Virus record (IMG/VR): IMGVR_UViG_3300030110_000181
Location: 1 to 36,360 of that record
Strand: one strand, 5' to 3'
Source: a virus
DNA length: 36,360 bases
Shown here piece after piece: positions 1-36,360 of this stretch. Below the pieces are notes generated by a model. The model saw only the letters and a list, made by a program, of their open reading frames with translations, was not told the DNA's origin and did no database searches. Within the stretch, counting starts at the first letter, position 1; each line of letters starts with the position of its first letter. The position numbers were made by a program, and so were the translations under genes.

Positions 1-80
1 TAGGTGCCGTGCCCTGTCCATAACTGTGTGCGGGGGCAAGCGGACGGCCGTAGGGGGTAGGCAACGGATCGGGTTAGAAA
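1..80. repeat. Terminal direct repeat, left copy (pairs with 36281-36360)
   Basis: These 80 bases recur at the right end of the window with a single difference (A at 78 here, G at 36358). This is the usual mark of a circular contig or of a circularly permuted phage genome assembled past its start; a true short direct terminal repeat is the alternative. The unique genome would be about 36,280 bp. The mismatch close to the very end may be a low-coverage error or a population variant. Confidence 0.85.
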
Positions 81-130
81 TTTATTTCGGCGTGTATTTA
101 GGCTTTGCGAGACTTTCTGTGTATTTGTTG

Positions 131-160
131 TTGACAGATTTACACGGCTATGCTTATGAT
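131..160 (+). promoter_or_regulatory. Sigma-70-type early promoter
   Basis: A perfect -35 hexamer TTGACA (131-136) is followed after 18 bp by TATGAT (155-160), which matches 5 of 6 bases of the -10 consensus. It lies 34 bp upstream of the first plausible early start codon (194). It is the best host-type promoter on the plus strand and should start the rightward early unit. Assigned from consensus only. Confidence 0.6.
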
Positions 161-193
161 GTTGGGGCAAGCAAATACAACAGGAGTACAGCA

Positions 194-421
194 ATGAGTA
201 CACGTAACACCCGCTGGGTGACTAATTGGGTTATCGGATCTATCGATGACGGTGAGTTGTGGGCTTACGACGTGGCGCAGATGTGCCTGCGTTACATGTC
301 CGAGGCTGATGTGGAGGATATGTTGAGGCGGAACGATATAGAAGTTCCTGATAGGCCGTTCAATAAGGCGCTCGCTGATGCGCAAGCCGTAGCGGCGTAC
401 TCGGAACCTAGACGCTATTGA
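194..421 (+). CDS. Early small protein of unknown function (75 aa)
   Basis: First gene of the rightward early unit. The open frame extends upstream, but ATG 194 is preferred because AGGAG lies just before it (183-187) and the promoter at 131-160 sits upstream. The product begins MSTRNTRWVTNW and is slightly acidic, with no Cys cluster, signal peptide or membrane segment that I can see. The central part (about residues 15-45) looks helical. I do not recognise the family. By position it is an immediate-early accessory gene of the kind that often targets host functions, but nothing in the sequence shows a specific role. Confidence 0.6.
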   Translation: MSTRNTRWVTNWVIGSIDDGELWAYDVAQMCLRYMSEADVEDMLRRNDIEVPDRPFNKALADAQAVAAYSEPRRY

Positions 422-429
422 TAGCCGAA

Positions 430-447
430 ACACCGTTTAGGCGGTGT
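430..447 (+). promoter_or_regulatory. Intercistronic hairpin, leader copy 1
   Basis: ACACCG-TTTAGG-CGGTGT forms a 6-bp stem with a 6-nt loop just after the stop of the first gene. A near-identical element occurs at 858-873 before the third gene, and both are followed by a GTTACGTACT...GGAGGTACA ribosome-binding region. There is no U-tract, so it is more likely an RNA processing, stability or regulatory element than a terminator. Confidence 0.5.
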
Positions 448-500
448 CACTGTGGGGTGCTTCTCACAGTCTGACGATGGCAGGCAGTTATCGCAGTTAC

Positions 501-514
501 GTACTCGGAGGTAC
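501..514 (+). promoter_or_regulatory. Ribosome binding site in hairpin loop (gene at 519)
   Basis: GTAC-TCGGAG-GTAC places the Shine-Dalgarno GGAG in the loop of a short 4-bp hairpin. The start ATG is 4 nt after it. The same arrangement occurs at 904-918, 1254-1271, 2000-2018, 3980-3998 and 6470-6483. This RBS decides the start at 519 over the longer open frame. Confidence 0.5.
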
Positions 515-518
515 AGCA

Positions 519-842
519 ATGGCTAAATATTCAACACTGGCGACGTTAGTAAATGACGCATACAGCAGTCGTAGCGGGTTCTCTCGTAATAGTTCGGGGC
601 AGTGGTGGGCGGATAAGTTGCCGTGCGCAGATGTCTATGGTCCTGAGTCGGATTATTGGGTTATCTGTGTGGGTCACGTAAGCACGGAGATGTTTCGGGT
701 TGTCGTTGATGGTGACGGTGCACCCGTTCGGGTGCTTCCTATCGATAGCGGTTGGGGTTCTACTACTGACCGTTGTGGTGTTCGGAAGATTACTGAGGGG
801 GCAGGTATTTCTACTGGCTACCGTGAGTTGTTCGGCTGCTAG
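519..842 (+). CDS. Early protein of unknown function (107 aa)
   Basis: The frame is open from 444, but ATG 519 is chosen because the strong SD GGAGG (507-511) stands 7 nt before it. The product begins MAKYSTLATLVNDAYSS and carries aromatic-rich segments (QWWADKLP, DYWVICVGHV) alternating with beta-like stretches (MFRVVVDGDGAPVRVLPID), suggesting a small alpha/beta or all-beta fold. There is no membrane segment or zinc cluster. It has its own leader with a hairpin, as does the next gene. I do not recognise the family; likely an early host-interaction protein by position only. Confidence 0.65.
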   Translation: MAKYSTLATLVNDAYSSRSGFSRNSSGQWWADKLPCADVYGPESDYWVICVGHVSTEMFRVVVDGDGAPVRVLPIDSGWGSTTDRCGVRKITEGAGISTGYRELFGC

Positions 843-857
843 TGTCTGACGGTTGTT

Positions 858-873
858 CACCGCTTAGGTGGTG
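858..873 (+). promoter_or_regulatory. Intercistronic hairpin, leader copy 2
   Basis: CACCGC-TTAG-GTGGTG (one G:U pair) repeats the design of the hairpin at 430-447. It is followed by a perfect inverted repeat CCAGTT-ACTAG-AACTGG (882-898) and then by the hairpin RBS at 904-918. GTCTGACG precedes it at 844-851, and the same 8-mer is found in leader 1 (469-476) and in the leader before the gene at 3241 (3166-3173). Confidence 0.5.
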
Positions 874-903
874 GGCTTCCGCCAGTTACTAGAACTGGGT
901 TAC

Positions 904-918
904 GTACTTAGGAGGTAC
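904..918 (+). promoter_or_regulatory. Ribosome binding site in hairpin loop (gene at 925)
   Basis: GTAC-TTAGGAG-GTAC, with two further pairs possible beyond a mismatch (901-902 with 920-921). The loop presents AGGAG. ATG 925 follows 6 nt after the hairpin. GGAGGTACAT (911-920) is exactly complementary to a hairpin loop at 3033-3042. Confidence 0.5.
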
Positions 919-924
919 ATAGTT

Positions 925-1191
925 ATGGAAACTTACTTTATTGACGGCAGTCGCTCACCTGACATCGACATGATGGGAACTGGGCTTGATGACATGATTC
1001 AAGAGTTTAGCGACGAATTTAAATATCAGATTGTTGACCTGTATGAGGATGGGCAACGTGATGATGACGGTAGCGCTATGGCTCAGTGGTGCGCAGATAT
1101 GGAGGTAATTGCGACGGAGTTCGGCAAGTTCTATCGGGAGTGTGTGAAGGAATTTGAGTCACGGTTTAATTATCGACTGGAGATTATGTAA
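925..1191 (+). CDS. Small acidic early protein (88 aa), unknown function
   Basis: ATG 925 is selected because of AGGAGG (910-915) upstream; the open frame begins at 868 inside the leader hairpin. The product is strongly acidic (DDMIQEFSDEF, DLYEDGQRDDDGS) and probably mostly alpha-helical, with one Cys in QWCADME and one in YRECVKEFE. Acidic, small, early phage proteins are often nucleic-acid mimics or inhibitors of host enzymes, but that is only an analogy here. The family is not recognised. Confidence 0.65.
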   Translation: METYFIDGSRSPDIDMMGTGLDDMIQEFSDEFKYQIVDLYEDGQRDDDGSAMAQWCADMEVIATEFGKFYRECVKEFESRFNYRLEIM

Positions 1192-1203
1192 TTAACTGGG
1201 CTG

Positions 1204-1223
1204 TAGTTGTTGCAATTCAACTA
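1204..1223 (+). promoter_or_regulatory. Inverted repeat overlapping a candidate promoter
   Basis: TAGTTG-TTGCAATT-CAACTA is a perfect 6-bp inverted repeat with an 8-nt spacer. Its spacer contains TTGCAA (1210-1215), a candidate -35 box with TAAGAT (1232-1237) 16 bp downstream as a weak -10. The overlap suggests an operator or attenuator for the small genes starting at 1275. Confidence 0.35.
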
Positions 1224-1253
1224 GAGCTGTGTAAGATGGTAAACGCAAGCAAG

Positions 1254-1271
1254 TGTGACTGGGAGGTTACA
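1254..1271 (+). promoter_or_regulatory. Ribosome binding site in hairpin loop (gene at 1275)
   Basis: TGTGAC-TGGGAG-GTTACA gives a 6-bp stem (one G:U pair) with GGGAG in the loop. ATG 1275 is 3 nt after the stem. The stem sequence differs from the GTAC stems of other early genes, so the shared property is the structure rather than the bases. Confidence 0.5.
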
Positions 1272-1274
1272 AAC

Positions 1275-1484
1275 ATGAATAATAGGATAATCAAGATTCC
1301 CGCTAGTGAATTGACGGTAGGTATGGTCGTTCACTTCTGGGGTTACGGATGGAGAACCATAACTGGGGTCGAGTTCGAGGAAACTGGGCCGTGGCGCGAG
1401 ATGGTGACAGTAAGAACGGGCAGCGACACTTACGGTCTATTGACGGGCCGCAATAGTCTGACTTCGGTAAAGGTAGGTGCGTGA
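1275..1484 (+). CDS. Small beta-rich early protein (69 aa)
   Basis: ATG 1275 follows the hairpin RBS GGGAGG; the open frame is longer (from 1236) but lacks an RBS there. The sequence MNNRIIKIPASELTVGMVVHF, then RTITGVEFEE and DTYGLLTGRNSLTSVKV, looks like a small beta-barrel of the kind seen in short phage proteins whose pattern is VxxLxVGMVV. The stop overlaps the next start (TGATG at 1482-1486), so the two are translationally coupled. Function unknown. Confidence 0.65.
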   Translation: MNNRIIKIPASELTVGMVVHFWGYGWRTITGVEFEETGPWREMVTVRTGSDTYGLLTGRNSLTSVKVGA

Positions 1485-1762
1485 TGTACGTGCGACAATC
1501 GACCGTAGTGGGTTACGCATACAGGGCAGATATTTGGTGTCCTGCGTGCATGGAGGAGAGTTCACTGTTGGAGGGCGTGAAGCCTGCTAGTGCTGAGTTG
1601 ATGCTTGATGATGCGGCTACCCGTCTAGGGGTGGACCGTTACGACGAATACTCGTTCGATAGTGGCCACTTTCCCAAGATAGTCACGATAGGTGACTTGA
1701 GTTTCCACAGTAATGAGGGCATAGACGAGTGCTACCAGTGTGGAGAAGAGCTTGATGTTTGA
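1484..1762 (+). CDS. Zinc-ribbon early protein (92 aa), actinophage-type
   Basis: The start is ATG 1484, coupled to the preceding stop; a GTG at 1481 is the alternative. Two CxxC knuckles are visible: CPAC near residue 19 and CYQCGEEL near the C-terminus, typical of a zinc ribbon. Between them lies LGVDRYDEYSFDSGHFPK. This overall pattern (VVGYxYRAD..CPxC..LGVDR.DEYSFDS.xFPK..CGEEL) is one I associate with small hypothetical proteins of actinobacteriophages. A structural zinc site is likely; whether it binds nucleic acid or protein is unknown. Confidence 0.7.
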   Translation: MYVRQSTVVGYAYRADIWCPACMEESSLLEGVKPASAELMLDDAATRLGVDRYDEYSFDSGHFPKIVTIGDLSFHSNEGIDECYQCGEELDV

Positions 1763-1940
1763 TCTATTAGAGAAGGTGTTACCGATACCTGAATTTCCTG
1801 GGCTTTACTATTTGATTTGTATTGCCATGTTTGTTCGCGGTTGTTATTTGATAGCTGAGTGGTATTGGGCAAGAGAGCGTGCCCGTGGTCCTGAGTATTG
1901 GCAAGCGTTATTGGACTCGGAGTTTAGAAATAAGAATTAA
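1755..1940 (+). CDS. Small single-pass membrane protein (61 aa)
   Basis: ATG 1755 overlaps the previous stop (ATGTTTGA) and has GGAGAAGAG upstream within the preceding gene. The product has one hydrophobic stretch, about residues 16-37 (GLYYLICIAMFVRGCYLIAEW), followed by a charged tail WARERARGPEYWQALLDSEF. One membrane span with a cytoplasmic amphipathic tail is likely. An early, small, membrane-bound protein could serve superinfection exclusion or host-envelope takeover; no homology supports either. It closes the first early block, which is followed by a promoter. Confidence 0.6.
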   Translation: MFDLLEKVLPIPEFPGLYYLICIAMFVRGCYLIAEWYWARERARGPEYWQALLDSEFRNKN

Positions 1941-1953
1941 TTCACTAATGGTG

Positions 1954-1983
1954 TTGCATCTGGTAAACAGATGTGTTTATAAT
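1954..1983 (+). promoter_or_regulatory. Strong sigma-70-type promoter with internal palindrome
   Basis: TTGCAT (1954-1959), an 18-bp spacer, then a perfect TATAAT (1978-1983). The spacer holds a perfect inverted repeat CATCTG-GTAAA-CAGATG (1957-1973), a likely repressor operator. It lies about 38 bp upstream of the DUF932 gene start at 2021 and gives that gene its own transcription start. Confidence 0.65.
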
Positions 1984-1999
1984 AAGAAACAACAACTAG

Positions 2000-2018
2000 C
2001 ATGTACAGGAGGTACATG
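2000..2018 (+). promoter_or_regulatory. Ribosome binding site in strong hairpin loop (gene at 2021)
   Basis: CATGTAC-AGGAG-GTACATG forms a perfect 7-bp stem whose 5-nt loop is the Shine-Dalgarno itself. ATG follows 2 nt after the stem. This is the clearest example of the early SD-in-loop design. GGAGGTACAT (2008-2017) is complementary to the loop at 3033-3042 downstream of the same gene. Confidence 0.6.
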
Positions 2019-2020
2019 AA

Positions 2021-2995
2021 ATGATAATAGATACACACATAGGACACGACTTCTTAACTAAAGATGTCAGCGACGTAGGGCGCAACACTTTCGATGTTGC
2101 CCGTGATGCACAGGCAGACTTTGATTTGCACTATGCCACTAAAGGATTCGTTCACCCTATTAGTAATGAGTTCGTAGCGCCGAAGTACAAGAACGGTAAA
2201 CACCGTGGGAAAGTCACAGGCAAATATATTCTGCGTGCTGACACCTATGAACCGTTGGGCGACGTTAGCGGTAAATACCCTAAACGTGATGGCTACAAAC
2301 ACATCTTTAGGACAATGGAAACACTGTTCCCTGAGACTTGCACGGACATGACCGTGTTCGGTAACGGTGAGCGTCTGATTATGACTCAACAGATAGGTGT
2401 TCCTATCGAATTGAGCAATGGTGACGTTATCAAACCGTGTGTGATGGTTCGTATGAGCTTAAATAGCATGTGGTCTACTGGCATATTCCCTATCGGTCAG
2501 AGGCCGTCTTGTGGGAACGTGCTTGAACTAGAGCACAGCCTCATATCTGTTAAGGCAACCAAGAACCATGACGTGATGTTGACCCTACGTTCGGCAGTCT
2601 TGGAAGCATCTAAATTACAGGCTGATCGTCTAGCTATGTTTGCACGGCAGGCATCTACTTTTTCTGTAAGCGACCGTCAGTTTCACAGGATGCTGAATGA
2701 GATTCTTCCTGAGGTAGATGATGAAGCGCCTACAAGAACAAAGAACCTAATTAGTGCTAAACGTGCTGCTGTTGTAGCTGCATGGAGGGCAGAGACGGAG
2801 CGTTATGATGACGCCAATGCTTGGTTAGTGTTCAATGCTTTTCAAGGTGCTGAACAGCACAGAATTAATCAAGGTTTCAAGGGTGGCGTTCAAGCTGAAC
2901 AGAAGTCACTTAAGAAACTGGCTGAAGGCAAGACCCCGATTGCTGATGCTGCTCAACAATATGTGAACAGCATCATCATGGCGGATGTTGGCTGA
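2021..2995 (+). CDS. DUF932 family phage/plasmid-like protein (324 aa)
   Basis: Length and pattern match DUF932 (phage/plasmid-like protein family), which is common on plasmids, phages and integrative elements and has no settled function. Recognisable parts are a central beta-rich region with a phage-typical TVFGNGERLIMTQQIG and CVMVRMSLNSMWSTGIFPIG, then an NxFQGAEQHRIN-type C-terminal signature (here VFNAFQGAEQHRINQG, about residues 268-283). It is transcribed from its own promoter (1954-1983) and has a hairpin RBS. A double hairpin follows at 3008-3100. It is the largest non-enzymatic early protein, so it is probably made in quantity soon after infection. A DNA-binding or recombination-related role has been suggested for relatives, but nothing here shows it. 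Confidence 0.75.
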   Translation: MIIDTHIGHDFLTKDVSDVGRNTFDVARDAQADFDLHYATKGFVHPISNEFVAPKYKNGKHRGKVTGKYILRADTYEPLGDVSGKYPKRDGYKHIFRTMETLFPETCTDMTVFGNGERLIMTQQIGVPIELSNGDVIKPCVMVRMSLNSMWSTGIFPIGQRPSCGNVLELEHSLISVKATKNHDVMLTLRSAVLEASKLQADRLAMFARQASTFSVSDRQFHRMLNEILPEVDDEAPTRTKNLISAKRAAVVAAWRAETERYDDANAWLVFNAFQGAEQHRINQGFKGGVQAEQKSLKKLAEGKTPIADAAQQYVNSIIMADVG

Positions 2996-3007
2996 TAGAT
3001 TGGCTTG

Positions 3008-3055
3008 GGGGGGCTAGGTGTCATGCTTGCGTATGTACCTCCCTCCTAGCCCCCC
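3008..3055 (+). terminator. Long-loop hairpin after DUF932 gene
   Basis: GGGGGGCTAGG (3008-3018) pairs perfectly with CCTAGCCCCCC (3045-3055), leaving a 26-nt loop. No U-tract follows. The loop carries ATGTACCTCC (3033-3042), the exact complement of the RBS sequence of the gene it follows and of the one at 911-920. It may work as a terminator or processing site, or as a source of an anti-Shine-Dalgarno loop. Confidence 0.45.
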
Positions 3056-3068
3056 TGTCCCCAACAGT

Positions 3069-3100
3069 GACGGGGCATCATCTCTAGGTGATGCCCCGTC
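3069..3100 (+). terminator. Perfect 12-bp GC-rich hairpin
   Basis: GACGGGGCATCA, loop TCTCTAGG, TGATGCCCCGTC. It lies 73 bp after the stop at 2995 and directly follows the long-loop hairpin. The downstream bases AAATGGGG are not a U-tract, so intrinsic termination would be weak; a bidirectional block or an mRNA 3'-end protection structure is also possible. Confidence 0.5.
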
Positions 3101-3147
3101 AAATGGGGGGAAGCGCTCAGAGACATTAAGTGGACACTGAGAGTTGG

Positions 3148-3173
3148 CTCTTTGACTAGTCAAGAGTCTGACG
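3148..3173 (+). promoter_or_regulatory. Palindromic operator-like site in leader of gene 3241
   Basis: TTGACTAGTCAA (3152-3163) is a perfect palindrome. With one bulge it extends to CTC...GAG (3148-3150 with 3164-3166). TTGACT could serve as a -35 box, but no good -10 follows at the right distance. GTCTGACG (3166-3173) is shared with the two other early leaders. Confidence 0.4.
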
Positions 3174-3240
3174 GATAACCGTGTTGCGGGCCGTCTCCCC
3201 CCTACTTTTTTATTCTCCCACGACCATTAGGAGGTTACTT

Positions 3241-3666
3241 ATGTGGGTATTTACTGAAGATGGATTCTTCTCAACTGTTGTGATCCATGATGAGCACCGT
3301 GAACTGGTTGTTCGTTCAAGAGCTAAAGATAATTTAATTTCATTTATAAATAAGATGGACGGCGCATACACATTTGAAGATGTTGAATGCACACCAGACA
3401 GAGATTATCCGTGGCGGATCTTTGTTAAGCGTGAGGACTGGGCAAAGTACCTGTATGACTACGCCAAAGATGACCTGTGCTACACCAACTTCAAAGATTA
3501 CATACGCAAGATAGGTCCACACTCGGAATCATCTAGACGCATGCACGCTATTGGTGATGTGTGGAATGTCATGTACGACTACGAAGATCGCCCCATGTCT
3601 GGGCCTATCAAGTCTGATCCCGCTCGGCAGGCATGGCTTGACTTTGTTAGGAGTAAACGTGATTAA
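3241..3666 (+). CDS. Conserved phage hypothetical protein (141 aa)
   Basis: ATG 3241 is preceded by TAGGAGG (3228-3234); the frame upstream to 3181 has no RBS. The protein starts MWVFTEDGFFSTVVI, then a charged middle (VVRSRAKDNLISF), a DYPWRIFVKREDWAKYL segment, a DLCYTNFKDYIRKIG segment and the end VWNVMYDYEDRP. This layout (MWxFTxxGFxSxV ... RARxxxDL ... DYxxRxxVxxxxW ... DYxNFKD ... VWxxM) is widespread in phage and bacterial hypothetical proteins, with no known activity that I can name. Its stop overlaps the GTG start of the lysozyme-like gene (GTGATTAA, 3659-3666), so the two are coupled. Confidence 0.7.
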   Translation: MWVFTEDGFFSTVVIHDEHRELVVRSRAKDNLISFINKMDGAYTFEDVECTPDRDYPWRIFVKREDWAKYLYDYAKDDLCYTNFKDYIRKIGPHSESSRRMHAIGDVWNVMYDYEDRPMSGPIKSDPARQAWLDFVRSKRD

Positions 3667-4000
3667 CATTTGGTTGAGCATCTGGGCAATCTTGGATTTC
3701 GCGTCAGTGAACCATGAACCACCACCAGAGAACACGGAAGTGGTTGAGATTGTTTGCGCATACTTTGATCCGTGCGTGAGACCGTTAGGAATTGCTTGGT
3801 GCGAGAGTTTGCATAACCCTCGCGCCTATAACGGAGCAGATCACGGTTTATTTCAAATTAATAAATACTTTTGGGGTGACGTATTCGCAGAACGTTGGCC
3901 CATGCGTTTCGATCCTGAGCAGTCAACAAGGTTCGCTTTATACATAGTGGAGCGGACACAAGCTCAGTGGGATTTGTGGACTTGTGGGAGGTACAAGTAA
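3659..4000 (+). CDS. Lysozyme-like / transglycosylase-type early protein (113 aa)
   Basis: GTG 3659 is the preferred start: TAGGAG stands 4-5 nt upstream and it overlaps the preceding stop. A weakly hydrophobic N-terminus (MINIWLSIWAILDF) could be a short export signal or anchor. The rest follows the pattern of the lysozyme-like SLT/resuscitation-promoting-factor fold in actinobacteria and their phages: C-Y-F-DPC, then AWCESLHNPRAYNGADHGLFQINKYFW split by usual spacing, with the catalytic Glu in WCES, and a C-terminal W..WTCGRY. Cys residues could form disulfides outside the cytoplasm. It would cut peptidoglycan glycan strands. Its place among early genes, far from the lysis cassette (11548-12826), is odd. 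The last codons form the RBS hairpin for the next gene. Confidence 0.65.
   Translation: MINIWLSIWAILDFASVNHEPPPENTEVVEIVCAYFDPCVRPLGIAWCESLHNPRAYNGADHGLFQINKYFWGDVFAERWPMRFDPEQSTRFALYIVERTQAQWDLWTCGRYK
3980..3998 (+). promoter_or_regulatory. Ribosome binding site in hairpin loop (gene at 4001)
   Basis: ACTTGT-GGGAGGT-ACAAGT is a perfect 6-bp stem with the whole SD in a 7-nt loop. It is built from the last codons of the lysozyme-like gene, so coding constraint and structure are satisfied together. ATG 4001 directly follows the TAA. Confidence 0.55.
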
Positions 4001-5026
4001 ATGGGGGCAACGCACAAGAAATGCGTTGGGCATGATGATGACGGAACACCTTGCAAGTCTCCCGTCATAGCAAAGGGCACATGCTTCAAGCATTACCAAC
4101 GAATGAAGATTCATGGTTCGCTGGAACTTCCACCCAAGATAGTTAATAAATGCTCTGTTAAGGGTTGCTCTAAGAAATACTACGGCAAAGGTTATTGTGC
4201 GTTGCATTGGGACCGTTGGAGGAGAACTGGCGACCCTCTACAGGGAGGGAGAGAGCAATATTTAGAGGAAATTAAAGCACAACCAGTTACTTGTAAGGTT
4301 GTTTGTCAAGGTGTCCGTTGTAGCACCAAGATTGGCAGAGGTCATGGTGATGGAGTCAATCACAAAGGCAGTTCAGCAAGACAGTATTGTAGTGCCCATG
4401 ACGCACGTTGGCTTATTCACGGTGATGTAAGAGCAGACGACCCAATTCTCATACAGCGCGAAAAAGATGCCAAGCGTCCACCATGTGCTGCTCCTGACTG
4501 CGAGAAAGAAGCAAAAGGGTGGCAAGGTAGCGCTATCTATTGTGATGCTCACAGTTTGTTATTCAAAAGACATGGGCGCTTACACGTCACAAGACAACAC
4601 AACATTGGGCTGACCTGCTCAGTCAAAGGGTGTGACAAAGTGTGCGAAAGCGGAGCAGACAAATTTATTAAAGGCATGTGCACCAGTTGTTATCTGCGAG
4701 TTACTGGGAAAGGTAGTGCGAGCGCTTCTCGTCGAAGAGCAAAAAAAGCGAACACAAAGTGTGATAACCACACAATCCTTGAACTTCAGAAACACTGGAG
4801 AGAAAAAGGAATTGACCCTAAACGTTGCACTTACTGTGACGCTTGGTATCGGCAATGGAAAAACAACTGGAAAACATCGCAAGGCGACCACGTTGTACCA
4901 CTTAACAAAGGCGGCACTAATTTAATGGACAACATGGTTCCATGTTGTTTGTCTTGCAACTCATCCAAAGGAGACAGGATTCTTTATGAAGAGTGGATAC
5001 CACCTAAAGAACGGATAGCAGCATGA
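4001..5026 (+). CDS. HNH endonuclease with tandem zinc-binding modules (341 aa)
   Basis: The C-terminus (about residues 265-335) is an HNH nuclease: CTYCDAWY, GDHVVPLNKGGTN with the catalytic His near residue 296, then MVPCCLSCNSSKGDR; the paired CxxC knuckles hold structural zinc. The N-terminal 250 residues hold five repeats of a Cys/His module of the form C-x4-C...GxC-x2-H or C (DGTPCKSP..GTCFKHY; CSVKGC..GYCALHW; an RQYCSAH unit; a CAAPDC..IYCDAH unit; a CSVKGC..GMCTSC unit). Each looks like a small zinc finger, so the protein is probably a DNA-binding array joined to a nuclease. The next gene overlaps by ATGA. Homing endonuclease or host-DNA nicking roles are both possible. Confidence 0.8.
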   Translation: MGATHKKCVGHDDDGTPCKSPVIAKGTCFKHYQRMKIHGSLELPPKIVNKCSVKGCSKKYYGKGYCALHWDRWRRTGDPLQGGREQYLEEIKAQPVTCKVVCQGVRCSTKIGRGHGDGVNHKGSSARQYCSAHDARWLIHGDVRADDPILIQREKDAKRPPCAAPDCEKEAKGWQGSAIYCDAHSLLFKRHGRLHVTRQHNIGLTCSVKGCDKVCESGADKFIKGMCTSCYLRVTGKGSASASRRRAKKANTKCDNHTILELQKHWREKGIDPKRCTYCDAWYRQWKNNWKTSQGDHVVPLNKGGTNLMDNMVPCCLSCNSSKGDRILYEEWIPPKERIAA

Positions 5027-5712
5027 AAAGGCGAGGAGAAACAGAATGGTTAGACCGTGGCGAATGCTGGGCCATCATGCCAGACGGCTCAAAATGCACA
5101 GGCACCCGCAGAACACTTCAACCATTTGGTGGCCTGGGTTCTGTTGATGGAAAAATAGCTTTGTGTTTTGGTCACCACAGACACTACAAAAAACATAAAG
5201 ACCCAAGAACAGACATCCCTTTGAACGCCATGCAACGCATGACATTCAAAGAACGAGTCGAACACTACATGAACCCAACTAACGGGTACATAAAAATAAC
5301 CCCTTACGGGTGTTACGAATGGCAACGAACCAAACTACAAGCAGGCTACGGACTAGTTAATTCCAAAGTCATAGCTGCTGAATGCGGCACAAAAAACAAT
5401 GTACAAACCCATCGAATGATGTGGGTGTATGCGAATGGGGAACTACCACCAGACGGAATGCATGTACATCACTTGTGTTACAACAAAGCATGCTGTAATC
5501 CTGAACACCTAGAGCTACTCACACCAAGAGAAAACTCTAATGATGCGGCGATTGTTCATCATATGCGTGTCAGATATGCGCAACTGATGGTCAAAAACCG
5601 TCAACTTAAAACACAAATAGGGCGCTTGGAGAAAGAACTTGCCGAAGAAAAAAACAAAAATAAGCAAAGCCGAACGAGACGCATGGCAGAAAAAAGCAAT
5701 GAGCAGAAATAA
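5023..5712 (+). CDS. HNH endonuclease, HNH_3-like (229 aa)
   Basis: Start overlaps the previous stop (ATGA). The N-terminal part has a Cys/His unit (GECWAIMPDGSKCTG...ALCFGHH) related to the modules of the neighbouring HNH protein. The nuclease core is in the middle: GCYEWQRTKLQAGYG, THRMMWVYANGELP, then HVHHLCYNKACCNPEHLELL (about residues 147-166), the usual HNH_3 layout in which adjacent His residues and NPEHL form the metal site. The C-terminus (about 180-229) is a Lys/Glu-rich coiled coil. Two adjacent HNH genes suggest accessory endonuclease invasion or a paired function. Its base composition is more A-rich than its neighbours. Confidence 0.82.
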   Translation: MKRRGETEWLDRGECWAIMPDGSKCTGTRRTLQPFGGLGSVDGKIALCFGHHRHYKKHKDPRTDIPLNAMQRMTFKERVEHYMNPTNGYIKITPYGCYEWQRTKLQAGYGLVNSKVIAAECGTKNNVQTHRMMWVYANGELPPDGMHVHHLCYNKACCNPEHLELLTPRENSNDAAIVHHMRVRYAQLMVKNRQLKTQIGRLEKELAEEKNKNKQSRTRRMAEKSNEQK

Positions 5713-5785
5713 CCCCACCATATTTCAGAACGACTCGTTCACCAAAGAAGAAATAGAGAAAGCCCGTGGCAAAAACAGACGGTAG
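5699..5785 (+). CDS. Possible 28-aa peptide bridging two genes
   Basis: An ATG overlaps the end of the HNH gene and opens a frame reading MSRNNPTIFQND then SFTKEEIEKARGKNRR, ending inside the next gene. It fills the otherwise untranslated 53-nt gap, and its translation would bring ribosomes to the GTG start at 5766. No clear SD of its own. It may be a real coupling peptide or chance. Confidence 0.3.
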   Translation: MSRNNPTIFQNDSFTKEEIEKARGKNRR

Positions 5786-5969
5786 AAAATACATCGAATG
5801 GGAACGATCTGATTTCAGTAGACACGGATTAATAGCAACCTACGCACTTGGCGGCTGTAGGTGTGTAAAATGTAAAAAACGTTATGAGGACTGGGAACCG
5901 TGGAAACACAACACTCCTAGTGCAGTCCTAAAAAGACCCCCAAGAAGGAGGACCAATGGGAGTAAGTAA
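5766..5969 (+). CDS. Small Cys-knuckle basic protein (67 aa)
   Basis: Uses GTG 5766. The middle reads HGLIATYALGGCRCVKCKKR, a form of the HGxxSxYxxGCRCxxC motif found in many short actinobacterial and actinophage proteins, often near HNH genes; it likely binds zinc. The C-terminus is basic and proline-rich (LKRPPRRRTNGSK). Its last 14 nt overlap the start of the HTH gene. Nucleic-acid binding is plausible from charge and zinc knuckle. The start is less certain because no strong SD is seen. Confidence 0.6.
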   Translation: MAKTDGRKYIEWERSDFSRHGLIATYALGGCRCVKCKKRYEDWEPWKHNTPSAVLKRPPRRRTNGSK

Positions 5970-6342
5970 TTTAGAAGAAATGGATGAGCGCCTACAACGT
6001 ATCGAAGGTATAGCTCAACAACTATTAAGGGTTTCAAATCAGTTATTGGAATCCAACATAGAAATGTCAAATGCTTTGACAGCTTTGTCGGCACGCATCA
6101 ACTTGCGTGAGGCGTTGCCGCCCGCACCGTCAGACGAATACCTGAACTTCCAGGAAATTGCACGCAGGGCAGGAGTCACCCCTGCTGCTGTAACGAACTG
6201 GCGGGTAAGACATGACGATTTCCCTCGCCCGATCAAAGAAATAGGTAAAACTAAATTGTTTTCTGCTCGACAAGTAAATGCGTGGCTGGCATCAAGAGAG
6301 GCCAGACAGCCTAAGGCCGTAACGGAAATGCAACATTCGTAA
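5956..6342 (+). CDS. HTH DNA-binding protein, AlpA/excisionase-like (128 aa)
   Basis: AAGGAGG stands 5 nt before ATG 5956. The N-terminal half (about residues 1-50) is a predicted coiled coil (LEEMDERLQRIEGIAQQLL), suggesting a dimer or higher oligomer. The C-terminal half (about 58-118) is a winged/MerR-like helix-turn-helix of the HTH_17 kind: LNFQEIARRAGVTPAAVTNW followed by FPRPIKEIGKTKLFSARQVNAWL. Such proteins are excisionases, AlpA-type activators or repressors. No integrase is present, so a transcription role is more likely. It stands 68 bp upstream of the ACTCAGTA repeat pair at 6410-6456; the only other ACTCAGTA pair found lies in the divergent control region (35980-36030), making it the natural candidate for binding both. 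Confidence 0.75.
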   Translation: MGVSNLEEMDERLQRIEGIAQQLLRVSNQLLESNIEMSNALTALSARINLREALPPAPSDEYLNFQEIARRAGVTPAAVTNWRVRHDDFPRPIKEIGKTKLFSARQVNAWLASREARQPKAVTEMQHS

Positions 6343-6409
6343 TGGAACTGTAATAAAAGACACACAACTGCGCGTGTATTTTGCTAAACGGCGCGCTAGA
6401 CTTACTAGT

Positions 6410-6456
6410 ACTCAGTATCAACCACCCCGCTCAGGCGGGTGGTTGGCACTCAGTAC
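6410..6456 (+). promoter_or_regulatory. ACTCAGTA direct repeats bracketing a GC hairpin (site 1)
   Basis: ACTCAGTATCA (6410-6420) and ACTCAGTAC (6448-6456) are 38 bp apart start to start. Between them AACCACCCCGC-TCAG-GCGGGTGGTT (6420-6444) makes a 10-bp hairpin with one bulged C. The same design (ACTCAGTACCA, hairpin, ACTCAGTACCA, 40 bp apart) occurs at 35980-36030. The repeats may be operators and the hairpin a terminator or attenuator in front of the gene at 6487. Confidence 0.5.
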
Positions 6457-6469
6457 AGGAACATGACAC

Positions 6470-6483
6470 GAACTGGGAGGTTC
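6470..6483 (+). promoter_or_regulatory. Ribosome binding site in hairpin loop (gene at 6487)
   Basis: GAAC-TGGGAG-GTTC is a 4-bp stem with GGGAG in the loop. ATG 6487 follows by 3 nt. It is the weakest stem of the series with the 501-514 example, but it supports the 6487 start. Confidence 0.4.
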
Positions 6484-6486
6484 TGT

Positions 6487-6846
6487 ATGCGTAAAGCAAA
6501 AATTGGTGATTACAAAGTTCTATACAAAGAACATAACTCAGCCACGGGCTTAAATGCTCATGCTTCAGAAGAAGATCATGGTATTGGTCAAGTGTTATGT
6601 CGTCTATATCGACTGCCTATAGCATTTTATGACGACCACACTTGGAATCGGTTACTTCCTGCGGGCGTAGAAGAACGAATTACCAAACAGCATGTTTTTG
6701 CGTGGCTATCCCCGCACGATATTTGGGAATTGAAAAGTGACGCAGATTATTACACTGACCCGTGGGTGGCTGCTGACATGCGAGAATTGGGCGCTCGTTA
6801 CGATCTTCAAGCAGCGGCAATGCTCCGTGCGCTAGAAGGGAAATAA
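6487..6846 (+). CDS. Early protein of unknown function (119 aa)
   Basis: ATG 6487 follows GGGAGG (6475-6480); the frame opens earlier at 6439 within the regulatory hairpin. The product (MRKAKIGDYKVLYKEHNSA...) is soluble, with several Trp (TWNRLLP, FAWLSPHDIWELK, DPWVAADM) and an Ala-rich C-terminal helix (YDLQAAAMLRALEGK). I do not recognise the family. It stands alone between a regulatory site and a terminator, so it is expressed as a separate unit. A small regulatory or replication-accessory role is possible by position only. Confidence 0.65.
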   Translation: MRKAKIGDYKVLYKEHNSATGLNAHASEEDHGIGQVLCRLYRLPIAFYDDHTWNRLLPAGVEERITKQHVFAWLSPHDIWELKSDADYYTDPWVAADMRELGARYDLQAAAMLRALEGK

Positions 6847-6854
6847 CAACAGTT

Positions 6855-6884
6855 GGGGTGGGGCATCATTCGATGTCCCACCCC
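6855..6884 (+). terminator. Rho-independent terminator
   Basis: GGGGTGGGGCATC-ATTC-GATGTCCCACCCC is a 13-bp stem (one G:U) with a 4-nt loop, followed by TTCTCT. It starts 9 bp after the stop at 6846 and ends 18 bp before the next gene, so it separates the accessory genes from the replication block, probably with partial read-through. Confidence 0.65.
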
Positions 6885-6901
6885 TTCTCTACTCTGAGAC
6901 T

Positions 6902-7699
6902 ATGAAGTATCCCCTACACAAAGACAGCGAAGGACGCTGGGTACACGACTGGACACGCCAGTCAACAATCAAGACAGCAGACATGTGCCTAGAAAGATTC
7001 CGCAACACCATCTTTGGACTTGTAAGCGAAGAAATAAAAGACGCTGCAACATTAGGTACGGCATGTCACGCAGTAGCAGAAGACGCACTCAACACCCGCA
7101 AAGCAGGCGGGGAAATGACAAAGCAAGACCACATCGACTCATTTGAAATGTACTGGGAAGAAGCTCTACCAACCATCGAAGTATGGAACAGCTACTCACC
7201 AGAAAGCGCCTATGTCGAAGGATTACGCAAAGTAGAAGATTGGCGCATACAAGTCTTACCCGAACTACAACCAGTCGAAGTTGAAGATTACTTTGATTTG
7301 CTATTCCACGAAGATGACCAACGAGTTGTACGTTTCACAGGAACCATTGACCTAGTTGAAGAGGACAGGCTATGGGACTGGAAGTTCCCAAGCCGTGACT
7401 ACAGCAGAGACAGATGGCAGTACGAACGGTGGGATGTGCAATCAATGGCATACTGCTGGGCAAAAGGCATTTCAAATTTCTCTTATGCGATCATGCACCC
7501 CAAAGGTGTAGGTCGCATGGATATAGTTCGCGACAAAGGCCACACAGATTGGCTACGTCAAAAGGTCTTAGGGCTGTGCCACATCGTGGAATCCGAGATG
7601 ACTAAATATCCTCTTGGTGATGACGGTTGGTGGTGCTCTGAGAAATGGTGTCCAGCGTGGGCACGGTGTAAAGGCGCAATAATAGGAGGCGCAAGATAA
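6902..7699 (+). CDS. Cas4/RecB-like PD-(D/E)XK exonuclease with Fe-S cysteines (265 aa)
   Basis: The nuclease core FTGTIDLV...LWDWKF gives D150, D159 and K161 as the D-(D/E)xK active site, preceded by a helix with GTACHAVAEDAL (RecB-type motif I His). A later QSMAYCWAK is the usual QxxxY motif. Four cysteines in the Cas4/AddB arrangement, one early (C29 in DMCLERFR) and three late (C245, C250, C256 in WCSEKWCPAWARC), should bind a [4Fe-4S] cluster. The expected activity is exonuclease trimming of DNA ends for recombination-linked replication. It opens the replication block; the next gene overlaps by TAATG. No strong SD is visible upstream. Confidence 0.85.
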   Translation: MKYPLHKDSEGRWVHDWTRQSTIKTADMCLERFRNTIFGLVSEEIKDAATLGTACHAVAEDALNTRKAGGEMTKQDHIDSFEMYWEEALPTIEVWNSYSPESAYVEGLRKVEDWRIQVLPELQPVEVEDYFDLLFHEDDQRVVRFTGTIDLVEEDRLWDWKFPSRDYSRDRWQYERWDVQSMAYCWAKGISNFSYAIMHPKGVGRMDIVRDKGHTDWLRQKVLGLCHIVESEMTKYPLGDDGWWCSEKWCPAWARCKGAIIGGAR

Positions 7700-8403
7700 T
7701 GGCATTTAAGCCAATGGAACCGCACGAACGTGCGAGTATAGAAGCACAGGTGATACTTAAAGGTGCTGTCGAACTGACAGCAGCACAGGTATCAGCTAAT
7801 GCGACAGACCCCAACGAGGATATTCTGACAACACTGACAGACAATGCGTCAGCGTTGACAAACATTCTTGGGGATACCAAAACACAACTAGGAGCAGCAC
7901 CCGTAGCAGCTACCGAAACTGCGGCAGTAGCCAAAGTTGAAGCAGCATTTCAAGGCGCAACATCAGCACCAAGAAAAGCAGGCGGATCACTGTACCTAGA
8001 TGACCAAGAGTACAACGACATACATAAACTATTCCTAAATGAAAAGAACGCAGGAATCGTATATGCGTCTAAAGACTCAGCTTTTATGGACAATCAAGCG
8101 GTACGCAAGCTGTTTCAAACAGGGGTTCGCCAGTTTCCTCAAGATTATTGGGCAGACTCAATGCGAGGTAAAGACATCCCGACAACAAAAGCAGGCAAAT
8201 GCGGACTGGGAGATTTCAAAATAAAGAAGGGACTATCTATCGGTGAAGATGGACAGTCATACGTAGGACAAGGCGAAGGCAACCACCCTCTAGCAGGGAA
8301 AAGCGGTTACTTCGCAGCACTACAAAAGAACACTTCTTGGTCATGGCCTGAACGACCCGAACCAGTTGACCCACAGGGTTGGCTTGTCGGCGTAGATGCC
8401 TAA
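7699..8403 (+). CDS. Replication-block protein of unknown function (234 aa)
   Basis: AGGAGG (7684-7689) precedes ATG 7699, which overlaps the nuclease stop. The N-terminal third (MEPHERASIEAQVILKGAVE and an Ala/Thr-rich linker to about residue 90) looks helical then disordered; the C-terminal two thirds (SLYLDDQEYNDIHKLFLNEK ... WSWPERPEPVDPQGWLVGVD) is globular. It lies between an exonuclease and a helicase-like ATPase with overlapping ends on both sides, a place where phages often keep a ssDNA-binding or annealing protein. No OB-fold signature or acidic tail is visible, so that role is only a positional guess. Confidence 0.7.
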   Translation: MAFKPMEPHERASIEAQVILKGAVELTAAQVSANATDPNEDILTTLTDNASALTNILGDTKTQLGAAPVAATETAAVAKVEAAFQGATSAPRKAGGSLYLDDQEYNDIHKLFLNEKNAGIVYASKDSAFMDNQAVRKLFQTGVRQFPQDYWADSMRGKDIPTTKAGKCGLGDFKIKKGLSIGEDGQSYVGQGEGNHPLAGKSGYFAALQKNTSWSWPERPEPVDPQGWLVGVDA

Positions 8404-9394
8404 AGAAATCAGCATGGAGGAGGCAAGGCAACTTGTCACGGGGGCGGCAACTGCGTCCGCCCCCGAACCTCCTGCGGCTGAACCACAAGAGATCGAAGGT
8501 GTAAGCGCCCAAGATCTACGCAGATTATTTACCCCCAAAGGGGAACAAGTTCGACGCATGCGGCATGACCTACGTGCTGGCAACGAATGGAGTTTCGGAG
8601 TACGAGCCTTTGACGAGGCCACACTCGGAGGCGCAAGGCCAGGACAACTGGTCACGCTAATAGGTAGATCGCATACAGGTAAAACGTTGCTTGCCATGAA
8701 CATGGTTGCAAAGAATCGCAACCATCGAACACTCTGGGTAAGCCCCGACGAAACAGAAACAATGTTCTGGGGACGGTACTCATCTATTCGCTTGGAGTTC
8801 GATCAACGAGAATGGATTAACCGTTTAATTCGCGAAGATCCCACAGCGTGGGAACGAGTAGAACAAATCATGCAAGATGAAACTAATTTGCATTTTGAAT
8901 CTACTGGCATGTCTGTGGACGATCTAGACAAAGCGTTACGCATTGCATCCACCACATTGTGGGGAGGCAAACGACCAGAAGTTTTAGTTTACGATTTCCT
9001 AGAACTGATACGAGGCGGCGAAGCTGGCGACGCAGCCAGCGTCCAAGCCAAGATCGAATCATTCAAACAACTTGTATCTGACTGGCGACTAGTGGGAATC
9101 ATTATCCACCAGTCAGGCAGAGGTACAGGTAACCGTGGCAAAGCTGGCGGCATTGAAGCAGGCAGGTACGCATCCACAAGTGAAAGCCATTTTCTAATTG
9201 AAACATGGCGTAGATGGGATGACACCAACCTAGATGAGGAAACTCGCGCTCATTATGAGGACGAAGTTTCCGCTGGCCTGTGGAAAAACAAGGCTGGAGA
9301 TGGGGAAAAAGCTGAAGTAAACCTGACCATAGACAGCAGCGGGCGTATCCTAGAGCCAGGAGTTACATGGGAACAAGGCACGTTCGATGGATAG
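8396..9394 (+). CDS. RecA/DnaB-fold ATPase, putative replicative helicase (332 aa)
   Basis: Overlaps the previous stop by ATGCCTAA. After an Ala/Pro-rich N-terminus, a P-loop GRSHTGKT (about residues 90-97) follows the DnaB/RecA-type lead-in FDEATLGGARPGQLVTLIG. A Walker B-like VLVYDFLELI lies near residue 196 and a IIIHQSGRG sensor segment near 238, matching superfamily-4 helicase cores. There is no fused primase domain; the primase is the next gene. It should unwind DNA ahead of the host polymerase. A RecA-like recombinase is the alternative; the lack of a recognisable L2 loop and the neighbour primase favour helicase. Confidence 0.8.
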   Translation: MPKEISMEEARQLVTGAATASAPEPPAAEPQEIEGVSAQDLRRLFTPKGEQVRRMRHDLRAGNEWSFGVRAFDEATLGGARPGQLVTLIGRSHTGKTLLAMNMVAKNRNHRTLWVSPDETETMFWGRYSSIRLEFDQREWINRLIREDPTAWERVEQIMQDETNLHFESTGMSVDDLDKALRIASTTLWGGKRPEVLVYDFLELIRGGEAGDAASVQAKIESFKQLVSDWRLVGIIIHQSGRGTGNRGKAGGIEAGRYASTSESHFLIETWRRWDDTNLDEETRAHYEDEVSAGLWKNKAGDGEKAEVNLTIDSSGRILEPGVTWEQGTFDG

Positions 9395-10430
9395 CGCAGC
9401 AGCAGGAGCATTCAAAAACGTATTCCAAGGTTTTCCGTATGCGTACGGAACAGACTCTGGTGGCTGTCGTTGGATCTCCGTTTCCACAGAACTAATTGAG
9501 AACCACCTGAGCGGCTCTGAGATGATCGGAATTTATCCGATGGTCTACGACCCTCTCAAACAAGAAGGCGGCCCCGCAGGGTTCATACAGTCGTCCTCAG
9601 ACACAAAAGCCAGACCCATCTACCCTGACATGAAACGTGAACTATGGATGTGTACATGGGGAGCCATCGACATAGACGAAGGCGACATTGATTCAGAAAT
9701 AATTGCCAAAAACGCAATTACCTTATTCTCGGCACTAGGGATCACAGCATGGTTAGAACGATCCCGAAGCAAGGGCTACCACGTATGGGTATTTGTAGAA
9801 GAATGGACACCCGTCACGCTAATGCGCAAAGCACTCAAAGCAGTCATGCAACTAGCAGGCGGAGACTATGACGCTGTGTACCCCAAATCAGATTGGTTAG
9901 ATGGACCGCCAGGAAACTACATACGACTTCCCTACGGAGGCGAACGACCTTACGGACGCCAAGTCATGGTTAACTCAGAAACAGGAGAAACCTACGACAT
10001 TTGGGATTTCATAATAGAAGCCGAAGCAGAGCGAACCCCATTAGAAGATCTAGAACGAGCAGCAGAGCTACACCAAGACCCCGAACCCGATATCCCACCA
10101 CCCCGAGACTACAGCAAAGAACCACTCATGCGAATAGATGGTTCACGCCTACGAGGACTGGCGTTAATGATGTACCGTAACGGACCAGTGGATTACTACA
10201 TGCAACACGGAGCAGGGCGAGGGCGACACGGATTCCTAAACCGTTTCGCAAGAGCCATGTTTGAATCAGGATTTGAACGAGGCGACGTAGTGTCATGGAC
10301 CAACGACCTAGACTCACGACTAGGCCAATGGTATGAAGAAGGCCCAAAGTTTATGGGCCGACGAGATGGCGACCGACAAATGGAACGGCTAGTAGACGAT
10401 GCCCAAAAAAGAGCAGTCAGACACGTATGA
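9387..10430 (+). CDS. Archaeo-eukaryotic-type primase (347 aa)
   Basis: Overlaps the helicase by ATGGATAG. Three motifs of the AEP superfamily are in order: GAIDIDEGD (catalytic acidic pair, about residue 92-98), SRSKGYHVWVF (S-x-GxHxW, about 126-135) and GNYIRLPYGG (about 174-183). The motif style resembles the primase part of TOTE-type and phage AEP proteins rather than bacterial DnaG/TOPRIM. The N-terminus includes a Cys in GGCRWISV. The C-terminal third carries a helical region (HGFLNRFARAMFESGFERGD) like a PriCT-type helper domain. It would make primers for phage DNA synthesis with the preceding ATPase. The RusA gene starts 32 nt before its end. Confidence 0.82.
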   Translation: MDSAAAGAFKNVFQGFPYAYGTDSGGCRWISVSTELIENHLSGSEMIGIYPMVYDPLKQEGGPAGFIQSSSDTKARPIYPDMKRELWMCTWGAIDIDEGDIDSEIIAKNAITLFSALGITAWLERSRSKGYHVWVFVEEWTPVTLMRKALKAVMQLAGGDYDAVYPKSDWLDGPPGNYIRLPYGGERPYGRQVMVNSETGETYDIWDFIIEAEAERTPLEDLERAAELHQDPEPDIPPPRDYSKEPLMRIDGSRLRGLALMMYRNGPVDYYMQHGAGRGRHGFLNRFARAMFESGFERGDVVSWTNDLDSRLGQWYEEGPKFMGRRDGDRQMERLVDDAQKRAVRHV

Positions 10431-10764
10431 GTTAGTCATAGAAGGACGGCCCCGCACAAAGGGCCGTCCACGTATGACTCGTAGCGGACGTGCCTACACA
10501 CCTAAAGAAACGGTCGAAGCAGAAAACCGTATCGTAGAAGCTGTAGGCGACAATCCACCTATCTTTGAAGGACCAGTAAAACTAGAACTACATTTCACCG
10601 ACGAAAGCACCTACGTAAAAATTACGTCGCTACCAGATTGGGGCAAAACCAAACTGCGTGGCGACCTAGACAACTACGTCAAGCTAGCTGCCGACGGTTT
10701 ACAAAAGTCAGGGATCATTCCAAATGACAGAGATGTAGTTTGGGTACAGGCGGAAAAAACATGA
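10399..10764 (+). CDS. rusA: RusA-like Holliday junction resolvase (121 aa)
   Basis: Length (about 120 aa) and motifs match RusA: the basic GRPRTKGRPRMTRSGR near the N-terminus with YTPKET, and the acidic core KLRGDLDNYVKLAADGLQ, then GIIPNDRDVVWVQAEKT, with the conserved Asp residues that bind the metal and a final Lys. It cuts four-way junctions made in recombination-dependent replication and resolves branched DNA before packaging. Its start lies inside the primase gene and its stop shares ATGA with the next gene, so it is deeply embedded in the operon. Confidence 0.88.
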   Translation: MPKKEQSDTYELVIEGRPRTKGRPRMTRSGRAYTPKETVEAENRIVEAVGDNPPIFEGPVKLELHFTDESTYVKITSLPDWGKTKLRGDLDNYVKLAADGLQKSGIIPNDRDVVWVQAEKT

Positions 10765-11213
10765 AGTTCCAAGACCTAGATTTCTCCGAACGTTTAAACC
10801 AAATGGGCGACTTAGCCGAAGGCAAGTTTGAAGAAGTAGCCCCGTGGCCTTACGCACGCTACGGCCTGAACAGGCCACCCTTTCGTTTAAGCAACGTTCC
10901 TCGCGAAATTTGTTACACACCTGACTACTTGACAGAAAACTATTTAGTAGAAGTACAAGGGTTTGGGCGTAGCCAGGAAATCCACATGAAGGTAGACAAA
11001 CTCAAAGCCTTAGCTTGGTGGCATGAACAAATGGAAGTCTTACTATTTTTGTACGACTCTTTATTTGACCGTCATACTTTTCTCCGATTTCACACAATTA
11101 GAGACTTGTGTTTTCAAGCACAAACAAAACTATTTCCAGATAATAGAAAAGAATATTTCGCCATACCAGCCGACATAGCATGGCAGTATGGTCAAGAAGG
11201 AATTTCCCTTTGA
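10761..11213 (+). CDS. Putative PD-(D/E)XK-type nuclease (150 aa)
   Basis: ATG 10761 overlaps the RusA stop (ATGA). An E-containing helix (LAEGKFEEVAPWPYARYG) leads to CYTPDYLTENYLVEVQGFG, which reads as a PD-x(n)-ExQ active site of the restriction-endonuclease fold, with a Lys/His-rich helix after it (EIHMKVDKLKALAWWHE). The C-terminal half is helical. Similar small nucleases in phages degrade host DNA or process branched DNA. Assignment rests on one motif and on context, so treat it as putative. The sigma-like gene starts 26 nt before its end. Confidence 0.55.
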   Translation: MKFQDLDFSERLNQMGDLAEGKFEEVAPWPYARYGLNRPPFRLSNVPREICYTPDYLTENYLVEVQGFGRSQEIHMKVDKLKALAWWHEQMEVLLFLYDSLFDRHTFLRFHTIRDLCFQAQTKLFPDNRKEYFAIPADIAWQYGQEGISL

Positions 11214-11571
11214 TCCTCTTGATCTTTCATGGAAAGCACAAGGGAATCCACAACAAAAACAAACTGAAATAGAAATACTTCAGGAAGCTGCACCCCACGC
11301 ACCTCTAGAAGAATCACAAGAAGAACGCATACAACTACAAGAAGCTGTGCTGGACGCCTTCGACGAACTAGAAGAAGATGAAATCTGGTTACTAAACGCT
11401 TTGTTGTTTGAACGTCTAAGCCTTAGACAAGTTGAACGATTAACAAACTTACCGAAAACAACAGTGGCACGTAAGCGTGATTACATTCTAAGAAAACTTA
11501 AACGAGCGTTAAATAAACGACAAATTGTTAGAGACTATTTGAATTTTTTACTCATCTACTTCATAGTCTGA
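11188..11571 (+). CDS. Sigma-70 region 4-like transcription regulator (127 aa)
   Basis: After a variable, Glu-rich N-terminus (about residues 1-52), residues about 54-110 read LDAFDELEEDEIWLLNALLF, ERLSLRQVERLTNLPKTTVA, KRDYILRKLKRAL. This is the sigma region 4 pattern: an acidic helix, then the helix-turn-helix (SLRQVERLTNLPKTTV) that normally meets the -35 box. No region 2 is present, so it is not a complete sigma factor; it may act like small phage co-activators that bind core RNA polymerase. It is the last early gene, and its end overlaps the last late gene by 24 nt on the other strand. A late-transcription activator role fits its timing. Confidence 0.75.
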   Translation: MVKKEFPFDPLDLSWKAQGNPQQKQTEIEILQEAAPHAPLEESQEERIQLQEAVLDAFDELEEDEIWLLNALLFERLSLRQVERLTNLPKTTVARKRDYILRKLKRALNKRQIVRDYLNFLLIYFIV

Positions 11572-11868
11572 GTCATCCATTGCATCAGCCGACGCAAGAA
11601 TCAGGCCACTGATTATTGCAAACACATGGCTGTGCAAAGGACTGTTCTCAAAATCGTTAATCATTGACTCCGCAGAGAACGCCATAGCGTGCTCAAACGG
11701 CAACACAATCATCACAGCTAACGAGTCATCATGCCATTTAGCATGATTCCCGTCATCCACATTCAACAAATGTGAAGTGCTTTTTATATCGTTATAAATC
11801 TCAGAAGCAAGATAACCGTACTCTTCGGTCCACTCTTCCCACTCGGAGTTCTCTTGCTCCTCAGACAC
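11548..11868 (-). CDS. Last late gene, unknown acidic protein (106 aa)
   Basis: Final gene of the leftward late unit. A GTG at 11868, one base after the holin stop, is taken as start; an ATG at 11958 is in frame but lies inside the holin gene and would add a hydrophobic, Leu-rich N-terminus (MVRLLLSLLLVKLLLRLVW) that looks like an out-of-frame artefact, though an Rz-like spanin with an N-terminal anchor would look similar. The body is acidic (NSEWEEWTEEYGYLASEIYND ... DAMDDSDYEVDE). It follows holin and endolysin, so it may belong to lysis. It converges with the sigma-like gene. Confidence 0.5.
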   Translation of the reverse strand: MSEEQENSEWEEWTEEYGYLASEIYNDIKSTSHLLNVDDGNHAKWHDDSLAVMIVLPFEHAMAFSAESMINDFENSPLHSHVFAIISGLILASADAMDDSDYEVDE

Positions 11869-11869
11869 G

Positions 11870-12073
11870 TCAACTAACCAACGAACCTGATCGCGAATCG
11901 CCCACACGAGTCGCAGCAATAGCTTTACCAATAGCAATGACAGCAGCAACCGCACCAATTTTTAACGAGTCCGTCCAGTCAGGGCCAGGAACGGCCATAG
12001 CGCCTACAAATCCTTGACAGAACGTAGCCAAACCACGTTCAAAACAATCTCTCAAAAAATCTAAATTAAACAA
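11870..12073 (-). CDS. Holin, r1t-like (67 aa)
   Basis: Starts at TTG with AAGGAG 5 nt upstream. The order FLRDCFERGLATFCQGFVGA then DWTDSLKIGAVAAVIAIGKA resembles the small r1t-type holin family in which the helix ER(A/G)xxTFxQ is followed by DW...AA and a second hydrophobic helix. Two membrane segments (about residues 15-31 and 37-55) and a short polar tail. It would open the membrane for the amidase encoded directly upstream (12083-12826), forming the lysis cassette. Confidence 0.75.
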   Translation of the reverse strand: MFNLDFLRDCFERGLATFCQGFVGAMAVPGPDWTDSLKIGAVAAVIAIGKAIAATRVGDSRSGSLVS

Positions 12074-12082
12074 AATATCTCC

Positions 12083-12826
12083 TTAAACAAACCACAGATA
12101 ACGCCAAGTTACAGGCCCGCAGACCCCATCCCGCCGTATCGGAAAATTGGCCTGGAATTCGGAAACGGCCTTTTGGGTTTTTCGCCCGAATATGCCGTCT
12201 ACCACAAGCTGTGCGTTGATGCGTTCATTCAAACGTGCCTGCAAAGTAGCCACGTTCTTACCCTTAGACCCACGGTGCAAAGGCTTGCGACGGAAATCTA
12301 CCCCTAAAGATTCCATCTCTTCCATACGAACATCCCAATCAAGAGCAGTAGGCGTTCCCGTCATCGGCATCCCAGATGTAATCCAGTCCGCTAGACCGTC
12401 CCCAGGGCAATATGTGGTGCCGAAATCTCTATGACATTTGACCCATAAGTGGTCGCCATACTCTTTCCGCATTGCCTCTACAACGGTAAGGATCGCCTCC
12501 TTTCCCTTCTCAGTTAGATCGTCACCCGAACCAATGTAAGAAATGGAAGTGGTATTAGAGTTATGCCCTTTCGTAGCTGCACCCTGCTTCCACCCACGAC
12601 CCTCAAAGATCTCGCCAGTTTCACCAGAAACCAACCAGTTGTAAGCGATAGACCGCCAGCCCCGAGTCTTAACGTGATACTTGTCATGCTGACGAATACG
12701 ATCCCAAGGGGCGGAACCAGAACCAGTCGTATGATGAACAACAACACCTACAGGGACACGGCGAAATTCGCTTAACCTCTTACCAGAGTCAATGGCCCCC
12801 CACTCGTCACGGGAAATGAACTGCAT
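12083..12826 (-). CDS. Endolysin: N-acetylmuramoyl-L-alanine amidase with PG-binding domain (247 aa)
   Basis: N-terminal amidase_2/PGRP domain (about residues 1-150): VGVVVHHTTG supplies the first zinc His, AYNWLVSGETGEIFEGRGW the core strand, and WVKCHRDFGTTYCPGD the second His and the Cys zinc ligands. The C-terminal part (about 175-247) is a peptidoglycan-binding domain of the PG_binding_1 type (GSKGKNVATLQARLNE ... VDGIFGRKTQKAVSEFQ). It cleaves the amide bond between MurNAc and the peptide. No signal peptide, so release through the holin next door is expected. A hairpin abuts its start codon (12827-12854). Confidence 0.92.
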   Translation of the reverse strand: MQFISRDEWGAIDSGKRLSEFRRVPVGVVVHHTTGSGSAPWDRIRQHDKYHVKTRGWRSIAYNWLVSGETGEIFEGRGWKQGAATKGHNSNTTSISYIGSGDDLTEKGKEAILTVVEAMRKEYGDHLWVKCHRDFGTTYCPGDGLADWITSGMPMTGTPTALDWDVRMEEMESLGVDFRRKPLHRGSKGKNVATLQARLNERINAQLVVDGIFGRKTQKAVSEFQANFPIRRDGVCGPVTWRYLWFV

Positions 12827-12854
12827 ACCTATAGGGTAGTTCGTCCCTAAAGGT
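12827..12854 (-). promoter_or_regulatory. Hairpin touching the endolysin start codon
   Basis: In the late transcript ACCTTTAGGG, loop ACGAACTA and CCCTATAGGT form a 10-position stem with one T:T mismatch. It spans the stop of the giant protein gene and ends exactly at the base before the endolysin ATG, and the only SD-like bases (AGG) are within the stem. This would hold down endolysin translation or mark an RNA cut site. Confidence 0.45.
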
Positions 12855-15800
12855 TAGGACCTTGTAGTTCGCGAAGTTCTCGTTCTTGTTCACGTTTATC
12901 AAACTCACGAGAAATACGAGAACGTTGCTGTTCCCATTTAGTGTTAGTTCTTAAACCAGCACCAGCCATAAAAGAAATCCAGTTACTTAATAACCGTTCC
13001 CGATAACGTTCTTCGTCAGGGAACAACCGTCGAATATCCATAAACGTAGGCAACAACTGAGCAAACGAATGAAGCTCATAGTCTTTCATAACCCACTTAT
13101 CATCACGCTCACGTTTCTGAGCTATCCCAGCTAACTTCAAAGCAGGCATCATCCCAGGAACCATCGTGTAAGCACGAGGAACCTCGTCATAACGACCATC
13201 AAAGTTGTAGCCCTTCCACAAATTACGTTTAGTTTGCCACTCATATGGAGCCTTCACCAAAGGCGTCATCTGAGAACCAAACGTACTAATTGCTTTAGCC
13301 GCACGTTCTCCCGCAGTTAGCTCACCCGTAAACAAAGGATCAATCATTTCCAAAGGAGACTTAAACGGCAAATCAGGAAGAATAAACATACTTTCCCCGT
13401 CATAAGTAAACGGAGTTTGGATAGCGCCCCCACGAACCATCCAATCAGGAACCTCTTCAGGACGCTCTAATCCTTCTTCCATTTCTTTCTTAAACGAGTT
13501 ATACCTATTAAAGATCTGTGGCCGCCGCAACATCATTTCCATCATCAACGGAAGATTCTTACGAGTCCACGTATAAAACGGCACAAGCTTTTTAACTACA
13601 TTGCGTTCAAAGTCCGACAAATCTGAATAATCAAAATGAAATTTCATTATGTTGTCGAACGCATCCTCAGCAGTTCCACCTTTAAGCATGGTGTCAAACC
13701 CAAGAGAACCACGAACAAACGTTTCAGTTGCCATACCAAAATCACGAGACAACTGCAAAGGCAAGTTCTGAGCACTCAAAGGATTAATAGAACCTAAAGA
13801 AATACGACGACCGCCTACACGCACCTCAGATTCCACAAACTCAGAAGCAACCTGCGCACCAGCAGACCCCAAAGAACCAGTCCGATCCATCTCACGAACA
13901 ATTTGCACATGAGAAGAATCAACATTCTCAGGTCTAATACCACGAGCACGCATAGCTTTACGCATCTTCGACGCACGATCAGGCAACCCAAGACGAACAG
14001 CTTCTTCTTCTTGGAACTTCCAATACGCACGCATGAACTTGCGGTATGAACTTGCGTTCATTCCCGCAAGATGATTCATAAACGAAGCAGAGAAAAAGTT
14101 CCTGCCATGAAACCCAGGTTTTGCAATCATGTATGCGCGCAACAAATTGTGCACTCTGTCGTATTGCCGCATAAAACCTTTGAAACCGCCACGGGCAACC
14201 CACGTTTCCGTGGCAGTCATAGCTTCAACAATGTTTGCTGGTCCTTGTAATTGGTTACCTATTGGTTTCCAACTAGCTTCAAATGTTTCATCTAATACTT
14301 TAGATACCTCTTGAGTAAGATCGTCCATCTTTGCAATGTCCCGATAAGACCAAGGCGCAGCCGACGCAGCACGCTCATCTAAAATATTTTGAAAATCATT
14401 AGCCCCAGCAGCATACTCATCCCACGCAAACGACAAACGAGCATTATCAGCCTCCATCAACACTTTCAATGTTTGCGCTAAATCTTGCTGCAACTCCGTA
14501 GAAAAACCATTGCTCTCAATATTCTCAAGAATATTTTGAGCTAACGCCACATTCTCTTCAGCGTTTTCCAAAGACTCTTTCAAACCAATAGCAGCATTCA
14601 ATTTATCTTTATCAATGCCAGCCTGCTCTAAAGCCTCTACCTGCGCAGGACTACGCCTAAACCTAGCCCCCGCACCATAACCCGCACCAGACGCAGCTTG
14701 CAAAGCCTCAAGCTGCGACATCCGTTCCGTATCCAACAACGTGTCCTGCCACGTAGCAAACGTAGAACTTAACTCTTCCTGCAACAAAGCAGAATCCATT
14801 ATCAATTTGCTGCGTTGCTCATACAAAGCTTCCAACAAATCTTCTTGCTTCGGAAACTGTTCCTTCAACGGAGACAAACTACTTAACGCTTCACGTTCAA
14901 AAAAATCAATAACAGCTTCAGGTTCTAAAACTAAAGCCTTCTGTTGTTTCGCTGCTTTTACAGCAGAAGCTTCCTTAGGAGAAAGAGTTTCAGGAGCCTG
15001 TTTAGATAACCGTTCAAGCTCTTCTTTAGTTAAAGACCCAGGATCAAGAAGCTTTCCTATGTTCTGAGAAGTCATAGCCACATCAGCGCCATGCGCCGCC
15101 GAAGGATTAGCCAACATCATGTTAGGAAACGACTGAGACTTTACGTAAGCGCCATCCAAAGCGTCATACCAAACCATTGCGCTGTAACCATCAGCAGACA
15201 ACGACCGTTGAAACGTTCTCAAAAACCGAGTCCAACGAGGCATCTTCGTAGCCTGAGTCGGCTCCAAATTCCAAAACGCTACCTTGTCACCAAACTGACT
15301 ATCAAAAACTTCATCCCAAACTTTGCGCAAAGAAACATACATTTCTTTCTGCGCAGATAAAACACTCCCATTAACACGACCAGAATTAGGAGACAACTGA
15401 TTATCAGTCAACCTCACAAATTCCGTAAGATTGTCAATCAACAAATCATCAGACGGAATATCTCCACCAAACTTTTGCGGATCAAGCTTTACTATGTCTC
15501 CATTAGCGTCAACACCACGACCCCATTTGCGCCACGCAGCAAACTGCACACGCTCCGCAAATGACATACCCATAAGCTTTTCAAGTATCTGACGATCAGC
15601 CCCATAAATATTAGACAAATCCATTTTCACAATATCTTTAGCCCACTTCAACATCCGTGAAGAAGCCAAAGCATTATGAGTAGTTGGATCAGTAACAGCA
15701 GGCAAAGCCTCAGACTGTTTAATAAAACGATTAACTATCTCATCAAAAAAATCAGGATCAGCGTCAGCAACCCGAGCAAACATGTCAGCCTGAATAACAG

Positions 15801-18800
15801 TCACAGGATAACTTGCCCCACCAGAACTACTCAACCAATCATCAGCCTTAAAATCCGCAGTAGCTTTCATCGGATCAGAAGCATTCTGCATATCAATAAT
15901 CTTCTGAGCACTAGCAGCTTCAGACTCACCAATACGCAAACCATAAACTTTGATATTCGCAGCACCCTGAGGGATATCAAGCAAAAAACGATGCGTTGGC
16001 GTAGAACCCTGATACGTCTGAGGAGCAACAGTCGTATTCAAAAAGTCGTAATCACCCCAACTAAAGTCAGCGTAACCACGATTCGGGCGTTGAATAAGAT
16101 TCAACAACTGATTACTGCTTCTGTGATTCAACAACAACTGGCTATCAGACCCAGCAGCAACAGCCGCATCAATACGATCCTCAGACCAACCACGAACGCT
16201 ATACGCTTGCTTTAATAAATCTTCAGAACCTTCATCAAAATATTCTTTACCTGCTCCTTGCGCCATTCTCTGTAAGCGCACTTCTAACCAATCAGAAAAA
16301 TATTTAGCTTCATCATCAGACAACCCAGGAACAAAACGATGAACAAACCTGTTCATCCCCCCATACTGAGCACGCAAATCTAACAAAGATTGAATTTGTT
16401 GCGCATACAAGCCAGTCGGATTCTCAAGTTGTTGCATAGCTTCCGCCAACAACGGCGCATAATCAGGACTCATTGCAGGATCTTGAAAAGATCTTTGTTC
16501 GCTAACTAGCGTCGGGTCCCACGCTGGAGTTTCAGTTTTAGGTAACCCCTGAGCACGACTATTAAACACAGCCCCATTGTCAATACGAACAAAAGCAGAA
16601 TGCGGAGTAACACCCGTACGGATACCAATGTTGTCGGCACCCATGCCAACAACATCCCAGTTTGCAAGCAACACATCCGCTGCATAACCACGAAACAACT
16701 GTTCAGCTATCGTGCTAGAAGCAGCACCAACAGGAACTTCCAAAGCAGAAGTAACACGAGTGCGACCAAACTGGTCCGTCCAAACTCGCGCATCCGAAAT
16801 GCCAGCCGTAATGTTTTTTACAGTATCAATGTTGTCCATAAACGGAGCGACATGATAAATGCCGCCCTCAGTTGCACGAGACACATAACTATCTGGAGCA
16901 GTTAAACCAAGCTCACGATACAAAGCATTAGCAATCACTTCACCACTTGCACGCTCAACAGGATCAACCAACCCAACAGGATCATCAACCCCGCCATAAC
17001 GTTTAATGTAATAACGATTCCCGTTTAACTCATACAAGCCACCTGGGTTTGACCCAGGAGCTTGACCAGGAGGCAAAGCAGTTAAAGTTCCTTGCTCCAA
17101 AATGTCGTCAACAGAAACACGAGTAGTAGCAGCAGGAATTTGACCGCCATGCCACAACGGATCTATACCGTTCTTCAAATCACGAAGAAACACATAGTCT
17201 TTAACAGTGATTGTATGCGGCTGCCCTTGCCACACAATATTGATACGAATAGGCAAATCAGTATCTTCACCAAGTTTCGCCAAATCATCTAACTGACGTT
17301 CAATACTTTGAATTTCTTTACCCAAAGTTTGGTCAACCTGTTTAACCAAATCACCTAAATCGCTACCCTTAGCAATCTCTGTAGCAACAGGAAAATTTGC
17401 GCCAGCAAAATAAGTTCTCAACAACCCACGCATCTCAGCTTTGTTGTTAGACACAACCTGAGACAAAGGAAGATTGTTTTTAACTTGATCGTCTGTTAAT
17501 TCAATAATGCGACGTTTAGCTTCAATAACATCCTCAGGATCAGGTTTACCACCTATCGGATTATCAGGAGCAACAGCGTCAAACTGATCTAAATACCGCG
17601 AAGCCTCTTGTGAATCTATATCTATGCGTTGCAACGCAAAATCTAACTTCACAGCAGGGTTCGCAGCATCCCCAGCCATAGCCGCAGGATCAGCTAACTG
17701 GCTTTCAACACCCAACCACACACCAATACTGTCTTTGTCAGTAGAACCTAGAACATCTTCTAACTGTGCAAAAACACGTTCAACATCAAAACTGTTTCCG
17801 TCAGGAGCAGTCCACAACGGAGCAGTTTCTAAAGTCTCTTGCAAATTAGAAGGATTGACATTACCTAGATCACGCAGAAAAGCTCTAAAGTTTTCTGCTG
17901 AACCAAGCACACCAGCTAAAGCATTCTCTATGTACAAACGAGCAGCGGTTCCTGACGCAACACGGTCATACGCTGTTTGCGCAACATCAATGTTTTTCGC
18001 ATACAAGCTGTCACGTTTAGCGACTAACGCCAAACGGCGTTCTTCTAACTTGACGGCTTGACTTGGCAACGATCCTTCAGCAGCATCATCAAACAACGCT
18101 TGCTGCGCTTCGATTTGTTTAATACCTAGATTGGTTTCTTCTATTTGCCGTAATTGATTTGTGTACGCTTCTTCTGCCGCAGCGAACTTTTCAAATACAG
18201 CTTCTTGAGCTTTGTTTGCTCGTTCAACTTCTTTGAAAGCTTGATCATAAACTTCTTGCAACTCGTCAACTTCACGTTGCAAAGCAACAGAATCATAGTC
18301 AGGCAAGTTCGCTGCTTGACGTTCCAAAGCAGCAGTCAAATCAGCCGCAGCATTAGCCATACGTGCCTGAGCAGCATGAAAACGCTTCGCCATAGCAACA
18401 GCTTCAGTCGAAGGCAAATAGCTGTACTCAGCTAAACGCTCAATCAAAATGCCTTCTCGCATCAACAACGACTCGGTATAAACCTCACCCGACCGACTCG
18501 ACACTTGCCTAATCCAACCCTGAATAGCAAGATCAATGTCGTCAGCAAACAAAGAATAATCTGCGCCCGTGCGCTCCAATATCTCTGCTATCTGTTTTTC
18601 AACAGAACCCTTAACAAGAGTTTCGCCATAAAACTGGTCAGTAACACCTTCGCTACGCAACTGAGCTTTAGCGGCATTTTCACTTATGCCTTTTTCTTTA
18701 ACAAGTTTTTTGACACGATCGCCAAATTCGTCAGTGTCAATATATTTACGGCTCTGGTCAATCGTAGGCGAATACTTCCCACGCTTCTGATGAACACGCT

Positions 18801-20727
18801 TAACATACTTACTTTTAGATAACGCTTGGTCAGCATTAAACAACGCATCACGAATCTTGTCAGTCAACTGGCGAGGAACATAATCATCCACCTCACCAAT
18901 CCAATCCCGACCCGAATCTTTATTAGCCAACGTGCGCATATCAGCAAACAACTGTTTGCCACGAGCCACCAAACCACCAGGATCTAACCCAGCCTCACGT
19001 TCCAAACGAGCAATATTCTCAGCAGCCTGAACGTCGCCACTAATTGCATAATAAACATCAGAAGTATCTGCACCCAAATCTTTTACTTCACGCAAAAACG
19101 GTGCAGCAACACGCATCAACTTTGTACGAACAGTCTTACCAACAGAATCCCCACGAGCCACAGCATGAACAACACGCTTACCACGCTGACGGAACACCGC
19201 ATCCGTAGACTCACGAATATCAGTTTTCAACTGACCCATACGACCAGCAGAAGTCAACAAAGCCTGCCCAAGCCTGTTACCACCAACAGCGGCAACACCC
19301 TTGCGCAATCCCTGAGGAATACCAGTAACCATACGACCCACATACGGAGTCTCACTAGTAATCAAACGCAACCCAACAGGATACTGAGCACCCGAACGAA
19401 TAAACTTTTCAGACAAACGCTCAATAGGATCAGCAACACGCAAAGCACGACCAACAACACCAGTAAACGGCATACTCATGCCCCACTGATACTTAATGTT
19501 CTCAGCCTCAGCAGCACCCAAGAAACGGCCACGCCAAGCGTTAGCCGCCTCATCAGCACTACCTACAATCTGCCCATCAGCCCCACGAAACGCAGTAACC
19601 GCACCATCCTCAACCAAAGTCTCAACAAGCTCACCAGTAGCCTCATCAGTCTTAGCAAGAATGCGACTCACACCAGACGGCAACCGAGCAGCATCCCCCA
19701 ACATTTGAGTAAACGGATCAGCACCCATACGGTAAGACGAATCCATACCCGTCTTAGCCATACCCTTAGCAACAGTACGCAAATTGTTTGCACTTAAAAC
19801 AGTTGGACCACCACGAAACGCCTGAACATCCGCACCGATCTTGATGATGTCTGTTATCTCATTAACAACATCATCAGCTACATCAATAGCAACTTCGTCG
19901 CCGCCCTCAATCGCAGTCCTATTAATTAACGTCCAACCATCATCATCAACATTACGTGACCACTTAGCAATCGTTTTACCCTTATTAATTGCAGAAACGC
20001 CATCAGTACCAATCTCCGCAATGTCATCAGCCAACGTTTCCCACGTAATACCACGTTCCGCAAGATCATCCGCAACCTTAGAAACACCACGAGCAACATC
20101 ATCACCCATGCCACGACGAACACTCTGCAACACAGCATTACGAGCAAGCTCACCAGCAATAGGCCGTGTACCACGTTTAGCAACCTGCAACGCTAACTTC
20201 GCACCAGCATTCACAGGCTTCAACAAATTCAAAGGATCAAAAATAACATCCCCAGCAAAACCAACACCACGAGCAGCCCACTTCTGCCAACCCTCACCCT
20301 GTAACAAGTCATAGTCACCCAACAAACGACCAAACGTATAGTTGTCACCAACCTGTTTAGTGAAATCGCCCCAACTTGCTTCTTGACCCGTAAACAGGTC
20401 AATGCCTTCTTTCATAGCAGACGTTGTAAGCGCTAATGGTTTTTGGATTATGTTTAAGAAGCCGCCTACAGGTCCAGTAGTTATCGCTTTAGCCCAAAGC
20501 GGCATATCTTCTGCCGCTTTTTCTTCAGACCATTTCTGAAGATTCCGTGCTGCCATTGGCCCCAACGAAGCAGTAGGAGGGGTATAACGGCTAGAAGCAG
20601 GAACACCAATCGCTCTACCTATCTCATCTATAGATGATTTAGGAGTGCCAGTATTGCTTAAAGCCCCCGCATTGCGAAGGGCTTGTTGCATTGCTTGTCT
20701 TGATAAGGCAGGTGCACCAAAAGCCAC
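12847..20727 (-). CDS. Giant internal virion / ejection protein with kinase-like domain (2626 aa)
   Basis: Largest gene, 7.9 kb; GTG start at 20727, weak RBS. The N-terminus (1-250) has amphipathic and Gly/Ala-rich segments. Around 560-640 is a DDYVPRQLTDKI region common in aquatic phage internal proteins; 780-910 is a coiled coil. About 1215-1420 is a HipA/PI3K-like kinase fold: GSNPGGLYELNGNRYYIKRY, GEVIANALYRELGL, ADVLLANWDVVG and RIDNGAVFNSRAQG. Near 1530-1600 a segment (RFLLDIPQGAANIKVYG...GESE) faintly recalls ADP-ribosyltransferases. Near 2365-2395 FHFDYSDLSDFERNVVKK leads to PFYTWTRKNLPL, a signature of large phage structural proteins. By size and place after two other internal proteins it matches T7 gp16, ejected into the cell; the kinase-like part may be a delivered effector. 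No lytic domain was recognised. Confidence 0.8.
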   Translation of the reverse strand: MAFGAPALSRQAMQQALRNAGALSNTGTPKSSIDEIGRAIGVPASSRYTPPTASLGPMAARNLQKWSEEKAAEDMPLWAKAITTGPVGGFLNIIQKPLALTTSAMKEGIDLFTGQEASWGDFTKQVGDNYTFGRLLGDYDLLQGEGWQKWAARGVGFAGDVIFDPLNLLKPVNAGAKLALQVAKRGTRPIAGELARNAVLQSVRRGMGDDVARGVSKVADDLAERGITWETLADDIAEIGTDGVSAINKGKTIAKWSRNVDDDGWTLINRTAIEGGDEVAIDVADDVVNEITDIIKIGADVQAFRGGPTVLSANNLRTVAKGMAKTGMDSSYRMGADPFTQMLGDAARLPSGVSRILAKTDEATGELVETLVEDGAVTAFRGADGQIVGSADEAANAWRGRFLGAAEAENIKYQWGMSMPFTGVVGRALRVADPIERLSEKFIRSGAQYPVGLRLITSETPYVGRMVTGIPQGLRKGVAAVGGNRLGQALLTSAGRMGQLKTDIRESTDAVFRQRGKRVVHAVARGDSVGKTVRTKLMRVAAPFLREVKDLGADTSDVYYAISGDVQAAENIARLEREAGLDPGGLVARGKQLFADMRTLANKDSGRDWIGEVDDYVPRQLTDKIRDALFNADQALSKSKYVKRVHQKRGKYSPTIDQSRKYIDTDEFGDRVKKLVKEKGISENAAKAQLRSEGVTDQFYGETLVKGSVEKQIAEILERTGADYSLFADDIDLAIQGWIRQVSSRSGEVYTESLLMREGILIERLAEYSYLPSTEAVAMAKRFHAAQARMANAAADLTAALERQAANLPDYDSVALQREVDELQEVYDQAFKEVERANKAQEAVFEKFAAAEEAYTNQLRQIEETNLGIKQIEAQQALFDDAAEGSLPSQAVKLEERRLALVAKRDSLYAKNIDVAQTAYDRVASGTAARLYIENALAGVLGSAENFRAFLRDLGNVNPSNLQETLETAPLWTAPDGNSFDVERVFAQLEDVLGSTDKDSIGVWLGVESQLADPAAMAGDAANPAVKLDFALQRIDIDSQEASRYLDQFDAVAPDNPIGGKPDPEDVIEAKRRIIELTDDQVKNNLPLSQVVSNNKAEMRGLLRTYFAGANFPVATEIAKGSDLGDLVKQVDQTLGKEIQSIERQLDDLAKLGEDTDLPIRINIVWQGQPHTITVKDYVFLRDLKNGIDPLWHGGQIPAATTRVSVDDILEQGTLTALPPGQAPGSNPGGLYELNGNRYYIKRYGGVDDPVGLVDPVERASGEVIANALYRELGLTAPDSYVSRATEGGIYHVAPFMDNIDTVKNITAGISDARVWTDQFGRTRVTSALEVPVGAASSTIAEQLFRGYAADVLLANWDVVGMGADNIGIRTGVTPHSAFVRIDNGAVFNSRAQGLPKTETPAWDPTLVSEQRSFQDPAMSPDYAPLLAEAMQQLENPTGLYAQQIQSLLDLRAQYGGMNRFVHRFVPGLSDDEAKYFSDWLEVRLQRMAQGAGKEYFDEGSEDLLKQAYSVRGWSEDRIDAAVAAGSDSQLLLNHRSSNQLLNLIQRPNRGYADFSWGDYDFLNTTVAPQTYQGSTPTHRFLLDIPQGAANIKVYGLRIGESEAASAQKIIDMQNASDPMKATADFKADDWLSSSGGASYPVTVIQADMFARVADADPDFFDEIVNRFIKQSEALPAVTDPTTHNALASSRMLKWAKDIVKMDLSNIYGADRQILEKLMGMSFAERVQFAAWRKWGRGVDANGDIVKLDPQKFGGDIPSDDLLIDNLTEFVRLTDNQLSPNSGRVNGSVLSAQKEMYVSLRKVWDEVFDSQFGDKVAFWNLEPTQATKMPRWTRFLRTFQRSLSADGYSAMVWYDALDGAYVKSQSFPNMMLANPSAAHGADVAMTSQNIGKLLDPGSLTKEELERLSKQAPETLSPKEASAVKAAKQQKALVLEPEAVIDFFEREALSSLSPLKEQFPKQEDLLEALYEQRSKLIMDSALLQEELSSTFATWQDTLLDTERMSQLEALQAASGAGYGAGARFRRSPAQVEALEQAGIDKDKLNAAIGLKESLENAEENVALAQNILENIESNGFSTELQQDLAQTLKVLMEADNARLSFAWDEYAAGANDFQNILDERAASAAPWSYRDIAKMDDLTQEVSKVLDETFEASWKPIGNQLQGPANIVEAMTATETWVARGGFKGFMRQYDRVHNLLRAYMIAKPGFHGRNFFSASFMNHLAGMNASSYRKFMRAYWKFQEEEAVRLGLPDRASKMRKAMRARGIRPENVDSSHVQIVREMDRTGSLGSAGAQVASEFVESEVRVGGRRISLGSINPLSAQNLPLQLSRDFGMATETFVRGSLGFDTMLKGGTAEDAFDNIMKFHFDYSDLSDFERNVVKKLVPFYTWTRKNLPLMMEMMLRRPQIFNRYNSFKKEMEEGLERPEEVPDWMVRGGAIQTPFTYDGESMFILPDLPFKSPLEMIDPLFTGELTAGERAAKAISTFGSQMTPLVKAPYEWQTKRNLWKGYNFDGRYDEVPRAYTMVPGMMPALKLAGIAQKRERDDKWVMKDYELHSFAQLLPTFMDIRRLFPDEERYRERLLSNWISFMAGAGLRTNTKWEQQRSRISREFDKREQERELRELQGPNL

Positions 20728-20736
20728 AACGTACTT

Positions 20737-22701
20737 TTACCCTTCCATAGCAGCAGTTAAAGCAGGGTTATAACGCAATGGGTTAAGCACACGGTTTTGC
20801 ACTCTACGCATATCGCGCGCTTCTTGAGCCATAGCTATATCTGCATCTTTTTTGTATGAATCATACAAAGTTTGAATTTGCACAATATCGCGAGGAGCTA
20901 ACCCTTTAGGACCACTCAAACCTTGATCTTTTTGAAGTTCATCTAAATAAGCGCTTTGAGCCATATCAACAGCCTCTAAATCGCCAAGCACTTCGTAATT
21001 ATAAAGTGCTTCTAAATGAGTAAAGAAATCTGGATCAACCCCAGGATTCTTTCCACGGAAATTAGCCATAGTGCCCAATGGCGCAGCAAATTGTCCTTCG
21101 CCTTGCAAGACTTGTTGCTCCATCACATTGTTCAACAACGCTGTCTTAGCACCATCATTCAAACCACTCCACACAGAAACATCAATACCCAAAGTAGCTG
21201 CAACACTCGCATCATCTTTAGCTTTCAAAGCATTAGCAGCAGCTTTCGCAGACTCCTTCAAAGCTTCTCTCATCAAACTATTTTGACGAGCCGCAGCAGC
21301 TTGATTAGCAGAAAACTCTTGACCAGCAATACGTTCACTAGTTCTAAACTCTTGTCCAGCTTCACGTTCAGAAGTTTGGAATCCACGAGTTAAATCAGCT
21401 TGACCAGCTTGGAACGCTTGCGTATCTTCACGAACAAGTTGATCTGCCAACGCAGCAATCATTTGACTATCACGTTGATTAGAGAACTGTTCTTGACGCA
21501 TCATCTCATTAAGCAAAGCTTCAGTTTCGGCTTCATCCAAACTTGCCAACTGAGTACTTAAGTTTTCTTGCAACTGATTAGTTAAAGCAAACTCTTCGTC
21601 ACCCAAAGCCAACTCAGCTTCAGCAGCTAACTGCGCAGGAGCCGCAATACGCTCCGCCGCAGCCATATTCGCTACCTGATTCAAACGAGCCATCGCATCT
21701 TGCGACGACATTCCTTGAGAACGAGCCTGAGAACCCACAAGTTGAGCAACACGCTCAAACTCGTCAGTAAGAGCAGGACCAAGAGCCTCACGAGCCGCCG
21801 CCAAACTAGCTGTAGTGTCACCCACCAAACCAGTAGCACGACTAGCCACTTGCGCTGCAAGTGCTTCTTGTTGCGCAAGTCGATCCGCTTCAGTAGAAGC
21901 AATCTCGGCAGCTAAATCAGTTTCAACAGAACCAATCTGTGTCATACGACGAGCAACTGTTTGCGCTAAACGAGTAGCAGATTCAGCGTTTAATCCACGC
22001 AAATTAGCGGCACGATCAGCCATAAGCTGCGAAATCTCTGCCGTAAAATCACGAGTAGCAAGTTCACCATACAAATCACGTATGCCAGCGCCTACATCGG
22101 GTGCAGGAGATTCAATATCAGGAAATGGAGGAATTACAACACGAAAATCATCGTCAACAGGGGTTTCTACCACGGGAGTTGTTGTTACGGGAGTTGTTGT
22201 TACAGGAGTTGTTGTTACAGGAGTTGTTGTTACAGGAGTCGTTACTGTTGGTTTAGGAGTACCAACACCAAACTCTCTAGCAGCAAAATCCGCAGCTAAC
22301 CTTCTTGCATCAGCTTGCTGGCGTTGTAAATTTCTTTGCCCAGGATCTAACGTTTGAGCAACTTTTTTTATGTTTTCTTCAACTCGTGCCATTGGAGCAT
22401 TTGGACCACGCATTGCACTTGCTTGAGCAGGATTAACAGCATCAGGACTACGTTTAATTGTTGAACCTATTTGCCCTAAAGCTGCCAATCCTCCAACACC
22501 TGGAATAGCGCTAATAGCTGATCTAACAAGACGCTTAGCTATATCAGGAGCAACGTTCGCTAACTGATTGCCTTTAGTAGGACCAATCGCTGGCTGAGAA
22601 TAATCAACAAACCCACCTTGCGTACCCATTAACTGACTAGTTCTACCTATTGGGTCTATTCGTAAACCTTTTTGAAGTAAACGTTCAGCTTGAGTAGCCA
22701 T
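20737..22701 (-). CDS. Internal virion protein, coiled-coil with TTTPV repeats (654 aa)
   Basis: Starts at ATG 22701 sharing TAATG with the previous gene. Residues about 1-130 are globular; 145-180 are a low-complexity linker of five PVTTT units; 200-530 are Ala/Glu/Gln-rich long helices (LAAEIASTEADRLAQQEALA, FQTSEREAGQEFRTSERIAG), clearly coiled-coil; the C-terminus is mixed. There is no enzyme motif. Its place before the 2626-aa protein and after a small 137-aa helical protein mirrors the T7 gp14-gp15-gp16 order, so it is most likely the middle ejection protein of the internal core. Confidence 0.7.
   Translation of the reverse strand: MATQAERLLQKGLRIDPIGRTSQLMGTQGGFVDYSQPAIGPTKGNQLANVAPDIAKRLVRSAISAIPGVGGLAALGQIGSTIKRSPDAVNPAQASAMRGPNAPMARVEENIKKVAQTLDPGQRNLQRQQADARRLAADFAAREFGVGTPKPTVTTPVTTTPVTTTPVTTTPVTTTPVVETPVDDDFRVVIPPFPDIESPAPDVGAGIRDLYGELATRDFTAEISQLMADRAANLRGLNAESATRLAQTVARRMTQIGSVETDLAAEIASTEADRLAQQEALAAQVASRATGLVGDTTASLAAAREALGPALTDEFERVAQLVGSQARSQGMSSQDAMARLNQVANMAAAERIAAPAQLAAEAELALGDEEFALTNQLQENLSTQLASLDEAETEALLNEMMRQEQFSNQRDSQMIAALADQLVREDTQAFQAGQADLTRGFQTSEREAGQEFRTSERIAGQEFSANQAAAARQNSLMREALKESAKAAANALKAKDDASVAATLGIDVSVWSGLNDGAKTALLNNVMEQQVLQGEGQFAAPLGTMANFRGKNPGVDPDFFTHLEALYNYEVLGDLEAVDMAQSAYLDELQKDQGLSGPKGLAPRDIVQIQTLYDSYKKDADIAMAQEARDMRRVQNRVLNPLRYNPALTAAMEG
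22172..22246 (-). repeat. 15-bp coding tandem repeat (five units)
   Basis: Five units of ACRGGAGTTGTTGTT on the plus strand (the last one diverged), encoding repeated TTTPV on the minus strand in the 654-aa internal protein. A flexible, possibly surface-exposed linker is the likely product. Units 1-2 and 3-4 are identical pairs, pointing to recent slippage. Confidence 0.8.
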
Positions 22702-23114
22702 TACATTAACCCTCCGACCGTTTGCGCAACAGCAAACCGACGCAACGCATTAGCAATCTGATCCTCAATCTGAGAACCATACAACTGCTCCTCCAACAAA
22801 TTACGTTGCTGATCCAACTGCCTACGAGCCTCCTCAGTCTGAGCAGCCACACCAAAACGAGCCAACTCAGCCTCACCCGCAGCAATCTCCTGCGCACGTT
22901 TATACTGCCCAGAATCAATCATCCCACGACGATTAAAAACCCCAGGCAAACTACGAGCAGCACGACCAATCTGCTGCTCAACATTAAACTGATTCATCGC
23001 ATCAGAACGACCAATACGCTCAGACGCACGCTGAATATCGCTAAGACCATAACCGTATTCACGGGTCTGACGACCCAGCGAACTGGCCCGATCTCCAAAA
23101 CCCGCATAAGCCAT
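22701..23114 (-). CDS. Small internal virion protein, helical (137 aa)
   Basis: Starts ATG 23114, overlapping the previous stop (TAATG). The whole chain reads as amphipathic helix: YGLSDIQRASERIGRSDAMN, NVEQQIGRAARSLPGVFNRR, then EEARRQLDQQRNLLEEQLYG and IANALRRFAVAQTVGGLM. The GMIDSGQYKRA motif is common in short proteins that lie just before large internal proteins of podoviruses. Likely the smallest member of the ejection-protein trio (analogous in place to T7 gp14). Confidence 0.7.
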   Translation of the reverse strand: MAYAGFGDRASSLGRQTREYGYGLSDIQRASERIGRSDAMNQFNVEQQIGRAARSLPGVFNRRGMIDSGQYKRAQEIAAGEAELARFGVAAQTEEARRQLDQQRNLLEEQLYGSQIEDQIANALRRFAVAQTVGGLM

Positions 23115-23284
23115 TAGCTAAACACCTGTCCAGTCAACACAATCTGAGCCGACTGCGTGTTCAATGTAAGCGCCAAAGCACCACTCGTACCACCGCCCTG
23201 CAAAGGAGCGGTAGTAGTCACAGCAGAAATATCGCCAGTAGAAACCTGATCGACACGTTGCGCTATCCGTTTAATACCTGACAT
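23114..23284 (-). CDS. Short tail/fibre-associated protein (56 aa)
   Basis: Found by reading the gap between 23114 and 23287. ATG 23284 to TAA 23114 codes for a product starting MSGIKRIAQRVDQVSTGD, with a beta-like, Thr/Ser-rich C-terminal half (SGALALTLNTQSAQIVLTGQ) ending in VFS. The stop shares TAATG with the next gene and the start is 2 nt after the previous stop, so it is part of the coupled chain. The end QVFS is also the last four residues of the fibre protein at 25554-26069. A short tail appendage or fibre cap protein is likely. Confidence 0.65.
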   Translation of the reverse strand: MSGIKRIAQRVDQVSTGDISAVTTTAPLQGGGTSGALALTLNTQSAQIVLTGQVFS

Positions 23285-23286
23285 AA

Positions 23287-23577
23287 TTACGCCTCACCGA
23301 AGTAAGTAATATGAATATCCGAATCAGCCGAAACACGAATAAATTTGACAGTAGCCAAATCCCATTCGTACACATCGACAACAGAATAAGGGTTCAAGTA
23401 ATGCCCGACAGATGCTGTGGGGGTACCCCACCGCATCCGCACCGCTTCTGCGCCATTAGTAATCATGGCTGCAACTGAACCTGCTGGAACTGTTAAACCT
23501 ACGGCAGTATTAGAAACAGTTAAAGCTTGATCGCTTATGCTTTTTCCGTAGCCTGCCGCTGCCCTAGAAATACCCAT
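23287..23577 (-). CDS. Small tail-associated beta protein (96 aa)
   Basis: ATG 23577 follows the previous stop by one base. The sequence (KSISDQALTVSNTAVGLTVP, AAMITNGAEAVRMRWG, ATVKFIRVSADSDIHITYF) has the alternating pattern of a small jelly-roll or beta-sandwich, typical of short head or tail decoration proteins: TVSNTAVGLTVP..A..A...NGAEAVRMRWGTPTAS..G. Such proteins are common near tail fibre genes in aquatic phages. No enzymatic motif. Confidence 0.65.
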   Translation of the reverse strand: MGISRAAAGYGKSISDQALTVSNTAVGLTVPAGSVAAMITNGAEAVRMRWGTPTASVGHYLNPYSVVDVYEWDLATVKFIRVSADSDIHITYFGEA

Positions 23578-23578
23578 T

Positions 23579-23845
23579 TTAACTCCAAAGTCCTAGTCGG
23601 ACTGCTTCAAGATCGTTCTGTAACACTGTAATCGCAGCAGCATTCGCTGATGCAGAACCAGAAGTAGCGCTTACAGTTGACTCGGCAGATGTGGCAATTG
23701 CCATAGCTCCCGAAGCGACTGCACGAATATCGCTATCCGTATCGCTAATAGCTTCAATTTTTTGAGACAGTTTCCTTAATTCATACTCTAAAGAAACATT
23801 GTTCTGTCCCAGAAATTTGTGCGTGGGGCGATACGTAACAGCCAT
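23579..23845 (-). CDS. Small coiled-coil tail-fibre-region protein (88 aa)
   Basis: Start shares TAATG with the previous gene. A short N-terminal part (YRPTHKFLGQNNVSLEYELR) is followed by a heptad-like, Ala/Ser-rich helix (IRAVASGAMAIATSAESTVS, SGSASANAAAITVLQNDLEA), which would trimerise. Likely a fibre chaperone or a short fibre part between the gp53-like protein and the small beta protein. Function not known. Confidence 0.6.
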   Translation of the reverse strand: MAVTYRPTHKFLGQNNVSLEYELRKLSQKIEAISDTDSDIRAVASGAMAIATSAESTVSATSGSASANAAAITVLQNDLEAVRLGLWS

Positions 23846-24207
23846 TACGCTTCAACCCATCCAACAGATTCTTCATCCCAAAAGTAATCTTTGCCATCAT
23901 CGGGATATGGTGTCGGCGCTGTCCAGTTATGGTTTTCGTCAAGAACCCACGACGGATATAGCTGGGGAGCTATAAACACATCAGCATCAGGGTCGTAAGT
24001 AAAACCTTTACCTGCAAATTGTTTTCTAAACTTGTTGTCTTGGGCGTTGTAAGAAGCTTGAACCCAATTACCACCTAACAAATTTTCACAAAAAGCTGCA
24101 CCAATACTTTCAACTTCAACACCGTTTTCGTCAACAGTATCTTCGTTACCAACAACAATGACTCTAAGAACTACGTTGTTTTCATCAATTTCTGCAAAAT
24201 GAGCCAC
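23845..24207 (-). CDS. gp53-like tail fibre / baseplate-associated protein (120 aa)
   Basis: Uses a GTG start at 24207 with AGGAG upstream. The pattern MAHFAEIDENNVVLRVIVV, GNEDTVDENGVEVESIGAAF, CENLLGGNWVQASYN, FRKQFAGKGFTYD..DVFI.P.LYPSW matches short proteins widely seen in marine and freshwater phages and usually listed as tail fibre or gp53-like. It is a small beta-rich domain rich in Trp, probably attached to the tail or fibre tip. It supports an aquatic origin for this phage. Confidence 0.75.
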   Translation of the reverse strand: MAHFAEIDENNVVLRVIVVGNEDTVDENGVEVESIGAAFCENLLGGNWVQASYNAQDNKFRKQFAGKGFTYDPDADVFIAPQLYPSWVLDENHNWTAPTPYPDDGKDYFWDEESVGWVEA

Positions 24208-24215
24208 AACTTCTC

Positions 24216-25175
24216 CTAAGCCACATAGGGGTAACGGATAATGACTTTTCCTGAACCACCAAGGCCACCGCCTTCTGCCGCAATGTATTCTCTTACGCCA
24301 CCGCCACCTCCACCAGTGTTTGCAGTTCCATTAGTGTTAGAAGGTGAAACGTAGTAGGAGCCTTTACCTCCACCACCAGCGCCTCCAGCAGCAAGGGCGT
24401 TACCTGAGCCTGCTGAACCACCACCTCCGCCACCGCCGTAAGTTGTGCCAAGGGATTTCCAATCAATTCCAGCGCCACCTACACCACCAGAACCACCACC
24501 AGTAAGACCCACTGCGCCAGCGCCACCTCCACCACCGCCAGCGTTAAACGTTGTTGCGTTGCCACCAGCAGAACCCTGCCCAGCAGGCGTTGGAGATGCA
24601 CCATTACCAAGCATAGGGCCAGAGTTTCTCATTCCTCCGCCACCGCCTGAACCACCACCAAAACCAGCGGGGTTAGCGTAAGAGCCACCGCCGCCACCAC
24701 CATTAGAAGTAGTGGCATACGTAGCAACAGATGAATCTCCACCTGCTTGACCTGGGTAGCCTCCGTTGGGGCTTGTGCCTCCAGCACCAATAACTACTGC
24801 GTATGTCCCTGCATCAATAGTTGTTTCATCTACTTGAAGCATTCCGCCTGCGCCGCCTCCGCCGCCGCAACCCATGCCAGAACCCCCAGCACTCCAGCCG
24901 CCAGCGCCGCCGCCAGCGCCTCCAGACAAACACATAATGTCAACAAGATCACCGCCAACAGTAACAACAAAGTTGCTTGAAGAATTAAATGTGTGATAGC
25001 GGTATCCACCAGCATCACTAACCGTGCCACCTGTTGCTTCTATCTGACCACCAAACAAAGCCCCGTTAAGCCACGTAGACACTTGAGTGCTTGGATGCCC
25101 CTTCGGGGTGTCCGAGCGCCCTTTCCAATTAGAAACAGCCGATGATGGGTTAGTTCTGTCCTGTCGGAACGACAT
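24216..25175 (-). CDS. Glycine-rich tail fibre adhesin (319 aa)
   Basis: ATG 25175 follows GGAGGG; a TTG one codon earlier is possible. Residues 1-50 are a polar attachment part (MSFRQDRTNPSSAVSNWKG). From about 70 the chain is dominated by Gly runs (GGGGGG repeated many times with Ser, Ala, Asn, Pro), ending GSGKVIIRYPYVA. Such polyglycine sandwich domains with a final GxxKVIIRY strand form receptor-binding tips and vary to change host range. The DNA is strongly biased to CC/CCG repeats on the plus strand, a possible recombination hot spot. It is the best candidate for the receptor-binding protein. Confidence 0.8.
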   Translation of the reverse strand: MSFRQDRTNPSSAVSNWKGRSDTPKGHPSTQVSTWLNGALFGGQIEATGGTVSDAGGYRYHTFNSSSNFVVTVGGDLVDIMCLSGGAGGGAGGWSAGGSGMGCGGGGGAGGMLQVDETTIDAGTYAVVIGAGGTSPNGGYPGQAGGDSSVATYATTSNGGGGGGSYANPAGFGGGSGGGGGMRNSGPMLGNGASPTPAGQGSAGGNATTFNAGGGGGGAGAVGLTGGGSGGVGGAGIDWKSLGTTYGGGGGGGSAGSGNALAAGGAGGGGKGSYYVSPSNTNGTANTGGGGGGVREYIAAEGGGLGGSGKVIIRYPYVA

Positions 25176-25187
25176 CAAGCCCTCCGA

Positions 25188-25544
25188 TTATGCAGTTATG
25201 CGGTTTACGTAACCGTTTAAGTTAATTGCATCCCCAGCAGCAGCAAACGCTTTTACTACTAAACTGTTCTGTAAGAGAAGCCCAGGAATAATAAGTGTCA
25301 TTCCTGAATCAGCAGCAATTTCAAGCTCAATTAAATCGTCTTGATCTGTAGTGCCACCAAACTCAATAGTAAGAACACGAGCGGTAGCAGTTGTGTTAGT
25401 CGCATACAACCAGATCTCATCCAAATTAGATGTACCTGAAGTCGCTGTATGTACGGTCACAGATGCGCCCGTGCTAGTTCCTGTTACAGAAATGTTCTTT
25501 CCGTTTGTGCTTCCCGAAAGAAGATGTTTTGAATATGTCGCCAT
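25188..25544 (-). CDS. Small beta-rich tail/fibre protein (118 aa)
   Basis: ATG 25544. The product (MATYSKHLLSGSTNGKNISV, TGTSTGASVTVHTATSGTSN, LDEIWLYATNTTATARVLTI, DLIELEIAADSGMTLIIPGL) has the pattern of a small beta-sandwich protein often found beside fibre genes, with the FGG..DQ.D turn and a LIIPGLLL strand. It probably forms part of the tail or a decoration on it. It lies between two fibre genes and is separated from each by about 10 bp. Confidence 0.65.
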   Translation of the reverse strand: MATYSKHLLSGSTNGKNISVTGTSTGASVTVHTATSGTSNLDEIWLYATNTTATARVLTIEFGGTTDQDDLIELEIAADSGMTLIIPGLLLQNSLVVKAFAAAGDAINLNGYVNRITA

Positions 25545-25553
25545 ATCTGTCCC

Positions 25554-26069
25554 TTAGCTAAAGACCTGATTAGAAATAATGTTATCCGATGTACCGTTTA
25601 CAGACGTGGGTATATCACTAGTAAGAGCAACTGTCCCAGTCGCATTAGGCAAAGTAAGCGTCCTGTCAGCAGTCGGATCAGTCACCGTGATAGTCGTTTC
25701 GTAGCCATTGCCAGTAGTAGCACCCGTCAAAAGTATCGGGCTAGCACCCTGATACGTAACAGCACCAGTAAAAGTACCACCAGCAAGCGGCATCTTTGTC
25801 GCATCTGCTGGAGCAGAAGCCCACTTAACACCTGTTGCTTCACCCGAAGCAGCAGTCAACACATAATCGTTCGTGCCAACAGCTAACCGAGACACAGCGT
25901 CAGCGCTGGTCGCAACAATAAGGTCACCTTTTGCGTCAACAATGTCTTTTTGTACAACACCAGGAGTGGTGTTTACAAAAGTTTCAATGTCCGTAAAGTT
26001 CTGGTTCATGTCGGCAGCAACAATCGTTGTTCCTGCCGTAAAGTCGTTTAGAGGTCCAAGAGTTGCCAT
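25554..26069 (-). CDS. Tail fibre protein (171 aa)
   Basis: ATG 26069 directly follows the previous stop. The N-terminus FTAGTTIVAADMNQNFTDIE is the standard attachment motif of phage fibres, then KGDLIVATSADAVSRLAVGTNDYVL and TKMPLAGGTFTGAVTYQG and DRTLTLPNATGTVALTS, all typical fibre repeats. It ends VFS, as does the 56-aa product at 23114-23284. A shaft or adaptor part of the short tail fibres. Confidence 0.85.
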   Translation of the reverse strand: MATLGPLNDFTAGTTIVAADMNQNFTDIETFVNTTPGVVQKDIVDAKGDLIVATSADAVSRLAVGTNDYVLTAASGEATGVKWASAPADATKMPLAGGTFTGAVTYQGASPILLTGATTGNGYETTITVTDPTADRTLTLPNATGTVALTSDIPTSVNGTSDNIISNQVFS

Positions 26070-27647
26070 TTAACGCAGTCTCCTTGGCGTATATGTGAAC
26101 GCCAGCGCATTGATTTCCCAATGGAAATTATTAGTAGGTCCGCTGACTTTCATACTTACACTCCGTCCTGTCCCAAGTGTAGGCAAGTTTTTGACATCAG
26201 CGGTGAGATCACGACCAATAGCATCCCATTTAGCAAGATAAGCAGAATCAGCACCCGCATCATCCCACTTAGCTGTATCCCAACGAGAAGCAGACGTTTT
26301 ACCTGTCACACTCACACTGAAACTAGACGTTTGCGTAGATTTGTCGTAATCCTTAAAAATATTTATAGGCAACGTAATTGTTTCTTCAGCAGAAACAACA
26401 GCCCTTGGACGACCCCAACGTTTCTTAACAATGGGGTCTTTTCCTGTTACCCAACGAGTAACGAAGTATGAATCAATATGTGTTTCTGTGCTTGACGTGT
26501 AACGATCAGCGTCACGTTTTTGTTCATCTTCAACATCAACCACAGAACCTGTATTTGCTACACAACCAGCAAACACTGTAGGCGTACTATTTGGTGGCCG
26601 ATACGAAAACAATGGGCCAGCATCAATATCTGTAGCTACCCATGCACCACCCTGACCCAACGAAGGATCATAAATATAAGTGCGACGAGTTGTTGCCGCA
26701 CCATCTGTGTAATCAAGAGAAACGTAAAGCTTGTTGTTACCCCACGCTATTTGTGGAGCAGAACCAAAAGTAATTTGCTGATTATCTATAGCTGGCTGCA
26801 ATTTGCTAAACAGCCACGTAAAACTTTGACCGTCGTAAACGTATATGCCTTCTTGTGCGTGCCAAAAAAATGTTCCAACTGGAGTATTTACAGGCGACGA
26901 CAGTTCCACTGCCCCAACGTCGTTACTTAACGTAACAACTTGAAACGAATCAGAATCAAAACCAAATATCGCATACACGCTATTTGTTTTGAAAACTATT
27001 AAACGATCACTAGCAGCAACCAGACCAGTTATCTGGTCGCCGTGTTCACCAACATCTATGTCTACGTAATCTTCCGCTGACCATGTTTCTGGAGTGTTTG
27101 TGTTTGACCATCTGACTCTGGAACGGTAACCCGTTCCTGATTCGTAAGTGTTCGCCACCCATGCAAAGTTGTTCCAGAAAGCAATGTATTGGGCTTGCGG
27201 CATGTTGCCGCTTGCCCCAAAAGCGGTTCCGAGATCCGCAGCCGTTGACCCATCCCACTTGAAAGACGGCTTGTCATAACTAACGCCATAAGAAACATTG
27301 TTCATTGTCATCCCGTAAACACGGGAGCCATCTGTCCTTGCTGTTATTCCTGTTAAATCCGTAAAATTGCCCACCGCCGAATGAGCCACTTTTGTTCCAT
27401 AATTAACCAATAACTGGTTAGTTCCAGAATCAGTATGAAACCCCCACATGCCTTTAACGTCAGCGCTTAAGGCTGTGGTGTTTCGGCGGTCAACACCGTC
27501 ACGCATTCTTATACCACCACGAGGGTCAACAGTTACGTTGAGCATGTCGGGTGATTCGTTGTCTGCAAGGTTGAACTGATCGCTTCTAAGGTTCAATCCA
27601 CCTGAAAACGATTCCAGTACTTCAAGAGAAAATCCTTGACGAGCCAT
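26070..27647 (-). CDS. Tail nozzle / stabilisation protein, P22 gp10 or T7 gp12-like (525 aa)
   Basis: Large beta protein beginning FSLEVLESFSGGLNLRSDQF with the NESPDMLNVTVDPRGGIRMRDG motif that opens many podovirus nozzle proteins (the residues LRxDxxxLxxxESPDxxNVxxD..G.RxRxG). Repeated blades such as RLIVFKTNSVYAIFG and GIYVYDGQSFTWL suggest a beta-propeller. It would sit at the tail end after the adaptor (27654-28376) and hold the fibres. The gene order adaptor, nozzle, fibres is standard. Confidence 0.75.
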   Translation of the reverse strand: MARQGFSLEVLESFSGGLNLRSDQFNLADNESPDMLNVTVDPRGGIRMRDGVDRRNTTALSADVKGMWGFHTDSGTNQLLVNYGTKVAHSAVGNFTDLTGITARTDGSRVYGMTMNNVSYGVSYDKPSFKWDGSTAADLGTAFGASGNMPQAQYIAFWNNFAWVANTYESGTGYRSRVRWSNTNTPETWSAEDYVDIDVGEHGDQITGLVAASDRLIVFKTNSVYAIFGFDSDSFQVVTLSNDVGAVELSSPVNTPVGTFFWHAQEGIYVYDGQSFTWLFSKLQPAIDNQQITFGSAPQIAWGNNKLYVSLDYTDGAATTRRTYIYDPSLGQGGAWVATDIDAGPLFSYRPPNSTPTVFAGCVANTGSVVDVEDEQKRDADRYTSSTETHIDSYFVTRWVTGKDPIVKKRWGRPRAVVSAEETITLPINIFKDYDKSTQTSSFSVSVTGKTSASRWDTAKWDDAGADSAYLAKWDAIGRDLTADVKNLPTLGTGRSVSMKVSGPTNNFHWEINALAFTYTPRRLR

Positions 27648-27653
27648 CAGGGA

Positions 27654-28376
27654 TTACCAGACCACTCCGCCAGTATTGGCGTACCTCAACCTTCCCATAC
27701 CCGCAGCGTAAAGAGTTGAACTTCGGCTATTCGCAATCATAGGTTGCGGAGCAGGAGTGTCAGCGTAGCGACGGGCAAGGTTGTCAAGTTGTGAAGTAAA
27801 CAACGCCATGTATTGGTTACCCATTGTTGGATCTTCCTGCTGGAAATACGCAGCCGAAATAGCGTACGTAGCCAAAACCGCATGAAACGGATCAGGTAAA
27901 TCAGGAGAAGAACCACTAGAACTACCTAACCCAAACGCAGTTGGGTTACGTATAGCTCTCACATAAATAGTTTCTGCACTATCAGGAACAGGGTAAAGAC
28001 GCAGAGTGTCGTTCCAAAAACTCCACTCCCACGGTGAACCTGAAGGCAAAGAGTTTAAGGGATAATCAAAATCTGCGCTATCTGAACCAATGTATTGCAA
28101 CACATGGTCATCGTTACGAACCGCAAGAACGTCACGTATACCCTGACTTACAGCGTCAGGAGCACCAGCGAGAGTTGCGATTGTGTAATCCTTGGTCCCA
28201 TTAACAGTATTAAACGTTGTTCGTACTTCAAAAAACGGCCAACGTTTTTCACTGTAAACAATCAGATCAAATCCTTGACCAATCATCGTATCTAACGTCG
28301 TATCGTCAATATCAGTTGAATCAATATCAACAACGCTACGTACTTGAGTACGAATCTGAGCAAGAGTTAAAGCCAT
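27654..28376 (-). CDS. Head-tail adaptor / tail tubular protein A-like (240 aa)
   Basis: Begins MALTLAQIRTQVRSVVDIDS and continues DDTTLDTMIGQGFDLIVYSE, a helical pattern of podovirus adaptor proteins (gp4 of P22 or gp11 of T7). The central KRWPFFEV and WEWSFWNDTLRLYPVPDSAE parts and the C-terminal FHAVLATYAISAAYFQQEDP fit this group. It would form the ring under the portal. Start shares TGATG with the previous gene. Confidence 0.75.
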   Translation of the reverse strand: MALTLAQIRTQVRSVVDIDSTDIDDTTLDTMIGQGFDLIVYSEKRWPFFEVRTTFNTVNGTKDYTIATLAGAPDAVSQGIRDVLAVRNDDHVLQYIGSDSADFDYPLNSLPSGSPWEWSFWNDTLRLYPVPDSAETIYVRAIRNPTAFGLGSSSGSSPDLPDPFHAVLATYAISAAYFQQEDPTMGNQYMALFTSQLDNLARRYADTPAPQPMIANSRSSTLYAAGMGRLRYANTGGVVW

Positions 28377-28636
28377 CAGGTAGCCGCCGATTGTCTAGTG
28401 TGACCAATGCAGAGATCCGACCCGCCGACTGGGCGTGCTTTGCACGCTGTACCCGCACGGGTCGTTGCAGAGCAAGCTGCAACGGAAGCAACTTCGGTTT
28501 CTTCAACAAACTCAGTGACACCTGGCATGGGTCGTGCCCCTGCCGTTTGTCCAGGTGCGTAATGACCTGGACGAGTGCCAGTTGAACCTGCGGGCCTTGA
28601 GTCCCGACTGTAAACCAAAGCTACTTCACGTTGCAT
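28376..28636 (-). CDS. Small protein with zinc-finger-like Cys/His module (86 aa)
   Basis: GGAGCGAG precedes ATG 28636. The N-terminal half is Pro/Gly-rich and probably disordered (SRPAGSTGTRPGHYAPGQTA). The C-terminal third is CSATTRAGTACKARPVGGSD then LCIGHT: Cys, Cys, Cys, His in the same spacing as the modules in the early HNH protein (DGTPCKSPVIAKGTCFKHY). It lies between capsid and adaptor genes. A virion or neck-associated zinc protein is likely; role unknown. Confidence 0.65.
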   Translation of the reverse strand: MQREVALVYSRDSRPAGSTGTRPGHYAPGQTAGARPMPGVTEFVEETEVASVAACSATTRAGTACKARPVGGSDLCIGHTRQSAAT

Positions 28637-28656
28637 ACTCGCTCCACTACTTATTG

Positions 28657-29616
28657 TTAATCGGTAAGGCCGTACAACATGCCTTGGCGTGAACGATTAG
28701 AAGTCGTCAACTGGCCGTAGCACAGGATCTGTGCGTAGCGGGCATCTTGGTTAGTTGGCCGTACAAACGGAGTTGGTTGGAACCAAGTTTCCGTATGGGC
28801 TACGAGCCTGAGGTACTTGGTGTTCAAGAAGAACATTTTGGTATCTAGGTTCGTGTCACTGTCGTAGGTCACTGGTGCTCCCTTAAAAAGGAGGTTCTGG
28901 AATCCTGCGTCAGCAACGTCAGCGCTTGTGTACCGAAGGTTCGGCTGGAGCAAGGCTTCATACTTTTCGTATTCGTCTTGATCCGTGATGATAATGGTCG
29001 GTTGGTCATTACCAACTGAAACATTGTTGTACATGGTTGACATAGCAGCCAAAGTAAGAGCGCCACCTTGGTTGGTGAGACTCGAACGCCACCACGAGTT
29101 GTCAGCATCAGTAGCGTCGATACCGCCGATAGCGCTACCAGAGTCGTTACCTGTTCCGACAAGGCCGTTAAGACCAAGGAAGTCTTTTCCGCCGTTACCC
29201 GCACCATTGCTATAGAACATGGTGTTCATGTTTTGAATGATGGTTTGCTCTGCTTGCATAATCTTGCCTTCAAGAAGGTCGATTATTGCTGCTTCGCCAT
29301 TGTTTTTAGCTTCCTCAATGCCAGTGATAGTCACGGTTGCTGCATACTGTTTCCAGTCGTACTCAGCAGCAGTGATTCCTGTCTGAGCAGTCGTGTCAAT
29401 AGTGTCAGAACCGCTGTATGAACCAGCAGTTGAGTTTGTACCATAAATAATTGGAACAACAATTTTGGCACCGCCGTTTATGCGCCTAATGGTCTGACCA
29501 TTGGTAAGCGCATAGAACAGAGGACGAGCCGTGAAAACGTTGTCAGCCAATTTAGGTACGTAGTTTTTGAGAGTCGTAGAGAGAATCTCATTAAAATCGC
29601 TGTTTCCCGCAGCCAT
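28657..29616 (-). CDS. Major capsid protein, HK97-fold type (319 aa)
   Basis: AGGAG lies before ATG 29616. Features are a helical start (FNEILSTTLKNYVPKLADNV), a P-domain helix (LEGKIMQAEQTIIQNMNTMF), an EYDWKQYAATVTITGIEEAK strand region, an NQPT-type DQPTIIITDQDEYEKYEAL segment, a GAPVTYDSD motif and KMFFLNTKYLRLVAHTET near the end; the last is typical of HK97-type coat proteins in podoviruses. It lies directly after the scaffold gene. It forms the icosahedral shell. Confidence 0.85.
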   Translation of the reverse strand: MAAGNSDFNEILSTTLKNYVPKLADNVFTARPLFYALTNGQTIRRINGGAKIVVPIIYGTNSTAGSYSGSDTIDTTAQTGITAAEYDWKQYAATVTITGIEEAKNNGEAAIIDLLEGKIMQAEQTIIQNMNTMFYSNGAGNGGKDFLGLNGLVGTGNDSGSAIGGIDATDADNSWWRSSLTNQGGALTLAAMSTMYNNVSVGNDQPTIIITDQDEYEKYEALLQPNLRYTSADVADAGFQNLLFKGAPVTYDSDTNLDTKMFFLNTKYLRLVAHTETWFQPTPFVRPTNQDARYAQILCYGQLTTSNRSRQGMLYGLTD

Positions 29617-29633
29617 TTGATACTCCTAAAGTT

Positions 29634-30332
29634 TTATTGGGCTAATTCTTGTTTTGCCAGATCAAATGCATCTCGAAGTGAAGTAACTGCTTTATTAAAA
29701 TCACGACTGATAGCGCCTTCAGTCGCACCTGACCCATCCTCAACAACTGAGGCTGCACGCTTTTCTTCCAAAATGTCAGAGTTCTTAGCTTTGCTTTGCA
29801 AATCCTCATAAGTCATATGAGTATAAGCAGCATCTAAGTTTCCAATATTGTGTTTCAAAGCATGAGAATACAAAGCATTCTCATCTATGTCAGCTTGATA
29901 TTTGTCTCGCAGCGTATTCATTTCTTTCTGCAAATTCTGCTGTCTCTGTATGCGATCTTGTTCTTCAATGGCCGACTCAATCCGTCGAAGTCTGGTTTCT
30001 TCTGGGTCCAGTTCTTCCATTTCCTCTTGGGGAACAGAAGCTTGGTTGCCCATTCTGATCCCAAAAGCATCAGCTAAAGCCGATACAGCGCTTTCAGGGT
30101 CAGACTCCAGAGCTTGGACGATTGCCTCGCCTTGAGCCAATCTTTCGCGTTCAGTTGCCAACTCTTGCGTTTTACGTGTGTAATCCGCTTGGCGTTGGTA
30201 GCCATTAATAAGTTCAGATTGCGACACATCCATTTGTTCACCATCAATGGTAACCGTATAAGAAGGGCCGTTATCTTCACTTAATTCGCTTGGGTTGCTG
30301 GTATCCAGTCCCAAGGCTGTTTCTTCATCCAT
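29634..30332 (-). CDS. Capsid scaffolding protein (232 aa)
   Basis: Acidic, Glu/Gln-rich, helical protein with an N-terminal YTVTIDGEQMDVSQSELING segment and the phrase GYQRQADYTRKTQELATERE, which I associate with phage scaffolds encoded between portal and capsid genes. A long coiled coil spans about residues 55-140 and a basic or amphipathic C-terminal helix (AVTSLRDAFDLAKQEL) could bind the shell. AAGGA precedes ATG 30332. It is expected to be lost from the mature head. Confidence 0.85.
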   Translation of the reverse strand: MDEETALGLDTSNPSELSEDNGPSYTVTIDGEQMDVSQSELINGYQRQADYTRKTQELATERERLAQGEAIVQALESDPESAVSALADAFGIRMGNQASVPQEEMEELDPEETRLRRIESAIEEQDRIQRQQNLQKEMNTLRDKYQADIDENALYSHALKHNIGNLDAAYTHMTYEDLQSKAKNSDILEEKRAASVVEDGSGATEGAISRDFNKAVTSLRDAFDLAKQELAQ

Positions 30333-30378
30333 CAGGAATCCTTTCGGGTGTTCCTATATGACACATAGAAGTGTCCCA

Positions 30379-32286
30379 TTACTGCATGTTCGGCAACTCT
30401 ACACCCATTTGGTTTTGGAGTTGACTTATCAGTTCGGGTGGTACTCCGCCTGTGCCTTCAAAAACTTGTGTAGGGATTGGTCCTGGTCCCATGCCGCCTT
30501 GCGACATTGGAGGCGCCCCAAAAGGATCAGCTACTCCCCCAGATTCCTCTTGCGCAACTTGAGCGTCAAGAGGAGTTTGTTGTTGAATTATGTAACGATC
30601 AGGGTCATTAATCCCAAACCCATAAGACAACACATGTTTTGCTATTTCCGTAGGATCAACAACTGTGCCAATCAAAGGACCCATAGCGTTTAGCAAAGAA
30701 ATTGCTTGTTGGCGGCGAGCCGTTTCGTTAAACGGTTGCGTAGAGCCGCCTTCTACAGAGAAATCAAATTCTCCGATAATGTCATCACGGGTGTAAGCGA
30801 CAAAAAACTTTTCGTCGTCTTTGCCTGTGATGCGCACCATTTGTGCGTCGGTCATGTACTGCATCATTAGTTGCATGACCATGCGTGCTGTTTCTGAAAT
30901 AGAAATTTCTACTATTGCAAGTTTGTCAGCAGCACGAGCATTGCCTGCATCAACAATGATGCTGGCTTCTGTTGCAGTACGACGAGTTTCGGGCATTTGC
31001 CCACGGGCATATTCAGATACGCCGCTTACAGTGTTGATATCCCCTTCGATAATGTTGGAGTGGTTGTACATTTCGGGGGCAAGAGGGACTTGCGGTAATG
31101 GTTGGACCACTCCCGCAAGGTCACGGTTCTCGTCGATAACAGGAACAAAACGTCCATCTTCGTCAGATTCCAATGCTTCACGGCCTTCAGGCCCAAACGA
31201 ACGTTCGTGATACAAGTACTTTCGTGCGTAACGTTTCCTGTGGTTCACCATTTGTGAACGAGTTTTGTTTAGTTCTTCTTGAAGCGATTCGATAGCTTCA
31301 AGGTCACCCATTGGGTAGAACATGTCAGGAACGTCGTAGTTCCGCATCATTACAAACGGGTGACCAAAGTGATACGGCATTGGTGTTGGGTCAAGTAGGT
31401 AATCGTCACCGCTTTCCGCACACACTGAAATAGTGCCATCTTCAAGATCATAAAATTCGTACAACGTAACTCTTGCAGTTACTTCGTTATACATTTCACG
31501 TTCATCGTCGCCATCCCAGCGGTAACGCACACCAGAATCAGCTACAAGATCTTGACGTGTTGAACGCTTAAACCTTTTATCTCTTTTAACTTCTGCAAGT
31601 GGACGCACAATACGTTGAGCAATCCAACGAGCATCATCCATACATGTAGCTTCAGGGTCGATAAGCATATCGAACGGGCTAATGCGCTCTACGAATGCTT
31701 GATCTTCAACAACTTCCATTTTTTTAGATGGAATAGCATCCATGACATCCTGATCTGACGGTAAATCGTTTACCATTTCAGGGTTGTCGTAAGCGAACTG
31801 GTCTACTTCTAGAGTTGCTCGGTTGTATTCTTCCGCCATTTCAGCGGGAGTTAATTCTCGTTCTTCTTCAACGAACCGCCAACCGACTTTAAGCCAGCCG
31901 TGTCCGATGATAAGAAAGTCCTTAACTGCCCGCCGAAATGGTTTCCGATAGTCGTGATGTCTCCACAGATAATTTATAACTGCCTCTACAAAAACGGCTC
32001 GTGATTCGTCACCCTCTTTGTTTGCTGTGACAGTTATCTTCGGATGGTTTACCGCAACGCTCGGAGAGATTACGTTAACAGTAGAGAAAGCCATATTGAC
32101 AGAAATGCGGTCATAACCCACATTTCCTTCATAACCTCCACCAGTACCACCGAATGTTTTACCTCTGTAAAGGTCAATCATTCGATGCCACTTAGCGTCG
32201 TAGCCTTCTTCGCTACGCCACTTGTAAGTGTTATCTAGTCTCTCTTTAGTTTGAGAGAAACGGTCAGCTTTCGTCATCCGTGCCAT
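30379..32286 (-). CDS. Portal protein, P22-like (635 aa)
   Basis: Size and sequence fit the P22-type portal: KWHRMIDLYRG near the N-terminus, ISVNMAFSTVNVISPSVAVN, a charged stem (YLWRHHDYRKPFRRAVKDFL), ISPFDMLIDPEATCMDDARW (the common SPFDxxxDP motif), then YDVPDMFYPMGDLEAIESLQ with QEELNKTRSQMVNHRK, and a helical C-terminal crown. It forms the twelve-fold ring for DNA entry and exit and docks both terminase and adaptor. No clear SD is visible upstream (AAAGTTGGGTTGAATA before ATG). The TerL nuclease and two small proteins come before it. Confidence 0.9.
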   Translation of the reverse strand: MARMTKADRFSQTKERLDNTYKWRSEEGYDAKWHRMIDLYRGKTFGGTGGGYEGNVGYDRISVNMAFSTVNVISPSVAVNHPKITVTANKEGDESRAVFVEAVINYLWRHHDYRKPFRRAVKDFLIIGHGWLKVGWRFVEEERELTPAEMAEEYNRATLEVDQFAYDNPEMVNDLPSDQDVMDAIPSKKMEVVEDQAFVERISPFDMLIDPEATCMDDARWIAQRIVRPLAEVKRDKRFKRSTRQDLVADSGVRYRWDGDDEREMYNEVTARVTLYEFYDLEDGTISVCAESGDDYLLDPTPMPYHFGHPFVMMRNYDVPDMFYPMGDLEAIESLQEELNKTRSQMVNHRKRYARKYLYHERSFGPEGREALESDEDGRFVPVIDENRDLAGVVQPLPQVPLAPEMYNHSNIIEGDINTVSGVSEYARGQMPETRRTATEASIIVDAGNARAADKLAIVEISISETARMVMQLMMQYMTDAQMVRITGKDDEKFFVAYTRDDIIGEFDFSVEGGSTQPFNETARRQQAISLLNAMGPLIGTVVDPTEIAKHVLSYGFGINDPDRYIIQQQTPLDAQVAQEESGGVADPFGAPPMSQGGMGPGPIPTQVFEGTGGVPPELISQLQNQMGVELPNMQ

Positions 32287-32301
32287 TATTCAACCCAACT
32301 T

Positions 32302-32556
32302 TTAAGCTCGCTCGGGGGTGTGTCCAGCCGCACGAGCCTCTGCTAGCACCTTTTGTTCTCGTTCCCTCATAGTGAGATGTTGTTCCTCACGAGGCAACAT
32401 TGCGCGAATTGTCTCTCCCGTAGCGATGGATATTGATTTAAGTTTCAAACGACGCTCATAAAGTTCTTTAAGTTCCTGCAAAGGAACTTGCCCACGACGT
32501 TCAAGAACGTATTGGGTGAACTCTTCAAAGGTCGCCCCATCTGGGAGGACCGCCAT
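32302..32556 (-). CDS. Small helical protein before the portal (84 aa)
   Basis: ATG 32556, two bases after the previous stop. The chain is charged and helical (FEEFTQYVLERRGQVPLQEL, KELYERRLKLKSISIATGET, LTMREREQKVLAEARAAGHT). No Cys, signal or membrane segment. A head-assembly helper is likely from its place between terminase and portal; I do not know the family. Confidence 0.6.
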   Translation of the reverse strand: MAVLPDGATFEEFTQYVLERRGQVPLQELKELYERRLKLKSISIATGETIRAMLPREEQHLTMREREQKVLAEARAAGHTPERA

Positions 32557-32558
32557 TT

Positions 32559-32813
32559 TCAGGTGCTTTGTACAGCGCCGTCAGGCTGTTTAGCTGAAGG
32601 TGCAACCGTGCCTGTAGTTCCGTGTTGGTTCATTGGTGTTTCACGAGGAGTAACACCAGCGCCCATGTCACCAGGCTGCGCTTGATCTAGGTCCCCAGTA
32701 AAACGAGGTTCTGATGGTTGCGAACCGCCTTCGGCGGGAGGTCCATTATAAAGTTGTGCATGGTTAATGCGCATTGTTTCGCCCATTCCCGATGCATTGT
32801 ATTTGTTAGCCAT
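32559..32813 (-). CDS. Small disordered Pro/Gly/Gln-rich protein (84 aa)
   Basis: GGAG stands 9 nt before ATG 32813, which is preferred to the longer frame from 32828. The product (MANKYNASGMGETMRINHAQ, then PPAEGGSQPSEPRFTGDLDQ and GVTPRETPMNQHGTTGTVAP) is low in hydrophobic residues and probably unfolded. Small proteins of this type are found near portal genes in many phages. Function unknown. Confidence 0.6.
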   Translation of the reverse strand: MANKYNASGMGETMRINHAQLYNGPPAEGGSQPSEPRFTGDLDQAQPGDMGAGVTPRETPMNQHGTTGTVAPSAKQPDGAVQST

Positions 32814-32854
32814 TATCGGCCACTCCAATCATAGACATATGCCTAAAGACATAT

Positions 32855-33520
32855 TTAAGTTGTCCCACGGATCGTGTTCAAGCCAATCGTATCGCCTACA
32901 GGCTCATGTTTGTTGGCTTTACGCACCCACCAATCAAACGTCCACATATCATCCACTTCCTGAACGTACTCAGGAACAAACGCATACTTACGCATTTGGT
33001 TAGCTAACGCCAACGCCATAACACGGTCATCATGCGGAGAACCCGACATGCCGCCACGTTCATTACGCACATAAGTACGCAATTCAGCAATAGTGTGCTG
33101 ATCTTTAATAAGTAACTCATCGTTACGCAAAGCCATAGACAAATCGTCAATCATTAACGGCTTAGACGTACGTGTAGTTTTCCACCCAAACTCTTGCGAC
33201 ATACGATTTGTTTGACTATTCAACGACCTACGCCGAAACATGTTCGGGTAACCCAACTGACGTAACTGCGTAATCGTAGTCAACCCGTGGTTATTGGACT
33301 CCACACAACACAAAGCATTGCCGTACCAAATTCCAAGGTTATGTACCTCGTATGCCAACTCATCAGGCGGAATATGACCGTGCCACACCGCAACCTGCGT
33401 GCCTTCTCTCGCATCCAATACCTGAATACACGAATAATCACCATGACCTAAACCTTCAGCCGTGTCCACGCCAAGGACGTATCCCCCCCACCGCTCTGGT
33501 TCCTGCCACACAGTTAGCAT
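32855..33520 (-). CDS. Large terminase subunit, nuclease part (221 aa), separate gene
   Basis: Encodes the RNase H-like nuclease half of TerL. VLGVDTAEGLGHGDYSCIQV holds the first metal Asp (about residue 19), ALCCVESNNHG the Glu (about 74) and SPHDDRVMALALA the last Asp residues (about 163). ATG 33520 has TTGGAG 5 nt upstream and overlaps the ATPase stop as ATGCTAA. In its own frame a TAG lies directly before the ATG (33523-33521), so this protein cannot extend upstream. It should cut the concatemer when the head is full, paired with the ATPase encoded next door. Confidence 0.85.
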   Translation of the reverse strand: MLTVWQEPERWGGYVLGVDTAEGLGHGDYSCIQVLDAREGTQVAVWHGHIPPDELAYEVHNLGIWYGNALCCVESNNHGLTTITQLRQLGYPNMFRRRSLNSQTNRMSQEFGWKTTRTSKPLMIDDLSMALRNDELLIKDQHTIAELRTYVRNERGGMSGSPHDDRVMALALANQMRKYAFVPEYVQEVDDMWTFDWWVRKANKHEPVGDTIGLNTIRGTT

Positions 33521-34401
33521 CTAAACTCCAAGACTTTCGGCTGAATCTCGTAAAGATAGCCGTAACGACCAGCTTCCACATGCATCTGCATAGCGTCAAG
33601 AACATCCAAATCAAACACAGGATTTCCCGAACGAATAAAAGCCTCTTCGGGGGTGGTCGGGTATTCCTGAGCCAACTGCCACGGGAGCATCGAATCACGC
33701 TTTGATTCATACCAAGACTCATCCCTATCCCCCGTAGCACTCCACGGAAAAAACATAGGCGAAAACTTGTTATTCCCCGTAGTAGCACCAGTCCACAAAT
33801 GATGAAAAAAGTTACCAGACCCATTTGCCGTACTTAACCCAATAATACGGCCCCCCACATCAGCTACAGGTTCAATACTGGCCCATGCGTCCTCTGGTGA
33901 AGGTAAGAAAGCCCATTCGTCAACCACGACGAGGCTGGCCGATTCTCCACGAGCAGGGTCGCTCGCTGAAGGCATCGAAACGATTTGCGATCCATTGTCA
34001 AAAGCCATTCTTTGCTGGTGTTCGACCAAGGACTTAGGTCCACGATTTATCATCCAATCTGGCAAATGCTTTGCCCCATACTTTGTTTTTTTCAACAACA
34101 AAACTGACTCTCTCTCAGTACGAGAGAGGTCAATAATGTTTTGATCGGAATGAAAAAACGCCAGCCAAAACTGGTGAGCAGCAACCAGCGTTGTCCACCC
34201 AATCTGTCTAGCTTTCAGTGTAAGCGAATATCTATTCTCTGCCCACTCTTTAAGAGCCGTTTCCTGAGCTTCACGTAAAGAAAAAAGAATACGACCGTGA
34301 GCAGGGTGAGCAATGTACCAATAATTCTCAAGAAAATACTTCTCACTTCTGACACACTTCCGCCATTCAGCTTCTTGCCGTAACTCAGTTAATCGACTCA
34401 T
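33514..34401 (-). CDS. Large terminase subunit, ATPase part (295 aa), separate gene
   Basis: Holds the motor half of TerL only: a WRKCVRSEKYFLENYWYI lead, a Walker A-like LTLKARQIGWTTL (about residues 58-70), a Walker B VVVDEWAF (about 159-166) with the catalytic Glu, and the coupling motif IGLSTANGSG (about 188-197). The chain ends LEFRC where the two domains are normally joined. Normal TerL proteins are 450-600 aa; this one plus the downstream nuclease gene adds to 516. It powers DNA translocation into the prohead. Confidence 0.88.
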   Translation of the reverse strand: MSRLTELRQEAEWRKCVRSEKYFLENYWYIAHPAHGRILFSLREAQETALKEWAENRYSLTLKARQIGWTTLVAAHQFWLAFFHSDQNIIDLSRTERESVLLLKKTKYGAKHLPDWMINRGPKSLVEHQQRMAFDNGSQIVSMPSASDPARGESASLVVVDEWAFLPSPEDAWASIEPVADVGGRIIGLSTANGSGNFFHHLWTGATTGNNKFSPMFFPWSATGDRDESWYESKRDSMLPWQLAQEYPTTPEEAFIRSGNPVFDLDVLDAMQMHVEAGRYGYLYEIQPKVLEFRC

Positions 34402-34680
34402 CTAACAATTCATGTCCTTACGCAACGACTCCCACACAGACCACTGCGCTTCAGTCCAAGTGTGCTCAATCGTATTGTAAAGCTGCGAACACTGAGGCCC
34501 ATACCCAGGAACCAAATCCGTCCTAACTACAGGCGCAGGCTCCTCATCGTCCGACCACAACATTGAAACGCCGCTTACAGCCGCAATCAACGCCACCGCA
34601 GCAGCAGTAATCGCCGCAACAATCTTCTTGATCGCATCCGACCAGATCGTCGCCTTTTCTGCAACATCCTCTATTTCCAT
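34402..34680 (-). CDS. Single-pass membrane protein next to terminase (92 aa)
   Basis: The stop directly adjoins the TerL ATPase ATG. A charged N-terminus (MEIEDVAEKATIWSDAIKK) leads to a 24-residue hydrophobic Ala/Val segment (IVAAITAAAVALIAAVSGVS, about residues 20-43), then an acidic tail (SDDEEPAP) and a C-terminal part with two Cys (GPQCSQLY, KDMNC). The topology fits a small type II holin, a spanin-like protein or a virion membrane protein; T7 and P22-like phages may keep lysis genes near terminase. With an r1t-like holin elsewhere, this could be an antiholin or second holin. Confidence 0.6.
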   Translation of the reverse strand: MEIEDVAEKATIWSDAIKKIVAAITAAAVALIAAVSGVSMLWSDDEEPAPVVRTDLVPGYGPQCSQLYNTIEHTWTEAQWSVWESLRKDMNC

Positions 34681-34689
34681 AACCGCCCC

Positions 34690-34845
34690 CTATTGGCAAG
34701 ATTCACACACCTCAGGGGTATCCAAACCACACTCCAATGGTTCATCATCCTCGAAAGGATCACGCAACAAATCAGGGCGTTCGCCCATCTCCTCTAATTG
34801 CATCCACATTCCATCGTCACGTAAATCTTGCAGTTCTGTCACCAT
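34690..34845 (-). CDS. Acidic 51-aa peptide with C-terminal cysteines
   Basis: Read from the gap before the membrane protein gene. ATG 34845 overlaps the previous stop (ATGGTGA). The product begins MVTELQDLRDDGMWMQLEEM and continues LRDPFEDDEPLECGLDTPEV, ending CESCQ. It is highly acidic, the opposite of the three basic peptides encoded just before it, and has a CxxC. A charge partner for the basic peptides is conceivable. Coupled start and stop positions support a real gene. Confidence 0.55.
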   Translation of the reverse strand: MVTELQDLRDDGMWMQLEEMGERPDLLRDPFEDDEPLECGLDTPEVCESCQ

Positions 34846-35105
34846 TTCACCCTGTTTGCCCAATACGCAGCAGACATCTTTCCTTTTTTAATATTCTTAG
34901 CGTGACGAGCCTTAAAAGACCTAGAACGAGCCGTATTACCCTTATCCCCAGTCTTACCCTGCTGACCAAAACGAATCGTTTTAATCTGATTTCCGTCCTT
35001 AGCCACAACAACATGCGACTTCGTTGCATGTTTAGGCGTACGTTTCGGCTTGTTATAACCAGAAACACCAGCACGCTTCAACCGAGGATCAGGTTTAGAT
35101 GCCAC
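34839..35105 (-). CDS. Basic protein (88 aa) of the inter-terminase cluster
   Basis: GTG start at 35105, sharing TAGTG with the previous stop. Rich in Lys/Arg and aromatic residues: MASKPDPRLKRAGVSGYNKP, KRTPKHATKSHVVVAKDGNQ, IKTIRFGQQGKTGDKGNTAR, SFKARHAKNIKKGKMSAAYW. The phrase IRFGQQG..G...RS.SFKARHAKNI..G..SAAYWAN is a known short phage protein type found near terminase genes (often unannotated). DNA or capsid binding is likely from charge. Confidence 0.7.
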   Translation of the reverse strand: MASKPDPRLKRAGVSGYNKPKRTPKHATKSHVVVAKDGNQIKTIRFGQQGKTGDKGNTARSRSFKARHAKNIKKGKMSAAYWANRVKW

Positions 35106-35263
35106 TATCGCTTCCTTTTCTTCGCAGTCTTAGCAGATTGCTTAAAAGCCTTAGCTGTAGGCGCACCCTTAGCACCAGGCTTCCTCATACGCTCCCCACT
35201 ACCAGCCTTAATACGCTTCCGTTTTGCATGAATATTTGCATACAACCCAGGTTTCTTAGCCAT
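35105..35263 (-). CDS. Protamine-like basic peptide (52 aa)
   Basis: Read from the gap after TerS. ATG 35263 shares TAATG with the previous stop; TAG at 35107-35105 overlaps the next GTG. The sequence MAKKPGLYANIHAKRKRIKA continues GSGERMRKPGAKGAPTAKAF and ends KTAKKRKR; about a third of residues are Lys/Arg. Proteins with MAKKPGLYANIxAKRxRI..GSGERMRKPG are frequent small phage genes near head genes. Probably binds DNA in the head or the procapsid. Confidence 0.7.
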   Translation of the reverse strand: MAKKPGLYANIHAKRKRIKAGSGERMRKPGAKGAPTAKAFKQSAKTAKKRKR

Positions 35264-35376
35264 TAACGCTTTTTCCGCTTATTCGTCATCTTCTTACCAG
35301 TACGCTTCGCCTCTTTAGCAGCCGCAGCCCGACCCTTAGACGTATATGAATAGTGTTTCTTGCCAACCTTAGGCAT
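35263..35376 (-). CDS. Protamine-like basic peptide (37 aa)
   Basis: ATG 35376 lies inside the end of TerS (ATGCCTAA overlap) and the stop shares TAATG with the next start. Sequence MPKVGKKHYSYTSKGRAAAA then KEAKRTGKKMTNKRKKR; the VGKKxYxYTxKGxxAAxKAAKxTGKK pattern is a recurrent short phage protein. Net charge is very high for 37 residues. Likely a DNA-binding or head-associated peptide. Confidence 0.7.
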   Translation of the reverse strand: MPKVGKKHYSYTSKGRAAAAKEAKRTGKKMTNKRKKR

Positions 35377-35839
35377 CTTCCAAACCACCTTTAATTAATC
35401 GCAGGGAAGCCACTTCCTCTTCCAACAACGAAGCAAGCTCGTCATCACTAAAGGAAGAAACGTCCCGCTCATCTTCCATAACCACTTTACGCTTCGGCGT
35501 AAACTTTTCAATGTATTGCAAATACAAAGACGCAGCCTTCACATCACCACTGGCAGCCTGCTGCCAAAGAGCATCAATAACGCTCTGAACACGTTCAGGG
35601 TTGATGTTCAGTTCTGCTGCACGACGATCCCACTCACGAATGAACCGTGGATCTCTTTTTATGCGGCGAACAGAATCCTGATGGATGTCCTGTTCAGCCG
35701 CCCACTCTTTCTGAGTCTTAGGTAACCTTTCAGGTCCTAACAACAGCCACTCTAGTAACGCCTTCCAAGTGTCAGGCATCACTTTCTCATTAGAGTCCTC
35801 GTCCCAAGACCAGCCTCGGCCTCCACCATTCTGTGGCAT
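35369..35839 (-). CDS. Small terminase subunit, TerS-like (156 aa)
   Basis: ATG 35839 has AAGGAG 7 nt upstream; the frame from 35872 adds 11 basic residues but without an RBS. The N-terminal half has a helix-turn-helix (LPKTQKEWAAEQDIHQDSVR then RIKRDPRFIREWDRRAAELN) that would bind the packaging site, followed by an oligomerisation region (VQSVIDALWQQAASGDVKAA SLYLQ) and the YIEKFTPKRK motif frequent at the end of TerS cores. An acidic tail (DERDVSSFSDDELASLLEEE) probably contacts TerL. First gene of the late unit. Confidence 0.8.
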   Translation of the reverse strand: MPQNGGGRGWSWDEDSNEKVMPDTWKALLEWLLLGPERLPKTQKEWAAEQDIHQDSVRRIKRDPRFIREWDRRAAELNINPERVQSVIDALWQQAASGDVKAASLYLQYIEKFTPKRKVVMEDERDVSSFSDDELASLLEEEVASLRLIKGGLEDA

Positions 35840-35902
35840 GTATGCGCTCCTTCGTTTACGTACTACCACCATAGATCAGATGTCCCAAGCAGACACCTAA
35901 CT

Positions 35903-35930
35903 ACAATATGACAGTACTGTTACAAAACAA
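35903..35930 (-). promoter_or_regulatory. Candidate late promoter with internal palindrome
   Basis: On the minus strand TTGTTT (35930-35925), 16 bp, TATTGT (35908-35903), both imperfect boxes. The spacer holds the perfect 10-bp palindrome ACAGTACTGT (35911-35920), a likely regulator site. The position about 65 bp before TerS suits the start of late transcription. Weak boxes fit a promoter that needs an activator, such as the sigma region 4-like protein. Low certainty. Confidence 0.35.
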
Positions 35931-35979
35931 AAAAACAGGTTGGAAAAACGGGACAAACCGCCCATAGTACTAAGTACGT

Positions 35980-36030
35980 ACTCAGTACCAATTTCTATCT
36001 CCCAAAGATAGAAATTGATACTCAGTACCA
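35980..36030. promoter_or_regulatory. ACTCAGTACCA direct repeats bracketing a hairpin (site 2)
   Basis: ACTCAGTACCA occurs at 35980-35990 and 36020-36030. Between them AATTTCTATCT-CCCAA-AGATAGAAATT (35990-36016) forms a perfect 11-bp stem with a 5-nt loop. More GTAC motifs lie at each side (AGTACTAAGTACGTAC before, CAGTACC after). The layout is the same as the site at 6410-6456. It lies between the divergent early and late units, so it is a likely control site for both. Confidence 0.6.
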
Positions 36031-36163
36031 GTACCTAGAAACTTTGACGCATACAGCGACAAAGCAAACCACAGGTACCCACACAAGAACCCAAACTTCC
36101 GCAATACACAGTTTTATATGTAGAACGCATTCCAAATGGATATCTATACATATACACGTGCAA

Positions 36164-36205
36164 GGGGGCGCCCCCCCTCAGGGGGGTGGGGTGCAGGTGC
36201 GGGGC
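36164..36205. other. G/C-tract block with hairpin and possible G-quadruplex
   Basis: A palindrome GGGGGCGCCCCC overlaps a CCCCCC-TCA-GGGGGG hairpin, followed by GGGG, GG, GGGG and GGG tracts within about 40 bases. The plus strand could form a four-stranded G structure and the whole block would stall polymerases. It is not explained by coding sequence. Confidence 0.45.
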
Positions 36206-36280
36206 GAACTGGGTGCGTACTGTGTGTTTCCCGTGTCGCCTGTGTACCTGTACGCCTGCGAGTGCGCACTTGTAAACGTC

Positions 36281-36360
36281 TAGGTGCCGTGCCCTGTCCA
36301 TAACTGTGTGCGGGGGCAAGCGGACGGCCGTAGGGGGTAGGCAACGGATCGGGTTAGGAA
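36281..36360. repeat. Terminal direct repeat, right copy (pairs with 1-80)
   Basis: Repeats bases 1-80 with one mismatch (36358 G versus 78 A). See the left copy for interpretation. The unit also has GGGGG-rich elements (CGGGGGCAAGCGGACGG, TAGGGGGTAGG) continuing the G-richness of the control region. Confidence 0.85.

Follow-up and report, generated by a model that had tools for sequence, protein, structure and literature searches.

A phage family in which the ATPase and nuclease parts of the large terminase are encoded by two separate, mostly overlapping genes

The window analysed here, i.e. the whole stretch of 36,360 nt, is the entire IMG/VR virus record IMGVR_UViG_3300030110_000181. Its first 50 bases are repeated exactly at position 36281 (36281-36360 being the end of the record), while the first 80 bases gave no full match. 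The record looks terminally redundant or circular and, since its first 50 bases recur in this way, it may represent a complete genome. As shown in Table 1, two ORFs encoding the two parts of a large terminase are located between a probable small terminase gene and a portal gene, as in a packaging module (the small-terminase assignment is weak). Two small ORFs lie between the probable small terminase gene and the ATPase gene, and another two between the nuclease gene and the portal gene.

The ATPase ORF terminates with TAA (33516-33514) and the nuclease ORF starts with ATG (33520-33518), the two being read in different frames. A TAG codon of the nuclease frame (33523-33521) lies immediately 5' of this ATG. 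The coordinates and the junction given for the two ORFs in a preliminary sequence-only reading of the window proved exact, and the Shine-Dalgarno sequence that it placed 5 nt 5' of the nuclease ATG is present at 33531-33526. The TAG directly before the ATG, to which the same reading drew attention, holds for the window, but not as a general feature: in relatives, the distance from the last nuclease-frame stop to the ATPase stop ranges from 4 to 137 nt, with a median of 34 (237 distinct junctions).

Table 1. Terminase genes, junction elements, catalytic motifs and neighbouring packaging genes identified in the window.
Feature	Position	Strand	Evidence
Gene for the ATPase (motor) chain of the split large terminase, 295 aa	33514..34401	-	Pfam Terminase_6N 1.2e-7; profile match to T4 gp17 (3ezk) 1.8e-32
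Gene for the nuclease chain of the split large terminase, 221 aa	32855..33520	-	Pfam Terminase_6C 1e-4; PDB profiles 3c6a 1.9e-11 and 3ezk 6e-9; fold Z 22.3 to T4 gp17 383-562
7-nt stop/start overlap ATGCTAA linking both cistrons	33514..33520	-	sequence; junction types in relatives
Shine-Dalgarno-like TTGGAG for the nuclease gene, within the ATPase coding sequence, 5 nt 5' of ATG	33526..33531	-	sequence; ribosome-binding strength vs synonymous recoding in relatives
Walker A KARQIGWTT, ATPase residues 63-71	34189..34215	-	invariant in 30/30 representatives; exact string in 202/271
Walker B / catalytic carboxylate D161-E162 (VVVDEWAF)	33916..33921	-	invariant in 30/30; VDEWAF in 271/271
Coupling motif S190-T-A-N193	33823..33834	-	invariant in 30/30; LSTANG in 271/271
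Nuclease catalytic Asp D19 (aligned with gp17 TLDCSEG)	33464..33466	-	invariant in 30/30; alignment
Nuclease catalytic Glu E74 (aligned with gp17 YIELN)	33299..33301	-	invariant in 30/30; alignment
Nuclease catalytic Asp pair D164-D165 (aligned with gp17 HDDLVM)	33026..33031	-	invariant in 30/30; alignment
Terminal E-F-R motif, ATPase residues 292-294, after variable linker; putative docking strand	33520..33528	-	[EAR][FW][RKQ] in 271/271; column entropies
Probable terminase small subunit gene, 167 aa, 5' of ATPase gene	35369..35872	-	Pfam HTH_Tnp_1_2 6.9e-7; PHROG terminase small subunit 4.3e-4 (weak)
Portal protein gene, 3' in the same packaging module	30379..32286	-	Pfam SU10_portal 2.8e-27

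The large subunit of terminase is generally described as one chain composed of two domains. The first of the two products encoded in the window matched Terminase_6N with 32 bits (Pfam cut-off of 22), and its profile aligned with chain positions 108-321 of T4 gp17 (3ezk). The match of the second product to Terminase_6C was barely above the Pfam cut-off (22.8 vs 22.6 bits), and its identity as a nuclease is firmer by profile (RB49 gp17 nuclease, 3c6a; T4 gp17, 3ezk, from position 386) and by fold: the predicted structure (pLDDT 77) was superimposed on residues 383-562 of T4 gp17 with an rmsd of 1.9 over 172 residues. The AlphaFold2 model of the ATPase chain (pLDDT 48) was too poor and was left out of the fold search. 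Since the modelled nuclease aligns with gp17 383-562, the nuclease gene starts where the folded domain does, and the break falls between the two domains, in the hinge of a T4 gp17-type terminase. The pair shares with T4 gp17 both domains (by profile and, for the nuclease, also by fold), the motifs, the nuclease triad and the domain order. Unlike gp17, which is one chain with a hinge, the terminase of the window does not combine the two domains in a single hinged polypeptide, and the break in its family is natural and fixed; it is a two-polypeptide variant of the T4 gp17 type without the standard architecture.

Walker A, the Walker B/carboxylate and the coupling motif were all recognised in the P-loop ATPase domain, as were the three acidic residues in the RNase H-fold nuclease domain. 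The catalytic residues are invariant in all 30 representatives, which bears out the early impression that the motifs of both domains are intact. The motif counts in Table 1 refer to 271 distinct full-length ATPase chains; searched as simple patterns, the three nuclease motifs were detected in 261, 269 and 260 of the 271, and the rest may be cut or variant. The Walker A loop of the window has a Lys at its start and a Trp where gp17 has its Walker lysine, K166. A degenerate ATPase, considered on account of this Trp, was rejected: seven of nine rows with a fused terminase share the loop LKARQ[ILM]G, also without that lysine (LKARQ[ILM]G[FIL]ST; L158 and L160 fall outside the pattern used).

Relatives were collected by scanning viral contigs with one half of the terminase of the window or of divergent members (the best 80 of several hundred loci per scan) and genome contigs with the ATPase alignment. 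A fused gene should have been as retrievable as a split one, because every query comprised one half only. Both parts were counted when they matched at E 1e-15, and identities refer to the nearer of the two query ATPases. With the best 80 loci taken per viral scan, both parts were present in 384 loci, 379 of which carried the split, at ATPase identities of 70-100%; the other five (L153 and L158-L161) were fused and distant (34-50%). As several loci cover the same contig, we used the count of distinct ATPase-ORF DNAs, of which the 379 split loci comprise 297. In 293 of these the two parts are adjacent and in different frames, in three they are separated by an intervening gene, and one (L429) is broken. 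Two loci on contigs of metagenome-assembled genomes (MAGs), L270 and L271, are also split. The sequence-only reading took the ORFs for two genes, with a working two-chain terminase as a possible, unusual outcome, and pointed to related metagenomic phages as the place to look for the same split and, should all close relatives carry a fused gene, for its refutation. Among the loci fetched, these relatives supplied the 379 split cases, and no fused gene at an ATPase identity of at least 70% was found in the best 80 loci per viral scan. This recurrence goes far beyond chance: we are dealing with two real genes, as the early interpretation had it, and the split is fixed in this phage family.

The situation is different in the 37 distant loci (L153-L189): both parts were detected at E 1e-3 in 28, in each case within one ORF (28/28), the nuclease alone in eight and the ATPase alone in one. 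The fused distant loci include a Traversvirus, Vibrio phages and MW202803.1 (Podoviridae sp. ct52p938, Manatee Spring), whose TerL is the best named match in the phages collection, with identities of 50% (ATPase) and 47% (nuclease). Its terL lies after a 'DNA-packaging protein' gene and is followed by one small gene and a 'head to tail joining protein' gene. Unlike the pair of the window, it is a single gene of 560 aa, with the residues DGGN at the site where the split family breaks.

Both halves are under strong purifying selection. The median dN/dS of close pairs was 0.081 for the ATPase (941 pairs, maximum 0.220) and 0.080 for the nuclease (808 pairs, maximum 0.217). Eighteen long records of 35-81 kb, among them the window, each yielded exactly one Terminase_6N match and one nuclease match. 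The nuclease copies were counted with the nuclease alignment, since a six-frame PF17289 search caught two of the 18 records and missed the gene of the window itself. No second, rescuing terminase was found in these 18 records with Terminase_6N and the nuclease alignment, and of the four ORFs of the window longer than 400 aa, one encodes the portal and three are without a terminase match in PHROGs or Pfam. The family thus carries two intact genes that start and stop independently, are under purifying selection and, in the 18 long records, have no second copy; two separate polypeptides follow from these genes.

These data also bear on the reading that the split reflects an indel introduced during sequencing or assembly, or a pseudogene in decay. 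Such events do exist, as seen in L429, whose ATPase frame stops early, after 255 codons, but this is the sole broken half among the 297 distinct loci. Hundreds of loci, from separate IMG/VR contigs, show the same split, as do two MAG contigs, and purifying selection acts strongly on both halves. We therefore consider this explanation scarcely credible, in line with the initial view that a chance indel is implausible.

To examine the translation of the nuclease gene, the protein was held fixed and synonymous codons were resampled, and the energy of anti-Shine-Dalgarno pairing 5' of the nuclease start was compared. Spacing denotes the position of the nuclease start relative to the first base of the ATPase stop codon. 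Pairing was stronger than in the resampled sequences in all three main spacing classes: -5.60 vs -3.66 at spacing -4 (n=74), -4.65 vs -3.19 at -1 (n=110) and -5.38 vs -3.39 at -17 (n=74), and none of the 100 recodings was as strong in any class; these values, like the codon counts below, come from related sequences, so that the events are not independent. In an earlier test, in which the -1 class comprised eight sequences, its pairing was not stronger than resampled; with 110 sequences it was. The synonymous sites 5' of the nuclease start thus favour ribosome binding; the start of the ATPase gene itself averaged -3.17 in the larger comparison. In the earlier test, the mean pairing energy was -5.37 at nuclease starts vs -2.81 at internal ATG/GTG controls. 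Energies of -6 or lower were observed for 8.3% of nuclease starts (157 sequences) vs 14.4% of 5158 internal ATG/GTG controls; the ribosome-binding sites of the nuclease gene are uniform but moderate. In the terminal E[FW][RK], Glu is encoded by GAG in 71 of 72 sequences of the -4 class and in 100 of 110 of the -1 class. In the -17 class, GAG was found in 40 of 64 and GAA in 24, which, with GAG at 57% overall, indicates no preference, as expected if the start has moved.

The junction itself has been rebuilt repeatedly. The distinct loci show spacings of -1 (130), -4 (78), -17 (74), +5 (5), +2 (4), -29 (1) and -26 (1), with 829 or 844 in three further loci and the broken L429 counted apart. At least 11 spacing changes are needed on the ATPase tree (72 representatives, junction residues excluded), without any fused member. 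In the three loci with long spacing an ORF is situated between the halves (282 aa in L313 and L330, 277 aa in L324), linked on both sides by ATGA or GTGA overlaps. In L351, on another contig, the ATPase DNA and the length of the insert are the same as in L324, which brings the insert to four contigs. The inserted gene matched the PHROG for phosphoadenosine phosphosulfate (PAPS) reductase (1.2e-55 for L313, 1.2e-45 for L324), while the Pfam PAPS_reduct matches of these two inserts (4e-4 and 5e-4) were under the cut-off. L313 and L324 occupy two places on the ATPase tree. When 26 loci with the reductase were retrieved, terminase parts were present within the 2-kb flanks in two only, both from the contigs that also carry L313 and L330. 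As no ribosome can slip over an entire foreign gene, translation of the nuclease in the loci with the inserted gene begins at the start codon of the nuclease itself.

Programmed ribosomal frameshifting, by which some fused TerL would still be produced, is compatible with the overlap of the genes in most members and with the constant -1 relation of the larger class (217 of the 297 distinct loci). The opposite relation was observed in 76 of the 297, however, and the two relations would require shifts in opposite directions. Out of 237 distinct junctions, with both frame relations included, only three have a canonical -1 slippery heptamer (X_XXY_YYZ) in the shared open stretch. In the window, this stretch is two codons long after TAG 33523-33521, which bars a -1 slip any earlier than these. 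Together with the unrelated gene that intervenes in three distinct loci, this led us to reject frameshifting as very improbable, and to do so more firmly than the sequence-only reading, which considered it nearly excluded.

Interruptions of terL by introns or inteins are documented in ICP1, in Jug phages and in the crAss-like Delta group (PMC10448857, PMC12363816 and PMC7886860), and splicing restores one protein there. In the family described here, each half has its own start and stop. An interrupted gene rejoined by a self-splicing intron or an intein is thus an extremely improbable reading: in 293 of the 297 distinct loci the two parts either share bases or have 2 nt between them, which leaves no room for an intron, and the interposed gene, where there is one, is the PAPS reductase with start/stop overlaps on both sides. 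Introns at Rfam gathering scores were found neither in the window nor in 10 related loci, and with no intervening splicing element between the parts this candidate was discarded.

Phylogenetic analysis gave partly discordant pictures of the origin of the split. In the ATPase tree, 32 split rows are separated from nine fused rows with a support of 98/95. The first nuclease tree was disturbed by long branches; in a reduced tree (five fused rows, L154, L158, L159, L160 and L163, dropped and L162 added) the fused L153 and L162, on long branches, fell inside the split group, and a single split clade was mildly rejected on the nuclease tree by the AU test (p 0.019). Both a single fission with later exchange of nuclease halves and a long-branch artefact are possible. 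The split is common to nuclease chains that are now approx. 65% identical to that of the window.

Comparison with a fused relative suggests how the break may be arranged in the protein. The sequence DVQLV-DGGN-FHIWE of fused L153 corresponds to KVLEFRC / MLTVWQE in the window; GNPVF and the strand lie 38 residues apart in L153 and 37 in the window, and the predicted nuclease model has a short strand at residues 2-4. The junction may therefore represent a beta-hairpin cut in its turn, DGGN being the putative beta-turn. Many columns of the ATPase linker have entropies of 2-3.5 bits, except for two glycines and a few others, while at its end the values drop to 0.59 (E), 0.60 (F) and 0.44 bits (R). 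The terminal motif is retained even where the nuclease start sits elsewhere. In the 240-row table of ATPase tails some rows (e.g. L099, L105, L275) are read out of frame because the contig begins inside the gene; the terminal motif was counted in full-length rows only.

According to reviews of T4 (PMC3012670 and PMC9958956), gp17 split at the linker keeps its ATPase and nuclease functions and wholly loses DNA translocation. It follows that a two-chain motor needs something that T4 lacks. In the family of the window, where such a split has arisen naturally, the chains are re-joined non-covalently or the nuclease stays outside the moving motor. The former is, in our judgement, quite likely, i.e. 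a stable fission at the hinge gave rise to a translationally coupled two-polypeptide terminase that is reassembled non-covalently and works like T4 gp17. In this reading, the break lies at the hinge between the ATPase and nuclease domains, and the two cistrons, as presumably co-transcribed neighbours, would be coupled through the stop/start overlap and the Shine-Dalgarno sequence in the end of the ATPase gene, which would yield similar amounts of both chains. The ATPase chain ends with the conserved E-F-R after the variable linker and the nuclease chain starts with the first strand of the RNase H fold. The chains could then pair non-covalently at the cut hairpin and at the ATPase/nuclease face, forming a two-chain subunit that would dock, assemble into the packaging ring and translocate DNA.

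In the alternative arrangement, the ring that moves DNA at the portal would consist of the ATPase chain alone, and the nuclease, as a separate enzyme, would join only for the initiation and termination cuts, so that there would be no two-chain motor subunit in the course of translocation. The halves are indeed separate genes that tolerate an unrelated gene in between, and T4 nuclease mutants still package linear DNA (PMC3012670). The T4 model, however, places the translocation groove on the C-domain (PMC3012670 and PMC9958956). The terminal EFR motif and the near-constant linker length suggest that the chains still meet, and long separation has remained rare (three of 297 distinct loci) even though the spacing has turned over. 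We consider this arrangement unlikely, and favour non-covalent reassembly. It appears rather probable that, re-joined or decoupled, the engine (ATPase) and the DNA-gripping and DNA-cutting nuclease are separate and perhaps exchangeable parts, and that a covalent hinge is not needed for translocation.

Division of an essential phage enzyme into two functional peptides is exemplified by the genes-in-pieces ribonucleotide reductase (Friedrich et al. 2007, as cited in PMC10448857). In that case the split is linked to a homing endonuclease, none of which was present at the terminase junctions examined; moreover, the reductase is an enzyme, whereas the protein split in the family of the window is a force-generating motor. 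The OM43 phages MEP401 and MEP402 (PMC10580990) resemble the window in that a core enzyme (DNA polymerase) is encoded by two ORFs across a phage group. They differ from it in that a small ORF separates the polymerase ORFs, and the enzyme is a different one. A review describes the TerL-associated nuclease domain as a universal feature across Caudovirales (PMC7824862). A search by title or beginning of abstract, with subscription papers mostly outside its range, returned no report of a two-polypeptide TerL; priority is not established.

The split questions the view that the engine and cutter parts of the terminase must be physically joined. The family has kept the split while its junction was rebuilt many times, which makes it testable whether force passes via a covalent linker or via the contact surface of ATPase and nuclease, and supplies a natural two-part motor that could be used in reconstitution. 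In these phages, gene callers and phylogenies built on TerL will encounter two partial genes.

With regard to the host, the window encodes an endolysin/amidase, which favours a bacterium. The names of the two MAGs whose contigs carry split loci (Acidimicrobiaceae TMED189 for L270, Euryarchaeota SAT11 for L271) are conflicting host hints.

Several other features of the window are worth mentioning. Two neighbouring HNH endonuclease genes (4001-5026 and 5023-5712, + strand; PHROGs) are distant from the terminase. A 347-aa protein with an archaeo-eukaryotic-type primase domain (9387-10430, + strand; Pfam AEP-TOTE 8.7e-18) is encoded next to a DnaB/KaiC-like ATPase (8396-9394). On the - strand, a 654-aa protein with tandem TPVTT repeats (20737-22701), without PHROG or Pfam matches, adjoins a 2626-aa protein with a weak PHROG match only. 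Finally, a Type II hammerhead ribozyme was detected at 423-489 on the + strand (Rfam RF02276, 40.2 bits), and a second one in a relative, L115 (742-818, minus strand, 45.7 bits), one of 10 related stretches searched.
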